NCBI RefSeq assembly: GCF_000688015.1
Contig: NZ_JIAD01000001.1
Location: 2,108,001 to 2,172,000, forward strand
Origin: Eubacterium sp. AB3007
Lineage (GTDB): Bacteria; Bacillota; Clostridia; Peptostreptococcales; Anaerovoracaceae
DNA length: 64,000 bases
Direction of reading: 5' to 3'
Part shown: in pieces, positions 1-64,000 of the stretch
How the letters are laid out: every line of letters begins with the position of its first letter
Position numbering within the stretch: position 1 is the stretch's first letter
Made by a program: the position numbers and the translations under genes
The notes under the pieces: model-generated
What the model was told of the DNA's origin: nothing
Databases searched by the model: none
The model's input: the letters and a program-made list of their open reading frames with translations, nothing else

Positions 1-1
1 A

Positions 2-220
2 CAGAGCGAGAGGGTAGACATCGAGACCGCCATACTCCTCTACACCAGGGAAGCTGCCGAAGTCAGCGGGTTTGGCGGCCTGGGCATGCTGGCGCCGGGG
101 TATGAGGCGGACTTCGCCGTACTGAGCGAGGATATCTTCAGCATCCCCGCCTCCCGAATCGACCAGGTCACGGTGGAGGAGACCTGGATGAATGGAGAAC
201 AGGTATACCGGGCTCAATAA
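2..220 (+). CDS. Amidohydrolase family 3 protein, C-terminal fragment (5' end outside window)
   Basis: The reading frame is open from the left edge to a TAA at 218-220, giving 72 residues. The tail has the typical end of amidohydrolase family 3 (YtcJ/exoenzyme regulatory protein-like) enzymes: GMLAPGYEADFAVL, then a strand ending TWMNGEQVY, which closes the small beta-sandwich beside the metal-dependent TIM barrel. Catalytic residues lie outside the window, so the substrate cannot be guessed. A hairpin terminator follows about 30 bp downstream. Family assignment rests only on this C-terminal signature. Confidence 0.8.
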   Translation, partial: QSERVDIETAILLYTREAAEVSGFGGLGMLAPGYEADFAVLSEDIFSIPASRIDQVTVEETWMNGEQVYRAQ

Positions 221-249
221 GGAACCGACGACCAATCGTAATGTGCTGC

Positions 250-280
250 AAATAGTCCGGCTAGCCGGACTATTTTGTGT
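250..280 (+). terminator. Hairpin terminator after the amidohydrolase gene
   Basis: An almost perfect inverted repeat, AAATAGTCCGG-CTAG-CCGGACTATTT (250-275), is followed by a short T-rich stretch (TTTTGTGT). It lies between the amidohydrolase stop and the histidine kinase start. This argues against the kinase beginning at the upstream ATG at 192. Confidence 0.75.
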
Positions 281-293
281 TCAAAGGTGGATC

Positions 294-1595
294 ATGGACA
301 AAACAAAATTTCGAAAAACCATATATGTGGCGTTCTTCGTCTCTATCGCGGCGCAGATCAATCTGAACATCCTGACGGAGGGATTCATCGTGGCCCTGTC
401 TGTGATGGTGATGGCTATCTTTATCTATTGCTATGAGGATCTATCGGCAGCTTACATCGCCTGCTTGTCCGGTGTTTTCTCCCCTCTGTTTAGAGTGGTC
501 ACCACCTACCTGTCGGAAGGTTCCCTGCCGCATACTCTGGAGATGGCACTGCCGGATACAGTGTTCTTCTTTACCTACGCGGCACTTTACACAGGGATCT
601 ATCGTACCATCATAAGGGAACCGAAGAGTATGAAGAACTTCCCCTATGTCATCTTCTTCTCGGACATGTTGTCCAACGTAGCGGAGATGAGTGTGCGGAG
701 CATGCTGGCGGGTACCAACCTTCTGGACGCGCAGATGGTGTCTTATCTGGCCATCATCGCCCTGGTCCGCAGCGCTCTGATCATGATGGTGATCATCGCC
801 ATCGAGTCCTATACCAGATTTCTGGTGGACAAGGAGCGGGACGATGAGTACAAGCGGTTGCTGACTCAGGCAGCCACCATCGAGGCAGAGATGCGCCTGA
901 TGAAGAAAAACGCAGCCGAGGTAGAGACCGTCACCAAAAAGGCCTACGAACACTACTATCGGATCAGAGGGATGGAAATGCCCCGAGAAGTGGTGGACCA
1001 GGCCCTGGACATCGCCAAGAACACCCACGAGGTGAAAGGGGACTACAACAACGTTATCGAGGTCCTGGAGGAGACCTACAAGAACGGCGTGGTCGACGAG
1101 GCTTTGTCCGCGGGAGAGATCATCGCGCTGGAACGCGCCAACGTGATGGCCATGATCCGCCGGGACAACCAGAACATCGAGATCATCAGCAAGGTGAGGA
1201 CGGATTTCTTGGTGCCGCAAGCGTTCAAGCTCATGTCCATCCTGCGCAACCTGCTGACCAATGCGGCGGAAGCCATCGGCACCCAGCGTGGTCGCATACT
1301 GGTGAGCACCCGGGCGGAGCAGCGGGATGGTCGCACAGAAGGCTACTGGATAAGCGTGCGGGATAACGGGCCGGGCATCGAGGAGGAGGATCTGGACAAC
1401 CTGTTCCTGGAAGGGTATTCCACCAAGTTCGACCTTAGGACCGGGAATATCCTGCGGGGGCTGGGGCTCTGCCTGGTGAAGGATTTTGTGGAGAACGACT
1501 TCCATGGACGGATCGAGATCGATACGCAGGTGGGCAAGTATACGGACTTTCGGATCTGGATCCCTGAGGAGATGACTCGAGAAGTTGGAATGTAA
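294..1595 (+). CDS. Membrane sensor histidine kinase, GlnK (YcbA)-like
   Basis: This 433-residue membrane sensor kinase pairs with the regulator 12 bp downstream. The N-terminal half (about residues 10-185) contains several hydrophobic segments consistent with a multi-helix membrane sensor, followed by a charged helical linker. The likely phospho-acceptor is H245 in NTHEVKGDY. The C-terminal ATPase domain shows the N box (LLTNAAEAI), the G1 box (DNGPGI) and a GLGL lid. The start at 294 is chosen because AAAGGTGG precedes it and the terminator at 250-280 separates it from the earlier in-frame ATG (192). Known context: B. subtilis GlnK/GlnL controls glutaminase and a glutamine symporter. Here the AGCS symporter follows directly, so amino-acid sensing is the best inference. 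Confidence 0.85.
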   Translation: MDKTKFRKTIYVAFFVSIAAQINLNILTEGFIVALSVMVMAIFIYCYEDLSAAYIACLSGVFSPLFRVVTTYLSEGSLPHTLEMALPDTVFFFTYAALYTGIYRTIIREPKSMKNFPYVIFFSDMLSNVAEMSVRSMLAGTNLLDAQMVSYLAIIALVRSALIMMVIIAIESYTRFLVDKERDDEYKRLLTQAATIEAEMRLMKKNAAEVETVTKKAYEHYYRIRGMEMPREVVDQALDIAKNTHEVKGDYNNVIEVLEETYKNGVVDEALSAGEIIALERANVMAMIRRDNQNIEIISKVRTDFLVPQAFKLMSILRNLLTNAAEAIGTQRGRILVSTRAEQRDGRTEGYWISVRDNGPGIEEEDLDNLFLEGYSTKFDLRTGNILRGLGLCLVKDFVENDFHGRIEIDTQVGKYTDFRIWIPEEMTREVGM

Positions 1596-1607
1596 GGAAG
1601 GTCAGAC

Positions 1608-2450
1608 ATGAAAAAGATAACCTATTACATCATCGACGACAATATAGCGATAGTGAAATCCCTGGAGAAGATCATCAAGCTGCGGGAACTTGGAAATGTT
1701 TGCGGCTGTTGCACAGACCCGGAGGAGGCACTGGAGGAGATCCTGGAGGAACGGCCGGACATCGTGCTGGTGGATCTTCTGATGGGAGGTATGGACGGCA
1801 TCACTCTGATGGATCGAGTGAAAGAAAGGATCCCTGAAATCTCGTTCGTCATGGTCTCCAAGGTCACCGACAAGGAGATGGTTCAGCAGGCCTATACCGC
1901 CGGAGTGGAGTTCTTCATCCACAAGCCAGTGAATCTGGTGGAGGTGGAGACCGTACTACGGAATGTTGCAGACCGGATCAAGATGCGGGAGGTCATGGGG
2001 AGTTTGCAGGATATCTTTCAGGAGCAACCCTCACCTGCCCCACGCACAAAGCCGGCCGACACTACCTCTGTGGAAACACTCCTGGGTATGCTGGGCATGC
2101 TTGGAGAGAAAGGAGTGCAGGACATTCGCTGTCTGTACCGCCTGATGCAGCAGGAGGGAGGAAGTTTCCACAAGGAACTTCTGACCCGGGTAGCTGAGGA
2201 GGAAGAGGATACCGTGAAAAACGTGGAGCAGCGGATCCGTCGGGCCATAAGAAAGGGGCTGGCCAATGCGGCGGAAGCCGGGCTGGATGATTATGGGAGT
2301 GAGCTCTTTACTGTGTACGCCGGCTACGTTTTTGATTTTAAGACCCTGAAGGACGAGATGAACTATGCCAGAGGGAAAACCCATTCCGGCGGTCGAGTGA
2401 GCATCTCCAGGTTTATGGAGGGTCTGGAACTGTATAGGAAGTCGTTGTAA
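1608..2450 (+). CDS. Response regulator with YcbB (GlnL-type) output domain
   Basis: 280 residues. The receiver domain (about 1-125) has the acidic pair D10-D11, phospho-acceptor D56 (IVLVDLL) and the conserved K in FFIHKPV. The C-terminal part (about 155-280) matches the YcbB domain: GVQDIRCLYRL early, then NAAEAGLDDYGSELF and a terminal KTHSGGRVSISRFMEGLE segment. This output domain is typical of the GlnL branch and differs from OmpR or NarL outputs. It forms an operon with the kinase (12-bp gap, AAGGAAGG upstream). The likely target is the symporter gene downstream. A terminator follows. Confidence 0.88.
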   Translation: MKKITYYIIDDNIAIVKSLEKIIKLRELGNVCGCCTDPEEALEEILEERPDIVLVDLLMGGMDGITLMDRVKERIPEISFVMVSKVTDKEMVQQAYTAGVEFFIHKPVNLVEVETVLRNVADRIKMREVMGSLQDIFQEQPSPAPRTKPADTTSVETLLGMLGMLGEKGVQDIRCLYRLMQQEGGSFHKELLTRVAEEEEDTVKNVEQRIRRAIRKGLANAAEAGLDDYGSELFTVYAGYVFDFKTLKDEMNYARGKTHSGGRVSISRFMEGLELYRKSL

Positions 2451-2464
2451 TACATGGCTAATGG

Positions 2465-2494
2465 ACCCGTCTCTGTCGAGGCGGGTTGTGTTTT
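2465..2494 (+). terminator. Rho-independent terminator after the GlnL-like regulator
   Basis: ACCCGTCTC-TGTC-GAGGCGGGT (one G-T pair) is followed by TGTGTTTT. It separates the two-component operon from the symporter gene. Confidence 0.7.
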
Positions 2495-2605
2495 ACCTGA
2501 ATAAAATTTCAGAATTTTTGAAGTTTCGTGAGTTTTTTTGAAAAAGACAGGTACAATTGATTCAGAAATCATCAAGTAGTTTTATAATGTGAGAGGAGTG
2601 TTGTT

Positions 2606-4117
2606 ATGTTAGATAATTTTGCTAACTGGATCAACGGGTATCTATGGGCGCCAGCCCTGGTGTACCTCGCCATTGCGGTGGGCCTGATTCTGTCCATCGG
2701 TCTGAAATTCCCTCAGTTCCGCCTGATCAAGGACATGGTGGGACAGATGAGGAAGGGCTCCAGCTCGGACAGTGGAGTTTCCTCCTTCCAGGGATTCTGT
2801 ATGGCTCTTGGTGGCCGTGTGGGAACCGGTAACATTGCCGGTGTCGCCAGTGCCATCGGAGCAGGCGGTCCGGGAGCCGTCTTCTGGATGTGGGTCATCG
2901 CCCTTATCGGTGCAGGTTCCGCTTTCTCTGAGTCCGCGCTGGCTCAGGTTTACAAGACCAAGACCATTGGTGAGTACAGAGGTGGCCCGGCCTACTATAT
3001 CGAGAAAGGACTGAAGTGTAAGCCGCTGGCGATCATCTTCGCCTGTGCCACCATCCTGGCTATGACCGTCACAGGCCCGACCGTACAGGCCGGTGCCATC
3101 GCCGCCGCCTTCCGCGGGATCAACCTGAGTATCAGCCCAGTTATCGTGGGCGTCATCGTGGCAGGTCTGTTCATCGCCGTCACACTGGGCGGACTGAAGA
3201 GGATCGGTACCTTTGCAAGTTACGTCGTTCCAATCATGGCAGGTATCTACCTGCTGCTGGCGCTGATCATTCTGATCATCAACATCAAGCATATTCCAGG
3301 CATGTTCGCGCTGATCTTCAGCTGTGCCTTCAACATGAACGCTGTATTCGGCGGCGTGTTCGGCTCCTGCGTCATGATGGGTGTCAAGAGAGGTATCTAC
3401 TCCAACGAAGCTGGTTGGGGATCCGGTGCCCATGCAGCGGCTACCGCTGAGGTTTCTCACCCCGCCAAGCAGGGTCTGGTACAGGCTTTCTCCGTGTACA
3501 TCGATACACTGTTGGTCTGCACCGCTACCGCGCTGATGATCCTGTCCACAGACATGTTCAACGTGCTGGATGCGGACGGTAACGTCATCTACGAGGGAAT
3601 CGCAGGGGTTGAGGCCGGTCCGGGCTTTGTGCAGGGAGCGATCAACAGCTTCATCCCGGGATTCGGCGCACCGTTCATCACCATCGCCATGTTCTTCTTC
3701 GCGTTCACCACACTGCTTTCTTTCGCAGTTTACGCGGACTCCAATATCCAGTACCTGCTGTCTCACACGTCTGACACAATGAAGAGACGTGCCTATACGG
3801 TCGGCTGCCTGATCATCGCTGTGCTGGCGTTCCTGGCCTCCATGAAGGATATGACCACCGCATGGGATTACGCAGACGTTGGCGTCGGCATCATGTGCTG
3901 GCTGAACCTGCCAATCCTGGCCCTCATGGCTCCCAAGTCCATCAAGATCCTGAAGGACTACGAGACCCAGAAGAAGATGGGGCTGGATCCGGTGTTTATT
4001 CCGGAAGATGTCGGATTCGACAACTGCGAGCTCTGGGATGAGATCGTAGATGAGAGATACGCTGACCTGAAGGCTGCCAAGAAAGCTGCCGAAGGGAAGG
4101 GACAGGTGGAGGCATAA
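2606..4117 (+). CDS. AGCS-family sodium:amino acid (alanine/glycine/glutamine) symporter
   Basis: 503 residues with about ten membrane helices. The AGCS signature is plain: SSFQGFCMALGGRVGTGNIA near residue 60, then GPGAVFWMWVIALIGAGSAF, and NEAGWGSGAHAAATA in the middle. The protein imports small amino acids with Na+. AGAGGAGTG lies just upstream. It has its own transcription unit (terminators on both sides) but sits directly behind a GlnK/GlnL-like system, as glnT-type AGCS genes do in Bacillus, so glutamine or alanine is the likely substrate. The 155-bp gap before it is AT-rich. TATAAT-like boxes are present there but none has a convincing -35 partner. The C-terminal 40 residues are hydrophilic and cytoplasmic. 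Confidence 0.93.
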   Translation: MLDNFANWINGYLWAPALVYLAIAVGLILSIGLKFPQFRLIKDMVGQMRKGSSSDSGVSSFQGFCMALGGRVGTGNIAGVASAIGAGGPGAVFWMWVIALIGAGSAFSESALAQVYKTKTIGEYRGGPAYYIEKGLKCKPLAIIFACATILAMTVTGPTVQAGAIAAAFRGINLSISPVIVGVIVAGLFIAVTLGGLKRIGTFASYVVPIMAGIYLLLALIILIINIKHIPGMFALIFSCAFNMNAVFGGVFGSCVMMGVKRGIYSNEAGWGSGAHAAATAEVSHPAKQGLVQAFSVYIDTLLVCTATALMILSTDMFNVLDADGNVIYEGIAGVEAGPGFVQGAINSFIPGFGAPFITIAMFFFAFTTLLSFAVYADSNIQYLLSHTSDTMKRRAYTVGCLIIAVLAFLASMKDMTTAWDYADVGVGIMCWLNLPILALMAPKSIKILKDYETQKKMGLDPVFIPEDVGFDNCELWDEIVDERYADLKAAKKAAEGKGQVEA

Positions 4118-4169
4118 CTGCCACACCTGCTGAAAACGGGATTCCGGGTGCATCCTGCATCCTGAAAAG

Positions 4170-4204
4170 AAAAGAGACTGCTCATGCCGGGCAGTCTCTT
4201 TTGA
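4170..4204 (+). terminator. Strong terminator after the AGCS symporter gene
   Basis: AAAGAGACTGC / GCAGTCTCTTT form a perfect 11-bp stem around a 9-nt loop. The stem ends in TTTT. Confidence 0.85.
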
Positions 4205-4237
4205 TAGAAAAGGGTAGTGCGTCATACAGTACACCTC

Positions 4238-4266
4238 TTGCATCAATATGTATTCTGGAGTATGAT
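4238..4266 (+). promoter_or_regulatory. Sigma-A type promoter of the MBL-fold hydrolase gene
   Basis: TTGCAT (4238-4243), 17-bp spacer, TATGAT (4261-4266). It lies 35 bp upstream of the chosen start codon at 4301. Confidence 0.6.
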
Positions 4267-4300
4267 GGGTAAAACATACATAACGATCGGAGGTATCGGA

Positions 4301-5410
4301 ATGCTGAAACTCTTGCTTAAGATCGTGCTGGTGCTCGTGGTGCTCGTGGTAGCAGTGGCGGTGGCAGCGCTGCTGTTCCTGTGGTTTTATCCCGGCGTGG
4401 GCAAGACCCCGGACAAAGCCGCACAGGCTGCGTACGCAGAGAAGATGAGGGTGTTCTACGATGGGGAGTTCCACAACACAGATAAGAACTATACACTGAT
4501 GGCTGGGGAATCAGAGCCGCGCAGCGGCGAGGTAAGACCAGCGGATCCATCGGATATCCCGGTTGTGGATCAGGGTACACCGGAGAGGGGAGAACCGGGG
4601 CAGATGACGATCAGCTGGCTGGGGCACTCTTCTGCTCTGGTGCAGATGGGAGCGAAAAACATCCTCATCGATCCCGTATTGACAGACTATTCCTCACCGG
4701 TGGGTTTTGTGGGGGTGAAACGGTTCTCTGCTCCGGGGCTCACCCCGCAGGAAGTGCCGGAGATCGATGTTCTGTTCATTTCCCATGATCACTACGATCA
4801 CCTGGATTACCAGACCATCCGTCAGATCGACGACCGTGTTGCCTGCTATGTGGTGCCGCTAGGGGTGGACGCCATCCTGAAAGGATGGGGAATCGAGTCC
4901 GGACGGATCCGCGCACTGGCCTGGTGGGAGACCACCGAGATCGACGGTATCCGGTACTCGCTGACGGAGTCCCAGCACTTCTCCGGGCGAAATCCTCTGA
5001 AATCCGGCTTAACACTCTGGGGTGGGCTGCGGATCGATGATGGTATCCACAGTCTTTACTATACAGGAGACGGCGGGTACTGCGACGCTTTCCGAAAGGA
5101 ATACCAGAAGTACGGAGAGGTGGACCTGATCCTGGCCGAAAATGGACAGTACAGCAAGGGGTGGCCTATGGTACACATGACGCCGGAGGAGTCTGTACAG
5201 GCGGCAAAGGATGCCCACGCCCAGTGGTATATTCCGGTGCACTGGGGAGCTTTTGTCCTCTCTACCCACGCCTGGTACGATCCTGCCTTGCGGGCGGTGA
5301 AAGCCGGCGAGGCGCAGGAAGTCGAGATCGCTACCCCCAGAATCGGCGAGCTGGTGCCTTATGACGACATAGACCGGTATGACAGTCACTGGTGGGAGGA
5401 AGCTCAGTAG
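4301..5410 (+). CDS. Membrane-anchored MBL-fold metallo-hydrolase (UlaG/NAPE-PLD-like)
   Basis: 369 residues. An N-terminal hydrophobic segment (about 1-30) serves as membrane anchor or signal peptide. The catalytic domain carries the metal site H162-x-H-x-D-H167 in SHDHYDHLD, a preceding GHSSALVQMGAKNILIDPVL strand motif, YTGDGGY and a late PVHWGAF histidine. This pattern resembles the family that includes NAPE-PLD and L-ascorbate lactonase-like proteins. The start at 4301 is chosen for GGAGGT 6 bp upstream; an upstream in-frame ATG at 4217 would precede the promoter. Its last bases overlap the convergent small gene. The substrate is unknown. Confidence 0.85.
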   Translation: MLKLLLKIVLVLVVLVVAVAVAALLFLWFYPGVGKTPDKAAQAAYAEKMRVFYDGEFHNTDKNYTLMAGESEPRSGEVRPADPSDIPVVDQGTPERGEPGQMTISWLGHSSALVQMGAKNILIDPVLTDYSSPVGFVGVKRFSAPGLTPQEVPEIDVLFISHDHYDHLDYQTIRQIDDRVACYVVPLGVDAILKGWGIESGRIRALAWWETTEIDGIRYSLTESQHFSGRNPLKSGLTLWGGLRIDDGIHSLYYTGDGGYCDAFRKEYQKYGEVDLILAENGQYSKGWPMVHMTPEESVQAAKDAHAQWYIPVHWGAFVLSTHAWYDPALRAVKAGEAQEVEIATPRIGELVPYDDIDRYDSHWWEEAQ

Positions 5411-5622
5411 ATCTTCCTTACCTCGCCGTACCGCTGGCAGAAGGCCTCCAGTTCCTCCTCGCTGCGGATGGGCATGACCTCGTGCAACTCGCCTGTCTTG
5501 CGATCCCGAAGGCAGGCGGTCTGCTCCCCGGTGCAGATGCTGCAGCGCAGCACCGGTTCATAATCCTCTGTTGAGAACGCCGGCAGGTCCGGCGTTTTTG
5601 GTTTTCTGCGAAATAATCCCAT
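5404..5622 (-). CDS. Small conserved CxxC protein of unknown function
   Basis: 72 residues. A basic N-terminus (MGLFRRKPKTP) precedes a central RCSICTGEQTACLRD segment with a CxxC pair and one further cysteine, which could bind metal or be redox active. The tail is acidic/helical (IRSEEELEAFCQRYG). GGAGG is placed well before the ATG, and a convincing promoter lies upstream, so the gene is real despite its size. It ends 7 bp inside the MBL gene, convergent. It is transcribed divergently from the sigma factor gene and shares its -35 box. I do not recognise a function. Confidence 0.7.
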   Translation of the reverse strand: MGLFRRKPKTPDLPAFSTEDYEPVLRCSICTGEQTACLRDRKTGELHEVMPIRSEEELEAFCQRYGEVRKIY

Positions 5623-5642
5623 ATCATTACCTCCCTGCTTTC

Positions 5643-5693
5643 ATTATACTTTTTTTCACATCGGTTGCAACACTTTGGGGGATCTCGTATACT
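5643..5693. promoter_or_regulatory. Back-to-back promoters sharing one palindromic -35 hexamer
   Basis: TTGCAA at 5665-5670 is its own reverse complement. Rightward it pairs with TATACT at 5688-5693 (17-bp spacer) for the ECF sigma gene. Leftward it pairs with TATAAT (minus strand, 5648-5643; 16-bp spacer) for the small CxxC gene. Both spacings are optimal. Sharing of the hexamer is read directly from sequence; mutually exclusive use is inferred. Confidence 0.75.
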
Positions 5694-5738
5694 TAACATA
5701 TAGAAAGCTTTCAACGAGAGGGACCCAAGGAGAGACCT

Positions 5739-6311
5739 ATGAGCGAACAGAAATGGATACAGGCGGCAAAGCAGGGGGATCAGGCAGCATTCTGCCATCT
5801 CTACGGTCTCTACAAGGATCGTCTCTACCGCTACGCCTATTACAAACTGGGAAACCGGGAAGACGCCGAAGACGCGGTATCTGAGTGCGTACTCTCCGCC
5901 TGGCGGCAGATCGGCTCACTGCGGGAGCACAAAGCCTTCTCGGCCTGGCTCTTTCGGATCCTGTCCGGCTGTTGTAACGCATCCATACGCAGGAGCATCA
6001 CCGCCCGCGAAGCGGCCTGTGAAGCGGCGCGCAACATCCAAACATGCGCGCCGCACGGACCGGCGAAAGCCGGAGCGGCCGCCGGCAGTCTGATGGCGCC
6101 GGCGGCGGACCAGCCCTCCGCCCTTCGCCTGGTGCTGGCGGAGGCATTGGAACAGTTAACTGCACAGGAAAGGGAGATCGTCCTGATGGCGGTCGTTGGA
6201 GGACTGAAAAGTACCGAGATCGCGGAGATCACCGGACTGAGACCCGGCAGCGTCCGTTCCAAGCTGTCCAGGAGTCTGGCCAGGATGCGGAGGTATCTGG
6301 AGAGTGAGTGA
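5739..6311 (+). CDS. ECF-type RNA polymerase sigma factor
   Basis: 190 residues. Region 2 covers about 10-75 (DAEDAVSECVLSAWR, KAFSAWLFRI). Region 4 covers about 130-188 (ALEQLTAQEREIVLM, STEIAEITGLRPGSVRSKLS helix-turn-helix, SLARMRRYLE). A long Ala/Pro-rich linker (about 95-125) joins them. An AAGGAGAG site precedes the ATG. The next gene, 33 bp downstream, encodes a single-pass membrane protein with an extracellular propeller. That is the usual arrangement of an ECF sigma with a membrane partner controlling it. The target regulon cannot be read here. Confidence 0.9.
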   Translation: MSEQKWIQAAKQGDQAAFCHLYGLYKDRLYRYAYYKLGNREDAEDAVSECVLSAWRQIGSLREHKAFSAWLFRILSGCCNASIRRSITAREAACEAARNIQTCAPHGPAKAGAAAGSLMAPAADQPSALRLVLAEALEQLTAQEREIVLMAVVGGLKSTEIAEITGLRPGSVRSKLSRSLARMRRYLESE

Positions 6312-6344
6312 ATACGGGTCACATGAGTAGAAAGGAACCGGATC

Positions 6345-8495
6345 ATGGATAAGAAATACATAGAAGAGAAGTTCCGGCTGGATGGACTGGAGACGCCGGA
6401 GAGTTTGTCGGAGGAAGCAATGCTGGCCAGGCTGCAGGCAGCAGAGGAGGGCCCGGCCACAGAAACTTCGGGCCGGGCCAGTGAGGCGGGCGCGACACAG
6501 ACACCTGCGCCCGCCGTGAGAGAGGATCGTGCGGTCCGCAGACCGACCTTCTTCCGCCGCCACCGAGGGCTGGCAGCGATCGCCGCCTGTCTGGTGTTGG
6601 CGATGGCCACTGTACCCCTCTGGAAGGAGGCAGGAGAAAACTTCTGGTATGGCGCAGATGTGATGACAGGAGAGGGCCAGGATAGTCTGGTCGCTTTCCA
6701 AAACTACGAGGACATCCGGGCGGAACTGAAGAAGATCGACCAGAACCAGATAGCCTTTCGCAAGGAGACGCTCTATGCGAACGTTCTGGAGGGTGACATG
6801 GCGGCGACAGAAGAGGCGCCTTCAGATGACGCGGTTTCCGCAGGGAATGGCGCGGCGCCGGGTCTGGCCGCCAAGGGCGCCGCGGGTAGCAGCGGGAATA
6901 CCGAAGCGAACAGTTACTCCGAAACCTACAAGCAGGTGGAAGGGGTGGACGAGGCGGACATCATCAAGACCGATGGGAAGTATATCTACCACATCACCAT
7001 GGATGGAGAGATCCAGGTCAGCAAGCCGGATGGCAAAAAGGCAGAGGCCATCACCACCATCAAGCCCGGAAAGCATGCCGGTTTCACGGATCTTTACCTG
7101 AGAGAGGACAGGTTGATCGCCATTGGGAGCATGTATGATGGGAGCATGACGAAGGGCGGGATCGTTCCGGAGAACGACAGAGCCTCCGTCACAGTATACG
7201 AAATGACCGATCCTGCCCATCCCGAGAAACGGAAGAAGTTCCAGCAGAGTGGAAACGTGGTGTCTAGCCGGATGGCAGATGGGTATGTCTACCTGGTGAC
7301 CGATTGTTATGCGGGAGAGAAGGAAGACTTTGTGCCCCGGACCACTTCGGACGGGAAAGAGAAGAAACTGGCGGCGCAGGATATCTACTGCATGCCGAGT
7401 CCCAGCGGCCGATCTTACGCGGTGCTTAGTGCCATCGACATCGATGGCGGCACCAAGGAGGAGGCCAAGACCAAGGCGGTGCTGGGAGCATCGGAGGAGA
7501 TCTACTGCAACGGGGAGCACATGTACATCGCCGGAGCCGAAGCGGACGGTATGGTGGGCGCTTACTGGTACCCGGGATACCGTCCGGCATACACCAGGAT
7601 CCTGAAAGCGGATCTGAAGGATGGCAAGGTGAAGTTCCTGCACTCTGTCCGGGTGCGTGGGAGCATCAACGACCAGTTCTCCATGGACGAGAAAGACGGC
7701 TACCTGCGGGTGGCCACCACCTCCAACAAGGACGGGAAGGACGAGAACAACCTGTACGTGCTGGACGCGAAACTGAAGAAGGCGGGTAGCGTAAAGGGAT
7801 TTGCCAGGGACGAGCACATCGAGTCCGTTCGTTTCCTGGGGGACCGGGGCTACGTGATCACCTACAGGCAGACAGACCCGTTGTTCGTACTGGATCTCAG
7901 CAATCCCAGGAAACCGAAGATCGACGGCAGCGTGAAGATCAGTGGATTCTCCACCCTGCTGGTACCGGTGGATGAGAAGACGTTGCTGGGGATCGGTTAT
8001 TGCACCAGATCCACCGAAGGCGGCGAAGCCTTGAACGGTACCAAGCTGGCACTCTTTGATGTCAGCAATCCTTCCAAACCAAAGGTGAAGGACAGCAAGG
8101 AGTTCCCGGGCATGGACAGCCCGGCCCAGTTCGAGCACAAAGCCCTGCTAGTGGGACCGGGGAGCAGCTGGTACGCGATCCCTTACACTATCTGGCAGGA
8201 TGATTGGACGGGCATCGAGGATGCGGAGGAACTGCCGGATGTGATCGAGGAGGACGTGGTCGATGGCGAACCGGAGGAAGCGGCCCCGGATGTGGCCATT
8301 GACACTGACAGCGATTATACCACCGGCTGCGAAGGTGGCGTGCTTACCTTCTCTGCCGGATCCAAACTCTCCAAAAGCAAGAAACACTCCTTGTCCGACC
8401 AGGGGATGCAGCGTGCCGTCTACATCAATGGATACATCTACGGCCTGGACGAAGGCGACCAGATCACCGGGATGAAGTTTGGGGGGAATCATTGA
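6345..8495 (+). CDS. Membrane-anchored secreted beta-propeller protein, candidate anti-sigma partner
   Basis: 716 residues. An N-terminal cytoplasmic stretch of about 80 residues is followed by a single membrane helix (LAAIAACLVLAMATVPLW). The exported domain begins at VEGVDEADIIKTDGKYIYHI, the signature of the PF09826-type beta-propeller family. Repeated blade-like segments follow (KPKIDGSVKISGF, SNPSKPKVKDSKEF). The topology (cytoplasmic N-terminus, one helix, large external domain) and co-transcription with an ECF sigma gene suggest signal reception coupled to sigma release. That function is inference. I see no zinc-binding HxxxCxxC motif in the cytoplasmic segment. An acidic insert lies near residues 620-660. 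Confidence 0.82.
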   Translation: MDKKYIEEKFRLDGLETPESLSEEAMLARLQAAEEGPATETSGRASEAGATQTPAPAVREDRAVRRPTFFRRHRGLAAIAACLVLAMATVPLWKEAGENFWYGADVMTGEGQDSLVAFQNYEDIRAELKKIDQNQIAFRKETLYANVLEGDMAATEEAPSDDAVSAGNGAAPGLAAKGAAGSSGNTEANSYSETYKQVEGVDEADIIKTDGKYIYHITMDGEIQVSKPDGKKAEAITTIKPGKHAGFTDLYLREDRLIAIGSMYDGSMTKGGIVPENDRASVTVYEMTDPAHPEKRKKFQQSGNVVSSRMADGYVYLVTDCYAGEKEDFVPRTTSDGKEKKLAAQDIYCMPSPSGRSYAVLSAIDIDGGTKEEAKTKAVLGASEEIYCNGEHMYIAGAEADGMVGAYWYPGYRPAYTRILKADLKDGKVKFLHSVRVRGSINDQFSMDEKDGYLRVATTSNKDGKDENNLYVLDAKLKKAGSVKGFARDEHIESVRFLGDRGYVITYRQTDPLFVLDLSNPRKPKIDGSVKISGFSTLLVPVDEKTLLGIGYCTRSTEGGEALNGTKLALFDVSNPSKPKVKDSKEFPGMDSPAQFEHKALLVGPGSSWYAIPYTIWQDDWTGIEDAEELPDVIEEDVVDGEPEEAAPDVAIDTDSDYTTGCEGGVLTFSAGSKLSKSKKHSLSDQGMQRAVYINGYIYGLDEGDQITGMKFGGNH

Positions 8496-8544
8496 TGAAT
8501 GGAGCATCTGAGGGAGGAAAGCCTGCGGGTTTTCCTCCCCAGGG

Positions 8545-8573
8545 TTGAAAAACGTCCGTTTAGGGTGTATAAT
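8545..8573 (+). promoter_or_regulatory. Sigma-A promoter of the L,D-transpeptidase gene
   Basis: TTGAAA (8545-8550), 17-bp spacer, TATAAT (8568-8573). A hairpin GGGAGGAAA / TTTCCTCCC (8512-8539) without a clear T-tract lies between it and the previous gene. Confidence 0.8.
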
Positions 8574-8605
8574 GGCACAAAGAAAAGGACGGAATTGTAT
8601 TATTG

Positions 8606-10060
8606 ATGAACAAACGTAACGTGGCGATCGCGCTGATTGCGGCGATCTGTCTGACAGGTTGCATCCTGTATTTGGACTATTACTTTCATTTTCATGACCG
8701 GTTTCTGCCGGGTACGAGGATCAACAACAATACGGTGAGCGGAATGGATCTGGACTCTGCCATAGCGGATCTGGAGGGGGAATATTCGCTGACCGTTCAT
8801 TTCCGTGAGGGAAAGACCGAGAAGGTGCGGGGAGGAGATATCGATTTCCGGCTGAACATGAAGGACACCCTGCAGGAACTGCTGGAGCGGCAGGGATTTC
8901 TGGCCTATCTGAAGAGTTTTGTGACATCGTTTCGATACAACGTACCGACGAGTGCCGCCTATGACCGGGAGAAACTTGCAGGCATCGCCCTCGCCTGGCC
9001 GGAGATGGATGAGAGTGCCATGGTGAAGCCTGTGGACGCCCACATCGTCTACAAGGATGGGGATTTTTCCATCATTCCCGAGACACCAGGGAACACCATC
9101 CGCATCCAGAAGGCGCTGCAGGAACTCAACCGGGCTGTGTCCACCGGGGCCAAGACCTGGGAGCCTGAGCGAATCGCCGGGGTATACCGGAACGCTCAGG
9201 TAAAGAAAGACGATCCTACGCTGAACGCTGACCTGGAGACCATGAAAAATATGGCCTGGAACACCGTCACCTATAAGCTGCCCACCGGTCAGCAGGTGCT
9301 GGATCCCAACACCACCATGGATTGGCTTAAGAGAGGGAAGGACGGCAAGCTGGAGAAGAAGAAAAACCATTGGAACAAGAAGATCCGGGAGTATGTAGTC
9401 GCTCTGGCCGGGAAGGTAGACACCGTCGACAAGAAACACACCTTCAAGACCCACTCCGGCAAGATCATCAAGCTGAAGTCGCAGGGGTATTACGGATGGC
9501 GGATCGACCAGGAGGCAGAGGCGAAGCAGCTGGCGAAGGATCTGGCGGCTGCAAGTCCGGTGAGCCGTAAGCCTGCCTATATTCAGCGAGAAGCAGCCAA
9601 CTATAGTGACAACTACGGCTACGGAGACTCCTATGTGGAGATCAATCTCAGCAAACAGCATCTCTGGATGTACAAGAAGGGGAAGGTGGTCCTGGAGAGC
9701 GACGTGGTGTCTGGAACGGCTGGCGCTCATGCGACTCCCGACGGCGCTTACTTTGTCCTGGACAAAGCACGGAATGTCACCCTCCGCGGCCCCCAGGTGA
9801 AGACAAAGCCCAAGAAAGACAAGGACGGCAAGGTGATCACACCGGCCAAGAAGGAATACGAGTGGGAATCACCGGTCAGCTACTGGATGCCCCTGACCTA
9901 TGAGGGCGTGGGCATGCACGACGCTAGCTGGCGCGGCGCTTTCGGCGGAGGGATCTGGCAGTACAACGGATCCCATGGATGCATCAACCTGCCGGTATCC
10001 TTTGCGCCCAAGCTGTTCAGCCATGTGAAGGTCGGAATGCCGGTGGCCGTATACTATTAA
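8606..10060 (+). CDS. L,D-transpeptidase (YkuD) with peptidoglycan-binding domain
   Basis: About 484 residues. It has an N-terminal signal anchor (VAIALIAAICLTGCILYL), a long PG_binding_4-like region with the start motif GTRINNNTVSGMDLDSAI, and a C-terminal YkuD catalytic domain from about residue 335 (SYVEINLSKQHLWMYKKGK). The active-site motif is SHGCINLP with catalytic C459, preceded by the conserved GMHD histidine. It forms 3-3 peptide crosslinks or attaches proteins to peptidoglycan outside the membrane. ATG 8606 is preferred; a TTG one codon upstream is possible. The upstream AAGGA is rather distant. Confidence 0.92.
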   Translation: MNKRNVAIALIAAICLTGCILYLDYYFHFHDRFLPGTRINNNTVSGMDLDSAIADLEGEYSLTVHFREGKTEKVRGGDIDFRLNMKDTLQELLERQGFLAYLKSFVTSFRYNVPTSAAYDREKLAGIALAWPEMDESAMVKPVDAHIVYKDGDFSIIPETPGNTIRIQKALQELNRAVSTGAKTWEPERIAGVYRNAQVKKDDPTLNADLETMKNMAWNTVTYKLPTGQQVLDPNTTMDWLKRGKDGKLEKKKNHWNKKIREYVVALAGKVDTVDKKHTFKTHSGKIIKLKSQGYYGWRIDQEAEAKQLAKDLAAASPVSRKPAYIQREAANYSDNYGYGDSYVEINLSKQHLWMYKKGKVVLESDVVSGTAGAHATPDGAYFVLDKARNVTLRGPQVKTKPKKDKDGKVITPAKKEYEWESPVSYWMPLTYEGVGMHDASWRGAFGGGIWQYNGSHGCINLPVSFAPKLFSHVKVGMPVAVYY

Positions 10061-10070
10061 GGAGAAGAAT

Positions 10071-10100
10071 GCCCTCTGGCCATCGGTCAGGGGGCTTTGT
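10071..10100 (+). terminator. Weak terminator-like hairpin between transpeptidase and lipoprotein genes
   Basis: GCCCTCTG / CAGGGGGC (8 bp, one G-T pair, 9-nt loop) is followed only by TTTGTG. The 3' arm contains one copy of the dispersed word GGGCTTTGTGC (10092-10102). Confidence 0.45.
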
Positions 10101-10118
10101 GCAAGGAGGGGAGAGTCT

Positions 10119-11291
10119 ATGAAACGCAGGCAAAGAGTGCTGATAGCCCTGCTTGCCGCGGTGATGATGGGGATGCTTAGCAGCGGGTGCCACGCCAAGT
10201 CTCCTGATGTAAAGCATATCGGATACGAGACGACACCCACCATGAAGGTAATTATAATCAAGTGGAAAAAGCAAAAGAAAATCTCTTTCTATCGCCTCTA
10301 CCGTCTGGATGTGACGGGCTGGAATGAGGGGAAGAACGGCAGTCCAACGATGGACCAATACAAGCGCATCGCCAAACTCTCCGGAAAACGGAAGTCCTAC
10401 AAGGATCGGAAGGTCAAGCCGGGGCACAGTTACGCGTATCAGATCGAGGGGTATCGGAAGAGCGGTGGCAAGGCAAAACTTGTCTGCACCACCTACCTGA
10501 AGGACTACTATCAGGAGGACAATATCGGCCTGTCGAGACCATGGCTGCTGAATACGGGGGATGGGGAGTTCTACACTAATTCTCCGCATTGTCTGTATCT
10601 CTACTACGATGTATATACCGGCGTTCAGCCAAAGGACGTGGTGGTTTACCGCAAGGAAGATGGGGGAGCATATCGGAAGATCTCAGTGAAGTGGGAGGAA
10701 AAGCATGGTGATCCCGGGAGCATCTTCAGCGACAAAACCGTACGACCTGGCCACACCTATACCTACAAGTTGAAGAGTACCGTCAAGGAAGGCAAGAAAC
10801 GCTACTATTCCGCCTTTACCAATGAGGTGATCATTCCTGCGGTGAACTTTGCCGGAGAGTTCAAGGTGAAGTGCCTGACACCTGCCGGAAAAACGGATAC
10901 GTTCCTTCTGCAGCTCACCAGCAAAGCGAACAACGGGGTGATGACCCTGGCGGAATACAAGGATGTGGAGGGGTCAACGGACAATGGATACTGTGTGACC
11001 CGAGGGGAAGAGTCGCAGTTGTACCCGACTCGTATCGTCGGTTACAGCTGGGACAACAAAGTCTGGCAGGGGATGCCCGCCAAGGGAGTGCCCCTGAAGG
11101 CCGGGCAGACCATCTACCTGAAATGTAAGATGGAAGGTGCATCGCCATACTTTGGAGGGACTACAGCCACAGTTTCGGAGATCAACCTGATGGATCCGTC
11201 GGTGAAATACGATGGTCCCGGAGCCGGGGATTCCATCTTGCACATAGATCTCTGTAAGGGCACGGGGCGTGTCCACATGAATTTTGATTAA
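10119..11291 (+). CDS. Secreted lipoprotein with fibronectin III-like repeats
   Basis: 390 residues. The signal peptide ends in a lipobox (MLSSGC, cysteine about residue 24), so the protein is lipid-anchored on the outer face of the membrane. The body is rich in Lys/Tyr. It repeats an FN3-like pattern: KVIIIKWKKQKKISFYRLYR ... GHSYAYQIEGYR near the N-terminus, then VYTGVQPKDVVVYRKEDGG ... GHTYTYKLKST. No enzymatic motif is seen. GGAGGGG precedes the ATG. Location after an L,D-transpeptidase suggests a cell-envelope role. Exact function unknown. Confidence 0.7.
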   Translation: MKRRQRVLIALLAAVMMGMLSSGCHAKSPDVKHIGYETTPTMKVIIIKWKKQKKISFYRLYRLDVTGWNEGKNGSPTMDQYKRIAKLSGKRKSYKDRKVKPGHSYAYQIEGYRKSGGKAKLVCTTYLKDYYQEDNIGLSRPWLLNTGDGEFYTNSPHCLYLYYDVYTGVQPKDVVVYRKEDGGAYRKISVKWEEKHGDPGSIFSDKTVRPGHTYTYKLKSTVKEGKKRYYSAFTNEVIIPAVNFAGEFKVKCLTPAGKTDTFLLQLTSKANNGVMTLAEYKDVEGSTDNGYCVTRGEESQLYPTRIVGYSWDNKVWQGMPAKGVPLKAGQTIYLKCKMEGASPYFGGTTATVSEINLMDPSVKYDGPGAGDSILHIDLCKGTGRVHMNFD

Positions 11292-11303
11292 AGGAGGGAA
11301 ACC

Positions 11304-12221
11304 ATGAAGGATCTGAAATCCACCTGCCGCATCGCATTGGTGCAGGCGGAGCCTGTGATGTTTGATAAGGAAGCGTGTCTGTCTAAGGCGCTGGACTATA
11401 TCCATGAGGCGGCCCGGGAGCATGCGGAGCTGATCGTGTTCCCGGAGTTATTCATCCCGGGCTATCCCATCGGGCTGAACTTTGGGTTCAGCATGGGGAA
11501 ACGGACGGAGGCCGGAAGGGCAGACTGGAAACGGTATTATGACGCATCGCTGGTGGCGGGCGGCCCGGCGTTTGCGGAGCTGGCTCGGGCGGCCCGGGAG
11601 GCGGAAGCCTATGTGAGCATCGGGTTCTCGGAACGCGATGCGGTGAGTGGCACTCTGTATAACAGCAATGTGATCTTTAGCCCGGAGGGGGAGTGGTTGG
11701 TACACCGGAAGTTGAAGCCTACCGGATCGGAGCGACTGGTCTGGGGGGATGCTGACCGGGACTACTTTCCGATCACACAGACACCATGGGGGCCCATTGG
11801 CAGCCTGATCTGTTGGGAGAGTTACATGCCTCTGGCCAGGGTGGCTTTGTACCAGAAGGGGATCACCATCTATATCTCGCCGAACACCAACGACAATCCG
11901 GAGTGGCAGGCCACGATCCAGCATATCGCCATCGAGGGGAAGTGCTTTTTCATCAACAGCGACATGATCGTGAGCAAAACCTCCTACCCGGACGACCTGC
12001 ACTGTCAGGGGGAGATCGAGCGGCTGCCGGAGATGGTCTGCTGCGGTGGAAGCTGCATCGTCGATCCTTTCGGTCACTACGTAACGGAGCCTCTGTGGGA
12101 CGAGGAGGGGATCATCTACGCGGATCTGGATATGAATCTGGCGGCAGCTTGCCGGATGGAGCACGACCCCATCGGCCACTATGCCCGCCCGGACGTGCTG
12201 GAACTGGTGGTGCACGAGTAG
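11304..12221 (+). CDS. Carbon-nitrogen hydrolase, nitrilase/cyanide hydratase branch
   Basis: 305 residues with the complete Glu-Lys-Cys triad: E48 (VFPELFIPGYP), K136 (HRKLKPT) and C170 (LICWESYMPLAR). The RKLKPTGSERLVWGDAD stretch is characteristic of true nitrilases rather than amidases or biotinidases. Such enzymes hydrolyse organic nitriles to acid and ammonia, but the natural substrate is not deducible. AAAGGAGGG precedes the start, 12 bp after the lipoprotein gene. It is convergent with the next gene (2-bp gap), with no terminator seen between them. Confidence 0.88.
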   Translation: MKDLKSTCRIALVQAEPVMFDKEACLSKALDYIHEAAREHAELIVFPELFIPGYPIGLNFGFSMGKRTEAGRADWKRYYDASLVAGGPAFAELARAAREAEAYVSIGFSERDAVSGTLYNSNVIFSPEGEWLVHRKLKPTGSERLVWGDADRDYFPITQTPWGPIGSLICWESYMPLARVALYQKGITIYISPNTNDNPEWQATIQHIAIEGKCFFINSDMIVSKTSYPDDLHCQGEIERLPEMVCCGGSCIVDPFGHYVTEPLWDEEGIIYADLDMNLAAACRMEHDPIGHYARPDVLELVVHE

Positions 12222-12223
12222 AG

Positions 12224-13024
12224 CTATTGCTTGAATACCTGAGACTGTCTGACGAACCAGATCACCTGTTGACGCAGGAACTGGAAATCCACTTCCCCAT
12301 CCGGCCCTTCGAAGGTATATAGGATATCGCGGAAGGGGATCAGGCCGGCGCGCAGGTATTGTTCGTGTTTCCAAAGGAATTTTCGTGTGTAGTTGGGGTC
12401 ATCCATCCGGCCCAGGTGTTCATGATACTTTAGGTCGATGGCAAAGGGAATCAGGAGTGTCATGTCTGTGTTGATGATGAGGCCGGACGGAGTCCGAAAC
12501 TCTTCTTCGTAGTGCACCTGTACCCCCAATTCTTCGTACAGATCCATAAACCAAGACTCAATGCGCGACCGGACACGGTCGCCTTTTTTGGTGGTGATCG
12601 TCAGGTTTTCCGGATGTCGCTGGCTTCTCCGGTAGGAGGATGTTTCCCAATCACGGCTATCGATGGCGCCTATGGTCTGAAAAACAACAGGGCTGGGGTT
12701 TGCGTAGGCCGGGGAAAAACCCTGGAGGAGCACGTTTGGATCGATGACCTGATACCCCTCCACAAGAGGGCTGAGGAGGGCAATGTTTGTGTCCAGGTGC
12801 TTGACTTCTTCTTCCAACATGTGGCGGTCGATCAGCTTCTGGATCAAAGGGTCATCTCTGTGCAGGTACTTGCGTACGCCATCGCAGTAATATAGATAGT
12901 AAATGGTGTTGTGTTTTCGGTATATGGACAACGTCCCTCGCGGCAACTTGTTCAGCGCCTCCTGGCATCGGAGCCGCTTCTCCTGCAATTCGAGCAGTAG
13001 TTCTCTGGTTTCCAGCATATTCAT
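12224..13024 (-). CDS. Orphan protein with predicted PD-(D/E)XK nuclease-like C-terminal domain (paralogue 1)
   Basis: 266 residues. The N-terminal third is helical and basic, with a strand-rich YRKHNTIYYLYYCDGVRKYL segment (about 35-55). The C-terminal half has the order expected of a PD-(D/E)XK fold: a helix with Glu (RVRSRIESWFMDLYEELG), a strand with Asp (LIINTDMTLLI), a third strand with acidic and Lys residues (AIDLKYHEHLG), then a K/Y-rich helix. It is homologous to the protein at 52803-53630, which shares TYYYL, RVRSKGE and IIEHLG. AAGGAGGAG precedes the ATG. The 5' end faces a hairpin repeat array and an IS. No methylase or specificity partner is adjacent. Nuclease activity is inferred from fold pattern only. 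Confidence 0.6.
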   Translation of the reverse strand: MNMLETRELLLELQEKRLRCQEALNKLPRGTLSIYRKHNTIYYLYYCDGVRKYLHRDDPLIQKLIDRHMLEEEVKHLDTNIALLSPLVEGYQVIDPNVLLQGFSPAYANPSPVVFQTIGAIDSRDWETSSYRRSQRHPENLTITTKKGDRVRSRIESWFMDLYEELGVQVHYEEEFRTPSGLIINTDMTLLIPFAIDLKYHEHLGRMDDPNYTRKFLWKHEQYLRAGLIPFRDILYTFEGPDGEVDFQFLRQQVIWFVRQSQVFKQ

Positions 13025-13167
13025 TGTCTCACTCCTCCTTCTTTTTTTGTTGTCTAATCATCATACATTTTTTACCTTAGACCGTCAAGATATAATTTCC
13101 AGTGATGGGATTAAATGTATGCTAATAGTCTGATATTTTTCACATGGTGGGTTGGAGTGGGAGCGCA

Positions 13168-13441
13168 GGACTACAAAAAATAGGGATTGATCGAACTTTG
13201 TAGTAGGTGCGAGTGGTGACCTGCTACAATGATGACTATTATGCTTTTTTTTGTAGTAGGTTCCAGGCCGTACCTGCTACAAAAACAGAGAAACATGTAG
13301 TTTTTGTAGTCGTATGCCTCTTTGTGCAGGAGGATGATATTCCAAAAATATAAATATTTGTCGCCGAGTGCTACAAAAAAATGTGAAACGAGTTGTTTTG
13401 TAGTCGTTTTGTCTATGGAACGACTACAGATTTTCCGATAT
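13168..13441 (+). repeat. Regularly spaced hairpin repeat array, left part (interrupted by IS copy 1)
   Basis: TTTTGTAGT-type cores begin (GTAG/GTCG) at 13200, 13253, 13306, 13360 and 13400, mostly about 53 bp apart. The complete units are TTTGTAGTAGGT-10 nt-ACCTGCTACAA (13197-13229) and the copy at about 13250-13285, plus TGTAGTCGTT-10 nt-AACGACTACA (13399-13428). In the first two, the same stem position is a T-G wobble. Other copies have one clear arm only. An inverted arm (ACTACAAAAAA) opens the array at 13170. The array occupies the upstream region of the nuclease-like gene on the minus strand. No ORF of note is present. Confidence 0.75.
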
Positions 13442-13471
13442 TGAAGTGTACCCATAAAAGTAGAGTCACTC

Positions 13472-14344
13472 CTATATGATTTCTCCCCTATGATAATAAT
13501 CATACGGGGTTGAGTAATTGATGGATTCGTGTGGCCTTTTACGAGGATAAAAGTGCCACACGTATTCATATATATCACCTTTTGCCTCGTTGATTGTTCT
13601 GTATTTTTTCTTTAGCCATTCTGACTTCATTTTACCCCAGAAACTTTCCATTGGTGCATTGTCCCAGCAATCTCCCTTACGGCTCATGCTGCATATGAAT
13701 CCCTGCCTGCTCAGCATTCTCCTGTATTCCTTCGAACAGTAGGTCGAACCCCTGTCCGAATGTATGATGCATCCCGGACTTCCACAGCCTCTGAGAAGCA
13801 TATCTTTTAATGCATCCATTACCAGAAATCTATCGTTATGCACGCTCATTGCCAACCCTACGGGAAGCCTTCCATACAGATCCAGTATTCCGGCCACATA
13901 CAGATCTCCCTGCTCCGTAGCAATGACTGTTGTATCACTTACCATCTTTTTATCCGGGGCATCAACGCTGAAGTCTCTGTCGATAAGATTGTCGGCGATT
14001 GGCTCGTCATGGTCTGAATCCGTCGTGCAGACAAACCTTCTGCATGTCCTGGAAAAGAGAGCGCACTCCTGCATGATCCTCTCGACACGTTTATGGTTGA
14101 CACGTTTTTTGCGACCTTTATTCAGGATAACGGTTACTTTTCTTGATCCGTATGATCCTCTGGAAGCTCTGTATATGTCGTATATCTCTTTTGTGATCTT
14201 AAGGTCTTCTTTCTCTTTCTCCGTAAGTGGCCCATCGACTCGTCTGCGCCATTTGTAGTATCCGCTCTCTGACACCTTTAGTACTCTGGCCATCCTCGCA
14301 ATGCTGTGCTCGTGTTTATGCTCACGCATGAAAAGATATTTCAA
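13472..14344 (-). CDS. IS3-family transposase OrfB (DDE integrase domain)
   Basis: 290 residues counted from a TTG that overlaps the end of orfA. It is probably made mainly as an OrfAB fusion by -1 slippage upstream. An HTH_21-like region (KITKEIYDIYRASRGSYGSR) is followed by the integrase core with DTTVIATEQGDLYVAGILD (first Asp), IIHSDRGSTYCS (second Asp) and DCWDNAPMESFWGKMKSEW (Glu), completing the DDE triad. The protein is identical to the copy 2 product. The frame is intact, so the element is potentially active. Confidence 0.92.
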   Translation of the reverse strand: MKYLFMREHKHEHSIARMARVLKVSESGYYKWRRRVDGPLTEKEKEDLKITKEIYDIYRASRGSYGSRKVTVILNKGRKKRVNHKRVERIMQECALFSRTCRRFVCTTDSDHDEPIADNLIDRDFSVDAPDKKMVSDTTVIATEQGDLYVAGILDLYGRLPVGLAMSVHNDRFLVMDALKDMLLRGCGSPGCIIHSDRGSTYCSKEYRRMLSRQGFICSMSRKGDCWDNAPMESFWGKMKSEWLKKKYRTINEAKGDIYEYVWHFYPRKRPHESINYSTPYDYYHRGEII

Positions 14345-14646
14345 TCGCGCTTTACATTTGCAAGGAAGGCCGCTGCTTTTTTTAGTATTTCGACCTCCTC
14401 ACGAAGCTCTGCGTTCTCTTTTTCAAGCTCTTTTTCCCGATCGGTCCTCTTATCTGATTTGGTAAACCCTTTTCGAAAGGCTTTATCTTCAACAACTTCA
14501 GCAAGATGATTACGCCATCGTATGACAGTCCACGGCATGATTCCGTACTTGTCGGCTATGACATGTTCCAGATTCTTGTTTTCAGGCAGCAATGCTTCTT
14601 TTGCCACCATCAATTTGAACTGTTTGCTGTAATTTGTTCTTGACAT
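14341..14646 (-). CDS. IS3-family transposase OrfA (helix-turn-helix)
   Basis: 101 residues. The start at 14646 (MSRTNYSKQF) has GGAGGT a few bases upstream, and is preferred over an in-frame ATG eight codons earlier. An N-terminal HTH (YGIMPWTVIRWRNHL) binds the IS ends. A C-terminal leucine-zipper-like coiled coil (EKELEKENAELREEVEILKK) allows multimerisation. A run of seven A followed by G in the ILKKA codons is the expected slippery site for -1 frameshifting into orfB. It differs from copy 2 by one residue (HLAEVVED here, HLAEVGED there). Confidence 0.9.
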   Translation of the reverse strand: MSRTNYSKQFKLMVAKEALLPENKNLEHVIADKYGIMPWTVIRWRNHLAEVVEDKAFRKGFTKSDKRTDREKELEKENAELREEVEILKKAAAFLANVKRD

Positions 14647-14712
14647 GGTGTACCTCCAATCTACATGCATTATACCATGCTTTGCAGACTCTACTTTTTG
14701 GGGTACACCTCA

Positions 14713-14790
14713 TATCATGTTTTTTGTAGTAGGTTCCCTTCCGGACCTGCTACAAAGAACAGGCAATCATCGATTTTTGTAGTCCAAACC
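14713..14790 (+). repeat. Hairpin repeat array, right part (continuation beyond IS copy 1)
   Basis: A complete unit, TTTTTGTAGTAGGT-10 nt-ACCTGCTACAAA, spans about 14720-14757 and has the same wobble position as the left units. A single-arm copy, TTTTTGTAGTCC, follows (GTAG at 14779). Removing the IS and one TAT puts these cores at 13452 and 13505, restoring the 52-53 bp spacing of the left part. Confidence 0.72.
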
Positions 14791-14821
14791 CCTCAAAAGC
14801 CTCCCGCAATCAAAAAATCTG

Positions 14822-14851
14822 TTGACAGTGTACTATGATATATAGTACACT
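14822..14851 (+). promoter_or_regulatory. Promoter with YtrA-type operator for the GntR/ABC operon
   Basis: TTGACA (14822-14827) and TACACT (14846-14851) are 18 bp apart. The inverted repeat AGTGTACTAT-N5-ATAGTACACT (14827-14851) fills the spacer and -10 box. The position and sequence resemble operators of YtrA-subfamily GntR repressors, so autorepression of the downstream operon is inferred. Confidence 0.78.
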
Positions 14852-14874
14852 TAAGTCGGAAAGGAGGAGGTGGT

Positions 14875-15288
14875 ATGATACAGATCGACATGAAAAGTCA
14901 CAAGTCCATCTACCAGCAGGTGGTGGACAATGTGAAGGAACTGATCATGTGTGACCTGCTTCCTGCAGACAGCAAGCTGCCCTCGGTGCGGGATCTCTCT
15001 CGCCAGCTGACCATCAACCCCAATACCGTCCAGAAAGCATTCAAAGAACTGGAACGGGAAGGCTATATTTATACGGTAGCCGGTCGGGGAAGCTTTGTCA
15101 GCGAGCGGCCGCATGCGGTACCGGATCCCAGGCGACTGGCGCAGATCCGCGGGGATGTGGAGAATGCGTACCGGGAGCTTCGGCTAGCCGGGATGAGTCC
15201 AGAGGAGGTACAAAGCTTTGTTCAAGGGATCCTGGAGGATCGCGTTCGGGAAGAGCACACTCAAGATCAGAAGGGAGGCAGGAAATGA
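14875..15288 (+). CDS. GntR-family transcriptional repressor, YtrA subfamily
   Basis: 137 residues. A winged HTH (about 10-80) includes SIYQQVVDNVKELIM, SKLPSVRDLSRQLTINPNTV and YIYTVAGRGSFVS. A short C-terminal helical dimerisation tail follows in place of a large effector domain, which defines the YtrA subfamily. These repressors usually control an adjacent ABC transporter and respond to cell-envelope stress. Here the ATPase gene overlaps its end by four bases and the permease follows. GGAGGAGG lies just upstream of the ATG. The operator at its promoter is probably its own. Confidence 0.92.
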   Translation: MIQIDMKSHKSIYQQVVDNVKELIMCDLLPADSKLPSVRDLSRQLTINPNTVQKAFKELEREGYIYTVAGRGSFVSERPHAVPDPRRLAQIRGDVENAYRELRLAGMSPEEVQSFVQGILEDRVREEHTQDQKGGRK

Positions 15289-16286
15289 TCATAATGAACG
15301 ATGTCTGCAAGCAGTTCGGCAAGGTCCGGGCGCTGGATGGGCTGAGCATACATGTGAAAAAGGGTTCTATCTATGGTCTGGTGGGCAGCAACGGAGCCGG
15401 CAAAACCACCGCGATCCGGCATCTCATCGGAATGCTTCGTCCGGATCAGGGGGAAATCCTGTTGGACCAGATGCCGGTGTGGGAGAACCCGGCGTTGAAG
15501 GAAAGGATCGGCCTGATTCCAGATGAACTGTATTTCCCCCACGGATACAGCATGAAGGACATGGCCCGCTGGTACAGCAGGACGTTCCAATGCTGGGATG
15601 AGGGACGGTTCCAGGCCATGACAGAAACGTTTGGACTGGACCCGACAAGACGTGTGCGTACGTTTTCAAAGGGAATGAAAAAACAGGCGGCGTTCTCTCT
15701 GGTCATGGCGTGTATGCCGGATTTCCTGCTTCTGGATGAGCCTATCGATGGGTTGGATCCCATCGTCAGGAAACAGGTCTGGAAAGTGATCGTGGAGGAT
15801 GTGGCGGAGAGGGAGACCACCGTTCTGGTCTCTTCCCACAACCTGAAGGAAATGGAAGGCATCTGCGATTCCATCGGTATTTTGAGTCATGGACGCTGCG
15901 TACTGGAAAAGGATCTGGACGATCTGCGGGGACGCATGCACAAGGTTCAGGTTGCCTTTCCGAACGGGCAGTGGCCACAGGAACTTTCGGAGAAGCTGGG
16001 GTTGCCCCAGAAGGACAGAGGCGAGGAACCGGTGGTGGCACTGCGTACATCGGAGCACCCGAAAGCGGGGTTGGCAACCAGAGATCCGGCTTTGCCGGAG
16101 GTCCTTCACAGGGAACGACGGGGATCGGTGGATCTGCTGATCCTGCGAGGGGATATGGATGAGATCCGGGCACTGCTGACGGAACAGGACCCTGTTCTGC
16201 TGGACGTGCTACCGTTGACGTTGGAAGAGATTTTTATATACGAGATAGGAGGTGAGGACCATGACATCGACGCGCTCATATTCTGA
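15285..16286 (+). CDS. ABC transporter ATP-binding protein
   Basis: 333 residues. Walker A is GSNGAGKTT, the signature is FSKGMKKQ, Walker B is FLLLDEPIDGLD, and the switch histidine is in VLVSSHNLKEM. The C-terminal extension of about 100 residues is typical of export-type (CcmA/YtrB-like) ATPases. It overlaps the regulator by four bases (ATGA) and the permease gene by 26 bp, so the three proteins are translationally coupled. The probable role is drug or envelope-stress export or lipid handling in the YtrA-regulated unit. Substrate unknown. Confidence 0.93.
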   Translation: MIIMNDVCKQFGKVRALDGLSIHVKKGSIYGLVGSNGAGKTTAIRHLIGMLRPDQGEILLDQMPVWENPALKERIGLIPDELYFPHGYSMKDMARWYSRTFQCWDEGRFQAMTETFGLDPTRRVRTFSKGMKKQAAFSLVMACMPDFLLLDEPIDGLDPIVRKQVWKVIVEDVAERETTVLVSSHNLKEMEGICDSIGILSHGRCVLEKDLDDLRGRMHKVQVAFPNGQWPQELSEKLGLPQKDRGEEPVVALRTSEHPKAGLATRDPALPEVLHRERRGSVDLLILRGDMDEIRALLTEQDPVLLDVLPLTLEEIFIYEIGGEDHDIDALIF

Positions 16287-18033
16287 ACAAAGCATCGGTA
16301 CGCGCACCGGCATGGCCCTGATTTGGGAGAATCTACGCAGGTACTGGACCATCGCCTTTGTGGCTGCGCTTTCCTATTTCCTGGTGACGGTTCTTCCGAT
16401 TCTGCTGAACTACAGAGATTTCGACCTGGTGGCAGGATACGTAGGGGAGACCATGATAGGCGCGAATCCTCTGGTGCTCACCATCGACATGGTGCTCGCA
16501 GTTGTGCTTTCGGCCAGTCTGCTGGCTTATTTGCACCGTGGGGACGCCAACATCGCGTTTCACAGTCTGCCGGCCAAGCGGGAGCACCTGTTCGGGAGTG
16601 TATTGGGAAGCGGTGTGGTGTTGATTCTCCTGCCTCTGCTGATGACTTCGATCCTGCTGCTGGCCTCCCGGGGGGCGACCACTGTGGTGGATGCTTCCGC
16701 CTTAGCGGATGGCGTGGGAACCGGCAAGAAGGCCGCCGATATCATCACGTTGGCAGCCTGCGGCAAGTGGCTGGTGAAGAATCTGGTGGTCAGCTGCTAC
16801 ACATTTGTGGTGGCCTGCCTGGCCGGTGTGCTGGCGGGAACCAAGGTGATCCACGTGCTGACAGCGCTGTTTTTCAACGCGCTTACCGGGATCGTGCTCC
16901 TGCTGAGCAGTGCCTATATGAACGCCTTCCTGGAAGGGTATCCGGACAACGAGTCAATCCTTTTCGACCTGGCCAGATGGACGAACCCGATCCTCTACTG
17001 CGGTACCTCTGGCACCCTGCGGGGGAGCAGTGTGCTGGGATATGTGTGCTTCCTGCTGGCGGGGATTGTGATCGCGGCACTCGCCCTGTGGATCTACAAG
17101 CGGGTGAGGCTGGAACGCGAAGGCGATGCCACGGTGTTCCCGCTGATGAGTGACTTTCTGTGCATAGTTGTAAGTTTTGTGTGCATGAGTGGATTCGCCT
17201 TTCTGGCGGGAGTGTTCTCGGACAGCGATGAGTTTCAGAGAGACTTCCTGCTGTACGCCCTCTGCGGCGGTATCGTAGCCTTCCTCGTGTTCCGTATGGT
17301 GGCGGACAACACTCCCAGGATCTTCCATCTGAAGAATCTCGGCAAGTTCGGTGTGTTCGTTGTGCTCACTGCAGTGGTCTTTGCCTTCACGGTATTCGAT
17401 GTACAGGGCTACGGCAAGTATGTGCCTGCATCGGAGGAGATCACCCAGGTGTCTCTGACACAGGGGGAACTGTTTGGGAAACCGGCCGTATTCACGGAGC
17501 CATCGCAGATCGAAACTATCCGGAAGTTGCATCAGTCTGTGATCGAAAAGAGGACCAAAGACGAGGATGTGGTAATGGGCACGATGACCATTATCTATAG
17601 GCTGCAGTCCGGCAAGAAGATCGCCAGAGCGTACCAGATCGATGCCGGAAAACTGGCGATGCTGGCGCCTTTGCAGCGTACAAAGCCTTTCCTTACAGCG
17701 CAGCAATTCCATATAACAGGAAGTGGCAAAGACCTGAAGGTGAATGGGAAAAGGGCAGAGATGACTCTGGATGAAGTGAACGGAGATCCGGATGAGTATA
17801 TATCGGTCCGGCAGACCGATATTCCGGCAGTTTTTCAGGCCATGAACCAGGATATGAACGGGATGGATCTGAAATATCTGTTACGGCTGGAGTCGGAAGA
17901 GGAGCGTTGCATGCTCAACGTGAGCCTTTTCCGGAACAGGAAGGAACTCAACACATCAGAACGGATCTTCTGCATCGACAAGCACTGGCCGGAGACGGTG
18001 AAGGTACTGGAGGCGAGAGGTTACCTGAAATAA
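16261..18033 (+). CDS. ABC-2 type permease with extended extracytoplasmic region
   Basis: 590 residues from the ATG at 16261, which follows AGGAGGTGA; a GTG three codons upstream is less likely. It has multiple membrane segments in the first 390 residues (for example IAFVAALSYFLVTVLPILL, FLVFRMVADNTP, FGVFVVLTAVVFAFTVF). A soluble C-terminal part of about 180 residues, probably outside, follows. It partners the preceding ATPase. The N-terminal pair of helices followed by SLPAKREHLFGSVLGSG resembles permeases of YtrC/D-like lantibiotic or envelope-stress exporters. Substrate unknown. Confidence 0.85.
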   Translation: MTSTRSYSEQSIGTRTGMALIWENLRRYWTIAFVAALSYFLVTVLPILLNYRDFDLVAGYVGETMIGANPLVLTIDMVLAVVLSASLLAYLHRGDANIAFHSLPAKREHLFGSVLGSGVVLILLPLLMTSILLLASRGATTVVDASALADGVGTGKKAADIITLAACGKWLVKNLVVSCYTFVVACLAGVLAGTKVIHVLTALFFNALTGIVLLLSSAYMNAFLEGYPDNESILFDLARWTNPILYCGTSGTLRGSSVLGYVCFLLAGIVIAALALWIYKRVRLEREGDATVFPLMSDFLCIVVSFVCMSGFAFLAGVFSDSDEFQRDFLLYALCGGIVAFLVFRMVADNTPRIFHLKNLGKFGVFVVLTAVVFAFTVFDVQGYGKYVPASEEITQVSLTQGELFGKPAVFTEPSQIETIRKLHQSVIEKRTKDEDVVMGTMTIIYRLQSGKKIARAYQIDAGKLAMLAPLQRTKPFLTAQQFHITGSGKDLKVNGKRAEMTLDEVNGDPDEYISVRQTDIPAVFQAMNQDMNGMDLKYLLRLESEEERCMLNVSLFRNRKELNTSERIFCIDKHWPETVKVLEARGYLK

Positions 18034-18046
18034 AAGGAGGAAACAG

Positions 18047-18301
18047 ATGGCAAAGAAAGTGACGATCACTCTGGTGGATCGGCTGGGTCCATGTGGCTGT
18101 CACCGGGGACATAGAGTCGGAGATTCCTGGGACTATGATACACAGCGTGGCGAGCTTTGTCCCATGGCGATGCATACGCTGTTCCCTATGATCGATATTC
18201 TGCGGTATGGGGGCACGCTTCCTGTGTCCAAGGCTGGGGATTGCCGGTTCTGCTGTCCGGACGCAGATGTGGTGAATGTGTTCCGCCTGGAGAGCGATTG
18301 A
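18047..18301 (+). CDS. TIGR04076 family small Cys-rich protein
   Basis: 84 residues with the family pattern: GPCGCHRGHRVGDSWDY near the N-terminus, ELCPMAMHTLFPMIDILRYGG in the middle, and CRFCCPDADVVNVFRLE at the end. It has six cysteines, several positioned as possible metal ligands. The family is common in anaerobic Firmicutes and archaea, with no assigned reaction. AAAGGAGG lies upstream. It is 13 bp after the permease gene, so it is probably in the same transcript. Confidence 0.85.
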   Translation: MAKKVTITLVDRLGPCGCHRGHRVGDSWDYDTQRGELCPMAMHTLFPMIDILRYGGTLPVSKAGDCRFCCPDADVVNVFRLESD

Positions 18302-18311
18302 CGGTAACCTA

Positions 18312-18339
18312 TTGAATATTTCTGATAAAAGTGTATAAT
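18312..18339 (+). promoter_or_regulatory. Promoter of the flavodoxin gene
   Basis: TTGAAT (18312-18317), 16-bp spacer, TATAAT (18334-18339), 37 bp before the ATG. Confidence 0.7.
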
Positions 18340-18376
18340 ATTCAAAAACCATCTAAGAGACAAGGGGGGATTGAAT

Positions 18377-18769
18377 ATGAACGTTGCAGTCAGATATTAT
18401 TCCAGGTCAGGGAATACCAAAGCCCTGGCAGATGCTATGGCCAGGGCGGCTGGTGTTCCGGCCATTTCTGTGGACGCGCCGGAGGCGAAACTGGACGAGC
18501 CTGTGGACGTGCTCTTTATCGGCGGTGCCCTCTATGCCTATGGGCTGGACAGTCACCTGAAGGAATACCTGAAAACACTGAAGAGAGAGGATGCCGGAAA
18601 GGCAGTGATCTTCTCCACATCCTGGATCTCCAAGCATTCCTTGGATCTGCTTCGGAAGGGGCTGGAGGAAGCAGGGATCCCTGTGGAGGCAGAGACGTTC
18701 TATGTGAAGAGCAAACCAAGCGAAGAGCAGCTGAAGCAGGCGGAAGCCTTTGCTGAGAAGTACCTGTAG
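18377..18769 (+). CDS. Short flavodoxin-family protein
   Basis: About 130 residues. The N-terminal strand and phosphate loop VRYYSRSGNTKALADAM binds FMN phosphate. The second loop GGALYAYGLDSHLKEYL and FSTSWISKHS complete the flavin site. It is shorter than classical flavodoxins and acts as a cytosolic electron carrier or quinone/flavin reductase component. ATG 18377 is preferred (AAGGGGGG upstream); a TTG two codons earlier also exists. It has its own promoter and is convergent with the GH1 gene. Confidence 0.88.
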   Translation: MNVAVRYYSRSGNTKALADAMARAAGVPAISVDAPEAKLDEPVDVLFIGGALYAYGLDSHLKEYLKTLKREDAGKAVIFSTSWISKHSLDLLRKGLEEAGIPVEAETFYVKSKPSEEQLKQAEAFAEKYL

Positions 18770-18794
18770 AGGCTGTCTCAAAATGAGATAGCCT
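18768..18794 (+). terminator. Hairpin at the end of the flavodoxin gene
   Basis: AGGCTGTCTCA-AAA-TGAGATAGCCT, starting within the stop codon region, with no T-run after it. Its left arm is identical to that of the terminator at 37637. Confidence 0.5.
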
Positions 18795-18936
18795 CAGATC
18801 GTAGACAAAGAAACCCATATAACGAGCGGACGGTACAGGCGTTCGTTTCGCCCGCGACGTGAAAGCGCGCCAGAAGTTTTACCATGCCCGGAATTTCCTT
18901 CGTTTTGTTGGGATGGCCCATTTTGAAGGAATGCAG

Positions 18937-18989
18937 AAAAAAATTCCTTCAGAACTCCTCATTGCGCAGTTCTGAAGGAATTTTTTTTT
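18937..18989. terminator. Strong bidirectional terminator between flavodoxin and GH1 genes
   Basis: A perfect 16-bp stem, AAATTCCTTCAGAACT / AGTTCTGAAGGAATTT (18941-18956 and 18968-18983), is bordered by A7 on the left and T9 on the right. It can therefore end transcription from both convergent genes. The rest of 18795-19107 (about 310 bp) contains further imperfect CCTTCAGAAT/AAGGAAA hairpins and no gene. Confidence 0.9.
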
Positions 18990-19107
18990 GCTTTCCTTCA
19001 GAATCTCGAATTGAATTCTCCTAAGGAAAATGCTGGAGTGTGGGAAGGCATAGGTTTGTAATCTCTCCGCCGATTTCCCGGAGTGGACCGCCTGCAACGC
19101 TCGCTCG

Positions 19108-20469
19108 TTATTTTGTCTGCCTCTGCTCCGCGATCAGTCTGGCGTACCAGGCGGCGCTATCCTTGGGGATGCGCCGCTGATCACGGTAGTCCACGTAAAT
19201 CAACCCAAACCGGTCGTCGTACCCGGAGTGCCACTCCAGATTGTCTGTCAGTGACCAGTGGAAGTACCCCCGGACAGGGACTCCATCTTTGCAGGCCAGG
19301 GACAGCTCCTCCAGATAGTTTTCCAGGAAATCGATCCTGTCGGGATCGTGGACCTGGCCGTCTCGGAAGATCCGATCATGGCAGCTTTGGCCGTTTTCGG
19401 TGATCACCACAGGAAGGTGGTAGCGCTCGCTGATCAGTCGACAGCCCCAGTAAAGAACCGGCGGTGTGATCGGCCACTTCAGCGAGGTGCGAGGGAATCC
19501 GGGATAGCGGGGGACAGGTGTATAGCCGCTTGCCGGATCCAGTTCCGTTCCGTTGTAAATATTCAATCCGATGAAATCCAGAGGTTGGCAGATGAGGCGC
19601 AGATCCTCAGGATCCACCGTCGCTGCTGCCTCGGTCCAGGGAGACCCGGGATCGTCGGGATAGCGGCCCATGCAGACCGGATCCAGGACCCACTGATGAC
19701 TGAACCAATGGGTTGCATCGACATCTGGATCTGCAGGCAAGTGGAAGGTCCAGTCTGCCAACGCCTGGGGAGTTTCCACAGGATGCTCCGGGATGTAGCC
19801 GATGGCACCGGTGGAGGAGATGCCGATGCTACAATCCGGATCGATCCGGCGGATGGTGTCTGTGGCCAGTCCGTGGGCCAGAAGCATGTTGTGCCAGCAA
19901 GCGAACACCCGCTCCGGTGGAAGTGTCAATCCAGGCGCATGGATACCGGCATCGTATCCCAGACCGATGGCGATCTGCGGTTCATTAATGGTGATGTAGT
20001 GTGAGATCCGGCCCTGGAAGTGAGTAGCGATGACTGTCGCGTACTCCCGGAAAGCTTCTGCAGTGGCCCTGTTCTCCCAGCCTCCTTCCTCCTGCAGAGC
20101 CTGCGGAAGATCCCAGTGAAACAGAGTGACCCATGGTTCGATCCCCCGAGCGAGGCATCCGTCCACCATACGGTCATAGAATGCCAGACCCGCCTGATTG
20201 ACCGAACCCTGGCCAGTGGGCAGGATCCGGGGCCAACTGATACTGAATCGGTAGCAAGGGATCCCAAGTTGCTGAAGAAGATCCAGATCTTCCTCCAGTC
20301 GGTGGTAGGTGTCGCAGGCCGTGTCGCCGGTGAAATCACCGGCGATGTGTCCCTTCACATGACTGAAGGTATCCCAGATGGACAGCCCCTTGCCGTCTTC
20401 GAAGGCCCCGCCTTCGGTTTGGTATGACGCACTGGCGGCGCCCCATTTAAATTCCTTTGGAAATTTCAT
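19108..20469 (-). CDS. Family GH1 beta-glucosidase
   Basis: 453 residues, the usual GH1 length. The acid/base glutamate is E163 (YITINEPQ) and the nucleophile is E358 (VVITENGQ). The N-terminal signature FPKEFKWGAASASYQTEG and the late FHWSLTDNLEWHSGYDDRFGL pocket are intact. It hydrolyses non-phosphorylated beta-glucosides: no 6-phosphate-binding SxKxxY-type motif is apparent in the tail. Its gene starts 4 bp after the phosphorylase stop, in one operon repressed by the adjacent LacI-family protein. Activity on cellobiose or aryl/alkyl beta-glucosides is inferred. Confidence 0.95.
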   Translation of the reverse strand: MKFPKEFKWGAASASYQTEGGAFEDGKGLSIWDTFSHVKGHIAGDFTGDTACDTYHRLEEDLDLLQQLGIPCYRFSISWPRILPTGQGSVNQAGLAFYDRMVDGCLARGIEPWVTLFHWDLPQALQEEGGWENRATAEAFREYATVIATHFQGRISHYITINEPQIAIGLGYDAGIHAPGLTLPPERVFACWHNMLLAHGLATDTIRRIDPDCSIGISSTGAIGYIPEHPVETPQALADWTFHLPADPDVDATHWFSHQWVLDPVCMGRYPDDPGSPWTEAAATVDPEDLRLICQPLDFIGLNIYNGTELDPASGYTPVPRYPGFPRTSLKWPITPPVLYWGCRLISERYHLPVVITENGQSCHDRIFRDGQVHDPDRIDFLENYLEELSLACKDGVPVRGYFHWSLTDNLEWHSGYDDRFGLIYVDYRDQRRIPKDSAAWYARLIAEQRQTK

Positions 20470-20473
20470 GTGT

Positions 20474-22909
20474 TTACCCCATTATGACTTCGACCTGCAG
20501 TACGCTTCCCTCTGGAGGGACCGGGATGCAGGATTCTGTAACCTCTTTGCCGTTTACAAGCAGGGTGGCGATCCCCTTCTCTACGCCTTCAGGATTCCTG
20601 ACCGTGATGTGGTATTCCGCGCCGCGGTACTTCCTGACACAGGAGAACCCTTTCCAGTCGGCCGGGATGCATGGATCTATCTGAAGTCCGTTTAGCGTGG
20701 GCCGGATTCCCAGGATGTGCTGACTCATGGCGGTGAAGGTCCAGGCAGCCGTGCCGGTCAGCCAGCTGTTCTTTCCCTCTCCGGTGCGGACGGCGTCCCG
20801 GCCTGCGATCATCTGGCAGTACACGTAGGGCTCGGTGCGATGGATCTCGCTGATATCCTCCAGATAGATCGGGCAGGTCTTCCGAAACAGAGAGAAGGCC
20901 CGGCTGCCGTGTCCCAGCGCTGTCTCCGCACATACGATCCATGGGTTATTGTGGCAGAAGATCCCGGCGTTTTCTTTGTAGCCTGGCGGGTAGGAGGTGA
21001 TCTCTCCCAACTCCGGATGGTAGGAGGTGTAGGCAGGTTGAAGAAGCACGATGCCGTATTCCGTCTCCAGCCGTTTCTCCACACTGGCAAGGGCCTTGGC
21101 GGCTTCGCCGGATTCCAGTCCTATGCCGGCCATAACGCACATCCCTTGTGGTTCGATGAAGATCTGCCCCTCTTCACAGCAGTGGCTTCCCACCGGTGAA
21201 GAGAAAGCGTCATAGGCCCGCAGGAACCATTCTCCATCCCAGCCGGCTTCCAAAACTGCCCGCTCCATCGCCTCCACTGACTCCAATACCTGAATTGCTT
21301 CTGCCTTCAGTCCCTGAGACTGACAGATCTCCGCGTACTCCCGTCCGTATTTCACGAACATACCTGCGATGAAAACGCTCTCCGCCACTGGACCCTCACT
21401 GGGGCCGGTGATCTGAAAACTCTCTCCTGGTTCCTCGGAAAAACAGTTCAGATTCAGACAATCGTTCCAGTCTGCCCGGCCGATCAATGGAAGACCATGA
21501 GGCCCCCGATTGTGCAGCGTGTATTGGAAACTGCGACGCAGATGTTCCATCAACGAGGCCTGGTTGCTCTCGTCATTGTCAAAGGTGCAGCGTTCCTCCA
21601 GGATGGAGAAGTCTCCTGTCTCACGCAGATACGCGGCGGTGCCGGCGATGAGCCAGAGAGGGTCGTCGTTGAAACCGCTGCCCACGCCCTCGTTGCCACG
21701 CTTGGTCAGTGGTTGATACTGGTGGTAAGCGCTGCCATCTGGGAACTGGGTGTTTGCGATGTCCAGGATCCGTTGTCGGGCACGTGTCGGTATCAGATGC
21801 ACAAAGCCCAGTAGATCCTGGCAGGAGTCACGGAAGCCCATGCCTCTTCCCATCCCGCTCTCGTAGTAACTGGCGGAGCGGCTCATATTGAAGGTGACCA
21901 TGCACTGGTACTGGTTCCAGATGTTCACCAGGCGATCCAGTTTTTCGTCACCGCTCTGGATGTGGAAACGGCTGAGCAGTTCTGTCCAATAGGCTTTTAG
22001 GGCAGCCAGGGAATCGTCCACCTGCTGGTCGGTGCGGAAATGGGACAGGATCTCCCGGGCGGGGGCTTTGTTGATGATTCCCGGGGCTTCAAACTTCTGG
22101 TCCTTCGGGTTTTCGCAGAACGCCAGAACAAAGATCCGAGAGACGCTCTCGCCTGGTGCCAGGGTGATCTTCAGGTGATGACTGCCTATCGGTGCCCAAC
22201 CACTGGCGAGACTGTTCCGGCTGATGCCTTCGGCTACGGCAGCGGGGCAGGCAGGTCCCTGATAGGGGCCCATGAACTGGTCCCGATCGGTGTCGAATCC
22301 GTCCACAGGAGTGTTGACAGAGAATACCGCGTAGTGACGACGGCGTTCCCTGTATTCGGTCTTATGATAGATCTCACTGCCCAGTACTTCCACTTCCCCA
22401 ATGGATAAGTTGCGTTGGAAATTGGTGGAGTCATCCTGTGCATCCCAAAGGCAGAATTCTATGTAACTGAACACATCCAGCACTTTTTCCTCATGGGAGT
22501 CGTTGCGGAGGGTGAGGCGGGTGACCTCACAAGGGCTGCCCAAAGGGACAAACACCTCCTGACGGGCGCAGATCCTGTTCTTGCTGCTTTCGAATACCGA
22601 GTACCCCAGCCCATGGCGGCAGGTGTAGCTGTCCAGTGAGGCTTGGACAGGCTGCCATCCCGGGTTCCAGACGGTGTTTCCGTCCTTGATATAGTAGTAG
22701 TGGCCATTGCTGTCGAGGGGGGTATTGTTGTATCGATAGCGGGTGAGGCGCAACAGACGGGCGTCCCGGTAAAAACAGTAGCCGCCGGCGGTGTTGGAGA
22801 TCAATCGGAAGAAATCTTCATTGCCCAGGTAGTTGATCCATGGTAAGGGCGTTCTGGGATCGGTGATCACGTACTCCAGATTCTGATCGTCAAAGTAGCC
22901 GTATCTCAT
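20474..22909 (-). CDS. GH94 disaccharide phosphorylase, cellobiose phosphorylase-like
   Basis: 811 residues from the ATG at 22909, preceded by AAAGGATAG; a longer frame to 22981 would run through the promoter. This matches cellobiose phosphorylase in length and N-terminus ([30 protein letters not shown]). The catalytic region contains [11 protein letters not shown] (D480/D483 in ADWND). It cleaves an imported beta-glucoside disaccharide with phosphate to glucose-1-phosphate plus sugar, saving ATP. Cellobiose is likely, but laminaribiose or another beta-glucoside cannot be excluded. It is divergent from the LacI-family regulator and transporter genes. Confidence 0.9.
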
Positions 22910-22955
22910 ATTCCTATCCTTTCTGTGCGAATACGATTTCGTAAAAGTTATCGTT

Positions 22956-22985
22956 ATTATATACGAAATTGTACCTGACACGCAA
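22956..22985 (-). promoter_or_regulatory. Leftward promoter for GH94-GH1 operon
   Basis: On the minus strand, TTGCGT (22985-22980), 18-bp spacer, TATAAT (22961-22956). An operator-like site occupies the spacer. Confidence 0.65.
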
Positions 22986-23016
22986 TATTTTTTACGAAAT
23001 CGTTTGAAATAAATGG

Positions 23017-23045
23017 TTGACTAATCTGAAAAATGCGTATACAAT
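23017..23045 (+). promoter_or_regulatory. Rightward promoter for the LacI-family gene and transporter genes
   Basis: TTGACT (23017-23022), 17-bp spacer, TACAAT (23040-23045). An operator-like site begins 6 bp downstream. Confidence 0.75.
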
Positions 23046-23097
23046 AAAACTACGAAAACGTATTCGTTTAGCAGTTCAAGTTTAAAAGGAGGGGCCG

Positions 23098-24111
23098 ATG
23101 ACCACGATCAAGGATATTTCAAAGGCATGCGGAGTCTCTCCTGCAACGGTTTCCAAGGCGCTTAACGGGTATCCCGAGATCAGTGCAGAGACCGTGGAAC
23201 TGGTTCGGCGTACCGCCCGAGAGATGCGGTATATGCCAGACGCGGCGGCCAGATCGCTGAAGACGAAGACCACACACAACATTGGCGTGTTGTTTATGGA
23301 CGGAACCAGAAGCGGACTGACCCACGAGTATTTTTCGCTGATCCTCAACAGTGTCAAGGAGGAAGCGGAGGTGCGGGGATACGATATCACCTTCATCAGT
23401 CGATACATCGGCGGATCGGAAGTATCGTTTCTGGAACACTGCCGCTACCGGAGATGTGACGGTGTCGTGATCGCGTGCGTAGACTTCGAGAACGACTCAG
23501 TGGTAGAACTGGTCAGGAGCGAGGTGCCGGTGGTGACCATCGACTACACCTTCGACAACGTCAGTTGTATCCTGTCGGATAACTTCGAGGGAGCTTATGC
23601 GTTGACGAGTTACTTGCTGGACGCAGGTCACCGCAAAATCGCGTTCATTCACGGTGAGGATTCCTCTGTAACCAGGAAGAGGCTGAACGGGTTTTATCAG
23701 GCGATGGAGCATCGCGGGGTGGAGGTCAGAGACGAGTATGTCGTCACCGGACAATACCACAGTACGGAAATCGCCAGAAAGGTCACCCGCAGTCTTCTGG
23801 ACCTGTCGGATCCGCCAACTGCTATTATGTATCCTGATGATTATGCTTACCTCGGTGGAGCGACAGAGATTCGGAGCAGGGGCCTATCTATTCCGGAGGA
23901 CATCAGTACCGTGGGCTACGATGGGATCAACCTGTCGACGCTGATCGATCCGACTCTGATCACATGGCATCAGAATGCGGAAGAGATCGGACGGCAGTCC
24001 GCGCGGAAGCTCATCGAGACCATCGAACACCGGAAGGCCTCTGCAGCTGAGCAGATCAGCGTTGCTGGCGAAATGCTGAACGGATGCAGTGTCAGGAAGA
24101 TCGATTTCTGA
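23098..24111 (+). CDS. LacI-family transcriptional regulator of beta-glucoside genes
   Basis: 337 residues. The HTH is in the first 25 residues (TIKDISKACGVSPATVSKAL), then a hinge helix (AAARSLKTKTTHNIGVLF) and a periplasmic-binding-like effector domain (TVGYDGINLSTLIDPTLITW near the end). It probably represses the divergent phosphorylase/glucosidase operon and its own transporter operon through the four sites upstream, releasing on binding a beta-glucoside. AAAGGAGGGG precedes the start. Confidence 0.92.
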   Translation: MTTIKDISKACGVSPATVSKALNGYPEISAETVELVRRTAREMRYMPDAAARSLKTKTTHNIGVLFMDGTRSGLTHEYFSLILNSVKEEAEVRGYDITFISRYIGGSEVSFLEHCRYRRCDGVVIACVDFENDSVVELVRSEVPVVTIDYTFDNVSCILSDNFEGAYALTSYLLDAGHRKIAFIHGEDSSVTRKRLNGFYQAMEHRGVEVRDEYVVTGQYHSTEIARKVTRSLLDLSDPPTAIMYPDDYAYLGGATEIRSRGLSIPEDISTVGYDGINLSTLIDPTLITWHQNAEEIGRQSARKLIETIEHRKASAAEQISVAGEMLNGCSVRKIDF

Positions 24112-24155
24112 CAGAGTGAGACTTTTTCATCGGAAAAGTAGGGAGGATATTTGTC

Positions 24156-25541
24156 ATGAAGAAGAATTTGAAACTATTCGCAAGTCTGGCTCTCAGTATA
24201 GCCATGATTTTCACCATGACAGCTTGCGGCGGTGGCGGCTCCAGTGAGGAGGCCTCGTCTGAGGCTGAGGGTACCACTCTGAATGTCTGGTGCTGGAATG
24301 ACGAATTCCAGACAAGATTCAACGATTACTATCCGGAAGTCAAGGAAGTTGCCAAGGATGGATCTACCACAACGCTGAACGACGGTACTGTCGTGAAGTG
24401 GATCATCGAACCAAACGATGGTAACAATTATCAGAATAAACTGGATGAGGCTCTTCTGAAACAGGAGAATGCAGATGCTGACAGCAAGATCGACATCTTC
24501 CTGGTAGAGGCTGACTACGCCAGAAAGTACATCAACTCTGACGCTGCTATGTCTGTTGCTGACCTGGGTGTGGAGGAGGCCACTTCCGATCAGTACGACT
24601 ACACCAAGGAAGTCGTCACCGATGGCGATGGCGTTCTGAAGGGGGTTTCCTGGCAGGCCTGCCCGGGGCTGATCGCCTACAGACGTTCTATCGCAAAGGA
24701 TGTCCTGGGATCCGATGATCCGGAAAAGGTTCAGGAAGCACTGGCTGACTGGGACAAGTTCGGTGAGACTGCCCAGAAGATGAAGGACGCCGGCTACAAG
24801 ATGCTGTCCGGTTACGATGATACCTATCGTCCGTTCTACAACAACGACAAGGCTCCGTTCGTCGAGGATGGAAAGACTCTGAACGTTGACCAGAACATCA
24901 TGGATTGGGTCGCCATGACCAAGGAGTATACCGACAAGGGATACAACAACAAGACTTCCCTGTGGTCCGCGGAGTGGAACGCTGACCAGGGCAAAAAGTC
25001 CAAGGTATTCTGCATCCCGGCCTGCACATGGGAGATCGATTTCACTCTGACCGGTAATGCGGATCCGGATGGGACCAAGGATCCTGCCAAGAGTGCATGG
25101 GGTGACTATGCCGTATGCCAGGGCCCGGTATCCTGGTGCTGGGGCGGAACATGGATCTGTGCCGCTAACGGAACAGACAACCCGAAGCTGGTTGCAGACA
25201 TCATGACCAAGATGACCACCGATGAGGAGATCCTGAAAAAGATCGCCACTGAGAAGGGTGACTTTGTCAACTCGCAGAAGGTCATCGCTGATCTGGCCAA
25301 GAACTACGAGGGGAACGACTTCCTGGGAGGACAGAACCACTACGCACTGCTCTCCGACGCCGCTGCTGACCTGAGCCTGAAGATCGCTTCGCCGTATGAT
25401 CAGGGCATCATCGAGAAGATGCAGGCAGCCTTCAAGGATTACTACGATGGCAACGTTTCTCTGGACAAGGCTAAGTCTAATTTTGAGAAGTCCATCAAGG
25501 AAATCTATCCTGAGATCAAGGAAGTGAACTGGCCGGAATAA
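24156..25541 (+). CDS. Sugar ABC transporter substrate-binding lipoprotein
   Basis: 461 residues. A signal peptide with lipobox MTAC (cysteine about residue 24) is followed by a Gly/Ser/Glu-rich linker. The solute-binding family 1 fold begins TTLNVWCWNDEFQTRF, and the WSWGGTW-like aromatic segment SWCWGGTWICAAN lines the sugar site. It captures oligosaccharide outside the cell for the two permeases downstream. It has higher T-ending codon use than its neighbours, consistent with high expression. GGAGG lies upstream. Confidence 0.92.
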   Translation: MKKNLKLFASLALSIAMIFTMTACGGGGSSEEASSEAEGTTLNVWCWNDEFQTRFNDYYPEVKEVAKDGSTTTLNDGTVVKWIIEPNDGNNYQNKLDEALLKQENADADSKIDIFLVEADYARKYINSDAAMSVADLGVEEATSDQYDYTKEVVTDGDGVLKGVSWQACPGLIAYRRSIAKDVLGSDDPEKVQEALADWDKFGETAQKMKDAGYKMLSGYDDTYRPFYNNDKAPFVEDGKTLNVDQNIMDWVAMTKEYTDKGYNNKTSLWSAEWNADQGKKSKVFCIPACTWEIDFTLTGNADPDGTKDPAKSAWGDYAVCQGPVSWCWGGTWICAANGTDNPKLVADIMTKMTTDEEILKKIATEKGDFVNSQKVIADLAKNYEGNDFLGGQNHYALLSDAAADLSLKIASPYDQGIIEKMQAAFKDYYDGNVSLDKAKSNFEKSIKEIYPEIKEVNWPE

Positions 25542-25560
25542 TCTGAGCACGATCAACAGA

Positions 25561-25590
25561 GGGGTGGCCATCCGGTCACCCTTCTTTTCT
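25561..25590 (+). terminator. Attenuator-like hairpin between binding-protein and permease genes
   Basis: GGGGTGGCC-ATCC-GGTCACCC is followed by TTCTTTTCT. It would reduce transcription of the permeases relative to the binding protein, a common arrangement. A GCTTTGTGC word follows at 25599-25607. Confidence 0.65.
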
Positions 25591-25631
25591 AAAACAAAGC
25601 TTTGTGCGACCCATCCTTGCAGGAGGTTCCA

Positions 25632-26597
25632 ATGGACAAGAAAAAGACAACTAAAGAGAAAGACGTCAATTACGCACGGTGGGGATACATATTTATAGCG
25701 CCATTTTTCATTGTTTTCTTTGTATTTCAGTTCATCCCGCTCGTGCAGACGATCTATTACAGTTTCTTCGAATACTACCGCTCCGGGCTGACGATCATCG
25801 GGCCGAATCCGGTGGGACTAGAGAACTACCGGATGCTGTTTAACAGTGATTTTCTGGGCTATGCGGGGAACACGGTGATCATGTGGCTTGCCGGGTTCAT
25901 ACCCCAGATCATCATCTCACTGTTGCTGGCGGCCTGGTTTACGGACGTGCGTATGCGGCTGCGGGGGACGCAGTTCTTTAAGGTAGTCATCTACATGCCG
26001 AACCTTATCATGGCCTCGGCGTTCTCCATGCTGTTCTTCGCCCTGTTCTCTGACAACGGACCGGTGAACTCTTTTCTGGTGTCGGCGGGGATTCTGGATC
26101 ACGGATTCCGGTTCCTTTCCTCCGTCAGCGGAACCAGAGGGCTGGTAGCTCTCATGAATTTCCTGATGTGGTTTGGTAATACGACCATATTGCTGATGGC
26201 GGCTGTCATGGGCATCAGTCCAACGATGTTTGAAGCTGCGGAACTGGATGGATGTTCGCCCAGACAGATATTCTTCCGCATCACATTGCCCATGATTCGA
26301 CCAATCCTGGTCTATGTGGTGATTACCTCCATGATCGGCGGTCTGCAGATGTTCGATGTGCCGCAGATCTTGACCAACGGGAGAGGCACACCGAACAGAA
26401 GCGCTACCACTCTGATCATGTTCCTGAACAACCATCTGTTCAGCAAGAACTACGGAATGGCAGGAGCGATCTCGGTGATCCTGTTCATCATCAGCGCCAT
26501 CCTTTGTCTGGTGGTCTATTTTACGCTGAACACGGATGACAGCAGCAGGAGAAAAAAGAAAAAACGTGCTAGAGCTGCCAGAAAGGAGGTGGCATAA
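25632..26597 (+). CDS. Sugar ABC transporter permease, MalF-type
   Basis: 321 residues from the ATG at 25632, preceded by AGGAGGTTCC; a start ten codons upstream lacks a ribosome site. It has six membrane helices, the first being FIAPFFIVFFVFQFIPLVQ. The EAA loop with EAAELDGCSPRQIFFRITLP contacts the ATPase. The tail is highly basic (RRKKKKRARAARKE). Its stop overlaps the next ATG by one base. Confidence 0.93.
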   Translation: MDKKKTTKEKDVNYARWGYIFIAPFFIVFFVFQFIPLVQTIYYSFFEYYRSGLTIIGPNPVGLENYRMLFNSDFLGYAGNTVIMWLAGFIPQIIISLLLAAWFTDVRMRLRGTQFFKVVIYMPNLIMASAFSMLFFALFSDNGPVNSFLVSAGILDHGFRFLSSVSGTRGLVALMNFLMWFGNTTILLMAAVMGISPTMFEAAELDGCSPRQIFFRITLPMIRPILVYVVITSMIGGLQMFDVPQILTNGRGTPNRSATTLIMFLNNHLFSKNYGMAGAISVILFIISAILCLVVYFTLNTDDSSRRKKKKRARAARKEVA

Positions 26598-27439
26598 TGG
26601 ACAGGGATACATCCAGAGTGAGAACCGGAATCGCGTACTTCGTTCTGATCGTACTGACCTTCCTGTGCCTGTTCTTCTTTTTCATCCTGTTGATCAACTG
26701 CACCAGGAGCCATAACCAGATTCAGGCCGGATTCTCTTTCCTGCCAGGACACTCCTTCGCTGACAATCTGAGCCATGTGCTCAATGACGCCAAGCTGCCG
26801 GTACTTTCCGGCATCAAGAACAGCCTGATCGTGTCCGGCTGCTGTGCGGCACTGTCCACCTATTTCTCGGCACTGACCGCCTACGGACTTTATGCGTATG
26901 ATTTCAAACTGAAGAGGCCTGCGTTCGTATTCATCATGCTGATTCTGGTCATGCCGACCCAGGTATCGGCTATGGGCTTCATCAACCTGATCACCAAAAT
27001 GGGTATGATCAACACACTGTATCCGCTGATCATCCCCTCCGTGGCGGCACCGGCTGTCTTCTACTTCATGTACAGTTACATGCAATCCAGCCTTCCGCTG
27101 GACCTGGTGGAAGCAGCCAGGATGGACGGCTGCAGTGAGATCGGGACGTTTAACAGGATCGTCATCCCCATCATGAAACCGGCACTGGCCGTGCAGGCGA
27201 TCTTCACCTTTGTGACCAACTGGAACAACTACTTCCTACCGGCACTGATCCTGCAGGACAACAGCAAGCGGACATTGCCGATCCTCATCGCCTCGCTGCG
27301 CAGTGCGGATTTCCTGAAGTTCGACATGGGGAAGGTGTACATGCTGATCACCATCGCCATCGTGCCAATCATCATCGTCTACATCGCACTGTCCAGGTAC
27401 ATCGTCGCAGGTGTAGCACTGGGTGGTGTCAAAGAATAA
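26597..27439 (+). CDS. Sugar ABC transporter permease, MalG-type
   Basis: 280 residues and six predicted helices. The EAA loop reads LVEAARMDGCSEIGTFNRIV and is followed by an FVTNWNNYFLPALIL helix. It forms the heterodimeric channel with the MalF-type permease. The TAATG overlap indicates translational coupling. Confidence 0.93.
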   Translation: MDRDTSRVRTGIAYFVLIVLTFLCLFFFFILLINCTRSHNQIQAGFSFLPGHSFADNLSHVLNDAKLPVLSGIKNSLIVSGCCAALSTYFSALTAYGLYAYDFKLKRPAFVFIMLILVMPTQVSAMGFINLITKMGMINTLYPLIIPSVAAPAVFYFMYSYMQSSLPLDLVEAARMDGCSEIGTFNRIVIPIMKPALAVQAIFTFVTNWNNYFLPALILQDNSKRTLPILIASLRSADFLKFDMGKVYMLITIAIVPIIIVYIALSRYIVAGVALGGVKE

Positions 27440-27459
27440 AACAGACAAGGAGAAGTGAC

Positions 27460-28548
27460 ATGGCTGGAATCACATTTAAAAATGTAGTGAAAACATATGA
27501 CAACGGAGTGACGGTCATTCCGGATCTGAATCTGGAGATCAAGGACAAGGAGTTCGTGGTATTGGTGGGGCCTTCCGGCTGCGGCAAGTCCACCACGCTT
27601 CGCATGATTGCCGGATTGGAAACGATCACTGAAGGCGATCTCTACCTGGGAGACAAGCGTATGAACGCGATTCCGCCCAAGAACAGGGACATCGCCATGG
27701 TATTCCAGAGTTATGCCCTGTACCCGCATATGACCGTCTATAAGAACATGGCCTTTGCATTGGCCATGAAGAAGACCCCCAAGGCGGAGATCGAGAAGAA
27801 GGTCCGCTGGGCGGCGGATATCCTTGGGCTGACGGACTATCTGGATCGGAAACCGAAGGAACTGTCCGGTGGACAGCGTCAGCGTGTGGCGCTTGGGAGA
27901 GCCATGGTCCGTGACCCGGAGGTGTTCCTTCTGGACGAACCGCTGTCCAATCTGGATGCCAAACTGAGAACGGAGATGCGCAGCCAGATCTCTCTGCTGC
28001 ACAAGCGGCTGGGTACCACCTTTGTCTATGTTACCCATGACCAGACCGAGGCCATGACCATGGGCGACAGGATCTGCGTCATGAAAGACGGTCTGATTCA
28101 GCAGTATGATATCCCACAGACACTGTACGATAAGCCGGCGAATCTCTTTGTGGCGGGATTCATCGGTTCTCCGCAGATGAACTTTGTGAATGCGCAGGTC
28201 CTGAAGACGGAGAAAGGCTACGCTCTCCGGTTCGGAGATGTCAGTGTACCTGTGGACAAAGCCGAGCTGGCGCCCTATGTGGGCAAGGACGTGATTCTGG
28301 GCGTGCGTCCGGAACATCTGCACGCAGAGGCCTCTTATCAGACATCCGGTAACACGTTGAAGGTTCACATCAACCTCAGCGAGATGATGGGCTCGGAGAC
28401 CTTCCTGCACTTCGACTACGCCGGTGCCAAGATGATCGCCAAGGTAGCCACCAAGGCCCTTACGCCGGGGGAGGCCGATATCACCTTGGCTCTGGAGATA
28501 GACGAGATCCACCTTTTCGACAAGGAGACAGAACTGTCTATTCTTTAA
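27460..28548 (+). CDS. Sugar ABC transporter ATPase, MsmK/UgpC-type
   Basis: 362 residues. Walker A GPSGCGKSTT, Q-loop VFQSYALYPHMTV, signature LSGGQRQRVALGRA, Walker B VFLLDEPLSNLDAKLR and switch H in YVTHDQTEAMTMGDR are all intact. A C-terminal MOI-type regulatory domain (about 235-362) includes GVRPEHLHAE. It energises the beta-glucoside importer. It may also serve other CUT1 importers, as MsmK does elsewhere. Last gene of the operon. Confidence 0.94.
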   Translation: MAGITFKNVVKTYDNGVTVIPDLNLEIKDKEFVVLVGPSGCGKSTTLRMIAGLETITEGDLYLGDKRMNAIPPKNRDIAMVFQSYALYPHMTVYKNMAFALAMKKTPKAEIEKKVRWAADILGLTDYLDRKPKELSGGQRQRVALGRAMVRDPEVFLLDEPLSNLDAKLRTEMRSQISLLHKRLGTTFVYVTHDQTEAMTMGDRICVMKDGLIQQYDIPQTLYDKPANLFVAGFIGSPQMNFVNAQVLKTEKGYALRFGDVSVPVDKAELAPYVGKDVILGVRPEHLHAEASYQTSGNTLKVHINLSEMMGSETFLHFDYAGAKMIAKVATKALTPGEADITLALEIDEIHLFDKETELSIL

Positions 28549-28633
28549 AAGGGCGGTTGCCCCAGATAGAAAATGAAAGATATTCTATCTCTCAAGCACA
28601 CCACACAGGGCTCTTGGGAATAGATCTTCTGAT

Positions 28634-28668
28634 AACAGCACTTCTGGATACAGAGATGCTGTTTTTTT
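28634..28668 (+). terminator. Terminator of the sugar transporter operon
   Basis: AACAGCA ... TGCTGTTTTTTT stem with T7 tail. A second hairpin, AGATAGAA ... TTCTATCT (28566-28592), precedes it. The 218-bp gap otherwise holds only the promoter at 28702. Confidence 0.75.
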
Positions 28669-28701
28669 GCGAACAAAAGTTCTTTTTTGGGGCCGTTCGT
28701 A

Positions 28702-28730
28702 TTTACAGTTTTTCCTCAATATGCTATCAT
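28702..28730 (+). promoter_or_regulatory. Promoter of the TerB/ATPase/helicase operon
   Basis: TTTACA (28702-28707), 17-bp spacer, TATCAT (28725-28730) with an extended TGC before it. Confidence 0.65.
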
Positions 28731-28766
28731 GAATAATAGTTATTTCGGCTGTAGCAGGAGGCTGGC

Positions 28767-30284
28767 ATGCGTCTGATCGATCTTTCCGCATTTGACGCGG
28801 AGCGCGAGGAACAACTGAATAGCCAGAGGTCGACCCCCGGAGCAAGGGTCACGGCTTCCTCCGAGCTCCCCCTCCCGGAGGAGATCCGCCAGATGCGCCG
28901 GCTCTATGAGCCCGGGGATGCGTCTCTTCCCCGCAAGTGCAGGAACTTTTATCTGCAGGGAAAGTTCATGGAGAACTACGAGGACATTGTGGTCTTTGAC
29001 GGGGCGAAGCCTCGCTATCTGCCTGCCTATCACGATCTGACGTTGCGTGAACTGAGGGGGTATTTCACCTGGCGGAAGGAGATCCGGAAGGGGAACTACC
29101 GGGTAGCAGGCAACACCATGGCGATGATTTACCTGTACGAGCTTGTGAATGGGATCGGCACAGCTTCCCCGGAGGAGAGCCTGCAGAAGATGCGGGAGTT
29201 CGAGGAGCACTACATCAACATGGGATCAGGAAGCGAGGGGCTGCGTGCCAATCTCCGCAAGTGGATGCTGGGCGTCGTTGTGGTGAACGGATTGCCCCCT
29301 CAGGAGGCCTGGGAATGCCTGGATGAGGAGAGCCGCAAGCATGACGAGGCGCTGCTGGCACTGCTGCATCCTGAGGACCACTCTGACGAGGAGGTGTTTC
29401 GGGGACTTTGTTTCCTGGGGGATCCCAAGTTGCCGCAGTCCTCCTTGCTGAAGAAGCTGGGAGAGGAAGCCCGTCCTCTGTTCGCCAGAGTGTGGCGGTA
29501 CGCTGTTGAACAATCGGCCCAGGAAGAGAAGGATCTGTTTGCCTATTACTTCGGAAAACCGCAGACCTACCGATGGTATCCTCTCGGAAATGCTTTGTAC
29601 TACGACAGGCTGGCGCCGGAACCCAGGCCGTGCATCGTGAACGATTGCCGGAAGTACTTTAACCGGCGCGGCGTGTGGTACCAGACCGGATATCCCCTGA
29701 TGTATTATGACAGAAAGAAACTGAAGGGCTTCCTCCGAGAGGTGGACAGGCTCCTGCGTAAGTACCTGCAGTTTGGACATCCACTGACGCCCAAGCTGGA
29801 TTATGCCTGGACCTGGCCTTATATCGAGGGTGCCATCGAGGAAGACAGACAGGAGAAGATCGAGGCTGCAAGACCCAAGGTGACCATTCATTTCGATGAT
29901 CTGGAGAAGATCCGTCAGGATGCCTCGGTAACACGGGACAGTCTCCTGACAGAAGAGGAACTGGAGGAGAGCGAGACCCCGGCGCTGCCGGAAGAGATGC
30001 CACAGCCAGCTCTGCCTCAGGGCTTTGTGCGCCCGATCGGGGCAGAACCGGATATCTCCCTGAATCCCCTCCACCTGCAGGTGCTCCGGGCCTTGCTTGC
30101 CAGAAGGCCCGTGGAGGACATGATTGCGGCGGAACATGGGATGCCCGAGGTGATTACGGACGCCGTGAACGAGGCTTTGTTCGACGAGATCGGGGATACG
30201 GCTCTGGAGTGTGAGGGCGGGAGCATCCGCCTCGTTGAGGATTACCGGGAGGATGTGGCCCGGCTCGTAGGAGGTATGGAATGA
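28767..30284 (+). CDS. TerB_N / TerB_C domain protein
   Basis: 505 residues. The TerB_N region (about 60-280) is recognised from RYLPAYHDLTLRELRGYFTW, followed by a run ending YLYELVNGIG. The TerB_C region (about 370-500) has HFDDLEKIRQDASVTRDSLL and NPLHLQVLRALL. TerB-type domains occur in stress and phage-resistance gene clusters, and TerB_N/TerB_C proteins are known next to P-loop ATPases and helicases in predicted DNA-processing modules. No catalytic motif is evident, so a scaffold or adaptor role is inferred. AGGAGG precedes the start. It overlaps the next gene by four bases. Confidence 0.88.
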   Translation: MRLIDLSAFDAEREEQLNSQRSTPGARVTASSELPLPEEIRQMRRLYEPGDASLPRKCRNFYLQGKFMENYEDIVVFDGAKPRYLPAYHDLTLRELRGYFTWRKEIRKGNYRVAGNTMAMIYLYELVNGIGTASPEESLQKMREFEEHYINMGSGSEGLRANLRKWMLGVVVVNGLPPQEAWECLDEESRKHDEALLALLHPEDHSDEEVFRGLCFLGDPKLPQSSLLKKLGEEARPLFARVWRYAVEQSAQEEKDLFAYYFGKPQTYRWYPLGNALYYDRLAPEPRPCIVNDCRKYFNRRGVWYQTGYPLMYYDRKKLKGFLREVDRLLRKYLQFGHPLTPKLDYAWTWPYIEGAIEEDRQEKIEAARPKVTIHFDDLEKIRQDASVTRDSLLTEEELEESETPALPEEMPQPALPQGFVRPIGAEPDISLNPLHLQVLRALLARRPVEDMIAAEHGMPEVITDAVNEALFDEIGDTALECEGGSIRLVEDYREDVARLVGGME

Positions 30285-31612
30285 GCGAACCAAATAGAAG
30301 AGTCCCGCGCCGAATTGCCCGGACGGTGATCAACTCCCTGAAGGGAGGGGTGGTCCCCAGGATCGGGCTTCCCTACATTACCGTAGGTCGGAAGAACGAG
30401 ATCCAGGCACTGCTCCATGACGTGGACATCATTGCGGAGGGAGGGGCTTCCTTCCGCTTTATCGTGGGTAGATATGGGTCTGGAAAGAGTTTTCTGCTAC
30501 AAACGATCCGAGGTTATGTGATGGACCGGGGGTTCATCGTGGCGGATGCGGATCTGTCGCCGGAGAGGCGGCTGCAGGGATCCAGAGGACAGGGACTGGC
30601 TACCTACCGGGAACTGATCGGCAATCTGGCTACCAAGACCAAACCAGAAGGAGGGGCGTTGTCCCTGATCCTGGACCGGTGGATCAGTGGTGTGCAGAGT
30701 GAGGCTGCCAGTGAGAGCGGCCTGATACCTGGAGACCCGGCGCTTACTCCCCTGGTAGACGAGAAGATCCTGCGGGTCACGACCTCCGTCAGCGAGATGG
30801 TCCACGGGTATGAGTTCGCCCGGCTCCTGACAGCGTATTACCACGCCTATGTGGAAGGCGATGAGGAGACCAAGTCCAGGGTGGGGCGCTGGTTCCGCGG
30901 CGAGTACCACCTGAAGAGGGAGGCGAAGGAGGAACTGGGGGTGAACATCGTCATCACCGATGATGACTGGTACGACTACCTCAAGCTGTTTGCGGTGTTC
31001 TTTAGGATGGCTGGATACGCCGGGATGATGATCATGATCGATGAGTTGGTGAATATATTCAAGATCCCCAACTCAATCACTCGTCAGTACAACTACGAGA
31101 AGATCCTGACAATGTACAACGACACCCTGCAGGGGAAGGCGCGGTATCTGGGGATCATCATGGGTTCTACCCCTCAGGCATTGGAGGATAAGCGCCGGGG
31201 GATCTACAGCTACGAGGCACTGCGTTCCCGTCTGTCGGAGGGACGGTTCTCCCGGCCGGGAGCACGGGATCTTCTGGCTCCGGTGATCAGGCTGGAAGCT
31301 CTGAATGCTGATGAGATGCTGGTGCTCTGCGAGAAACTGGCGGCGATGCATGCGGGGCTCTACGAGTATGAGCAGCGCATCACCACCGGTGAGCTGGCGG
31401 CGTTTATCAAGCTGGAGTACGAGCGTATCGGCGCCGATCGGAATATCACGCCGAGAGAGGTGATCCGGGATTTTATTGAGCTTCTGGATCTGCAGTACCA
31501 GAACCCGGCGCTGACGCTGGAGGCCCTGATGGAGGGGGACGAGTTCACCTATGCCAGATCAGAGGCTGTCTCAGACAAAGCCGACGCTGCTTATGCGGAG
31601 TTTACCATCTGA
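30281..31612 (+). CDS. P-loop ATPase of the BrxD/DUF2791 family
   Basis: 443 residues. Walker A is FIVGRYGSGKSFLLQ (about residue 65), and the family-specific segment GFIVADADLSPERRLQGS follows. A Walker B-like MMIMIDELVNIF lies near residue 250, with a sensor region ARYLGIIMGSTPQALED. This family is called BrxD in BREX clusters and is also found beside TerB_N and helicase genes outside BREX. It probably hydrolyses ATP on DNA in a complex with its two neighbours. ATGA overlap with the TerB gene and a 19-bp gap to the helicase indicate one operon. Confidence 0.86.
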   Translation: MSEPNRRVPRRIARTVINSLKGGVVPRIGLPYITVGRKNEIQALLHDVDIIAEGGASFRFIVGRYGSGKSFLLQTIRGYVMDRGFIVADADLSPERRLQGSRGQGLATYRELIGNLATKTKPEGGALSLILDRWISGVQSEAASESGLIPGDPALTPLVDEKILRVTTSVSEMVHGYEFARLLTAYYHAYVEGDEETKSRVGRWFRGEYHLKREAKEELGVNIVITDDDWYDYLKLFAVFFRMAGYAGMMIMIDELVNIFKIPNSITRQYNYEKILTMYNDTLQGKARYLGIIMGSTPQALEDKRRGIYSYEALRSRLSEGRFSRPGARDLLAPVIRLEALNADEMLVLCEKLAAMHAGLYEYEQRITTGELAAFIKLEYERIGADRNITPREVIRDFIELLDLQYQNPALTLEALMEGDEFTYARSEAVSDKADAAYAEFTI

Positions 31613-31630
31613 GGTCTGTGAGGAGAGAGT

Positions 31631-33862
31631 ATGGAAGTGTTTGATCGATATGCGCCGTTTATACAGGACTATATATATCGTTCTGGATGGGAATCTCTGC
31701 GGGCTGTGCAGAATGCCGCCGGAGAGGCGATTTTCGGCACCGACGAGAACGTGCTCCTGACCGCCTCCACAGCTTCCGGGAAGACGGAGGCCGCGTTCTT
31801 TCCCATCCTTAGTCTTCTGGAGGAGGATCCCTCCTCTTCTGTTGGCGTACTGTATATCGCCCCACTGAAGGCACTGATCAACGACCAGTTCGGCCGACTG
31901 AATGAGCTATGCGAGGAGGAGGGAATCCCGGTGACCAGGTGGCACGGGGACGCACCCAGATCCCGGAAGCGAAAGCTCATGAAACACCCAGCAGGGATCC
32001 TGCAGATCACACCGGAATCCCTGGAGGCGCTGATGATCACCAGGCACATGGAGATTCCCTCCCTGTTCCACGACCTGCGGTTCATCGTGGTAGATGAGAT
32101 CCACTCCTTGCTGCGGGCGGACAGGGGTGGCCAGACATTCTGTCTGATCGAAAGGCTTTGTAAGCTGGCGGAGTGTGATCCTCGCCGGATCGGTCTCTCG
32201 GCGACCATAGGAAATCCCCGGAAAGCAGGAGAGTTTCTGGCGGCAGGCAGTCGCAGAGGCACGGTGATCCCGGCGTTTGACGGAGGCAAGGAAGTGTGGC
32301 GTCTGTCCATGGAGCATTTCTTTAATACAGGGCCTCAGGCGGACGAGGGGAAGAATGCTCCGGAGGGGGCGCTGGAGGTAGAGGAAGCTACCGACGATGC
32401 TCCCGCGGCGGCAGACCCGGGCATGGGATTTATCTTCGAGCATACAAGGGGGAAGAAGTGCCTGGTGTTCACCAACTCCAGGGAGGAGTGCGAGTCAGTA
32501 TGCCAGCATCTGCGGCAGTACTGCGAGGCGATGCATGAGCCGGACCGATTCCTGATCCACCATGGGAACCTGTCTGCCTCTTATAGGGAGAGTGCGGAGG
32601 AGGAAATGAAGGACGATGATTCACTGATGAGTGTCTGTGCCACCGCCACATTGGAGCTTGGCATTGACATCGGTCGGTTGGAGAGGGCTTTTCAAATCGA
32701 TGCTCCCTTTACGGTATCAGGGTTTCTGCAGCGCATGGGACGCACCGGCAGGAGGGGGGATCCACCGGAGATGTGGTTCGTTATGCGGGAGGATCACCCG
32801 GAGGCTCGGGCTATGCTCCCAGATATGATCCCCTGGTATCTGATCCAGGGGATCGCGCTGGTACAGTTGTATATAGAAGAACGGTTCGTGGAGCCGCCAA
32901 GGACGGAGAAACTGCCCTTCTCACTGCTCTACCACCAGACCATGAGCACCCTGGCTTCCTGTGGGGAGATGACCCCGGCAGAGCTGGCCTCCCGCGTGCT
33001 CCCATTGGCTGTCTTCCATCGGATCACCCAAGAGGATTACCGGATCCTACTGCGGCATCTGCTTGCGATCGATCACATCGACCGCACAGAAGGAGGCGGT
33101 CTGATCACCGGTATCACCGGGGAGAGGATCGTGAACAATTACAAGTTCTACGCAGTGTTCCAGGAGAACGTGGAGTATACGGTGCACGCCGGCTCGGAGC
33201 AGCTGGGAACCATCGTGAAACCACCGCCGGCGGGAGATAAGATCGCCATCGCTGGGCGTGTCTGGGTGGTGGAAGAGGTGGACCATCAACGTCACGAGGT
33301 TTACTGCACACTGGTAAAGGGGAATATTCCGGCCTACTTTGGGGATGTGGCCGGCGATATCCACACAAGGATCCTGGAAAGGATGTACCAGGTGCTGAAT
33401 GAGAAGGCCTCCTATCCCTATCTGATGCGCCACGCGGTGTGCCGTCTGGCGGAAGCCAGGGACACCTTCCACAAGGCGGGGATGGATGGCCGCCCGCTGA
33501 TCCATCTGGGAGGTAAGATGTGGGCCCTCTTTCCTTGGCTGGGGAGCTACGCTTTCCTGGCGCTGGAGCGCTTTCTGAAACTGAGGTGTGGTTCGCGGCT
33601 TCGACTGAAGGGACTGAGTCCCTGCCGGCCGTATTACATGCAGTTCACCATGCAGGTGAGCGAGGAGGAGTTCTATCGAATTCTGGCGGAAGAGGCAGCA
33701 GTAGAGTTCGATCCCATGGAGCTGGTGTACGAGGATGAGGTGCCGGTGTTCGAGAAGTACGACGAGTACGTTCCACCTGAGCTGGTTCGGAAGGGCTTTG
33801 CCTACGGCGTATTGGATATCAAGGGCATGAAGAAACGGGTGCTAAGCTGGAGTGAGAGATGA
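31631..33862 (+). CDS. Lhr/BrxHI-like DEAD/DEAH superfamily 2 helicase
   Basis: 743 residues. Motif I TASTASGKT, Ia APLKALINDQ, motif II VVDEIHS, motif III GLSATIGNP, motif IV CLVFTNSREECE, motif V TATLELGIDIG and motif VI QRMGRTGRRGDP are all present in order. An Lhr-type C-terminal region (about 430-743) follows. It is probably a DNA (or DNA/RNA) translocase. Its partners are the TerB and BrxD-like proteins. Its stop codon overlaps the mntP start (ATGA), so MntP translation is coupled to it. Confidence 0.9.
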   Translation: MEVFDRYAPFIQDYIYRSGWESLRAVQNAAGEAIFGTDENVLLTASTASGKTEAAFFPILSLLEEDPSSSVGVLYIAPLKALINDQFGRLNELCEEEGIPVTRWHGDAPRSRKRKLMKHPAGILQITPESLEALMITRHMEIPSLFHDLRFIVVDEIHSLLRADRGGQTFCLIERLCKLAECDPRRIGLSATIGNPRKAGEFLAAGSRRGTVIPAFDGGKEVWRLSMEHFFNTGPQADEGKNAPEGALEVEEATDDAPAAADPGMGFIFEHTRGKKCLVFTNSREECESVCQHLRQYCEAMHEPDRFLIHHGNLSASYRESAEEEMKDDDSLMSVCATATLELGIDIGRLERAFQIDAPFTVSGFLQRMGRTGRRGDPPEMWFVMREDHPEARAMLPDMIPWYLIQGIALVQLYIEERFVEPPRTEKLPFSLLYHQTMSTLASCGEMTPAELASRVLPLAVFHRITQEDYRILLRHLLAIDHIDRTEGGGLITGITGERIVNNYKFYAVFQENVEYTVHAGSEQLGTIVKPPPAGDKIAIAGRVWVVEEVDHQRHEVYCTLVKGNIPAYFGDVAGDIHTRILERMYQVLNEKASYPYLMRHAVCRLAEARDTFHKAGMDGRPLIHLGGKMWALFPWLGSYAFLALERFLKLRCGSRLRLKGLSPCRPYYMQFTMQVSEEEFYRILAEEAAVEFDPMELVYEDEVPVFEKYDEYVPPELVRKGFAYGVLDIKGMKKRVLSWSER

Positions 33863-34476
33863 TACGATTTCTGATACAGTCTGTTTTGCTGGGGGTGGGG
33901 CTGGCCATGGATGCTTTCTCTGTATCCATCGTCAACGGCCTGCGAGAGCCTCACATGAGAAGAAGAAAGCAGGTGCTGATCGCAGGCACGTTCGCATTCT
34001 TCCAGTTTTTCATGCCTGTGATCGGCTGGTTTTGTGTGCGTTCCATCACCGACGAGTTTCGAGCGTTCCAACATCTGGTGCCCTGGATCGCGCTGCTGCT
34101 CCTGCTGTATATAGGAGGGAAGATGCTCCTGGAGGGGGTCCGGGCTGCACGGCTGACCCCGGAGGAAAGGCGGGAGGCGCTGGAAGAGGAAGCAGCGGTG
34201 CCCAGGCTTGGCAAGCACACTCTGTTGCTGCAGGGGATCGCTACCTCCATCGACGCGCTTTCCGTTGGGTTTGCCATTGTCGGCTACAGCGCGGCTCGTG
34301 CCCTGTGCTGCGCACTTCTCATCGCCGCCGTGACGTATGTTATCTGTGCCGGTGGACTGCGGTTTGGCCGTCAGTTCGGTGAACGCCTGCAGGACAAAGC
34401 CAACCTTCTGGGGGGCATCGTGCTGATCGGCATTGGCCTCGAGATCTGGATACGGGGGATGCTGGGGATAGGATAG
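33859..34476 (+). CDS. mntP: Manganese efflux pump MntP
   Basis: 205 residues and about six membrane helices. There are two internally repeated halves, with the metal-binding aspartates in GLAMDAFSVSIVNGL (N-terminal half) and TSIDALSVGFAIVGY (C-terminal half), as in DUF204/MntP proteins. It exports Mn2+ from the cytosol. It starts inside the helicase stop codon, with no separate promoter seen. No yybP-ykoY type leader is visible in front of it. Co-expression with a helicase module is unusual. Confidence 0.9.
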   Translation: MIRFLIQSVLLGVGLAMDAFSVSIVNGLREPHMRRRKQVLIAGTFAFFQFFMPVIGWFCVRSITDEFRAFQHLVPWIALLLLLYIGGKMLLEGVRAARLTPEERREALEEEAAVPRLGKHTLLLQGIATSIDALSVGFAIVGYSAARALCCALLIAAVTYVICAGGLRFGRQFGERLQDKANLLGGIVLIGIGLEIWIRGMLGIG

Positions 34477-34500
34477 CGCCTTTCGGGAAGGTACGAAATA

Positions 34501-34509
34501 TGCTATAAT
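34501..34509 (+). promoter_or_regulatory. Extended -10 promoter of rarA
   Basis: TGCTATAAT with a poor -35 (TTTCGG at 34481). It gives a short leader containing GGAGTAGGA before the rarA ATG. Confidence 0.55.
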
Positions 34510-34529
34510 CATAGCATGGAGTAGGATAT

Positions 34530-35852
34530 ATGGAACAGCAGACATTTTTCAGTAACAATGTAAACCAGCCGCTGGCGGACAGGCTCCGGCCGACGGATCT
34601 GGATGAGTTCGTGGGGCAGAAGCACCTTCTGGGGCAGGGGAAGATCCTGCGGCGTCTCATTGAGAACGACCAGATTGGCTCCATGATCTTCTGGGGGCCG
34701 CCGGGGGTGGGGAAGACCACGCTGGCCAAGATCATCGCGAACCGGACAGAGTCCTCGTTCATTGAGTTCAGTGCGGTGACTTCCGGCATCAAGGACATCC
34801 GCAATATTATGAAACAGGCGGAGGACAACCGCTTCTACGGCGAGAAGACCATCGTGTTCGTGGATGAGATCCACCGGTTCAACAAGGCGCAGCAGGACGC
34901 ATTCCTTCCCTTCGTGGAGAAGGGAAGCATCACCCTGATCGGGGCGACCACGGAGAACCCTTCTTTTGAGGTGAATGGGGCGCTCCTGTCCCGTTGCAAG
35001 GTGTTCGTTCTGCAGCAGCTCACCAGGGAGGACATCGTAGGGCTTCTGGAGAGGGCGCTGGCAGATCCAAGAGGCTTTGGTGGCCAGAAGATCCGGATCG
35101 ATCGGGAGTACCTGGAGGCGGTGGCGGGGTTCTCCAACGGTGATGCACGCAGTGCTTTGTCTACCCTGGAGATGCTTGTGCTGAACGGCGAGGAGAAGGA
35201 CGGGGTGACCACCGTCACCGCGGAGACGGTGGAGCAGTGTACCTCACGGAAATCCCTGTTATACGATAAGAACGGGGAAGAGCATTACAACCTGATCTCC
35301 GCCCTCCACAAGTCTATGCGCAACTCAGATCCGGACGCAGCAGTCTACTGGCTGGCCAGAATGTTGGAGGCAGGAGAGGACCCCATGTACATCATGCGGC
35401 GGGTCACCCGGTTCGCCAGCGAGGATGTGGGCATGGCAGACTCCCGGGCCCTTGATGTGTGCGTGGCGGCGTTTCAGGCCTGTCACCTGATCGGCATGCC
35501 GGAGTGTTCGGTGCACCTGACCCACGCAGTGGTCTACTGCAGTCTGGCGCCCAAGTCCAACGCCATGGAGATGGCATATCTGGAAGCCCAGGCCGATGCC
35601 CTGAAGAGTCTGGCGGAGCCGGTACCTCTCCAGATCCGCAACGCTCCAACCGGGCTCATGAAGGAATTGGACTACGGGAAGGGGTACATGTACGCCCACG
35701 ACTATGAGGACAAAGTCACCACTCTGGAGTGTATGCCGGATTCGCTTCGGGGGAAAGAGTATTACCATCCCACCACCCAGGGGCTGGAGGCGAAATACAA
35801 GGAAAGATACGAGAATATCAAGGCCTGGAAGGAGAAGCACAGGAAGAAATAA
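34530..35852 (+). CDS. rarA: Replication-associated recombination protein A (RarA/MgsA AAA+ ATPase)
   Basis: 440 residues. The N-terminal PLADRLRPTDLDEFVGQKHL, Walker A GPPGVGKTTLAK, Walker B VFVDEIHRFNKAQQDAFLP and sensor 1 GATTENPSFEVN define RarA. The C-terminal tetramerisation domain contains EDPMYIMRRVTRFASEDVG and KSNAMEMAYLEAQ. It acts at stalled replication forks. It has its own extended -10 promoter. Downstream lies the guanidine-exporter unit. Confidence 0.96.
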   Translation: MEQQTFFSNNVNQPLADRLRPTDLDEFVGQKHLLGQGKILRRLIENDQIGSMIFWGPPGVGKTTLAKIIANRTESSFIEFSAVTSGIKDIRNIMKQAEDNRFYGEKTIVFVDEIHRFNKAQQDAFLPFVEKGSITLIGATTENPSFEVNGALLSRCKVFVLQQLTREDIVGLLERALADPRGFGGQKIRIDREYLEAVAGFSNGDARSALSTLEMLVLNGEEKDGVTTVTAETVEQCTSRKSLLYDKNGEEHYNLISALHKSMRNSDPDAAVYWLARMLEAGEDPMYIMRRVTRFASEDVGMADSRALDVCVAAFQACHLIGMPECSVHLTHAVVYCSLAPKSNAMEMAYLEAQADALKSLAEPVPLQIRNAPTGLMKELDYGKGYMYAHDYEDKVTTLECMPDSLRGKEYYHPTTQGLEAKYKERYENIKAWKEKHRKK

Positions 35853-35881
35853 TTGACAATTCAGGCGTCTCGTGATAGACT
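35853..35881 (+). promoter_or_regulatory. Promoter of the SMR guanidine exporter gene
   Basis: TTGACA (35853-35858), 17-bp spacer, TAGACT (35876-35881), immediately after the rarA stop codon. Transcription would start about 35888, creating a leader of roughly 120 nt. Confidence 0.75.
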
Positions 35882-35888
35882 TCTCTCG

Positions 35889-35992
35889 AAGTCAATAAGT
35901 CAAGGACTTATTCTCTGCCGCCGGGTAGAGTTTCAAGGACGCCGGGATCCCATATCGTTAGGCCTTAGAAGATATGGGAAGCCGGCGTTTTC
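35889..35992 (+). ncRNA. Riboswitch-like leader with terminator, best guess guanidine-IV (mepA) class
   Basis: Seen: hairpin AATAAGTC-AAG-GACTTATT (35894-35912); hairpin CTCT-GCCGCCGGGT-AGAG (35913-35930); then CAAGGACGCCGGGA, whose CGCCGG is also the 5' arm of a terminator pairing with GATATGGGA and CCGGCG and ending in TTTT (35939-35992). The SMR start is 20 bp on. Two GCCGGG elements, one shared with the terminator, fit an ON switch in which ligand binding prevents termination. Known: guanidine riboswitches control SMR exporters, and the fourth class uses terminators in Clostridia. The class assignment is from memory of its consensus and is uncertain. Confidence 0.6.
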
Positions 35993-36011
35993 TGTCAAGA
36001 GAGGAGTCAAT

Positions 36012-36329
36012 ATGAAATGGATCATCCTGGCGGTGGCCAGTGCGTTCGAGGTCAGCTGGGCTATCGCGATGAAGTATTCTGATGGATTCACCAGGATCCT
36101 GCCCACCATCTGGGTGTTGGTCGGCAGTGTTCTCAGTGTGTTCTTCCTGTCCATAGCGGTGAAACAGCTGCCACTGGGCATGAGTTACGCTATCTGGACT
36201 GGCGTGGGCACCGTGGGGACTACGGTGCTGGGCATCTTCCTGTTCAAGGAGATGATCACCGTCCCTCAGGCGATCTGTCTGGCGCTGATCATAGTGGGCG
36301 TCGTGGGGCTTAGGCTGGTGACGGAGTAG
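36012..36329 (+). CDS. SMR-family guanidinium exporter (Gdx/SugE-like)
   Basis: 105 residues and four membrane helices. The essential glutamate E13 sits in ASAFEVSWAIAMK, with W16 as in the Gdx subtype. GMSYAIWTGVGTVGT and FKEMITVPQAICL follow the SMR pattern. The protein exports guanidinium in exchange for protons. The start at 36012 has GAGGAG upstream; a frame extending to 35853 would translate through the leader and terminator and is rejected. The riboswitch-like leader supports the guanidinium assignment over a general drug pump. Confidence 0.9.
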   Translation: MKWIILAVASAFEVSWAIAMKYSDGFTRILPTIWVLVGSVLSVFFLSIAVKQLPLGMSYAIWTGVGTVGTTVLGIFLFKEMITVPQAICLALIIVGVVGLRLVTE

Positions 36330-36360
36330 ATAAATCGATAAGGAAATACGGAGGTATCAA

Positions 36361-37083
36361 ATGGCTAAATTTATTGCAGACAAGTCGTTCTGGGAACTGT
36401 TTCCGGATGCGGAGATCGGTGTTGTGGTGCTGAACGGAATCGACAACACAGAGGCCGTCTATGCGGCCCACGAGAGCATCAAGGATGAGCTGGCAGCTGC
36501 CAACGAAGCAGCAATCAAATGGATCCCGGAGAGCCCGCTGTCCAAGAACCCGGTAGTCGGTGTCTGGAGAGATGCGTTCAAGAAGTTCAAGAGAAAGAAG
36601 AGCAACCGTGCGTCTATCGAGGCACTTCTGGCCAGAGTGGACAAGGGGAATTACGTGGGAAGTATCAACCCGCTGGTAGATATCTACAATGCAGCGTCCC
36701 TGACCTATGCGCTTCCTGTTGGCGGCGAGAACCTGGACAGCTTTGTGGGAGACCTGCGGTTGACCATCAGCGAAGAGGGCGGTGACGAGTTCCTGGCGCT
36801 TGGAGATGAGGAGAACAACCCGACGCTGCCGGGCGAGCTCTGCTATCTGGACGACCAGGGCGCTGTGTGCCGTTGCTGGAACTGGCGTGACGGTCAGCGC
36901 ACCATGCTGACGGAGGAGACCACCAACGCGTTTATGATCATCGAGAGCGTTGATCCTTCCCGGCATGACGACCTGCTGGCGATCATGGAGATCATCGAGA
37001 AGAAGAGCCAGGAATACCTGGGGGCTACCGTATATGCCAGCACTGTGATCACGAAGGATCATCCGGAAATGGAGATCAAGTAG
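36361..37083 (+). CDS. B3/B4 tRNA-binding domain protein
   Basis: 240 residues resembling the free-standing B3/4 domain of phenylalanyl-tRNA synthetase beta chain: SPLSKNPVVGVWRDAFKKFK, SNRASIEALLARV and NPLVDIYNAASLTYALPVGG are typical. Such proteins may edit mischarged tRNA or bind amino acids, but no reaction is established. A GGAGG site lies upstream, 31 bp after the SMR gene. It may be read through from the guanidine promoter, since I see no terminator between them. Confidence 0.85.
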   Translation: MAKFIADKSFWELFPDAEIGVVVLNGIDNTEAVYAAHESIKDELAAANEAAIKWIPESPLSKNPVVGVWRDAFKKFKRKKSNRASIEALLARVDKGNYVGSINPLVDIYNAASLTYALPVGGENLDSFVGDLRLTISEEGGDEFLALGDEENNPTLPGELCYLDDQGAVCRCWNWRDGQRTMLTEETTNAFMIIESVDPSRHDDLLAIMEIIEKKSQEYLGATVYASTVITKDHPEMEIK

Positions 37084-37107
37084 CATATTCCAAAAGGAGG
37101 CATCAAG

Positions 37108-37620
37108 ATGAAAATTACGATTTTGAATGGAAGTCCAAGGAAAGAGAACACTACTGCCATGGTTGATGCATTCTGTGAAGGTGCACAGTCGGCAGGTCAT
37201 GAGGTGGAGGTCCTGCACGTCGGCAGGATGAACATCGGCGGCTGCAAGGGGTGCGAGTACTGCCATACCAAGGGCGAAGGCAAATGCATCCAGAAGGATG
37301 ACATGGAGAAAGTTCTTCCGGCACTGGCGGATTGCGACATGCTGGTGGTTGCTTCCCCGATCTACTATTTCACCATGACCGCCCAGATCGAGGCGGCCTT
37401 CCAGCGGCAGTACTGCATCGGCAAGCCGCCAAAGGCAACCAAACTTGCCCTGCTGCTCAGCTCCGGTTCCCCGGGTGTATACGAGAGCGCCAAGGCGCAG
37501 ATGGATGGATACTGTGCCTATACCGAGATCGAGAACGTGGGCGTCTTCACCGCCAACGGCGAGGAGAACAAATCCGAGGCCAAGCTGGCTGAGATCAGAG
37601 ATTTCGCAGCGGCGCTGTAA
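37108..37620 (+). CDS. NAD(P)H-dependent FMN reductase / flavodoxin-like protein
   Basis: 170 residues. The phosphate loop ILNGSPRKENTTAMV binds FMN. GGCKGCEYCHTKGEGKCI is the four-Cys region seen in iron-sulfur flavoprotein-like reductases. The second flavin loop is ASPIYYFTMTAQ. It probably reduces flavin, quinone or an electron carrier in the cytosol. AAAGGAGG precedes the start. It is the last gene before a strong terminator. Confidence 0.9.
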   Translation: MKITILNGSPRKENTTAMVDAFCEGAQSAGHEVEVLHVGRMNIGGCKGCEYCHTKGEGKCIQKDDMEKVLPALADCDMLVVASPIYYFTMTAQIEAAFQRQYCIGKPPKATKLALLLSSGSPGVYESAKAQMDGYCAYTEIENVGVFTANGEENKSEAKLAEIRDFAAAL

Positions 37621-37636
37621 GCACGGAATATGGAAG

Positions 37637-37667
37637 AGAGGCTGTCTCAATGAGACAGCCTCTTTTT
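37637..37667 (+). terminator. Strong terminator after the flavin reductase gene
   Basis: AGAGGCTGTCTCA-A-TGAGACAGCCTCT followed by TTTT. The stem sequence recurs in the hairpin at 18768-18794. Confidence 0.9.
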
Positions 37668-37668
37668 C

Positions 37669-38000
37669 GGTGATGCCAGGCCGGTAAGTTGTTGGCCGGT
37701 GTTGATCAGTTTCCGAAATCCGATTTTTTACTGTTTCTGTTACCCATTGGATTTCCTACGGATCTATGGATACCAGAAACTCCATAATCCCTGTTTTTCG
37801 TATCCAGAAAGGTTTCTCGCAGAAGTTCTATTCCCAATGAGCTACAGATTCTGGGCCGGGATACCAAAAAACCGGGTTTAACATGAAAACCGTTTCCATT
37901 GTTCCTCTTCGGTATGCATTGGGGATGTAAAAGACGCCATTCGGGTTTTAGGCCACCGCAGTAGGACATCCCACATGAACCGCATAAGTGTCTTCCGCCT
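37669..38000. other. Gene-free stretch of about 330 bp
   Basis: AT-richer than its surroundings, with no ORF that has a ribosome site or recognisable product. It contains several loosely similar GGATACCAGAAA / GTATCCAGAAA / GGATACCAAAA segments on the plus strand. They may be remnants of a decayed sequence. I see no promoter-like pair that would serve the convergent genes on either side. Confidence 0.4.
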
Positions 38001-38030
38001 AAAAAAACCGCTGCAGGAATTGCAGCGGTT
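38001..38030 (-). terminator. Terminator of the metallophosphoesterase gene
   Basis: On the minus strand, AACCGCTGCA-ATTCC-TGCAGCGGTT followed by T7. Confidence 0.88.
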
Positions 38031-38042
38031 AAGGCTTTGTGC

Positions 38043-39230
38043 TCAATAACTCAGATTGATGATGGAGACCTCGCTGTGGGTTCCCACTCGAATGGGCGGT
38101 CCGGTGTATCCGATGCCGCAGGTGGTCAGTGAGTAGGCGCCGTGGAGACGCTTCAGTCCGTAGGAATTCTCTGTGACAAAATGCCAGATCCAGTTCAGTG
38201 GCATGATCTGCCCGTTGTGGGTGCCGGCGCAGAGCGTCAGGTCCGCGCCGCCGTTGGCCAGAGACTCCAGCCCCTTAGGCTCGTGTTGCAGAACGACGAC
38301 GGGCATCTTGGTGTCCAGCGGCTGGATCAGGCGGCCGACTCCCTGGGACTTGGTGCCGCCGGGGTGCTTGCTGTCCAGCCGGCCTACGATCTGCACGCCG
38401 TTAACATAGACCGTCTGATCTTCCAGGATGGTGAATCCTGCATCCTCCATAAACGAGGTCATCCTGGGATCACGCACGGCGGCGGAATCCGGGGTGACAG
38501 GGAAGCCGGCCATAAGCCGTTCCTTCACATCATAATCACCGTAGACAGCATAGACGCCCTGCCTGCTCTTCAGCTTGTTCAGCGTGCGAATATATTTCTG
38601 TGGTTCCTTCAGACTGTCGTAAGAGCCGTTGAAGATGTCGCCGGCTATCAGGACCACATCAGGATCCGCATCGTTGATCTTCGATACCATGGAGTCGATC
38701 TGATCCAGATGACTGTTGCTTCCGAAGTGCAGGTCGCCGATCAGGGCGATCTTCAGTTCTCCGGAGGTGACTGTCTTCTTCTCAAGCGCGATGTTGTATT
38801 CCTTCACATGGACGTCGTGGGCATGGACATTCCCGTACACGTTCAGCGTCAGCGAGATCAGGACACAAAGCCCGATCACCAGGGTGCTCGACCAGGGCGC
38901 ATGGGGCTTGTGTGTCGTGGGATCCTTGGATTCCCCTCGTCCGCCGAACAGGAAAACCACGATGCGGAACAGGTGGAAGATCAGGAATGCCAGTGTCAGA
39001 TAGAGCAGGAACCCTATCCACTTGTCCCCTATGGACTCCAGCGTCGGCTGCAGCGGGTCATCCGGAGACCAGGCCGCAATGGCCGGAATCAAAGCCAACA
39101 CGACAAAGATCAGATCCAGGACCACGCGCACCGGGAGACGGCGGGTGATCCGCTTGACCCAGTGGTTGACCTGGCTGATAGCATATAGATTGACGATCAC
39201 ATAGATCGCGAGAAACAATTGTAATGACAT
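38043..39230 (-). CDS. Membrane metallophosphoesterase-like protein with altered catalytic motifs
   Basis: 395 residues. There are several N-terminal membrane helices (about 1-145), then an extracytoplasmic calcineurin-like phosphoesterase domain. Motif I is intact (LIGDLHFGSN) and motif II is GDIFNG. Motif III reads VYGDYDVK where active relatives have GNHD/E. The LQHEP histidine is present. The final motif reads CAGTHNGQ instead of the usual GHTHGGQ. Thus the motif III Asn and His and the first His of the last motif are replaced. It may be inactive, a binding protein, or use a different metal set. The gene is monocistronic with its own terminator. Confidence 0.8.
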   Translation of the reverse strand: MSLQLFLAIYVIVNLYAISQVNHWVKRITRRLPVRVVLDLIFVVLALIPAIAAWSPDDPLQPTLESIGDKWIGFLLYLTLAFLIFHLFRIVVFLFGGRGESKDPTTHKPHAPWSSTLVIGLCVLISLTLNVYGNVHAHDVHVKEYNIALEKKTVTSGELKIALIGDLHFGSNSHLDQIDSMVSKINDADPDVVLIAGDIFNGSYDSLKEPQKYIRTLNKLKSRQGVYAVYGDYDVKERLMAGFPVTPDSAAVRDPRMTSFMEDAGFTILEDQTVYVNGVQIVGRLDSKHPGGTKSQGVGRLIQPLDTKMPVVVLQHEPKGLESLANGGADLTLCAGTHNGQIMPLNWIWHFVTENSYGLKRLHGAYSLTTCGIGYTGPPIRVGTHSEVSIINLSY

Positions 39231-39310
39231 AGTTAATACTCCCTCCCAAATACTCTCTGAAATATTTTACAAAAAAACAGGGCAAAATTCAATATTTATT
39301 AATGCATTTG

Positions 39311-39319
39311 TGATATAAT
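39311..39319 (+). promoter_or_regulatory. Extended -10 promoter of purC
   Basis: TGATATAAT (extended -10) with a weak TTCAAT 20 bp upstream. No purine riboswitch or PurBox-like repeat was recognised in the 137-bp leader/intergenic region. Confidence 0.55.
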
Positions 39320-39367
39320 GTTCTGAAGCATTAATTAAAGCAGAAAGCGAAAGAGAGGTACCGACAG

Positions 39368-40237
39368 ATGAAAACATTTTCACCGGTCAAGGAAGGTAAG
39401 GTCAGAGAGATATACGATAACGGAGACAGCCTGATCATGGTGGCAACCGACCGGATCTCCGCTTTTGATGTGATCCTGAAGAACAAGGTCACCGAGAAGG
39501 GGGCGATCCTGACACAGATGTCCAGATTCTGGTTTGACTTCACTAGAGACATCGTGCCTAACCATATGATCTCAGTGGATACCGCGGATATGCCAGAGTT
39601 TTTCCAGACAGAGGAATTTGCCGGCAGGAGCATGATGTGCCGCAAACTCACCATGCTTCCGATCGAGTGCATCGTACGCGGTTACATCACCGGAAGCGGC
39701 TGGGCCAGCTACTGCAAGGATGGTACCGTATGCGGCATTCAGCTGCCGGAAGGGCTGAAGGAGTCAGATCAGCTGCCTGAGCCCATCTACACGCCTAGCA
39801 CCAAGGCAGAGATCGGTGACCATGATGAGAACATTTCCTATGAGAGGAGCATCGAGGTACTGGAGAAGGAATTCCCCGGAAAGGGTGAGGAGTATGCGGC
39901 CAAGCTCCGGGACTGCACCATCGCACTCTACAAGAAGTGCGCAGAATACGCCAGAGAGCGTGGGATCATCATCGCTGACACCAAGTTCGAGTTTGGTCTG
40001 GATGAGGATGGAAACATCGTGCTGGGAGATGAGATGCTGACACCGGATAGTTCCAGGTTCTGGCCCCTCGAGGGGTACGAGCCGGGACACGGACAACCCT
40101 CCTACGACAAGCAGTTCGTCCGCGACTGGCTGAAGGCCAATCCGGACAGCGACTATGACCTGCCGGAGGAGATCATCGAGAAGACTGTCGCCAAATATAA
40201 GGAAGCCTACAAGCTTCTCACCGGCGAGGATTTCTGA
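39368..40237 (+). CDS. purC: Phosphoribosylaminoimidazole-succinocarboxamide synthase (SAICAR synthetase)
   Basis: 289 residues. The N-terminal GKVREIYDNGDSLIMVATDR phosphate loop, SAFDVILKN, the CIVRGYITGSGW motif, and the catalytic segment IADTKFEFGLDEDGNIVLGD are all intact. The enzyme condenses CAIR with aspartate using ATP in purine synthesis. The length is between the short bacterial and longer eukaryote-like forms. It stands alone rather than in a pur operon. Next is a secreted glycosidase-like gene, 49 bp downstream after a small hairpin (40243-40263). Confidence 0.96.
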   Translation: MKTFSPVKEGKVREIYDNGDSLIMVATDRISAFDVILKNKVTEKGAILTQMSRFWFDFTRDIVPNHMISVDTADMPEFFQTEEFAGRSMMCRKLTMLPIECIVRGYITGSGWASYCKDGTVCGIQLPEGLKESDQLPEPIYTPSTKAEIGDHDENISYERSIEVLEKEFPGKGEEYAAKLRDCTIALYKKCAEYARERGIIIADTKFEFGLDEDGNIVLGDEMLTPDSSRFWPLEGYEPGHGQPSYDKQFVRDWLKANPDSDYDLPEEIIEKTVAKYKEAYKLLTGEDF

Positions 40238-40285
40238 CAAAGCTTTCCGGATCGCTCGGAAAGAAGAAAGGGAACAGGGAGAGAT

Positions 40286-41665
40286 ATGTGTAAGAGAATC
40301 AGTATATCACTGATGGCCATTCTGTTGGCTATCTGCATGCTGCCCATCATGCCTCAGGGGGAGAGGAGTTATGGTGCGACAGACGTAAGGGGACTGTGGC
40401 TGTCCTTTGTGGATTTTGAAGACATGGGACTGCGAGACGCCTCAGCGGCGACCTACCGGAGCAAGATCAGCAGGCTGCTGCAGGAGTCGAAGAAATACGG
40501 GATCAACACCGTGTATTTCCATGCGCGGGCTTTTGATGACGCCAGCTGGAAGTCCAGGACCTTCAAGGCTTCGGACTCGCTGACATCCAAGGCCTCTGCC
40601 TCCAGAACGGCGGCGGCCACCTATGCTTACGATCCACTGGGGATCGTCATCGAGGAATGCCGGAAGAACGGAATGCGGATCGAGGCATGGCTGAATCCGT
40701 ACAGGATCAAGCAGAGCCTTTATCTGGATCCGGCCTGCAGCTATTCCACCAACCGAATCAACCGGGCGGTGAATGAACTGAAGGCCTACGATCTGGACGG
40801 AATCCACTTTGATGATTACTTCTATCATTCCACAGGAAAGTACCGGACACCTACCAATGCTTCCCAGTACTCCATCAGCGTTACGAAAGCCAAGAAGGAT
40901 TTCAGCAAGAAACCGTCTAAGGCCACCATGCTAGCCAATGTCAACAAGATGATCCGATCTGTGTATCAGAACACCCACAGGAAAGCCGGACTCAGGTTTG
41001 GCGTCAGCCCTCAGGGGAACATGGACAATTGCATGGCAAGCGGCTGCGACGTTAAGACCTGGATGGCGAACAAGGGCTATGTGGACTACATCGCGCCCCA
41101 GATCTACTGGACCGACCAGTGGGGTTCCAAGGGGAACACCGCCATGTACAGCCAACGTCTGGCTTTGTGGAAGGGAAACAACAAGGCGAACGTGGACATG
41201 TACATCGGACTGGCGCTGTACCAGGCCGGGAAGAGCGTTTCAGGTGACAGGGGATGGGGCCGGAAGAGCACCAACCTGAGAGAACAGGTGCAGAAGCTTC
41301 GGGCAGCTGGCTGTGAAGGGTTCATCCTTTTCCGGGCGAACGACCTCTTCCGTGGAAGCGCAGCGAAGGAGCTGGGGAATCTGCGGTCGCTGCTCATGGG
41401 GCAGAAACCTACGATCAAGGCAAAGAAACTGAAGGTACCCGCCAAGAAGATCACTCTGAAGGTGGGGCAGAAGTACAAGATCCCAGTAAGCTTTGTTCCG
41501 GCCAACACCACGGAGAAGAAACTGAAGTTCAAGTCTTCCAAGAAGAAGGTAGCGAAGGTCAGCAAGAAGGGCACCATCACCGCGAAGAGGCCAGGCAAGG
41601 CGAAGATCACTGTGAAGGCCAAGGGCGGTGCCAAGGTGAAGATCAAGGTAAAAGTAACGAAATAA
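40286..41665 (+). CDS. Secreted GHL10-family (DUF187-like) glycosidase with lysine-rich Ig-like tail
   Basis: 459 residues. The signal peptide (about 1-30) ends near ERSYGA. The catalytic-type TIM barrel of the GHL10 family starts VRGLWLSFVDF, with YGINTVYFHARAF, RIEAWLNPYRIKQ, DGIHFDDYFYH (likely acidic centre) and VDYIAPQIYW. The tail (about 375-459) is one very basic Big_2-like immunoglobulin domain (KKVAKVSKKGTITAKRPG), likely for cell-wall attachment. Relatives act on wall glycans or exopolysaccharide. GGGAGAG lies upstream. Confidence 0.88.
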   Translation: MCKRISISLMAILLAICMLPIMPQGERSYGATDVRGLWLSFVDFEDMGLRDASAATYRSKISRLLQESKKYGINTVYFHARAFDDASWKSRTFKASDSLTSKASASRTAAATYAYDPLGIVIEECRKNGMRIEAWLNPYRIKQSLYLDPACSYSTNRINRAVNELKAYDLDGIHFDDYFYHSTGKYRTPTNASQYSISVTKAKKDFSKKPSKATMLANVNKMIRSVYQNTHRKAGLRFGVSPQGNMDNCMASGCDVKTWMANKGYVDYIAPQIYWTDQWGSKGNTAMYSQRLALWKGNNKANVDMYIGLALYQAGKSVSGDRGWGRKSTNLREQVQKLRAAGCEGFILFRANDLFRGSAAKELGNLRSLLMGQKPTIKAKKLKVPAKKITLKVGQKYKIPVSFVPANTTEKKLKFKSSKKKVAKVSKKGTITAKRPGKAKITVKAKGGAKVKIKVKVTK

Positions 41666-41676
41666 CGGAGAGCGAT

Positions 41677-42153
41677 ATGGATGAGAAGAACAGGAGCAAT
41701 GTGGAGGTGTTCGATCGTTTCGGAGAGATGAAAAGGCTGCTTGAGGAGAACGACCTTCCCTGCCGGGACGACGAACTGGCAGACTATCTGCAGATGTTCG
41801 ATGTGATCAGCGAGCTGATCCAGGGACAACTGGATACGGAGGCGATGGTGGGATGCTTTGCGGCGCTGGCGCCGGTGATGAAGGATCCAGAGATCCGCAC
41901 TTCCCGGGATAAGATGAAGAAAATGTTCGCCATGCTGGAGGAGCTGCCGGCTTCCGCGGGGAAGATGGACCGGAAGACCAAACTGTTTTTCGCCTTCTGC
42001 GTCTACGCAGCCACCAACATCCTTTCAGAGAACGATGACAAGAAGCATTATTTCATGGGGATGCCGGAGTTTCAGTCGGCAGATTACATCAAGTATAAGA
42101 TGGAGGAATACTGGGGGCTGGATCCGTACATGTTCTCCTGGGCGGTTAAGTGA
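41677..42153 (+). CDS. Hypothetical acidic helical protein
   Basis: 158 residues with no signal peptide, no membrane helix and no motif I recognise. It is predicted mostly helical and is rich in Met, Asp and Glu (for example KMKKMFAMLEELPASAGKMD), with an aromatic C-terminus (YWGLDPYMFSWAVK). It starts 11 bp after the glycosidase stop with GGAGAG upstream, so it is probably translated from the same mRNA, but a functional link is not obvious. Confidence 0.65.
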   Translation: MDEKNRSNVEVFDRFGEMKRLLEENDLPCRDDELADYLQMFDVISELIQGQLDTEAMVGCFAALAPVMKDPEIRTSRDKMKKMFAMLEELPASAGKMDRKTKLFFAFCVYAATNILSENDDKKHYFMGMPEFQSADYIKYKMEEYWGLDPYMFSWAVK

Positions 42154-42169
42154 GTTTTTTCGGAAAACC

Positions 42170-42198
42170 TTGACCATGAACGCCGTGGGTGGTATTAT
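42170..42198 (+). promoter_or_regulatory. Promoter of gap
   Basis: TTGACC (42170-42175), 17-bp spacer, TATTAT (42193-42198). Confidence 0.72.
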
Positions 42199-42248
42199 CG
42201 ATATATATTGTAAAAATTTTATGAGTATAAATTAGGAGGTATAGACCA

Positions 42249-43262
42249 ATGATCAGATTAGCAATTAACGGGTTCGGAAGAATCGGAAGACTGGCGTTCA
42301 GACAGGTGTTTGAGGATGAGGATTTTGAAGTCGTCGCAATCAACGACCTGACCGCGCCGGAGATGCTGGCATACCTGCTGAAGTACGATACCGCACAGGG
42401 CGGATATAAGGGACATAGCGTAGAATGCGGTGAGGATTCCATCACCGTAGACGGCAAGACCATCACCATCTACAAGGAAGCAGACGCTTCCAAGCTGCCC
42501 TGGGGCGACCTGGACATCGATATCGTGCTGGAGTGCACAGGCTTCTACACATCCAAGGCGAAGGCACAGGCTCACCTGGACGCTGGCGCCAAGAAGGTCC
42601 TGATCTCCGCACCGGCAGGCAGCGACGTTCCGACCATCGTATTCGGCACCAATCATGAGACCCTGAAGCCGGAGGATACCATCGTATCCGGTGCTTCCTG
42701 CACCACCAACTGCCTGGCTCCGATGGCGAAGGCGCTGAACGATTACAAGGCGATCACTTCCGGATTCATGTGCACTATCCACGCTTACACAGGCGACCAG
42801 ATGATCCTGGACGGTCCCCAGAAGAAGGGCAACCTGAGAAGATCCAGAGCAGGTGCGGCCAACATCGTGCCCACAAGCTCCGGCGCAGCCAAGGCCATCG
42901 GTCTGGTGGTTCCAGAGCTGGATGGCAAGATGACCGGTTCCGCGCAGAGAGTACCTGTGACCACCGGTTCCATCACCATTCTGGACGCGACCATCATCGA
43001 CGAGACCGACACCATCTCTGTGGAGGCCATCAACGAGGTCATGAAAGCCGCAGCCAACGATTCCTTCGGATACACCGAGGACGAGATCGTTTCCAGCGAT
43101 GTGATTGGCATGAGCTATGGTTCTCTGTTCGACGCGACCCAGACATCCATGATCAAGGCCGGCGAGCACGAGTACCTGGTAAGAGTCAACTCCTGGTATG
43201 ACAACGAGATGAGTTATGTCAGCCAGCTGGTAAGAACTCTGAACTACATGGCTACTCTGTAA
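42249..43262 (+). CDS. gap: Glyceraldehyde-3-phosphate dehydrogenase, type I
   Basis: 337 residues. The Rossmann loop [13 protein letters not shown] binds NAD, the catalytic cysteine lies in [12 protein letters not shown], and the catalytic histidine lies in [12 protein letters not shown] preference is suggested by the N-D pair in [10 protein letters not shown]. It oxidises glyceraldehyde-3-phosphate to 1,3-bisphosphoglycerate in glycolysis. Strong AGGAGG and biased codons indicate high expression. It has its own promoter. An SDR gene follows after 7 bp without a terminator; pgk and tpi are not adjacent. Confidence 0.97.
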
Positions 43263-43269
43263 GAAGACC

Positions 43270-43974
43270 ATGAAAACAGTTCTTGTAACAGGAGGATCCA
43301 GAGGGATCGGCGCCGCAGCGGTCAGACGTTTTGCGGCTGAAGGACACCGGGTCTACTTCCTTTACAAAGACAGTGAACGTGAAGCCCTCGAGACCAGTAA
43401 GCAGACCGGCGCCACAGCGATTCGCTGTGATGTTTCGGACAGAACCTCGGTCTCGGGGGTTCTTGCAATTACGGGGCCGGTGGATATCCTGGTGGCCAAT
43501 GCCGGGATCAGTCTCACGGGACTCCTGCAGGACGCTACCGAGGCGGAGTGGGACCGGCTGCGGGGAGTGAATCTGGACGGCGTGGTCAACACGCTGACTG
43601 TCTTTGTGCCCGGGATGATCTCTCGGAAATCCGGCAGCATCGTGATCGTCAGTTCTATGTGGGGCGTGGCAGGGGCATCCTGCGAGGCCCTCTACGCGGC
43701 TACCAAGCATGCGGTCATCGGTCTGGGGAAGAGCATGGCCAGGGAGTTGGGGCCTTCCGGGATCCGGGTCAATTGTGTTGCGCCGGGAGTCATCGACACC
43801 GATATGAACAAAGCTTTGTCTGCGGAGGACCTGTCTGTACTGGCTGAGGAGACGCCGCTGGGCCGAATCGGCAGACCAGAGGAGGTGGCCGAACTCATCG
43901 AATTTCTGGGCTCTGACCGCGCGTCCTTTGTCACCGGACAGGTGATTGGCATAGACGGTGGTTTTGTGGTATAA
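43270..43974 (+). CDS. Short-chain dehydrogenase/reductase, FabG-like
   Basis: 234 residues. The cofactor loop VTGGSRGIGAAAVRRF fits the SDR pattern. The NAG motif is VANAGIS. The catalytic Ser-Tyr-Lys are in IVSSMWG and YAATKHAV. The C-terminal GQVIGIDGG is typical of classical SDRs. Function as 3-oxoacyl-ACP reductase or a related NAD(P)H ketoreductase is likely but unproved, since no fatty-acid genes are nearby. The ribosome site is weak (AAGAAG), suggesting coupling to gap. Its 3' end contains the promoter for the next gene. Confidence 0.85.
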   Translation: MKTVLVTGGSRGIGAAAVRRFAAEGHRVYFLYKDSEREALETSKQTGATAIRCDVSDRTSVSGVLAITGPVDILVANAGISLTGLLQDATEAEWDRLRGVNLDGVVNTLTVFVPGMISRKSGSIVIVSSMWGVAGASCEALYAATKHAVIGLGKSMARELGPSGIRVNCVAPGVIDTDMNKALSAEDLSVLAEETPLGRIGRPEEVAELIEFLGSDRASFVTGQVIGIDGGFVV

Positions 43975-43975
43975 T
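43946..43975 (+). promoter_or_regulatory. Promoter for a possibly leaderless FHA-SEDS mRNA
   Basis: TTGGCA (43946-43951), 18-bp spacer, TATAAT (43970-43975) with TGG making an extended -10. The ATG at 43982 is about 7 bp downstream, at the expected transcription start. No Shine-Dalgarno sequence is present. Confidence 0.65.
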
Positions 43976-43981
43976 CAGATT

Positions 43982-45778
43982 ATGGATATTATTAACGGAA
44001 TCATAGAGGGGATAGGGAATTTCTTTTCGGTGATCCCGGAGAGCGTTGGCAACGTGTTCGAGGCAACCAGTGATGCGGGACACATCTACACGGCGTTCGC
44101 CCGGTGGATCTTTATTTTCCTTGCCCTGTTTATTCTTCTGAAGATGATCATGTCGCTTCTGAAGAGCCGGAATCCCTCCGAGGTGTGGGCGTACCTGCAC
44201 GTTGGCGAGTACGAGAACCTGCCTCTGACGCACTGGGAGAACAACATCGGCAGAGCCAAGAGCTGCGACATCCAGATCAACGACCTCTCCGTCTCCAGGA
44301 ATCATGGGATCCTTACCCGGGACGATGACGGAGACTGGCGTTACATGGACCTGGGCGCCAAGAACGGCGCCTACATCAATGGACGGAAGGTCCCCTCCGG
44401 TCATGAGATGGGAGTCAAGATCGGGGATACCATTCAGCTTGGCGCGGTACGGTGCACGCTGTTTCCCATCAGTCTGCAGGAGCGGCAGAATAACATCCGC
44501 TACCGCCAGGAGGACACGGTGCTGCCCTCTCCCTGGCCATCCTTGCTGGCGCTGACCATCTTCCAGATGCTGACACTGGGGGAACTCTACTATGCGCTTG
44601 GGGAGGATTTCAACGCGCAGATCCCCATCTCTTTCATTGGGATGGCGGTGCTCATGTGGGTCTATGTGATCTTACTGTGGGGGATGCACAGGCGGGCGTT
44701 TGAGATGGAGATCATCGCGTTCTTCCTGTCCACCCTGAGTCTTGCGGTGATGGCTGCCAGCATTCCGGGGGAAGTACTGAAGCAGTTCATCTCCGTGGTG
44801 ATCGGCGTGGGACTGTTCTTCTTCATGTGCACCTTCCTGCGGGATCTGGAACGGACACGGGCCATCAAGAAATACGTCTACATTGCAGCGGTCCTGCTGC
44901 TGCTTATCAATATGATTTTCGGCACCACCATCAACGGATCCACCAACTGGGTCCGTATCGCAGGAATGACCTTCCAGCCATCGGAGCTCGTCAAGCTGGC
45001 GTTCATCTGGGTGGGCGCGGCTACCATGGACGAGCTGTTCGACCGCAAGAGTTCGCTGCGTTTCAGCGCGTTTGCGGTGTTCTGCTTCCTGTGTCTGGCC
45101 AAGATCGGAGACCTGGGAGCGGCGGCGATCTTCTTTGCCACCTATCTGGTGATCTCCTTCCTGCGCAGCGGGGATTTTGCCAGGCTGCTGTCTATCGGCG
45201 GCGTGGCCTTTGTGGCAGCCCTGCTGGTGCTGAAGTTCCGCTCCTACGCAGTGGACAGGCTGAACACCTGGGGACATATCTGGGAACCGGACTTCATAAA
45301 CAATTCCGGGTTCCAGCAGACCAGGTCTCTGACGGATGCCGCCAGCGGCGGATTGATCGGTCTGGGCGCCGGGCGGGGCAATCTGCGTTTCATCAATGCC
45401 TCGGAGACCGACATGGTCTTCTGCTTTCTGGCAGAGGAGTGGGGGCTGATCGTGGCCGTGATGGCGGTACTGGCCATCGTGACGCTGTCTATCTTCGCCT
45501 ACCGTTCCATCATGAGCGGCCGGTCCACCTACTATACCATCGCGGCTTGTTCCGCTATGACTCTGTTCCTGCTGCAGACCATCCTGAACGTGTTCGGCAG
45601 CACGGACATCCTCCCCTTCACCGGGGTGGCATTTCCCTTCACATCGGCAGGAGGGACCTCCATGATTGCGTCCTGGGGGCTTCTGGCCTTTCTGAAGGCG
45701 GCGGATACCAGGCAGAATGCGAGCATCGCCGTGTCCCTGAAGGACAAGGCCGTTGCAGGAGGAGGTGAGGGCCTGTGA
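43982..45778 (+). CDS. FHA domain fused to FtsW/RodA/SpoVE (SEDS) glycosyltransferase
   Basis: 598 residues. A first membrane helix (about 40-60, RWIFIFLALFILLKM) precedes a cytoplasmic FHA domain (about 75-165: NNIGRAKSCDIQINDLSVSR, with SRNHG, and DLGAKNGAYINGRKV). SEDS helices follow (about 185-580) with NGSTNWVRIAGMTFQPSEL, KIGDLGAA and PFTSAGGTSMIASWGLL. It polymerises lipid II glycan strands. The FHA domain would bind a phosphothreonine partner, suggesting Ser/Thr-kinase control of wall synthesis. The next gene is its PBP, overlapping by GTGA. The longer frame from 43958 is rejected because it begins upstream of the -10 box. Confidence 0.9.
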   Translation: MDIINGIIEGIGNFFSVIPESVGNVFEATSDAGHIYTAFARWIFIFLALFILLKMIMSLLKSRNPSEVWAYLHVGEYENLPLTHWENNIGRAKSCDIQINDLSVSRNHGILTRDDDGDWRYMDLGAKNGAYINGRKVPSGHEMGVKIGDTIQLGAVRCTLFPISLQERQNNIRYRQEDTVLPSPWPSLLALTIFQMLTLGELYYALGEDFNAQIPISFIGMAVLMWVYVILLWGMHRRAFEMEIIAFFLSTLSLAVMAASIPGEVLKQFISVVIGVGLFFFMCTFLRDLERTRAIKKYVYIAAVLLLLINMIFGTTINGSTNWVRIAGMTFQPSELVKLAFIWVGAATMDELFDRKSSLRFSAFAVFCFLCLAKIGDLGAAAIFFATYLVISFLRSGDFARLLSIGGVAFVAALLVLKFRSYAVDRLNTWGHIWEPDFINNSGFQQTRSLTDAASGGLIGLGAGRGNLRFINASETDMVFCFLAEEWGLIVAVMAVLAIVTLSIFAYRSIMSGRSTYYTIAACSAMTLFLLQTILNVFGSTDILPFTGVAFPFTSAGGTSMIASWGLLAFLKAADTRQNASIAVSLKDKAVAGGGEGL

Positions 45779-47112
45779 AGAAATTAGAACGACGGGCCAT
45801 TCTCTTTCTGCTCCTGGCGGCAGCGCTGGTAGCAGGGCTTTGTCTATTCATGTATCGCTACATCACGCAAGGGGACGACTGGGTGACGCAGCCCTATAAC
45901 ACTCATCTGTACAGCAACGGCACACAGGTGGCTGGAACGATCTACGATGTCAACGGAGAGATGCTGATCTCCGGCGAGGGGAACAAGGTCTCCTTTGCCA
46001 AGGGCAGCACTGTTCGGAAAGCCACCGCCCATGCGGTGGGAGATCCGGCGGGCAACGTAGCTACCGGTGCCATCAATGCCTACAAGGACGACCTGGCGGG
46101 CTACAACCTGATTACCGGCACCTATCGGGTGAGCGGCAAGCAGAAGGCGCTGACACTGACCATCGACAAGGATATCTGTGAGACGGCCTACGAGGCCCTG
46201 GATGGCCGAAAGGGATGTGTGGGTGTTTACAACTACAAGACCGGGGAGATCATCTGTATGGTGAGTGCCCCTAGTTTCGACCCCAAGCACATGCCCAAGG
46301 ACCCCAAGGAAGGGACGTATGTGAACAAGTTCCTGTCGGCCACCATGATCCCAGGATCCATCTTCAAACTGGTGACCTCGGCGGCGGCTATCGAGAACTA
46401 CAGCGGGCTGGATGACTGGTCCACCGACTGCAGCGGCTCCAAGAAATACGGCGGGCAGCGGATCACCTGTACCTATGCCCACGGGCATGTGAACTTCAAG
46501 TCAGCATTGGCCCACTCCTGCAACGTGGGGTTTGCGGAACTGGCCAACAAGGTCGGAGCAGGCACCATGGAGGACTACGTGGATAAGCTGGGGTTGACCA
46601 CCTCCTACGACATCAACGGCATCCACAACGCCAAGGGGAGTTTTGAGTTCCCCGCCATGGACAAGCTGAGTCTGGGATGGGCCGGCATCGGTCAGTGGAA
46701 GGATCAGCTGAATCCCGCTTCTATGCTGGTGTACATGAGTGCCATCGCCACAGACGGCAGGGGGACCGTTCCGAAGATCCTCCACGACGGGGAACCGGGG
46801 GAGCGTACCGATCAGATGATCGAGGAGAGCACAGCTGCCCGTCTGAAGAAAATGATGCGCAACAACGTCAAAAAGGAATACGGAGAGTGGAATTATCCGG
46901 GACTGGACATCTATGCCAAGACCGGAACGGCAGAGGTAGGCAAGGGGAAGGAACCCAACGCCTGGTTCACTGGATTCATCGATAATGAGGGATATCCTTA
47001 CGCGTTTATCGTCTGTGTGGAAAATGGCGGCACCGGCTCAGTGGTAGCAGGTCCAGTGGCCAACTCCGTGATGCAGAAGGTGATCGAGACAGATTCCGCC
47101 AAGACAGAATAA
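45775..47112 (+). CDS. Class B-like penicillin-binding protein (transpeptidase)
   Basis: 445 residues beginning with GTG after GGAGGTGAGG. It has an N-terminal membrane anchor (about 8-28) and a short N-terminal domain resembling PbpA. The transpeptidase domain has S195-I-F-K198 (IPGSIFK), S248-C-N250 and K382-T-G. It crosslinks peptidoglycan made by the FHA-SEDS protein upstream. The two form a SEDS-bPBP pair like actinobacterial RodA-PbpA. The gene overlaps its partner by four bases. Confidence 0.93.
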   Translation: MKKLERRAILFLLLAAALVAGLCLFMYRYITQGDDWVTQPYNTHLYSNGTQVAGTIYDVNGEMLISGEGNKVSFAKGSTVRKATAHAVGDPAGNVATGAINAYKDDLAGYNLITGTYRVSGKQKALTLTIDKDICETAYEALDGRKGCVGVYNYKTGEIICMVSAPSFDPKHMPKDPKEGTYVNKFLSATMIPGSIFKLVTSAAAIENYSGLDDWSTDCSGSKKYGGQRITCTYAHGHVNFKSALAHSCNVGFAELANKVGAGTMEDYVDKLGLTTSYDINGIHNAKGSFEFPAMDKLSLGWAGIGQWKDQLNPASMLVYMSAIATDGRGTVPKILHDGEPGERTDQMIEESTAARLKKMMRNNVKKEYGEWNYPGLDIYAKTGTAEVGKGKEPNAWFTGFIDNEGYPYAFIVCVENGGTGSVVAGPVANSVMQKVIETDSAKTE

Positions 47113-47170
47113 GGTTTTTGCCTTGGCGCGTTTAGGCAGGCTGCGCATGTGGCCGGAAAGGAGATATGAT

Positions 47171-47719
47171 ATGGGAAAACGAATCCTGGTATTGACGGCC
47201 AGCGGACGTAAGCACGGCAATACAGAGGCCATGGCGGAGGCGTTCATTGATGCGGCTGCAGACAAGGGGCACATCCTCACCAAGATCGACACGGCCTTCG
47301 AGGCGGTCAAGCCATGTTACGACTGCAAGGGGTGCTTCAAAACCCCCATGGAGGCTTGCTGTTGTGATGACACCTTCAACAAGATCGCCAAGGCGATCCT
47401 CCACGCGGATGCGGTGGTGTTCGTTCTTCCTGTCTATTGGTACAGTGTGCCGGCGTCCATCAAGCTGGTGATCGACAAGTTCTGGTCCTTCATCATTGGT
47501 GAAGTGAAGATAGAGGGGAAGGAGGCGGCCCTGATCAGTGCATGTGAAGAGCCGCACCAGAGGGTGTTCGACGGGGTGGTGTACCCTTACGAGCGCTCGC
47601 TCCAGTACCTGAAGTGGAAGAATGTCGGAGAAGTGTTGGTGACCGATTGCTTTGAGCTAGGGGCCATCCAGCACACGGACGGTGTAGCCCGGGCGGCTGC
47701 GCTTGCGGATAAGTTTTAG
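47171..47719 (+). CDS. NADPH-dependent FMN reductase / flavodoxin-like protein
   Basis: 182 residues from the ATG at 47171 (MGKRILVLTASGRKHGNTE), which has AAAGGAG upstream; a frame opening at 47123 is less likely. The flavin phosphate loop is intact. The CYDCKGCFKTPMEACCCDD region has five closely set cysteines, which could hold an iron-sulfur cluster. PVYWYSVPASIKLVIDKFW forms the second flavin loop. A cytosolic oxidoreductase, similar in type to the protein at 37108 but clearly divergent. Confidence 0.88.
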   Translation: MGKRILVLTASGRKHGNTEAMAEAFIDAAADKGHILTKIDTAFEAVKPCYDCKGCFKTPMEACCCDDTFNKIAKAILHADAVVFVLPVYWYSVPASIKLVIDKFWSFIIGEVKIEGKEAALISACEEPHQRVFDGVVYPYERSLQYLKWKNVGEVLVTDCFELGAIQHTDGVARAAALADKF

Positions 47720-47739
47720 TGTGAAAGGGGTATAGGGAA

Positions 47740-49047
47740 ATGAAAGATCAAAACAGTTACAATCTGAATGGCCTAAGGGCCGTGTTCTGGGGCATGCTGC
47801 TTGAGATCGTCTCCAATGTAGGTGCCAGCGGGATGGGAGCGGTCCGCACAAAGTTCTCCGGAGAGATGCTGAACTACATCGGCATCGGGTTTAGTGCGGT
47901 GAGTATCCTGGCTTTCTTGATGGTGATTATAGGGCTTTCGCAGGTCGGGAAGTACTCGGCTCACTTCCGCCGCTCCAGAAACTACTATCTGTGGAGTCTC
48001 CTGCTTGCGGTGGTGGCCGTGGGCCTTGCAGTGGTGGCCGTATGGTTTATCGATACCGATCAGGATTCCTCCCGCACCATGCTGGGTACAGTGGGCATGA
48101 TCGTCGGTGCGATGGTATTGATCCTTCTGGCAGGATGGCTGGATATCCTGAAAATCAAACAGATGATGAACGGCTGTGCGCAGATCGCACGGCAGAATGA
48201 CGAAAAGCGCTATGCGGGCCGCTGTACCAGAGCCTGGATCTACTACATGTTCTTTGCGGTGGTGACCGTTGTTCTCCTGGCGATCCTGGTAGTAGTCGCA
48301 ATTCGTTCACTGCTGACGACAGCTGATACCACCGGTGGACAGATCAATTCCATCGAGGATATGGCAGGTGGATTTGAATATTTCTTCTATGTGGCTGGCG
48401 GGCTGGCAATCTCTTGTATCCTGCTCCTGATCAGTTATCTTCTGGTGATGGGCAAGGTGAACGGAACGCTGATGCGCTACCACAAGGTAGAGATTCCTCT
48501 GGGGGTATTAGAGGACGAGGAGGAAGTTCCTATGCCGCCGGTAGAGAAGACAGAATCCGCTTCAGCCGATGCAGGCACAAAGCAATTAGCACCAGAGGTG
48601 CCGGAACCGCCAAAAACGCAGGAAGTACCAGAGCCTCCGGCAGCACCGAAGACAACGGAAGAAGTGAAATCGCCTGTAGCGGAGGAAGAACCATCGGCCC
48701 CAGCAAAAGAAGCTTCGACAGAAGCAGCGGAACCGGCAGAGACAGTGGACTCTGCAGAGTCCAAAGCACCTGAAGATCCGGTCGTACCAACACCCTTGAA
48801 GCAAGGCGGCAAACACGCTAAACCTTCTGTGTTTGCAAAACAGGCACCTTCCAAACATACCGCCCCCAAGAAGGCACAGTCGAAACCGATGCCTTTGGTA
48901 GATGAACTTGCGAAGGAACTGTCGCTGCGCGAAAAGGCTGCGGAGACCAAGACGATAGAGATGCCGAAGGAATCACCGGCCGAGGCAGCCCCGGAAGCGC
49001 CGGAGCTGTTCGAAGAGGGGATGGAACCGAAAGGGTTTGACAAATAA
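47740..49047 (+). CDS. Membrane protein with long Pro/Glu/Ala/Lys-rich cytoplasmic-type tail, unknown
   Basis: 435 residues. Five or so hydrophobic segments occupy residues 1-245 (for example VFWGMLLEIVSNVGASGMG, YYLWSLLLAVVAVGLAVVAV, YYMFFAVVTVVLLAILVVV). A low-complexity tail (about 255-435), rich in PEVPEPPKTQEVPEPPAAPK-like repeats, follows. No enzyme motif is seen. The tail uses more A-ending codons than the surroundings, suggesting expansion or different origin. GGAAATG-type spacing with AAAGGGG upstream. Function unknown. A strong hairpin follows. Confidence 0.65.
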   Translation: MKDQNSYNLNGLRAVFWGMLLEIVSNVGASGMGAVRTKFSGEMLNYIGIGFSAVSILAFLMVIIGLSQVGKYSAHFRRSRNYYLWSLLLAVVAVGLAVVAVWFIDTDQDSSRTMLGTVGMIVGAMVLILLAGWLDILKIKQMMNGCAQIARQNDEKRYAGRCTRAWIYYMFFAVVTVVLLAILVVVAIRSLLTTADTTGGQINSIEDMAGGFEYFFYVAGGLAISCILLLISYLLVMGKVNGTLMRYHKVEIPLGVLEDEEEVPMPPVEKTESASADAGTKQLAPEVPEPPKTQEVPEPPAAPKTTEEVKSPVAEEEPSAPAKEASTEAAEPAETVDSAESKAPEDPVVPTPLKQGGKHAKPSVFAKQAPSKHTAPKKAQSKPMPLVDELAKELSLREKAAETKTIEMPKESPAEAAPEAPELFEEGMEPKGFDK

Positions 49048-49063
49048 AATAAGAGAATGAGCG

Positions 49064-49119
49064 AGGAGCCGCATATGGAAATGTATGCCAGATAGCATGC
49101 AATTCCATATGCGGCTCCT
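49064..49119 (+). terminator. Long perfect hairpin after the membrane protein gene
   Basis: AGGAGCCGCATATGGAA / TTCCATATGCGGCTCCT, a 17-bp perfect stem with a 22-nt loop. The 3' tail (TGTACTTGTT) is only weakly T-rich. It is convergent with the RHH gene and may serve both. Confidence 0.7.
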
Positions 49120-49140
49120 TGTACTTGTTAGGGTTGCTCA

Positions 49141-49359
49141 TCATCTGGTCTTCTTGTCGGTGGGGATCGTCAGATCAGGCAAAGGCGTTGTCACTGCGTC
49201 ATCGTCCATGTGCGCCAGCGCATATTCGCAGGCCTGCAGCACAAAACTGGAGAATGACGTATCAGAACCCGCCACCGCATTGATCTGTTCGATCAGTGGT
49301 TTAGGAAATCGGATTGTCTTGTTTTCGGTCTCGTTTTTCTTTTTGAGAATGAATGGCAT
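49141..49359 (-). CDS. Ribbon-helix-helix (CopG/Arc-like) DNA-binding protein
   Basis: 72 residues. A basic N-terminus leads into NKTIRFPKPLIEQINAVAGS and FSSFVLQACEYALAHM, the strand-helix-helix of RHH repressors and antitoxins. The tail (DLTIPTDKKTR) could bind a partner. No toxin gene is adjacent on either side, so it is probably a stand-alone repressor. GGAAGGGAG precedes the ATG, and a TATAAT lies upstream (49393-49388, minus strand). Confidence 0.72.
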   Translation of the reverse strand: MPFILKKKNETENKTIRFPKPLIEQINAVAGSDTSFSSFVLQACEYALAHMDDDAVTTPLPDLTIPTDKKTR

Positions 49360-49499
49360 GACAAATTAACTCCCTTCCATCATTCATATTATACTGCATT
49401 TTGAAAAATAATACAGCGAGATGTTTGTATTGCTATATGTATTGCTAAATATATTGCAACCTGCGTTATAAAGTGGTATGATGATAGTGTGGTTGCGGT

Positions 49500-49700
49500 A
49501 TAGAAAGGGGAAAGAACGTTGCGGTTTTATACTGAGGACTACGACCTGCGCCCGCATCAGCGATGTGGGCGCAGGTACTGTCCGACCCGTACGGATGTCA
49601 GTCGAAGCGAGGCAAAGGGCTTTGTGCCCCGGCATAGGGTCGGATATACCAGGCTGCAGAATGTCAGGAACTACGAGGAAAACAGTTTCTGGCGAGCAGT
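49500..49700 (+). other. Strongly self-complementary intergenic region, possible structured RNA
   Basis: Between the RHH gene and the NSS symporter (460 bp without a convincing gene). ACCTGCGCCCGCATC-AGC-GATGTGGGCGCAGGT forms a 15-bp stem (about 49544-49576). TCCGACCC (49581) pairs with GGGTCGGA (about 49637). A copy of GGGCTTTGTGC (49617-49627) lies inside. Two overlapping short frames exist (49478-49729, 49519-49749), with no recognisable product. Whether it is transcribed is unknown; the symporter promoter is downstream of it, so it would not be that gene's leader. Confidence 0.4.
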
Positions 49701-49745
49701 GTTTTTGTGTAGACTTACAAGAAATTTGAATAAGAATATAGATGA

Positions 49746-49774
49746 TTGACAAAGCAGTCATAACCTCTTATAAT
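49746..49774 (+). promoter_or_regulatory. Consensus sigma-A promoter of the NSS symporter gene
   Basis: TTGACA (49746-49751), 17-bp spacer, TATAAT (49769-49774): a full consensus match. GGAGAGG precedes the ATG. Confidence 0.9.
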
Positions 49775-49819
49775 AGTTTTATTCTGTGTTTATAAAATAT
49801 ATTATGGAGAGGTTTTATT

Positions 49820-51226
49820 ATGGAAAAAGTTAACGAAAAAGGCCAGTGGGAATCGCAATTTGGATTCCTGATGGCAACCATCGGGTCGGCAGTAGGGCTG
49901 GGCAATCTGTGGGGGTTCCCGTATAAGATGGGAAGCCACGGAGGGTTCGCTTTTCTGTTGATCTATTTGTTACTGTTTATCACCGTTGGTGTTGCGATGA
50001 CGTTGACAGAGCTTTCGTTGGGACGTAAGACCGGAAAGGGCGTCATCGAAGCCTGGGGGGCACTGGGCAAGAAGTACCGGTTCATCGGCTGGCTTGGCTG
50101 GTTGTCGCCGTTCTTCATTCTGGCCTTCTACACTGTGCTCGGAGGCTACTGCATCAAGTACATCGTGGCCAACTTTGGTGACCTGATCGGCGCCGGTTTT
50201 GGCATCGGGGATGCGGCCAGCGATGTATATTTTGGCACATTCACCGCCAGCATGGGACAGAGCTGGATCTATACGATCATCTTTGCATTGCTCTGCCTGA
50301 TCGTGGTCATCAAGGGTGTCAGTTCTGGTATCGAGAAGGTATCCACTATCGTGATGCCTGCACTGTTTGTCATGCTGGTGATCGTCATCATCCGCGCCTG
50401 CACCATGCCTGGGGCGGGTGCAGGACTCGCATTCATGTTCAAGCCTGATTTCTCCGTATTCGAAGGTTGGGGATGGATCAGCGTACTCGCTTCTGCCGGT
50501 GGGCAGTTGTTCTTCTCCCTGTCCCTGGCCATGGGTATCATGATCACCTATGGATCCTACCTGAAGAAGGATGAGAATATCCAGCAGAACTCTATCATCG
50601 TACCGCTTGCGGATACCATCGTGGCGGTTATGGCAGGTATGGCCATCATGCCGGCAGTCTTCGCCTCTGGCCTTGACCCAAGCGGCGGCCCTGGATTGAT
50701 CTTCATCACCTTGCAGACCGTGTTCCAGGCCATGGGAGGCATCGGACCACTCTTCGGTATGCTGTTCTATCTGCTCGTGTTCATCGCGGCATGGACCTCC
50801 TGTATTTCCGTGTACGAGGCCTGTGGTTCCACACTCATCGACTGGCAGATTGACAGGGGCAAGCACCCGAGCAGACTGCGTGTCTACGTGATTCTGGGCA
50901 TCCTGTCCCTCGCGGAGGCTACCATCGTTGCCTGCGACGGTCTGGGCGCCAACGGTTTCCCGCAGATCCTGGGACAGAGCACATGGCTTGACTCCTTCGA
51001 TCTGGTATCGGAAGGTCTGATGATGCCTCTGGGTGCCTTCCTTACCGCCATCATCTTTGGATGGATCATGCCGGATTACCTGGACGACGAGGTAGAGCAG
51101 GCCGGCCACAAGTTCACCATGAAACCATTCTGGAGCTTCTGCATGAAGTTCATCGCTCCGGTCATGATGTTCCTGGTGCTGCTGGGACAGATCAGTAACT
51201 TCTTTGGCTTGGGTTGGTTCGCATAA
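49820..51226 (+). CDS. Neurotransmitter:sodium symporter (NSS/SNF, LeuT-fold) transporter
   Basis: 468 residues with about eleven to twelve helices. The helix 1 motif GSAVGLGNLWGFPYKMGSHG (Na+ and substrate site), TELSLGRKTGKG, and a helix 8-10 region SCISVYEACGSTLIDW match bacterial NSS proteins. It imports an amino acid, perhaps an aromatic or branched one, with Na+. It is expressed alone from a consensus promoter and closed by a bidirectional terminator. Confidence 0.93.
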   Translation: MEKVNEKGQWESQFGFLMATIGSAVGLGNLWGFPYKMGSHGGFAFLLIYLLLFITVGVAMTLTELSLGRKTGKGVIEAWGALGKKYRFIGWLGWLSPFFILAFYTVLGGYCIKYIVANFGDLIGAGFGIGDAASDVYFGTFTASMGQSWIYTIIFALLCLIVVIKGVSSGIEKVSTIVMPALFVMLVIVIIRACTMPGAGAGLAFMFKPDFSVFEGWGWISVLASAGGQLFFSLSLAMGIMITYGSYLKKDENIQQNSIIVPLADTIVAVMAGMAIMPAVFASGLDPSGGPGLIFITLQTVFQAMGGIGPLFGMLFYLLVFIAAWTSCISVYEACGSTLIDWQIDRGKHPSRLRVYVILGILSLAEATIVACDGLGANGFPQILGQSTWLDSFDLVSEGLMMPLGAFLTAIIFGWIMPDYLDDEVEQAGHKFTMKPFWSFCMKFIAPVMMFLVLLGQISNFFGLGWFA

Positions 51227-51314
51227 TAGGATCGCTACCGATGGGCACGGCAGATCTGAGGAAAATGACGTTCTTTCGATATGCCTTGTCTTTTGAAATA
51301 GTGAATTAACAAAG

Positions 51315-51364
51315 AAAACCCCGTACATTCTATTTGGATACCAAATAGAATTGTACGGGGTTTT
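51315..51364. terminator. Bidirectional terminator between NSS symporter and DUF1015 genes
   Basis: AAAACCCCGTACA-TTCTATTTGG pairs with CCAAATAGAA-TTGTACGGGGTTTT. A-tract on the left and T-tract on the right serve both convergent genes. Confidence 0.9.
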
Positions 51365-51386
51365 ATTTGTTGAAGATGTGACGGGT

Positions 51387-52697
51387 CTATTTCCCGATAA
51401 ACCGGCTCTCGATGTAGTAACGCTTCTCGTTGGCTTCGCCCATGGAGAAGGTCTTCCGGGGCAGGGCGCCGTCAGCGGCTACAGCTGGGAAGAGCAGCGA
51501 CTTATCCATTGCAGGGAGTGCAAATCCACAGTTGCCGTCCTTGTCGGACAGGGTCTCCAGGGCCTTGGTGCCGTGGATGTAGTCGATGTCCGCATCACCG
51601 CGCTCCTTGACGATCACGTCCAGAGCATTCTGCAGGACACCTACCTCCAGCTTGTTGGAAGGCTCCTCGATGATGACGGTGCAGCGCTTGCCACCGCAGA
51701 GGCACGGGATCGCGAAAGCGCCCTCCGGGGCCTCAGTGCCGGCCTCGGCCATGTATGCCTTGCCGTTCTGCTCGTTCAGAAGCTCGATGGTCTCCTTGAC
51801 GATGTCCTCGCCGGTCTTGCCGCCCTTGGCGAACAGTACACGATGGATGGGCTCGAACACGATGCCTGCGTCGTGGATGTTCTCGATCTCGCAGAGAGCA
51901 TATCTGGCAGGATGGTTCTTTGCCTCTTCTGGTGTCAGGGTCTTCTTCAGGTTCTCCCACATGGTCTTGGCTGTAGCAAGGGAGTGGTTGCCGTCGCCCA
52001 TGGCCTGGAAGATCACGTGTCCGTCGCCGTATTTCTCGACTGCCTTGTCGAACAGCTTGGACAGTGCCTCCTGCATACCGCCCAGATCTTCTTCCTTGAT
52101 AAAGGAGCCGGTGACGTGACCGCCGTCCTTCATCAGATCGGTGTCGTACATCTGCTCCTGTGGAGCATTCACCAGAGGTTCGATGACGGACTTCTCAGGA
52201 TCATCGATGAGGATGATGATGTGGGGCATCTCGATGGGAGCCCCCTCGCGGATCCGAAGTCTTGGTGGGATACGCTCCACCACAGTGCCCTCAGTAGCAC
52301 GGGTCAAAGACTGGGACCCCTTGTTGAAGTCGTAGCTCTCCAGGTCGGTGGCGATGACCAGACCCAGGTGGGTGCGGCCCTCGGCTGTACGCTTGACCAG
52401 CATACCGCCAGCAGGCATCTCCCTCAGCTGACCGTTGGACAAGTACTCGTCCATGGTCTTTCTGATGTTGGCGATCTTCTCTGCCTCGCCTTCCTTCTCC
52501 AGATAGATCTCAGGAAGCATCAGACGCAGGGTGGATGGAGCATCTCCAACGATGCTTTCTACGTCATTCCAGTATTCCGGCTCAGAAGTATACTGGTCAC
52601 AGGCGACGACCGCCCACTTGCTGTAATCGGTGCCTTCCTTCGGAAGCATCATCTTAGGAATGTGGAGACCGAATGTCCCCCAATCATAAACAGCCAT
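51387..52697 (-). CDS. DUF1015 family protein
   Basis: 436 residues of the conserved DUF1015 family. It starts near WAVVACDQYTSEPEYWND and contains FQAMGDGNHSLATAKTMWE, a DGNHS signature that resembles the nucleotide/phosphate site of ParB/sulfiredoxin-like proteins, and PARYALCEIENIHD. Family members occur across anaerobes. Kinase-like or ParB-like activity has been proposed but no reaction is certain. AGGAGG lies upstream. Codon use suggests good expression. Monocistronic. Confidence 0.88.
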   Translation of the reverse strand: MAVYDWGTFGLHIPKMMLPKEGTDYSKWAVVACDQYTSEPEYWNDVESIVGDAPSTLRLMLPEIYLEKEGEAEKIANIRKTMDEYLSNGQLREMPAGGMLVKRTAEGRTHLGLVIATDLESYDFNKGSQSLTRATEGTVVERIPPRLRIREGAPIEMPHIIILIDDPEKSVIEPLVNAPQEQMYDTDLMKDGGHVTGSFIKEEDLGGMQEALSKLFDKAVEKYGDGHVIFQAMGDGNHSLATAKTMWENLKKTLTPEEAKNHPARYALCEIENIHDAGIVFEPIHRVLFAKGGKTGEDIVKETIELLNEQNGKAYMAEAGTEAPEGAFAIPCLCGGKRCTVIIEEPSNKLEVGVLQNALDVIVKERGDADIDYIHGTKALETLSDKDGNCGFALPAMDKSLLFPAVAADGALPRKTFSMGEANEKRYYIESRFIGK

Positions 52698-52802
52698 AAT
52701 TAAACCTCCTAATGTTAAACAACAATTCTCACTTAAATTATAATGTACAGCGTCAGAAATTGCAACTGTAATATGAGGGTCTCCGCACGTTCTTTGTGCG
52801 TA

Positions 52803-53630
52803 TCAGGCGGCGCGATAAAACATCTTCTCGATCTCCTGTACTTTGCGTGCGATCATCTCGGAACTCGTGTTGTGATCTGCGTCATCGCTGGTGAGGAAGA
52901 GGTTGTCACCGATCACATAACCTTCCTTCTGGTAGTAATACAACTTGGCCGTCAGATCGGATCTGTATTTCGCACTCTTCAGCCCTCCGAGATGTTCAAT
53001 GATGATCATGGTGCCGTCGTAGCACTGGATCATGAAGTCCGGGCAAAGCTCTACCTCCCATCCGTTTTCATCCACCACAGTGATCTTGCATTCGTACCGG
53101 AAGGGAATACCTGCTTCCAGCAGAAGGTTGTACCAGAGGGCCTCTCCCTTGGATCGCACACGGGTACCATCCTTGGCATAATTCGCCGACTCAGAAAGCG
53201 GATAGGTGTTTTTGGGATAATCCGCGGACGCCCATGCCTTCAGTTCCTCCAATCGCGGATCCCTAAAGCCTTCCCTGCATACCTCGCGGCAGACTCGCGG
53301 CAGGTGCCCAATGATACCTGACACGGAGTCGTCCCAAAGATTATTAATTGCTTCTTCCAGAACCTCCTTGTTGTGCTTCAGGATCTCCAGGTGGGCCTTC
53401 TTGAAGAAGAGCGAGACTGCTCTCTTCAGTTCCGGAGAGTTGGCCTTGCCCAGGTATAGTCGCTTTTTCTTCTTGTTTTTGGTGATACAAAGATAATAGT
53501 AAGTGTGTTTTCTTCTTTTCAGCTTCTCGATGTAGCCGGATTGTTGGAGGTTATCGGACTGGAGAAAATTGATGAGGCGCTGAATGCGCTTCAGTTCGTG
53601 TAAAATGGACCTTTTGATAATCTGTATCAT
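52803..53630 (-). CDS. Orphan protein with predicted PD-(D/E)XK nuclease-like C-terminal domain (paralogue 2)
   Basis: 275 residues. The N-terminal third is basic and helical with an RRKHTYYYLCITKNKKKKRL strand pair. The C-terminal half shows RVRSKGEALWYNLLLEAGIP (Glu helix), EVELCPDFMIQCYDG (Pro-Asp strand) and TMIIIEHLGGLKS (acidic strand), then a YYYQKEGY helix, i.e. a PD-(D/E)XK order. It is homologous throughout to the 12224-13024 product, and its gene sits in the same way beside palindromic DNA and an IS copy. AGAAGGAGGG precedes the ATG. Activity and target are unknown. Confidence 0.62.
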   Translation of the reverse strand: MIQIIKRSILHELKRIQRLINFLQSDNLQQSGYIEKLKRRKHTYYYLCITKNKKKKRLYLGKANSPELKRAVSLFFKKAHLEILKHNKEVLEEAINNLWDDSVSGIIGHLPRVCREVCREGFRDPRLEELKAWASADYPKNTYPLSESANYAKDGTRVRSKGEALWYNLLLEAGIPFRYECKITVVDENGWEVELCPDFMIQCYDGTMIIIEHLGGLKSAKYRSDLTAKLYYYQKEGYVIGDNLFLTSDDADHNTSSEMIARKVQEIEKMFYRAA

Positions 53631-53693
53631 TGCGTAGGATCCCTCCTTCTGAGCAACTGTATGGAGTAGTACTGGTGATTTGCAATAATGACA

Positions 53694-53815
53694 GTGGCGG
53701 CGCCACGGCGAAATCTAAAGAATGACCATCATCAAAAGAAAGATTCGCCGGATCGATGCTGGCGGTTTTTCGTATTGGTAATGGCGGCGCCACTACTGCA
53801 CAAAGCATTCGCCGG
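53694..53815. repeat. Short palindromic repeats upstream of paralogue 2
   Basis: GTGGCGGCGCCAC (53694-53706) recurs as TGGCGGCGCCAC (53782-53793). CGGCGAAATCT (53706-53716) can pair with AGATTCGCCG (53741-53750), and GCATTCGCCGG recurs at 53805-53815. The sequences differ from the TTTTGTAGT array near paralogue 1, but the location is the same: directly upstream of the nuclease-like gene and directly adjoining the IS. Confidence 0.55.
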
Positions 53816-53884
53816 TATTGAGGTGTACCCCAAAAAGTAGAGTCTGCAAAGCATGGTATAATGCATGTAGATTGGAGGTACACC

Positions 53885-54190
53885 ATGTCAAGAACAAATT
53901 ACAGCAAACAGTTCAAATTGATGGTGGCAAAAGAAGCATTGCTGCCTGAAAACAAGAATCTGGAACATGTCATAGCCGACAAGTACGGAATCATGCCGTG
54001 GACTGTCATACGATGGCGTAATCATCTTGCTGAAGTTGGTGAAGATAAAGCCTTTCGAAAAGGGTTTACCAAATCAGATAAGAGGACCGATCGGGAAAAA
54101 GAGCTTGAAAAAGAGAACGCAGAGCTTCGTGAGGAGGTCGAAATACTAAAAAAAGCAGCGGCCTTCCTTGCAAATGTAAAGCGCGATTGA
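53885..54190 (+). CDS. IS3-family transposase OrfA (helix-turn-helix)
   Basis: 101 residues starting at the ATG after GGAGGT. It has an HTH followed by a coiled coil as in copy 1, with G in HLAEVGED. The slippery run of seven A then G lies at 54148-54155. The -1 frame is open from there into orfB, giving the OrfAB fusion. Confidence 0.9.
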   Translation: MSRTNYSKQFKLMVAKEALLPENKNLEHVIADKYGIMPWTVIRWRNHLAEVGEDKAFRKGFTKSDKRTDREKELEKENAELREEVEILKKAAAFLANVKRD

Positions 54191-55059
54191 AATATCTTTT
54201 CATGCGTGAGCATAAACACGAGCACAGCATTGCGAGGATGGCCAGAGTACTAAAGGTGTCAGAGAGCGGATACTACAAATGGCGCAGACGAGTCGATGGG
54301 CCACTTACGGAGAAAGAGAAAGAAGACCTTAAGATCACAAAAGAGATATACGACATATACAGAGCTTCCAGAGGATCATACGGATCAAGAAAAGTAACCG
54401 TTATCCTGAATAAAGGTCGCAAAAAACGTGTCAACCATAAACGTGTCGAGAGGATCATGCAGGAGTGCGCTCTCTTTTCCAGGACATGCAGAAGGTTTGT
54501 CTGCACGACGGATTCAGACCATGACGAGCCAATCGCCGACAATCTTATCGACAGAGACTTCAGCGTTGATGCCCCGGATAAAAAGATGGTAAGTGATACA
54601 ACAGTCATTGCTACGGAGCAGGGAGATCTGTATGTGGCCGGAATACTGGATCTGTATGGAAGGCTTCCCGTAGGGTTGGCAATGAGCGTGCATAACGATA
54701 GATTTCTGGTAATGGATGCATTAAAAGATATGCTTCTCAGAGGCTGTGGAAGTCCGGGATGCATCATACATTCGGACAGGGGTTCGACCTACTGTTCGAA
54801 GGAATACAGGAGAATGCTGAGCAGGCAGGGATTCATATGCAGCATGAGCCGTAAGGGAGATTGCTGGGACAATGCACCAATGGAAAGTTTCTGGGGTAAA
54901 ATGAAGTCAGAATGGCTAAAGAAAAAATACAGAACAATCAACGAGGCAAAAGGTGATATATATGAATACGTGTGGCACTTTTATCCTCGTAAAAGGCCAC
55001 ACGAATCCATCAATTACTCAACCCCGTATGATTATTATCATAGGGGAGAAATCATATAG
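54187..55059 (+). CDS. IS3-family transposase OrfB (DDE integrase domain)
   Basis: 290 residues from a TTG overlapping the orfA stop, identical to the copy 1 OrfB. The DDE residues are in SDTTVIATEQGD, IIHSDRGSTYC and NAPMESFWG. Expression is most likely through -1 frameshifting. Intact and potentially active. Confidence 0.92.
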   Translation: MKYLFMREHKHEHSIARMARVLKVSESGYYKWRRRVDGPLTEKEKEDLKITKEIYDIYRASRGSYGSRKVTVILNKGRKKRVNHKRVERIMQECALFSRTCRRFVCTTDSDHDEPIADNLIDRDFSVDAPDKKMVSDTTVIATEQGDLYVAGILDLYGRLPVGLAMSVHNDRFLVMDALKDMLLRGCGSPGCIIHSDRGSTYCSKEYRRMLSRQGFICSMSRKGDCWDNAPMESFWGKMKSEWLKKKYRTINEAKGDIYEYVWHFYPRKRPHESINYSTPYDYYHRGEII

Positions 55060-55242
55060 GAGTGACTCTACTTTTATGGGTACACTTCATATCGCTCTGG
55101 TTTGCCATCCGCTCATTGCGTTGTTATCTGCTCCGGAGTCTATTCAGCGTAACAACTTTACCATATCCTGTCAATAGCCAGTGAAACATTCGTACTATTC
55201 CCTTACAACCAGCGTCATATATGCTCGGGGGCTGGATTCCAA

Positions 55243-55268
55243 TAAAAAACGCGGTTTTCACCGCGTGA
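55243..55268 (-). terminator. Terminator of tcdA
   Basis: On the minus strand, ACGCGGT-GAAA-ACCGCGT followed by TTTTTATT. The 55090-55242 stretch between it and the IS contains no gene that I can support. Confidence 0.85.
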
Positions 55269-55289
55269 TTTCCCTCTTGGGTCGTAAAA

Positions 55290-56060
55290 TCAGTCTTGTT
55301 TTCCCCCTTTGGTGCGTAGGGCAGGGTCGAACTGCGTAAGGTCCCGCACCACCTCTGATGCCAGCAACAGGCCTGCGGCGGGGGGGACAAAGGCGGTCGA
55401 CCCGGGGACACTTCGTCTGACAGGCGCGCCGTCTGCAGGGCTTTGTGCGGGGGTGTCAGGGAGTTCCATCGGACGGATGGGCGCCTCGGTAGACCAGACC
55501 ACCTTCAGATGGGGGATGCCCCGCTTGCGCAGTTCTCTGCGAACCACCTTGGAGAGAGGATCCGTATGGGTCTTACTGATATCAGAGACCATGAGCTTGC
55601 TTGGATCCAGTCGGTTGCCGCATCCCATGGCCGAGATCACCGGGGTGCCGGCAGCATGGCAGCGGGAGATGATGTCCAGTTTGGCAGAGACCGTATCAAT
55701 GGCATCGATCACGTAGTCGTAGGCGCCGAAATCCACATGATCCCCCAGGCAGGGCAGGTAGAACACTGGATAAGTGTTGACCCGGATAGCGGGATTGATG
55801 GACAGCACCCTCTCCCGAGCGACTTCCACCTTGGGCCTTCCGATCGTGTCCTCCGTAGCCAGGATCTGACGGTTGATGTTGGTGAGATTGACCTCGTCAT
55901 TGTCCACGATGTCCAGGGTGCCGACGCCGCTGCGAGCCAGTGCCTCCAGAGCGTAACCGCCAACACCGCCAACACCAAACAGGAGTACACGGCAGCCGGA
56001 CAGGCGTGTGATCGCTTCCGGCCCCAGCAGGCGGGCCGTTCTCTGAAATCTTTGGTCCAT
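55290..56060 (-). CDS. tcdA: tRNA threonylcarbamoyladenosine dehydratase (TcdA, E1-like)
   Basis: 256 residues. The adenylation fold has the GVGGVGGYALEALARSG nucleotide loop, the DNDEVNLTNINRQIL motif with the catalytic Arg region, and VIDAIDTVSAKLDII. The C-terminus GIPHLKVVWSTE is typical of TcdA/CsdL rather than MoeB or ThiF. It cyclises t6A to ct6A at position 37 of ANN-decoding tRNAs using ATP. It is monocistronic with its own terminator. An extra Pro/Ala-rich loop near residues 200-225 contains a GCACAAAGCCC word on the DNA level. Confidence 0.92.
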   Translation of the reverse strand: MDQRFQRTARLLGPEAITRLSGCRVLLFGVGGVGGYALEALARSGVGTLDIVDNDEVNLTNINRQILATEDTIGRPKVEVARERVLSINPAIRVNTYPVFYLPCLGDHVDFGAYDYVIDAIDTVSAKLDIISRCHAAGTPVISAMGCGNRLDPSKLMVSDISKTHTDPLSKVVRRELRKRGIPHLKVVWSTEAPIRPMELPDTPAQSPADGAPVRRSVPGSTAFVPPAAGLLLASEVVRDLTQFDPALRTKGGKQD

Positions 56061-56086
56061 AGTTTGCCTCCATTACTGATTGTTCT

Positions 56087-56809
56087 CTAACTATTATATA
56101 GGAAACCGTCAGAATTGCAATGCTGGCCGCAAAATCTGTACCCCGCCCCCCAAACCGTTTCGATGTAGCGCGGGCGGGCGGCATCGGGCTCCAGTTTTTC
56201 GCGGAGACGGTTGATATGCACTGCGACAGTAGCACTGTCTCCCAGAGCGTCCATCCCCCATATATTCTCATAGAGCGCTTCCCGGCTGAAGACTGTATCT
56301 GCATGGAGCATCATGAACAAAAGGAGCTCGTACTCCCGGTTCTTCAGGGACACCTCCCGATCCTGCACATAGACCCGGTGCGTGTCTGTATTCAGCCGGA
56401 TCTCCCCTAGCCGGATCTCCGAAGTAGGCCGGCGCTTGCCCCGAAGACGGTCATACTGATCCAGGTTGGCTCGGATCCGAGCCATGAGCACGCCCGGAGA
56501 AAAAGGTTTATCTATATAGTCGTCTGCCCCCAGGCCGAGGCCGCGGATCTTGTCAATGTCCTCTCGCCTGGCCGTCACCATCAGGATGGGGATATCCAGG
56601 TGCTCCCGTAGTTTCCGGCAAACAGTGAACCCATCCATGCCGGGGAGCATCAGATCCAGAAGGATCAGGTCGAACCGGTTTTCGAGCCCCATCCGGAGCC
56701 CCTCCGTTCCGTCGGCGGCAATCTCTACTTCGTAGGAGAACGCTGCCAGATAATCCCTCTCGATGGCTGCGATGTCCTTATCGTCTTCGATGATCAGTAT
56801 TCTCTTCAT
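56087..56809 (-). CDS. OmpR/PhoB-family response regulator
   Basis: 240 residues from the ATG at 56809 (MKRILIIEDDKDIA) with GAGGAGG upstream; an extension to 56881 would run into the upstream kinase-coding region without purpose. Receiver: D9-D10, phospho-acceptor in LILLDLMLPGMDG, K in DDYIDKPFSP. The winged-helix output domain (about 135-225) has REYELLLFMMLH and HINRLREKLEPD, and ends YIETVWGAGYRF. It overlaps the kinase gene by ATGA, regulator second in transcription order here (kinase stop at 56806 lies beside its start). Confidence 0.93.
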   Translation of the reverse strand: MKRILIIEDDKDIAAIERDYLAAFSYEVEIAADGTEGLRMGLENRFDLILLDLMLPGMDGFTVCRKLREHLDIPILMVTARREDIDKIRGLGLGADDYIDKPFSPGVLMARIRANLDQYDRLRGKRRPTSEIRLGEIRLNTDTHRVYVQDREVSLKNREYELLLFMMLHADTVFSREALYENIWGMDALGDSATVAVHINRLREKLEPDAARPRYIETVWGAGYRFCGQHCNSDGFLYNS

Positions 56810-57978
56810 GGCCGTTCCTCCTCTGCCAGTGGCAGTTCGATCCTTATACAAAGCCCTCCACTCTCCGCGTTCTCCGCCCAAACGATCCCGCCCATCTGCG
56901 CGGCGCAGCGCCGGACGATGGAGAGCCCCAGGCCACTACCGGAAGCCGGATGCTGCCGGGCTTTGTCGCCACGGTAGAACACGTCGAAGAGGCTGAGCAG
57001 GGCTTCCTCTGGGACACCGGGGCCATCGTCACTGGCAGTGAACAGGCATCGATCACCGCGGTTTTCCAAGGTCAGTGTCATATGGGCCGGGGTGTGCGAT
57101 CGGTACTTCAGGCTGTTTTCGCAAAGGTTGGCGAGAATGCGTAAGAGCATCGTTCTGTCTCCCTGAATAGTAGCAGGACAAATCCTGGTGAGGAGCACCA
57201 ATCCGCGGCGTTCGTAGTCGTCCCCATGCTCCTGCAGAAAGGCAACGATGGTGCGATCAAGACGGAAGCGCTGCCTGGGGGGAGCCGCAGCCAGATCCAG
57301 CTTGGAGTAAGTAAATACCTGAGAGACCAGGTGATCGATCTCTTCCGTCTTTCGGTGGATCGTCTTCAGGTAGTTGAGGCGATCTGCCTCCGTTTCGGCC
57401 ACGCCATCCATGAGTCCTTCCGTATAGGCTCGGAGGGAGGTCAACGGGGAGCGCAGATCATGGGAAAGACCGGCCAGAAGCAGCTTTCGGTTCTCCTCGT
57501 TTTGCTGGGTCTGCTCTACAGAGACCTTCAGACGGGAGGCCATCTCGTTGAAGGCCTGGCAGACCGGGGCAAACTCATCCTGTGCCTCATAGCAGATCCT
57601 GTGCTCCAGATTCCCCTGTCCGATCTGTATGACGCCGTCCGAAAGAATATCCAGAGGTTCTCGGATATGGCGAAATACGAACTTTGTCAGGAACCGGTTG
57701 GTTAGCAGGATAGTAGCAGCACTGGTGAGGATGAGGATCAGGAGGATCGTCCCCATGGCCTCCCCGGGGCCAAAGAAAACGCCGTGACCGTCGAACAACT
57801 GCAGGGCCATCTGAGGATGCGTGTGGGGCCGGGGACCATAATGCCGGATCTCCTCGGCGGAAGCGTACATCAGTCCCCAGAGCAAGCGGACACTGACGAT
57901 CCCCACCAGGGCGGTGGCTCCTACCGGCACAAGGATCATGAGAATGTTTGAGATGCGTAGGCGTTGCTTGATGGTCAT
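56806..57978 (-). CDS. Membrane sensor histidine kinase (HAMP, HisKA)
   Basis: 390 residues. Two membrane helices (about 13-35 and 75-97) enclose a short external loop of about 40 residues. A HAMP domain (FVFRHIREPLDILSDGVIQI) precedes the H box AGLSHDLRSPLTSLRAY, N box LANLCENSLKYR, G1 DDGPGVPEE, F box DVFYRGDKA and G2 SGSGLGLSI. It phosphorylates the regulator whose start overlaps its end. The short sensor loop and divergent lepA give no clue to the stimulus. Gene order kinase-then-regulator is the reverse of the most common OmpR arrangement. Confidence 0.92.
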   Translation of the reverse strand: MTIKQRLRISNILMILVPVGATALVGIVSVRLLWGLMYASAEEIRHYGPRPHTHPQMALQLFDGHGVFFGPGEAMGTILLILILTSAATILLTNRFLTKFVFRHIREPLDILSDGVIQIGQGNLEHRICYEAQDEFAPVCQAFNEMASRLKVSVEQTQQNEENRKLLLAGLSHDLRSPLTSLRAYTEGLMDGVAETEADRLNYLKTIHRKTEEIDHLVSQVFTYSKLDLAAAPPRQRFRLDRTIVAFLQEHGDDYERRGLVLLTRICPATIQGDRTMLLRILANLCENSLKYRSHTPAHMTLTLENRGDRCLFTASDDGPGVPEEALLSLFDVFYRGDKARQHPASGSGLGLSIVRRCAAQMGGIVWAENAESGGLCIRIELPLAEEERP

Positions 57979-58064
57979 GGAGAGACTCCTTTCTTGAGAT
58001 TATACTAACTCACTTTCTTGAATACTGTTTGTGGAGGATATGAAAAGTTTGTGTTGGCTGAACC

Positions 58065-58093
58065 TTGACGGAACGGATTCTGGACTTTACAAT
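58065..58093 (+). promoter_or_regulatory. Promoter of lepA-hemW
   Basis: TTGACG (58065-58070), 17-bp spacer, TACAAT (58088-58093), 31 bp before the lepA ATG. Confidence 0.78.
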
Positions 58094-58123
58094 ATGATAA
58101 GAAACACACCAACTGGAGGACCT

Positions 58124-59938
58124 ATGGAGAAGGATTATCAGAAATATATACGCAACTTTAGCATCATTGCCCATATCGACCACGGCAAGTCCACCCTGGC
58201 AGACCGGATCATCGAGAACACCGGACTGGTGGCCCACCGGGACATGAAGGAACAGTTCCTGGACAACATGGATCTGGAGCGAGAGAGAGGCATCACCATC
58301 AAACTGCAGACCACCCGTCTGGTTTACAAGGCTCAGGATGGGAACGAGTACGTGTTCAACCTCATCGATACCCCGGGACATGTGGACTTCAACTACGAGG
58401 TCTCCCGGAGTCTGGCTGCCTGCGAAGGGGCTGTGCTGGTGGTGGATGCCACCCAGGGCGTAGAGGCGCAGACCATGGGAAACGTGTACCTGGCTCTGGA
58501 CGAGGATCTGGAGATCCTGCCCTGTCTGAACAAGATGGATCTGGCCAGCGCCAGACCGGAGGAGACCAAGCAGGAAATCGAGGACATGATCGGCATCGAT
58601 TGCGAGGATGCACCGTTGATCTCCGCCAAGGCGGGTACAGGCATCGACGAGCTTCTGGAACAAATCGTTGCTCACATCCCGGCGCCTTCCGGTGACCCAG
58701 AGGGGAAGCTGAAGGCACTGATCTTCGACTCCGTCTACGATAATTACAAAGGCGTAGTGATCTATACCCGGATCTTTGATGGCAGTGTCAAGGTAGGGGA
58801 TATGATCCGTCTGATGGCCACCGACAAGAAGTACGAGGTCACTGAGGTAGGCGTTATGGCCCCTGGCCATGTGCCCACCAAGTACCTGCGGGCCGGTGAT
58901 GTAGGTTATATCTGTGCCAGCATCAAGCAGGTGGCGGATGCACGTGTGGGTGACACCGTAACGCTGGCAGCAGATCCAACGGAGGAGGCGCTGCCAGGCT
59001 ACAAGAAGATCCAGTCCATGGTCTACTGTGGCATTTATCCGGCCGAGGGAGAGAAATACGAGCCGGTGAAAGATGCGCTGGAGAAGCTCCAGGTGAACGA
59101 TGCGGCCTTCCTGTTCGAGCCGGAGACCTCTCAGGCTCTGGGATACGGATTCCGTTGCGGGTTCCTGGGCCTGCTGCACATGGAGATCATCGTGGAGCGT
59201 CTTGAGCGGGAGTTCGACCTGTCGGTGGTCACCACTTCCCCCAGCGTCGTCTACAAAGTCATCCTGAACGATGGCACAGAGAAGATGATCGAGAACCCCA
59301 CCAACCTGCCAGACCCCACCGAAATCGACCATATTGAGGAACCGGTGGTGAAGGCCAACATCATGATCCCCAAGGACTACGTTGGAGCCATCATGGAGCT
59401 CTGCCAGCAGCGGCGCGGCAAGATGCTTTCCATGGACTACATCACCACCGAACGTGTGGATATCCACTATGAGATGCCTCTGAACGAGGTTATCTATGAC
59501 TTCTTTGACGCACTGAAATCCAAGACCAAGGGCTACGGTTCCCTGGATTACGAGTTCGTCCGCTACGAGAAGTCCAATCTGGTGAAGCTGGATGTGCTTC
59601 TGAACAAGGAGATGGTAGATGCCTTCTCCATGATCGTCCACGAGTCCAACGCTTATGCGAGAGGGCGGTTTGTCTGTGAGAAACTGAAGGAGATCATCCC
59701 GATGCACCAGTTCGAGGTGCCCATCCAGGCAGCCATCGGCCAGAAGGTCATCGCCCGGGAGACAGTGAAAGCGTACCGGAAGGATGTCATCGCCAAGTGC
59801 TACGGTGGCGACATCTCCCGTAAGAAGAAACTCCTGGAGAAACAGAAGGAAGGAAAGAAGCGCATGCGCCAGTTTGGTAAGGTGGAGGTGCCCCAGGAGG
59901 CCTTCACGGCTGTGCTGAAGTATGATGACAACAAGTGA
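58124..59938 (+). CDS. lepA: Elongation factor 4 (LepA) GTPase
   Basis: 604 residues, the normal LepA length. G1 [14 protein letters not shown], the G2 region with [11 protein letters not shown]3 [12 protein letters not shown]4 NKMD and G5 SAKAGTG are intact. The C-terminal LepA-specific domain includes [20 protein letters not shown]. It acts on the ribosome in back-translocation or initiation quality. The start is at 58124 (TGGAGGA upstream); a frame from 58031 contains the promoter and is rejected. hemW follows, overlapping or nearly so, as in many Firmicutes. Confidence 0.97.
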
Positions 59939-59939
59939 T

Positions 59940-61055
59940 ATGAAGAAACTGGGAATCTACATCCACATCCCCTTCTGCAGGCAGCGCTGTCTCTACTGCG
60001 GATTTCATTCCAACGCCACAGGTGAGGGCGCCGGCGGCCGGCAGGCCATGGCCGCCTATGTGCAGTGGCTCATCGGCCAGATCATGGAGAAGGGAAAACA
60101 ATACAGGAAACAATACACCGTAGATACGGTGTTCATCGGCGGCGGGACGCCGTCTATGCTGTCGGCGGCGGCAGTAGAAGCGATCCTGGGCGCCGTGCGG
60201 GAAAGTTTTGTGCTGGAGAGCGAAGCGGAGATCACCATCGAGGCCAATCCGGACAGCCTGGACGCCGGGAAACTGAAGCGCTATCTGGGAGCCGGGATCA
60301 ATCGGCTGTCCATGGGGGTGCAGTCCTTTGATGACGGGCTGCTGCAGACCCTTGGGAGGGTGCACGATGCGGCGGAAGCGGAGACGAAATTCCGGCTGGC
60401 ACGGCGGGTAGGCTTTCGGAACATCAACCTGGATCTGATGTTCGCTATTCCGGGACAAACCAAGGAGCAGTGGCGCCAGACCCTGGAGACAGCCCTGAGG
60501 CTGGAACCGGAGCACATCTCTTTCTATGCGGTACAGATCGAGGAGGATACACCGTTCTATGATGCGTACCTGGAAGGGACGCTGCCGCTGGTGCCGGAGG
60601 AGGAGGATCGGGCCATGTACCACGAGGCCATCCACCTGCTTGGTGAGAAGGGATATAAGCACTACGAGATCTCCAATGCGGCCAGAGAGGGCATGGAATG
60701 CCGGCATAATCTTAAGTACTGGACGTTCCAGGAGTATCTGGGGATCGGAGACAGCGCAAGTTCGTTTATGAACGGGGTGAGGACTACCGAGAAGCCACGG
60801 GAGGAGTATCACGAGAACGACATGGAGGACAACACGGCGGAGTTCGTGTTCACCGGACTTAGGCTGACAGAAGGCATCCGAAAGTCGGAGTTTCAGGCAC
60901 GGTTCGGACGTCCCTTCTGGGAAGTCTATGGGACCCGGCGAGCAAGGCTGGAAGAGTTTTTTGGGAGTGGTGCGTTGATCGAGGAGGGAGACGTGCTCCG
61001 CCTGTCGGAGCACGGCATCGACATCTCCAACCAAATCATGTCACTGTTCGTGTGA
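59940..61055 (+). CDS. hemW: Radical SAM heme chaperone HemW
   Basis: 371 residues from ATG 59940; ATG 59922, inside lepA, is an alternative and neither has a good ribosome site, so coupling to lepA is likely. The [4Fe-4S] motif is C13-x3-C17-x2-C20 (FCRQRCLYC), as in HemW and HemN. FIGGGTPSML, then NRLSMGVQSFDDGLLQTLGR, and HYEISNAAREGMECRHNLKYW with GIGDSASSF match HemW. It carries heme for insertion into respiratory proteins; in anaerobes its use is less clear. hrcA is not next to it, unlike in Bacillus. Confidence 0.93.
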   Translation: MKKLGIYIHIPFCRQRCLYCGFHSNATGEGAGGRQAMAAYVQWLIGQIMEKGKQYRKQYTVDTVFIGGGTPSMLSAAAVEAILGAVRESFVLESEAEITIEANPDSLDAGKLKRYLGAGINRLSMGVQSFDDGLLQTLGRVHDAAEAETKFRLARRVGFRNINLDLMFAIPGQTKEQWRQTLETALRLEPEHISFYAVQIEEDTPFYDAYLEGTLPLVPEEEDRAMYHEAIHLLGEKGYKHYEISNAAREGMECRHNLKYWTFQEYLGIGDSASSFMNGVRTTEKPREEYHENDMEDNTAEFVFTGLRLTEGIRKSEFQARFGRPFWEVYGTRRARLEEFFGSGALIEEGDVLRLSEHGIDISNQIMSLFV

Positions 61056-61071
61056 GTAAGGAGGAATCGAT

Positions 61072-61407
61072 ATGGTAAAGCACATTATTCTGTGGCAGCT
61101 GAAGGATGAGATCGAGAACAAGGATGAGATCGTGAAAGGCATCAAGGAAGGTCTGGAGAGTCTGGCGGGCAAGATTCCGGGGCTGGTGGACATCCACGTG
61201 AATACCGGCGCTCTGGCTTCTTCCAACGCGGATGCCATGTTGGATTCCACCTTTGTGGATGAAGAGGCGCTGAAGGGATATTCTGGGCATCCGGAGCATG
61301 TTGCCGTGGCCAGCACCATGATCCGCCCTTACTACAAGAACCGGGTCTGCCTGGATTACGAGGTGGAGGAATGGGAAACTGGCGGCAGCCAGCAGGCACT
61401 GCACTAG
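61072..61407 (+). CDS. Dabb (stress-responsive alpha/beta barrel) family protein
   Basis: 111 residues. The family core starts VKHIILWQLKDE, and includes GLESLAGKIPGLVDIHV and the HPEHVAVASTMIRPY motif with the conserved HPxH. It probably forms a dimeric alpha/beta barrel, related to EthD-like and polyketide cyclase folds. Function is usually unknown. AAGGAGGAA precedes the ATG. It lies between hemW and glpK in the same direction without an evident terminator. Confidence 0.88.
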   Translation: MVKHIILWQLKDEIENKDEIVKGIKEGLESLAGKIPGLVDIHVNTGALASSNADAMLDSTFVDEEALKGYSGHPEHVAVASTMIRPYYKNRVCLDYEVEEWETGGSQQALH

Positions 61408-61418
61408 GGGAGTGAACA

Positions 61419-62930
61419 ATGAGCAAGTATATCATGGCACTGGACCAGGGTACCACCAGCTCTAGGTGCATCATTTACGACAAGCAGGGGCAGACGATCA
61501 GCGTGGGACAGATGGAGTTCACCCAGTACTTTCCTCAGGAGGGATGGGTGGAGCATGATGCAGAGGAGATCTGGACCAGCCAGATGACGGTGGCCAACGA
61601 GGCCCTCCTGAAAGGTGGCCTGACCTATCGTGACATCGATTCCATCGGAATCACCAACCAGAGAGAGACCACCATCGTGTGGGATAAGCACACGGGGGTG
61701 CCGGTCTATCACGCCATCGTGTGGCAGTGCCGCCGGACGGCGGACTACTGCGAGGAGCTGGGAAAGGACGCGGCGCTGGTGGAGCGGATCCGCCAAAAGA
61801 CCGGTCTGATCCTGGATCCCTATTTCAGCGGCACAAAGCTGCGCTGGATCCTGGAGAATGTGCAGGGAGCACGAGAGAAGGCGGAGGCGGGGGATCTGCT
61901 GTTCGGCACAGTGGAGACCTGGCTGATCTGGAAGATGACCGGCGGCAAAGTCCATGTGACGGACCTTTCCAACGCCAGCCGGACCATGCTGTTCAACATT
62001 CATGATCTATGTTGGGATCAGGAGATTCTGGATCTGCTAGGCATTCCTTCCTGTATGCTGCCCACGCCGGTCTCCTGCAGTGAAGTCTATGGAGAGACCA
62101 TGCCGGAACTATTCGGCGGCGCCCTTCCCATTGCAGGCGCGGCCGGTGACCAGCAGGCGGCGCTGTTTGGCCAGACCTGTTTCTCGGCAGGAGAAGCCAA
62201 GAGCACCTACGGTACAGGGAACTTTCTGTTGATGAATACCGGGGAAACACCGGTACTCTCCGAGAATGGTCTCCTGACAACCATCGCCTGGGGTCTGAAC
62301 GGGAAGGTGAATTACGCTCTTGAGGGCTCCGTGTTCGTGTGCGGTGCCGCCATCCAATGGCTGCGGGACGAGCTGCACATTCTGGAGAACTCGCCGGAAT
62401 CGGAGGCGATGGCGCTGTCCGTGGAGGATACAGCGGGGCTTTACATCGTTCCGGCTTTTGTAGGACTGGGGGCACCATACTGGGATCCCTATGCACGGGG
62501 TGCGATCTTTGGCATCACCCGGGGCGCCAACAAGAACCATCTGGTTCGCGCTACACTGGACTCCCTGGCGTATCAGTGTTACGATCTGCTGACCGCCATG
62601 AACCGGGATGCAGCAGCCTCCTCTGCGGGGCTGGCGGGTCTCACCGCCCTGAAGGTGGACGGTGGTGCCTGTGCCAACAACTACCTGATGCAGTTCCAGT
62701 CAGATGTGCTGGGCTGCGAGGTGCTGCGACCGGCATGTATCGAGACCACCTCGTTGGGAGCGGCTTATCTGGCGGGGCTGGCCACCGGATTTTTCCGGGA
62801 TCTGGAGGATGTGAAAACCAACTGGCAGGTAGATCGTGTGTTTGCACCGGCCATGTCAGAGGAGAAGAGATCCGCGCTGCTGGCAGGCTGGAAGGAAGCA
62901 GTCAGTAGAACCATGGGGTGGGCGAAATAG
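61419..62930 (+). CDS. glpK: Glycerol kinase
   Basis: 503 residues, the expected length. The N-terminal [18 protein letters not shown] motif, glycerol-site residues in [15 protein letters not shown], and [25 protein letters not shown], then the FGGY C-terminal signature region [12 protein letters not shown] and [17 protein letters not shown] are all present. It phosphorylates glycerol to sn-glycerol-3-phosphate. No HPr-phosphorylated histidine loop could be assigned with confidence. glpF and glpD are not adjacent. A terminator overlaps its stop codon. Confidence 0.97.
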
Positions 62931-62942
62931 CCGCCCCTTTTT
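62915..62942 (+). terminator. Terminator overlapping the end of glpK
   Basis: GGGGTGG ... CCGCCCC (7 bp, one T-G pair) followed by TTTTT. The left arm lies in the last glpK codons. Confidence 0.8.
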
Positions 62943-62952
62943 CAGGCATCCT

Positions 62953-64000
62953 ATGTTGAAAACTGATAAGAAAACAAGTTCCATCGATATGACCAGGGGC
63001 CCTTTGATGTGGCCCCTGGTCAGGTTCATTCTTCCGGTGATTGGAGGCAGCCTGTTCCAGCAGCTGTACAACACGGTGGATTTTGTTTTTGTGGGTAATT
63101 TCATGGACAAAACCGCAGCAGCAGCGGTCGGAGCCAGCGCTACGCTGACATATATCACAGTAGGGATGTTTCTGGGGATCTCTGCAGGCTGCAATGTGGT
63201 GGCCGCACAGGCCATCGGGGAGAAGGATCATCGACGTGCGGAGGAGGTCCTGCATACATCGGTGTCGTTTGGTGTGATCGCGGGAGTGATCGTTATGCTA
63301 CTGGGGATCCTTCTGGCACCGCCGATCCTGGCTGTTCTGCACACACCAGAATCCGCCATACCTCAGGCCGTCCGATATCTTCGGATCTATCTGCTGAGTC
63401 TGCCCATGGCGGTGTTCTACAACATGGTGTCCGGCTGCATGCGCGCGGAAGGGGATTCTCGCTCACCTTTCCTGGTACTGGCCAGCTGCGGTCTCCTAAA
63501 TGTGGCGCTGGATGCGCTGTTCGTGGTGGGATTGAGATGGGGTGTAGAAGGGACCGCTGCGGCAACGGTGCTTGCCCAGGGGGCTTCTGCTGTATTGGTG
63601 GGGCTCATGGCCTGTGGAAAGACCCGAGCGATGCGTCTCCAACTCCAGAAACTGCGTATCCACAGAGAGGTATTGCACCGTATTCTCTTCATCGGTCTGC
63701 CCACAGGGGTGCAGACCACCGTCATCACGATCTCAAATATCATCTTTCAATACTTTATCAACGGTTACGGAGAGACAGCGGTGGCAGCTTTTGCTACCTA
63801 TTATAAGGTAGAGAACTTGGTCTATCTGGCGATCCTGGCGTTCGGACAGGCAGCGATCAGTTTTGCGGGCCAGAACGTCGGTGCCGGTAATATCCGCAGA
63901 CTGCGGAAAGGGATCCTCTTCATCGCAGTCCTGGGGGCTGTCGTATCGGAGATCGGTGCAATGTCCATACTGGTGTTTTCCCAGACAGTATTTCGATGGT
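62953..64000 (+). CDS. MATE-family efflux transporter, N-terminal part (runs off the right edge)
   Basis: At least 349 codons are open to the window end with no stop. The N-terminus reads SSIDMTRGPLMWPLVRFILP and continues GGSLFQQLYNTVDFVFVGNF, characteristic of MATE (NorM/DinF-like) exporters, with GASATLTYITVGMFLGISAG next and GLRWGVEGTAAATVLAQG later. About eight to nine membrane helices fall within the window. Na+ or H+ driven export of cationic compounds is the family role. No good Shine-Dalgarno is seen; the start is 22 bp after glpK, beyond its terminator, so expression may depend on read-through. Confidence 0.9.
   Translation, partial: MLKTDKKTSSIDMTRGPLMWPLVRFILPVIGGSLFQQLYNTVDFVFVGNFMDKTAAAAVGASATLTYITVGMFLGISAGCNVVAAQAIGEKDHRRAEEVLHTSVSFGVIAGVIVMLLGILLAPPILAVLHTPESAIPQAVRYLRIYLLSLPMAVFYNMVSGCMRAEGDSRSPFLVLASCGLLNVALDALFVVGLRWGVEGTAAATVLAQGASAVLVGLMACGKTRAMRLQLQKLRIHREVLHRILFIGLPTGVQTTVITISNIIFQYFINGYGETAVAAFATYYKVENLVYLAILAFGQAAISFAGQNVGAGNIRRLRKGILFIAVLGAVVSEIGAMSILVFSQTVFRW

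Follow-up and report, generated by a model that had tools for sequence, protein, structure and literature searches.

Introduction

The nearest described counterparts of the repeat reported here are the BIMEs and GTAG-tagged REPs, which are intergenic and palindromic, carry a GTAG at the palindrome and are targets of insertion sequences (PMC2817692; PMC3733652; PMC1525189). Their units lie at regular spacing and in alternating orientation (PMC2817692; PMC3733652). In these descriptions, REPs usually number over 100 per genome (PMC2817692), the GTAG tag is unpaired and sits at one end of the palindrome (PMC3733652), and two insertion sequences of the IS3 family, IS1397 and ISKpn1, insert into the REP palindromes (PMC1525189). 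One of these accounts mentions neither "Firmicutes" nor "Clostridi" in its main text (PMC3733652). BOX elements of Streptococcus pneumoniae, which are compared here by description rather than by sequence, are composites with fixed ends, a variable number of inner modules and predicted folding; their boxB modules stand in tandem between boxA and boxC, and the account consulted describes no alternating half-site lattice (PMC3049150).

The genome studied here, a single contig of 2,301,752 bases (2.30 Mb), holds an apparently non-coding repeat in eight dispersed copies. One of them, copy W, lies in the window, the whole stretch of 64,000 bases that was analysed (positions 2108001-2172000 of the contig). 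Each copy is a row of sites that read alternately R-CTACA (written <) and TGTAG-Y (written >). As with BIMEs and GTAG-tagged REPs, the element is intergenic and palindromic, has GTAG at the palindrome and is a target of insertion sequences, and the interval counts given below show regularly spaced units in alternating orientation. Here, however, the GTAG is paired inside the stem and mirrored as CTAC at the other end, the loops are of 9-10 nt, the centre is constant, and the copy number of eight is unlike that of REPs. The complementary changes by which BIMEs preserve their palindrome are also little in evidence, pairing being no better than that of shuffles (one of five measures leans the other way). 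BOX-like modularity is seen in the two or three site pairs of each arm, with constant parts around them. The element is thus nearest to BIMEs and BOX elements, and matches the alternation of the former and, in part, their GTAG tag.

Size, a lack of evident coding capacity, inverted arms and dispersal in intergenic DNA also recall MITEs. Unlike in MITEs, no cognate IS was shown, and neither a target-site duplication nor an exact element end could be resolved among the eight copies; ORF maps and a model search of the genome gave no gene-bearing copy with these arrays. A further likeness is to the res site of Tn3/gamma-delta, whose half-sites are inverted with TGT facing outward, whose dimer sites measure near 30 bp with about 53 bp between centres, and which consists of three subsites adjoining its resolvase gene. 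The linker between sites I and II of res is 22 bp (PMC9943657). The present element differs in having up to 12 sites in eight copies, and the neighbours scanned included no recognised recombinase; the likeness is one of analogy alone.

The Array in the Window

The locus had been annotated initially as an array of hairpins with a period of about 53 bp. An array does exist, although its construction is other than described: it consists of alternating sites in a dispersed element, broken on the motif map by an IS3 insert (Table 1). The six inverted motifs of W read ACTACA or GCTACA, and their positions make the repeat unit an alternating pair of sites rather than a lone hairpin, with the element extending over 13170-14783. 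Successive intervals in the left arm are 29, 24, 29, 24 and 29, with an additional TGTAGT at 13296, within the last spacer.

The three TTGTAGTAGGT/ACCTGCTACAA hairpins reported at 13198, 13251 and 14724 are present, and all three have a 10-nt loop and the T-G wobble. In shuffled versions of the window such sites numbered 0.02 on average, and 0 of 100 shuffles had at least three. The fourth hairpin, TGTAGTCGTT/AACGACTACA, also has the 10-nt loop ascribed to it. Other details needed correction. The first core, CTTTGTAGT, is one base off, and the TTT/AAA stem of the first unit has a mismatch as its outermost pair. What had been taken for a core at 13360 is GTCG within TTTGTCGCC, part of the centre, and the intervals of 54 and 40 are artefacts, the real interval being 94 (from GTAG at 13306 to GTAG at 13400).

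Table 1. Features of copy W and its surroundings, in window coordinates
Feature	Position	Strand	Basis or detail
Neighbour ORF, 266 aa, outside element	12224..13024	-	Earlier called nuclease-fold
Whole element, copy W	13170..14783	+	Motif map; direction set by alignment to other copies
Left arm	13170..13310	+	< 13170, > 13199, < 13223, > 13252, < 13276, > 13305
Hairpin 1	13199..13228	+	TGTAGTAGGT, 10-nt loop, ACCTGCTACA
Hairpin 2	13252..13281	+	Stem as in hairpin 1, 10-nt loop
Central module	13305..13375	+	> to < 65 bp
Right arm, first part	13370..13441	+	< 13370, > 13399, < 13423
Hairpin 3 (right arm, first part)	13399-13428	+	TGTAGTCGTT/AACGACTACA, 10-nt loop
IS3-family insertion sequence	13442..14712	-	1271 bp; ORFs 14341-14670 and 13472-14344, minus strand
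Right arm, second part	14725..14783	+	> 14725, < 14749, > 14778; contains hairpin 4, 10-nt loop
GntR-family regulator, promoter and gene, outside element	14822..15288	+	Pfam; comparison with relatives

A Family of Eight Copies

A search for more copies in the genome had been suggested at the outset, and there are seven besides W: c279, c1088, c1286, c1391/1393, c1443, c2044 and c2077 (named by kilobase). Insertions excluded, the copies are about 230-340 bp in size. A pattern of facing TTGTAGT/CTACAA, a DNA query and a covariance model all gave the same eight places, W being matched only weakly by the DNA query (E 0.88). None of the three found a ninth array in the genome, the model having scored 150 of 476 candidates. 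Outside the eight, the pattern gave a single pair without an array at 1364.4 kb, the DNA query three stretches of 18-20 bases (E 0.07-0.9), and the covariance model one match at 1357.0 kb (E 0.83).

All copies read < > < > ... centre ... < > < >, with < first and > last, and what varies is the number of < > pairs, two or three on each side. Left and right arms have 3/3 pairs in W and 3/2 in c1286 (both counted across the IS), 3/2 in c279, 3/2 in c1088 and in c1391/1393 (one motif degenerate in each, and the latter counted across its insert), 2/2 in c1443, 2/3 in c2044 and 2/2 in c2077, where the centre is degenerate. In both directions (39 and 38 sites) the half-site consensus is TTGTAGTaggt with a T-rich 5′ side, its TGTAG being fixed by how the sites were picked.

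Four copies (c1088, c1286, c1391/1393 and c1443) are 78-89% alike over their common pieces and remain homologous past the outer motifs into the flanks; some 430 bp, including a second palindrome family, are common to c1088 and c1286. With such shared flanks the transposed unit cannot be delimited exactly, and it may be larger than the lattice. Several copies have GGACTACA/TGTAGTC(C) at their ends, and the arms show inverted similarity in a mirror comparison that left out c2077 and in which c1443 and c2044 were out of register. On ORF maps the copies are intergenic, lying between ORFs taken as genes; mechanical ORFs of 92-135 aa that overlap five copies were not counted as such. The idea that all copies point toward the origin was rejected, as GC skew (20 sampled stretches plus ten loci; origin near 1.66 Mb, terminus near 0.44 Mb) puts four each way.

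Other repeats and motifs were seen near several copies. The second palindromic repeat, GGGCTGTTGCACAAAGCGTT ... CTGAGGGCAGCAGCCC, stands outside c1088 and c1286 (L025, L026). Copy c279 sits between two stretches that are 73% identical to each other (279271-279488 and 280049-280297; L024), and a 248-bp stretch is repeated with 92% identity just left of c2077 (2075147-2075394 and 2077075-2077322; L030). Tandem repeats of 54 bp occupy 1442515-1442847, about 0.9 kb left of c1443 (L028). Near c2044 (L029) there is a cobalamin riboswitch together with a glycine riboswitch match under the curated threshold (8269-8462 and 1383-1539).

Spacing and Possible Helical Phase

Intervals were counted over the eight elements as 11 pieces, without joining the interrupted copies. 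From < to > the interval is 29 bp in 32 of 35 cases, 28 in two and 20 in one, the last reflecting the extra motif in a W spacer, where the lattice motif follows at 29. From > to < it is 23 in 10 of 28 cases, 24 in another 10, 65 in three, 66 in three, 118 in one and, beside the IS30-like insert, 33 in one. The centre accordingly measures 65 or 66 bp in six of seven measurable copies, and 118 in the degenerate centre of c2077. At three points neighbouring sites run in the same direction, a motif being lost or extra.

These counts bear out the early remark that length is kept while sequence varies, and so does a comparison of spacers. Leaving aside the fifth of the six W spacers, which contains the extra motif, and the sixth, which the IS interrupts, the 13 central bases of the other four agree with those of other copies at 27% on average, where composition alone would give 26% (112 comparisons); despite this chance-level match, W spacer length is unchanged at 23 bases. 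If the spacers are common by descent, substitutions have been saturated while indels were removed; alternatively, spacer pieces of fixed length could have been acquired independently.

Same-direction sites lie 52 (22), 53 (16), 94 (6), 95 (5) or 147 (3) bp apart, with single intervals of 9, 44, 51 and 62 bp, so that 49 of the 56 intervals equal 52/53 or 94/95 bp. These four main classes (49 intervals) fit best to a pitch of 10.52 bp (R 0.96), and all 56 give R 0.94 at 10.5, which would set same-direction sites about five and nine helical turns apart. This phasing is suggestive but not conclusive, since the interval classes are few, related by descent and hence not independent, and a centre of random length has a chance of about 15% of lying within 0.05 turn of a whole number.

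Insertions, Neighbouring Genes and Array-Free Sites

Insertions interrupt three of the eight copies (W, c1286 and c1391/1393). That an IS and one extra TAT had entered the array of W was correctly seen from the start, TAT occurring at 13439-13441 and again at 14713-14715. This IS3 is one of seven in the genome with the same ends, two of them in elements (W and c1286) and five elsewhere. Two of seven is above the intergenic baseline (P about 0.001-0.0025, for assumed intergenic fractions of 10-15%); strict targeting of the element was rejected, with five IS3 copies elsewhere. The ends of the IS3 are unlike those of the element. An ORF that carries an HTH_38 domain and reads as IS30-like splits copy c1391/1393.

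A link between the array and a neighbouring nuclease-fold gene had also been proposed, with the question of whether arrays always adjoin a PD-(D/E)XK gene. The association holds for one of eight copies, and a tie to a nuclease-like gene was rejected. Neither Pfam nor NCBIfam matched the 266-aa neighbour of W at E 0.1, and a single-sequence model of it (mean pLDDT 45.8) does not confirm a nuclease fold; its nine other matches in the genome come no closer than about 11.5 kb to any copy. An ORF beside c279, which looks Rpn/PD-(D/E)XK-like, has no Pfam match and is absent from the genome matches of the 266-aa protein. Neighbours vary from copy to copy, and include a methyltransferase, a solute-binding protein, SmpB, a metallophosphoesterase and a GntR/ABC operon, with no recurring gene seen. 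Pfam left eight of 15 neighbouring proteins, a subset of all neighbours, without a match at E 0.001, so that a partner may have escaped recognition. No cas domain was found among the neighbours scanned with Pfam; the repeats vary and the half-sites alternate, in keeping with the initial annotation's view that the array is not a CRISPR.

Relatives offer sites without the array, in other species rather than sister strains. The gene pair around c2044 is kept in 10 of 16 same-genus relatives without an array, and the gap there has at most one TGTAG/CTACA, versus ten here. At W, the GntR-ABC pair persists in seven relatives that lack the element, along with a promoter that can still be recognised (TTGAC...TAGTACAC/TATAC); these relatives have 0-2 TGTAG/CTACA motifs in the 600 bp upstream, versus 4 here. 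Considering such orthologous sites, the element is more likely an addition to these places than their conserved regulator.

The GntR promoter itself (14822-14850 of the window) contains an inverted repeat, TTGACAGTGTACTATgatataTAGTACAC, that is recognisably kept in the seven relatives and is probably the regulator's own operator.

Search for Relatives Elsewhere

The two-hairpin pattern was absent from all 16 same-genus species, and a covariance-model search with stricter filters, covering 297 genomes that belong to the order and came from a larger group, matched only the source genome (E up to 0.001). Two pattern scans, covering viral contigs and one genome per species, gave 20 loci (9 viral and 11 genome contigs), and a looser pattern gave 95 stretches in viral contigs, with 74 new loci among the 80 listed. 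Among the 94 loci listed (83 viral, 11 genome), the longest lattice chain was four, in eight viral loci. Chains in the element's own loci run from 4 to 10, with 9 in the window; the 4 belongs to c2077, which would therefore not stand out by itself. The four of these eight viral loci that were inspected (L086-L088 and L091) are dense ACTACA clusters of different layout. "Distant" DNA searches gave no match in phages with c1443 as the only query, nor in plasmids with c2044 as the only query. Among the papers listed in the literature searches (for one query, the best 12 of 784), none was recognised as describing an ACTACA/TGTAGT lattice repeat. The collections searched may omit the records nearest to this genome, so that copies in near strains could escape; within them, no convincing relative of the element was recognised outside this genome.

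Two other kinds of repeat came to light in these scans. Viral loci L086-L091 hold a cluster of densely packed ACTACA/TGTAGT repeats that differs in layout, with which L226, L237, L263 and L264 are grouped solely by the same pattern, on both strands and at the same offset. Three Bacilli contigs (L096, L102 and L104) have in common GAAACATTTTGTAG-type repeats about 30 bp apart plus one facing site, an arrangement reminiscent of transposon ends.

Origin and Possible Function

On balance, we regard the element as probably a lineage-specific, modular, non-autonomous mobile repeat in the style of MITEs, BIMEs and BOX elements, whose alternating half-sites would be bound as duplex by a putative protein. 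An apparently non-coding repeat would have come to occupy eight places, most probably by moving as a non-autonomous element. The arms would be rows of the half-site in alternating direction, set at a spacing of B-DNA geometry around the 65/66-bp centre, and a putative transposase/recombinase or host DNA-organising protein would bind this lattice as duplex DNA. The hairpins would then follow from the inverted sites, and units may be gained and lost by recombination in 53-bp steps. The eight copies, their alternation, near-fixed spacing and variable unit number, and the array-free orthologous gene pair of one copy are the observations behind this reading. Against it, the analysis found no enzyme that would mobilise the element; the genome's RAYT-like gene has other palindromes and no TGTAG motif. 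A bolder version, which we hold to be doubtful, is that a putative protein, assembled on as many as 12 sites in a copy, would move the element and also set its unit size on a helix-phased, strictly alternating lattice. If true, the lattice would be a protein-DNA array architecture not met in the REP, BOX or MITE literature consulted. An eight-copy family, so far in one species, would also allow the birth of a modular repeat to be followed.

Small interspersed repeats are often explained by hairpins, and the initial annotation likewise saw selection on a base-paired structure, in DNA or RNA. The hairpins would then be transcribed stem-loops or substrates of HUH (Y1) transposases, as in REP/BIME, which we consider unlikely here. 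As RNA, W has strong folding in its uninterrupted part (z -5.6 on the plus strand, -3.9 on the minus strand), as inverted sites in a row would lead one to expect; each of the four W hairpins is paired along the full 10-bp stem, three with the T-G wobble on the plus strand. The GTAG tag and alternating orientation recall BIMEs (PMC2817692; PMC3733652), and the genome does encode a RAYT-like Y1 transposase, although the palindromes at that gene are unrelated. Pairing and covariation, however, hardly exceed those of shuffles in either phase. Across 20 units, a set limited to motif pairs at lattice distance and so biased to intact units, the 14-pair stem is 82.5% paired and its shuffles 81.9% (127 of 500 reach the observed level), the other hairpin phase is 81.9% paired versus 83.2%, and RNAalifold finds both-sided change in 0 of 6 pairs. 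One of five measures favours hairpin selection, with both-sided change in 4 cells versus 1.9 in shuffles (50 of 500 as high). The core is almost invariant across these units, partly through their selection, and the flanks are without compensation. Of the eight right-arm hairpins in other copies, seven have a mismatch immediately beyond the core; the CGTT/AACG stem once read as compensated is a meeting of two half-site types, which in those seven come together in another way and mismatch. G-T mismatches exceed A-C in the > < phase (27 to 16), mainly through two positions inherited together, and do not in the < > phase (46 to 50), and a strand-specific RNA was rejected on these counts. Rfam gave no match in W at curated thresholds or in four other loci at E up to 1, five copies being covered. 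With so little covariation, a constraint on DNA geometry fits better than hairpin selection, and stem pairing reads as a by-product of inverted half-sites. Spacing here outlives sequence, which together with the scant stem covariation points to the geometry of duplex DNA as the selected trait.

Another alternative is that the copies are chromosome-architecture or partition sites of the host, dispersed rows bound by a nucleoid or segregation protein and not primarily mobile. A helix-phased lattice of many sites fits such a layout, which is of the kind known from centromere-like arrays. This origin is nonetheless quite unlikely: the copies show no replichore polarity, the 16 same-genus species lack the pattern, and the four copies that are 78-89% alike, with their common flanks, look as they would after copying. 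Copying is accommodated by the last alternative, in which a decayed composite repeat, a fossil of IS or transposon ends without present function, would owe its regularity to inheritance. The IS3 in two copies, the IS30-like ORF in a third, the second palindrome family flanking c1088 and c1286 and the degenerate centre of c2077 are all consistent with it, yet spacing is kept where spacers are unalignable, which neutral decay with indels should forbid if the spacers share descent. We consider a fossil improbable.

The genome has two Y1_Tnp matches, one of them RAYT-like (253 aa, at 1111.3 kb; L145 1132-1890). Its 3.3-kb locus contains no TGTAG and one CTACA, and so does not provide a cognate RAYT with the same palindrome; mobilisation of the element by this gene was rejected, as other palindromes flank it. 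These flanking palindromes, TGTGTCAAA...TTTGACACA, possibly represent a separate REP-like family.
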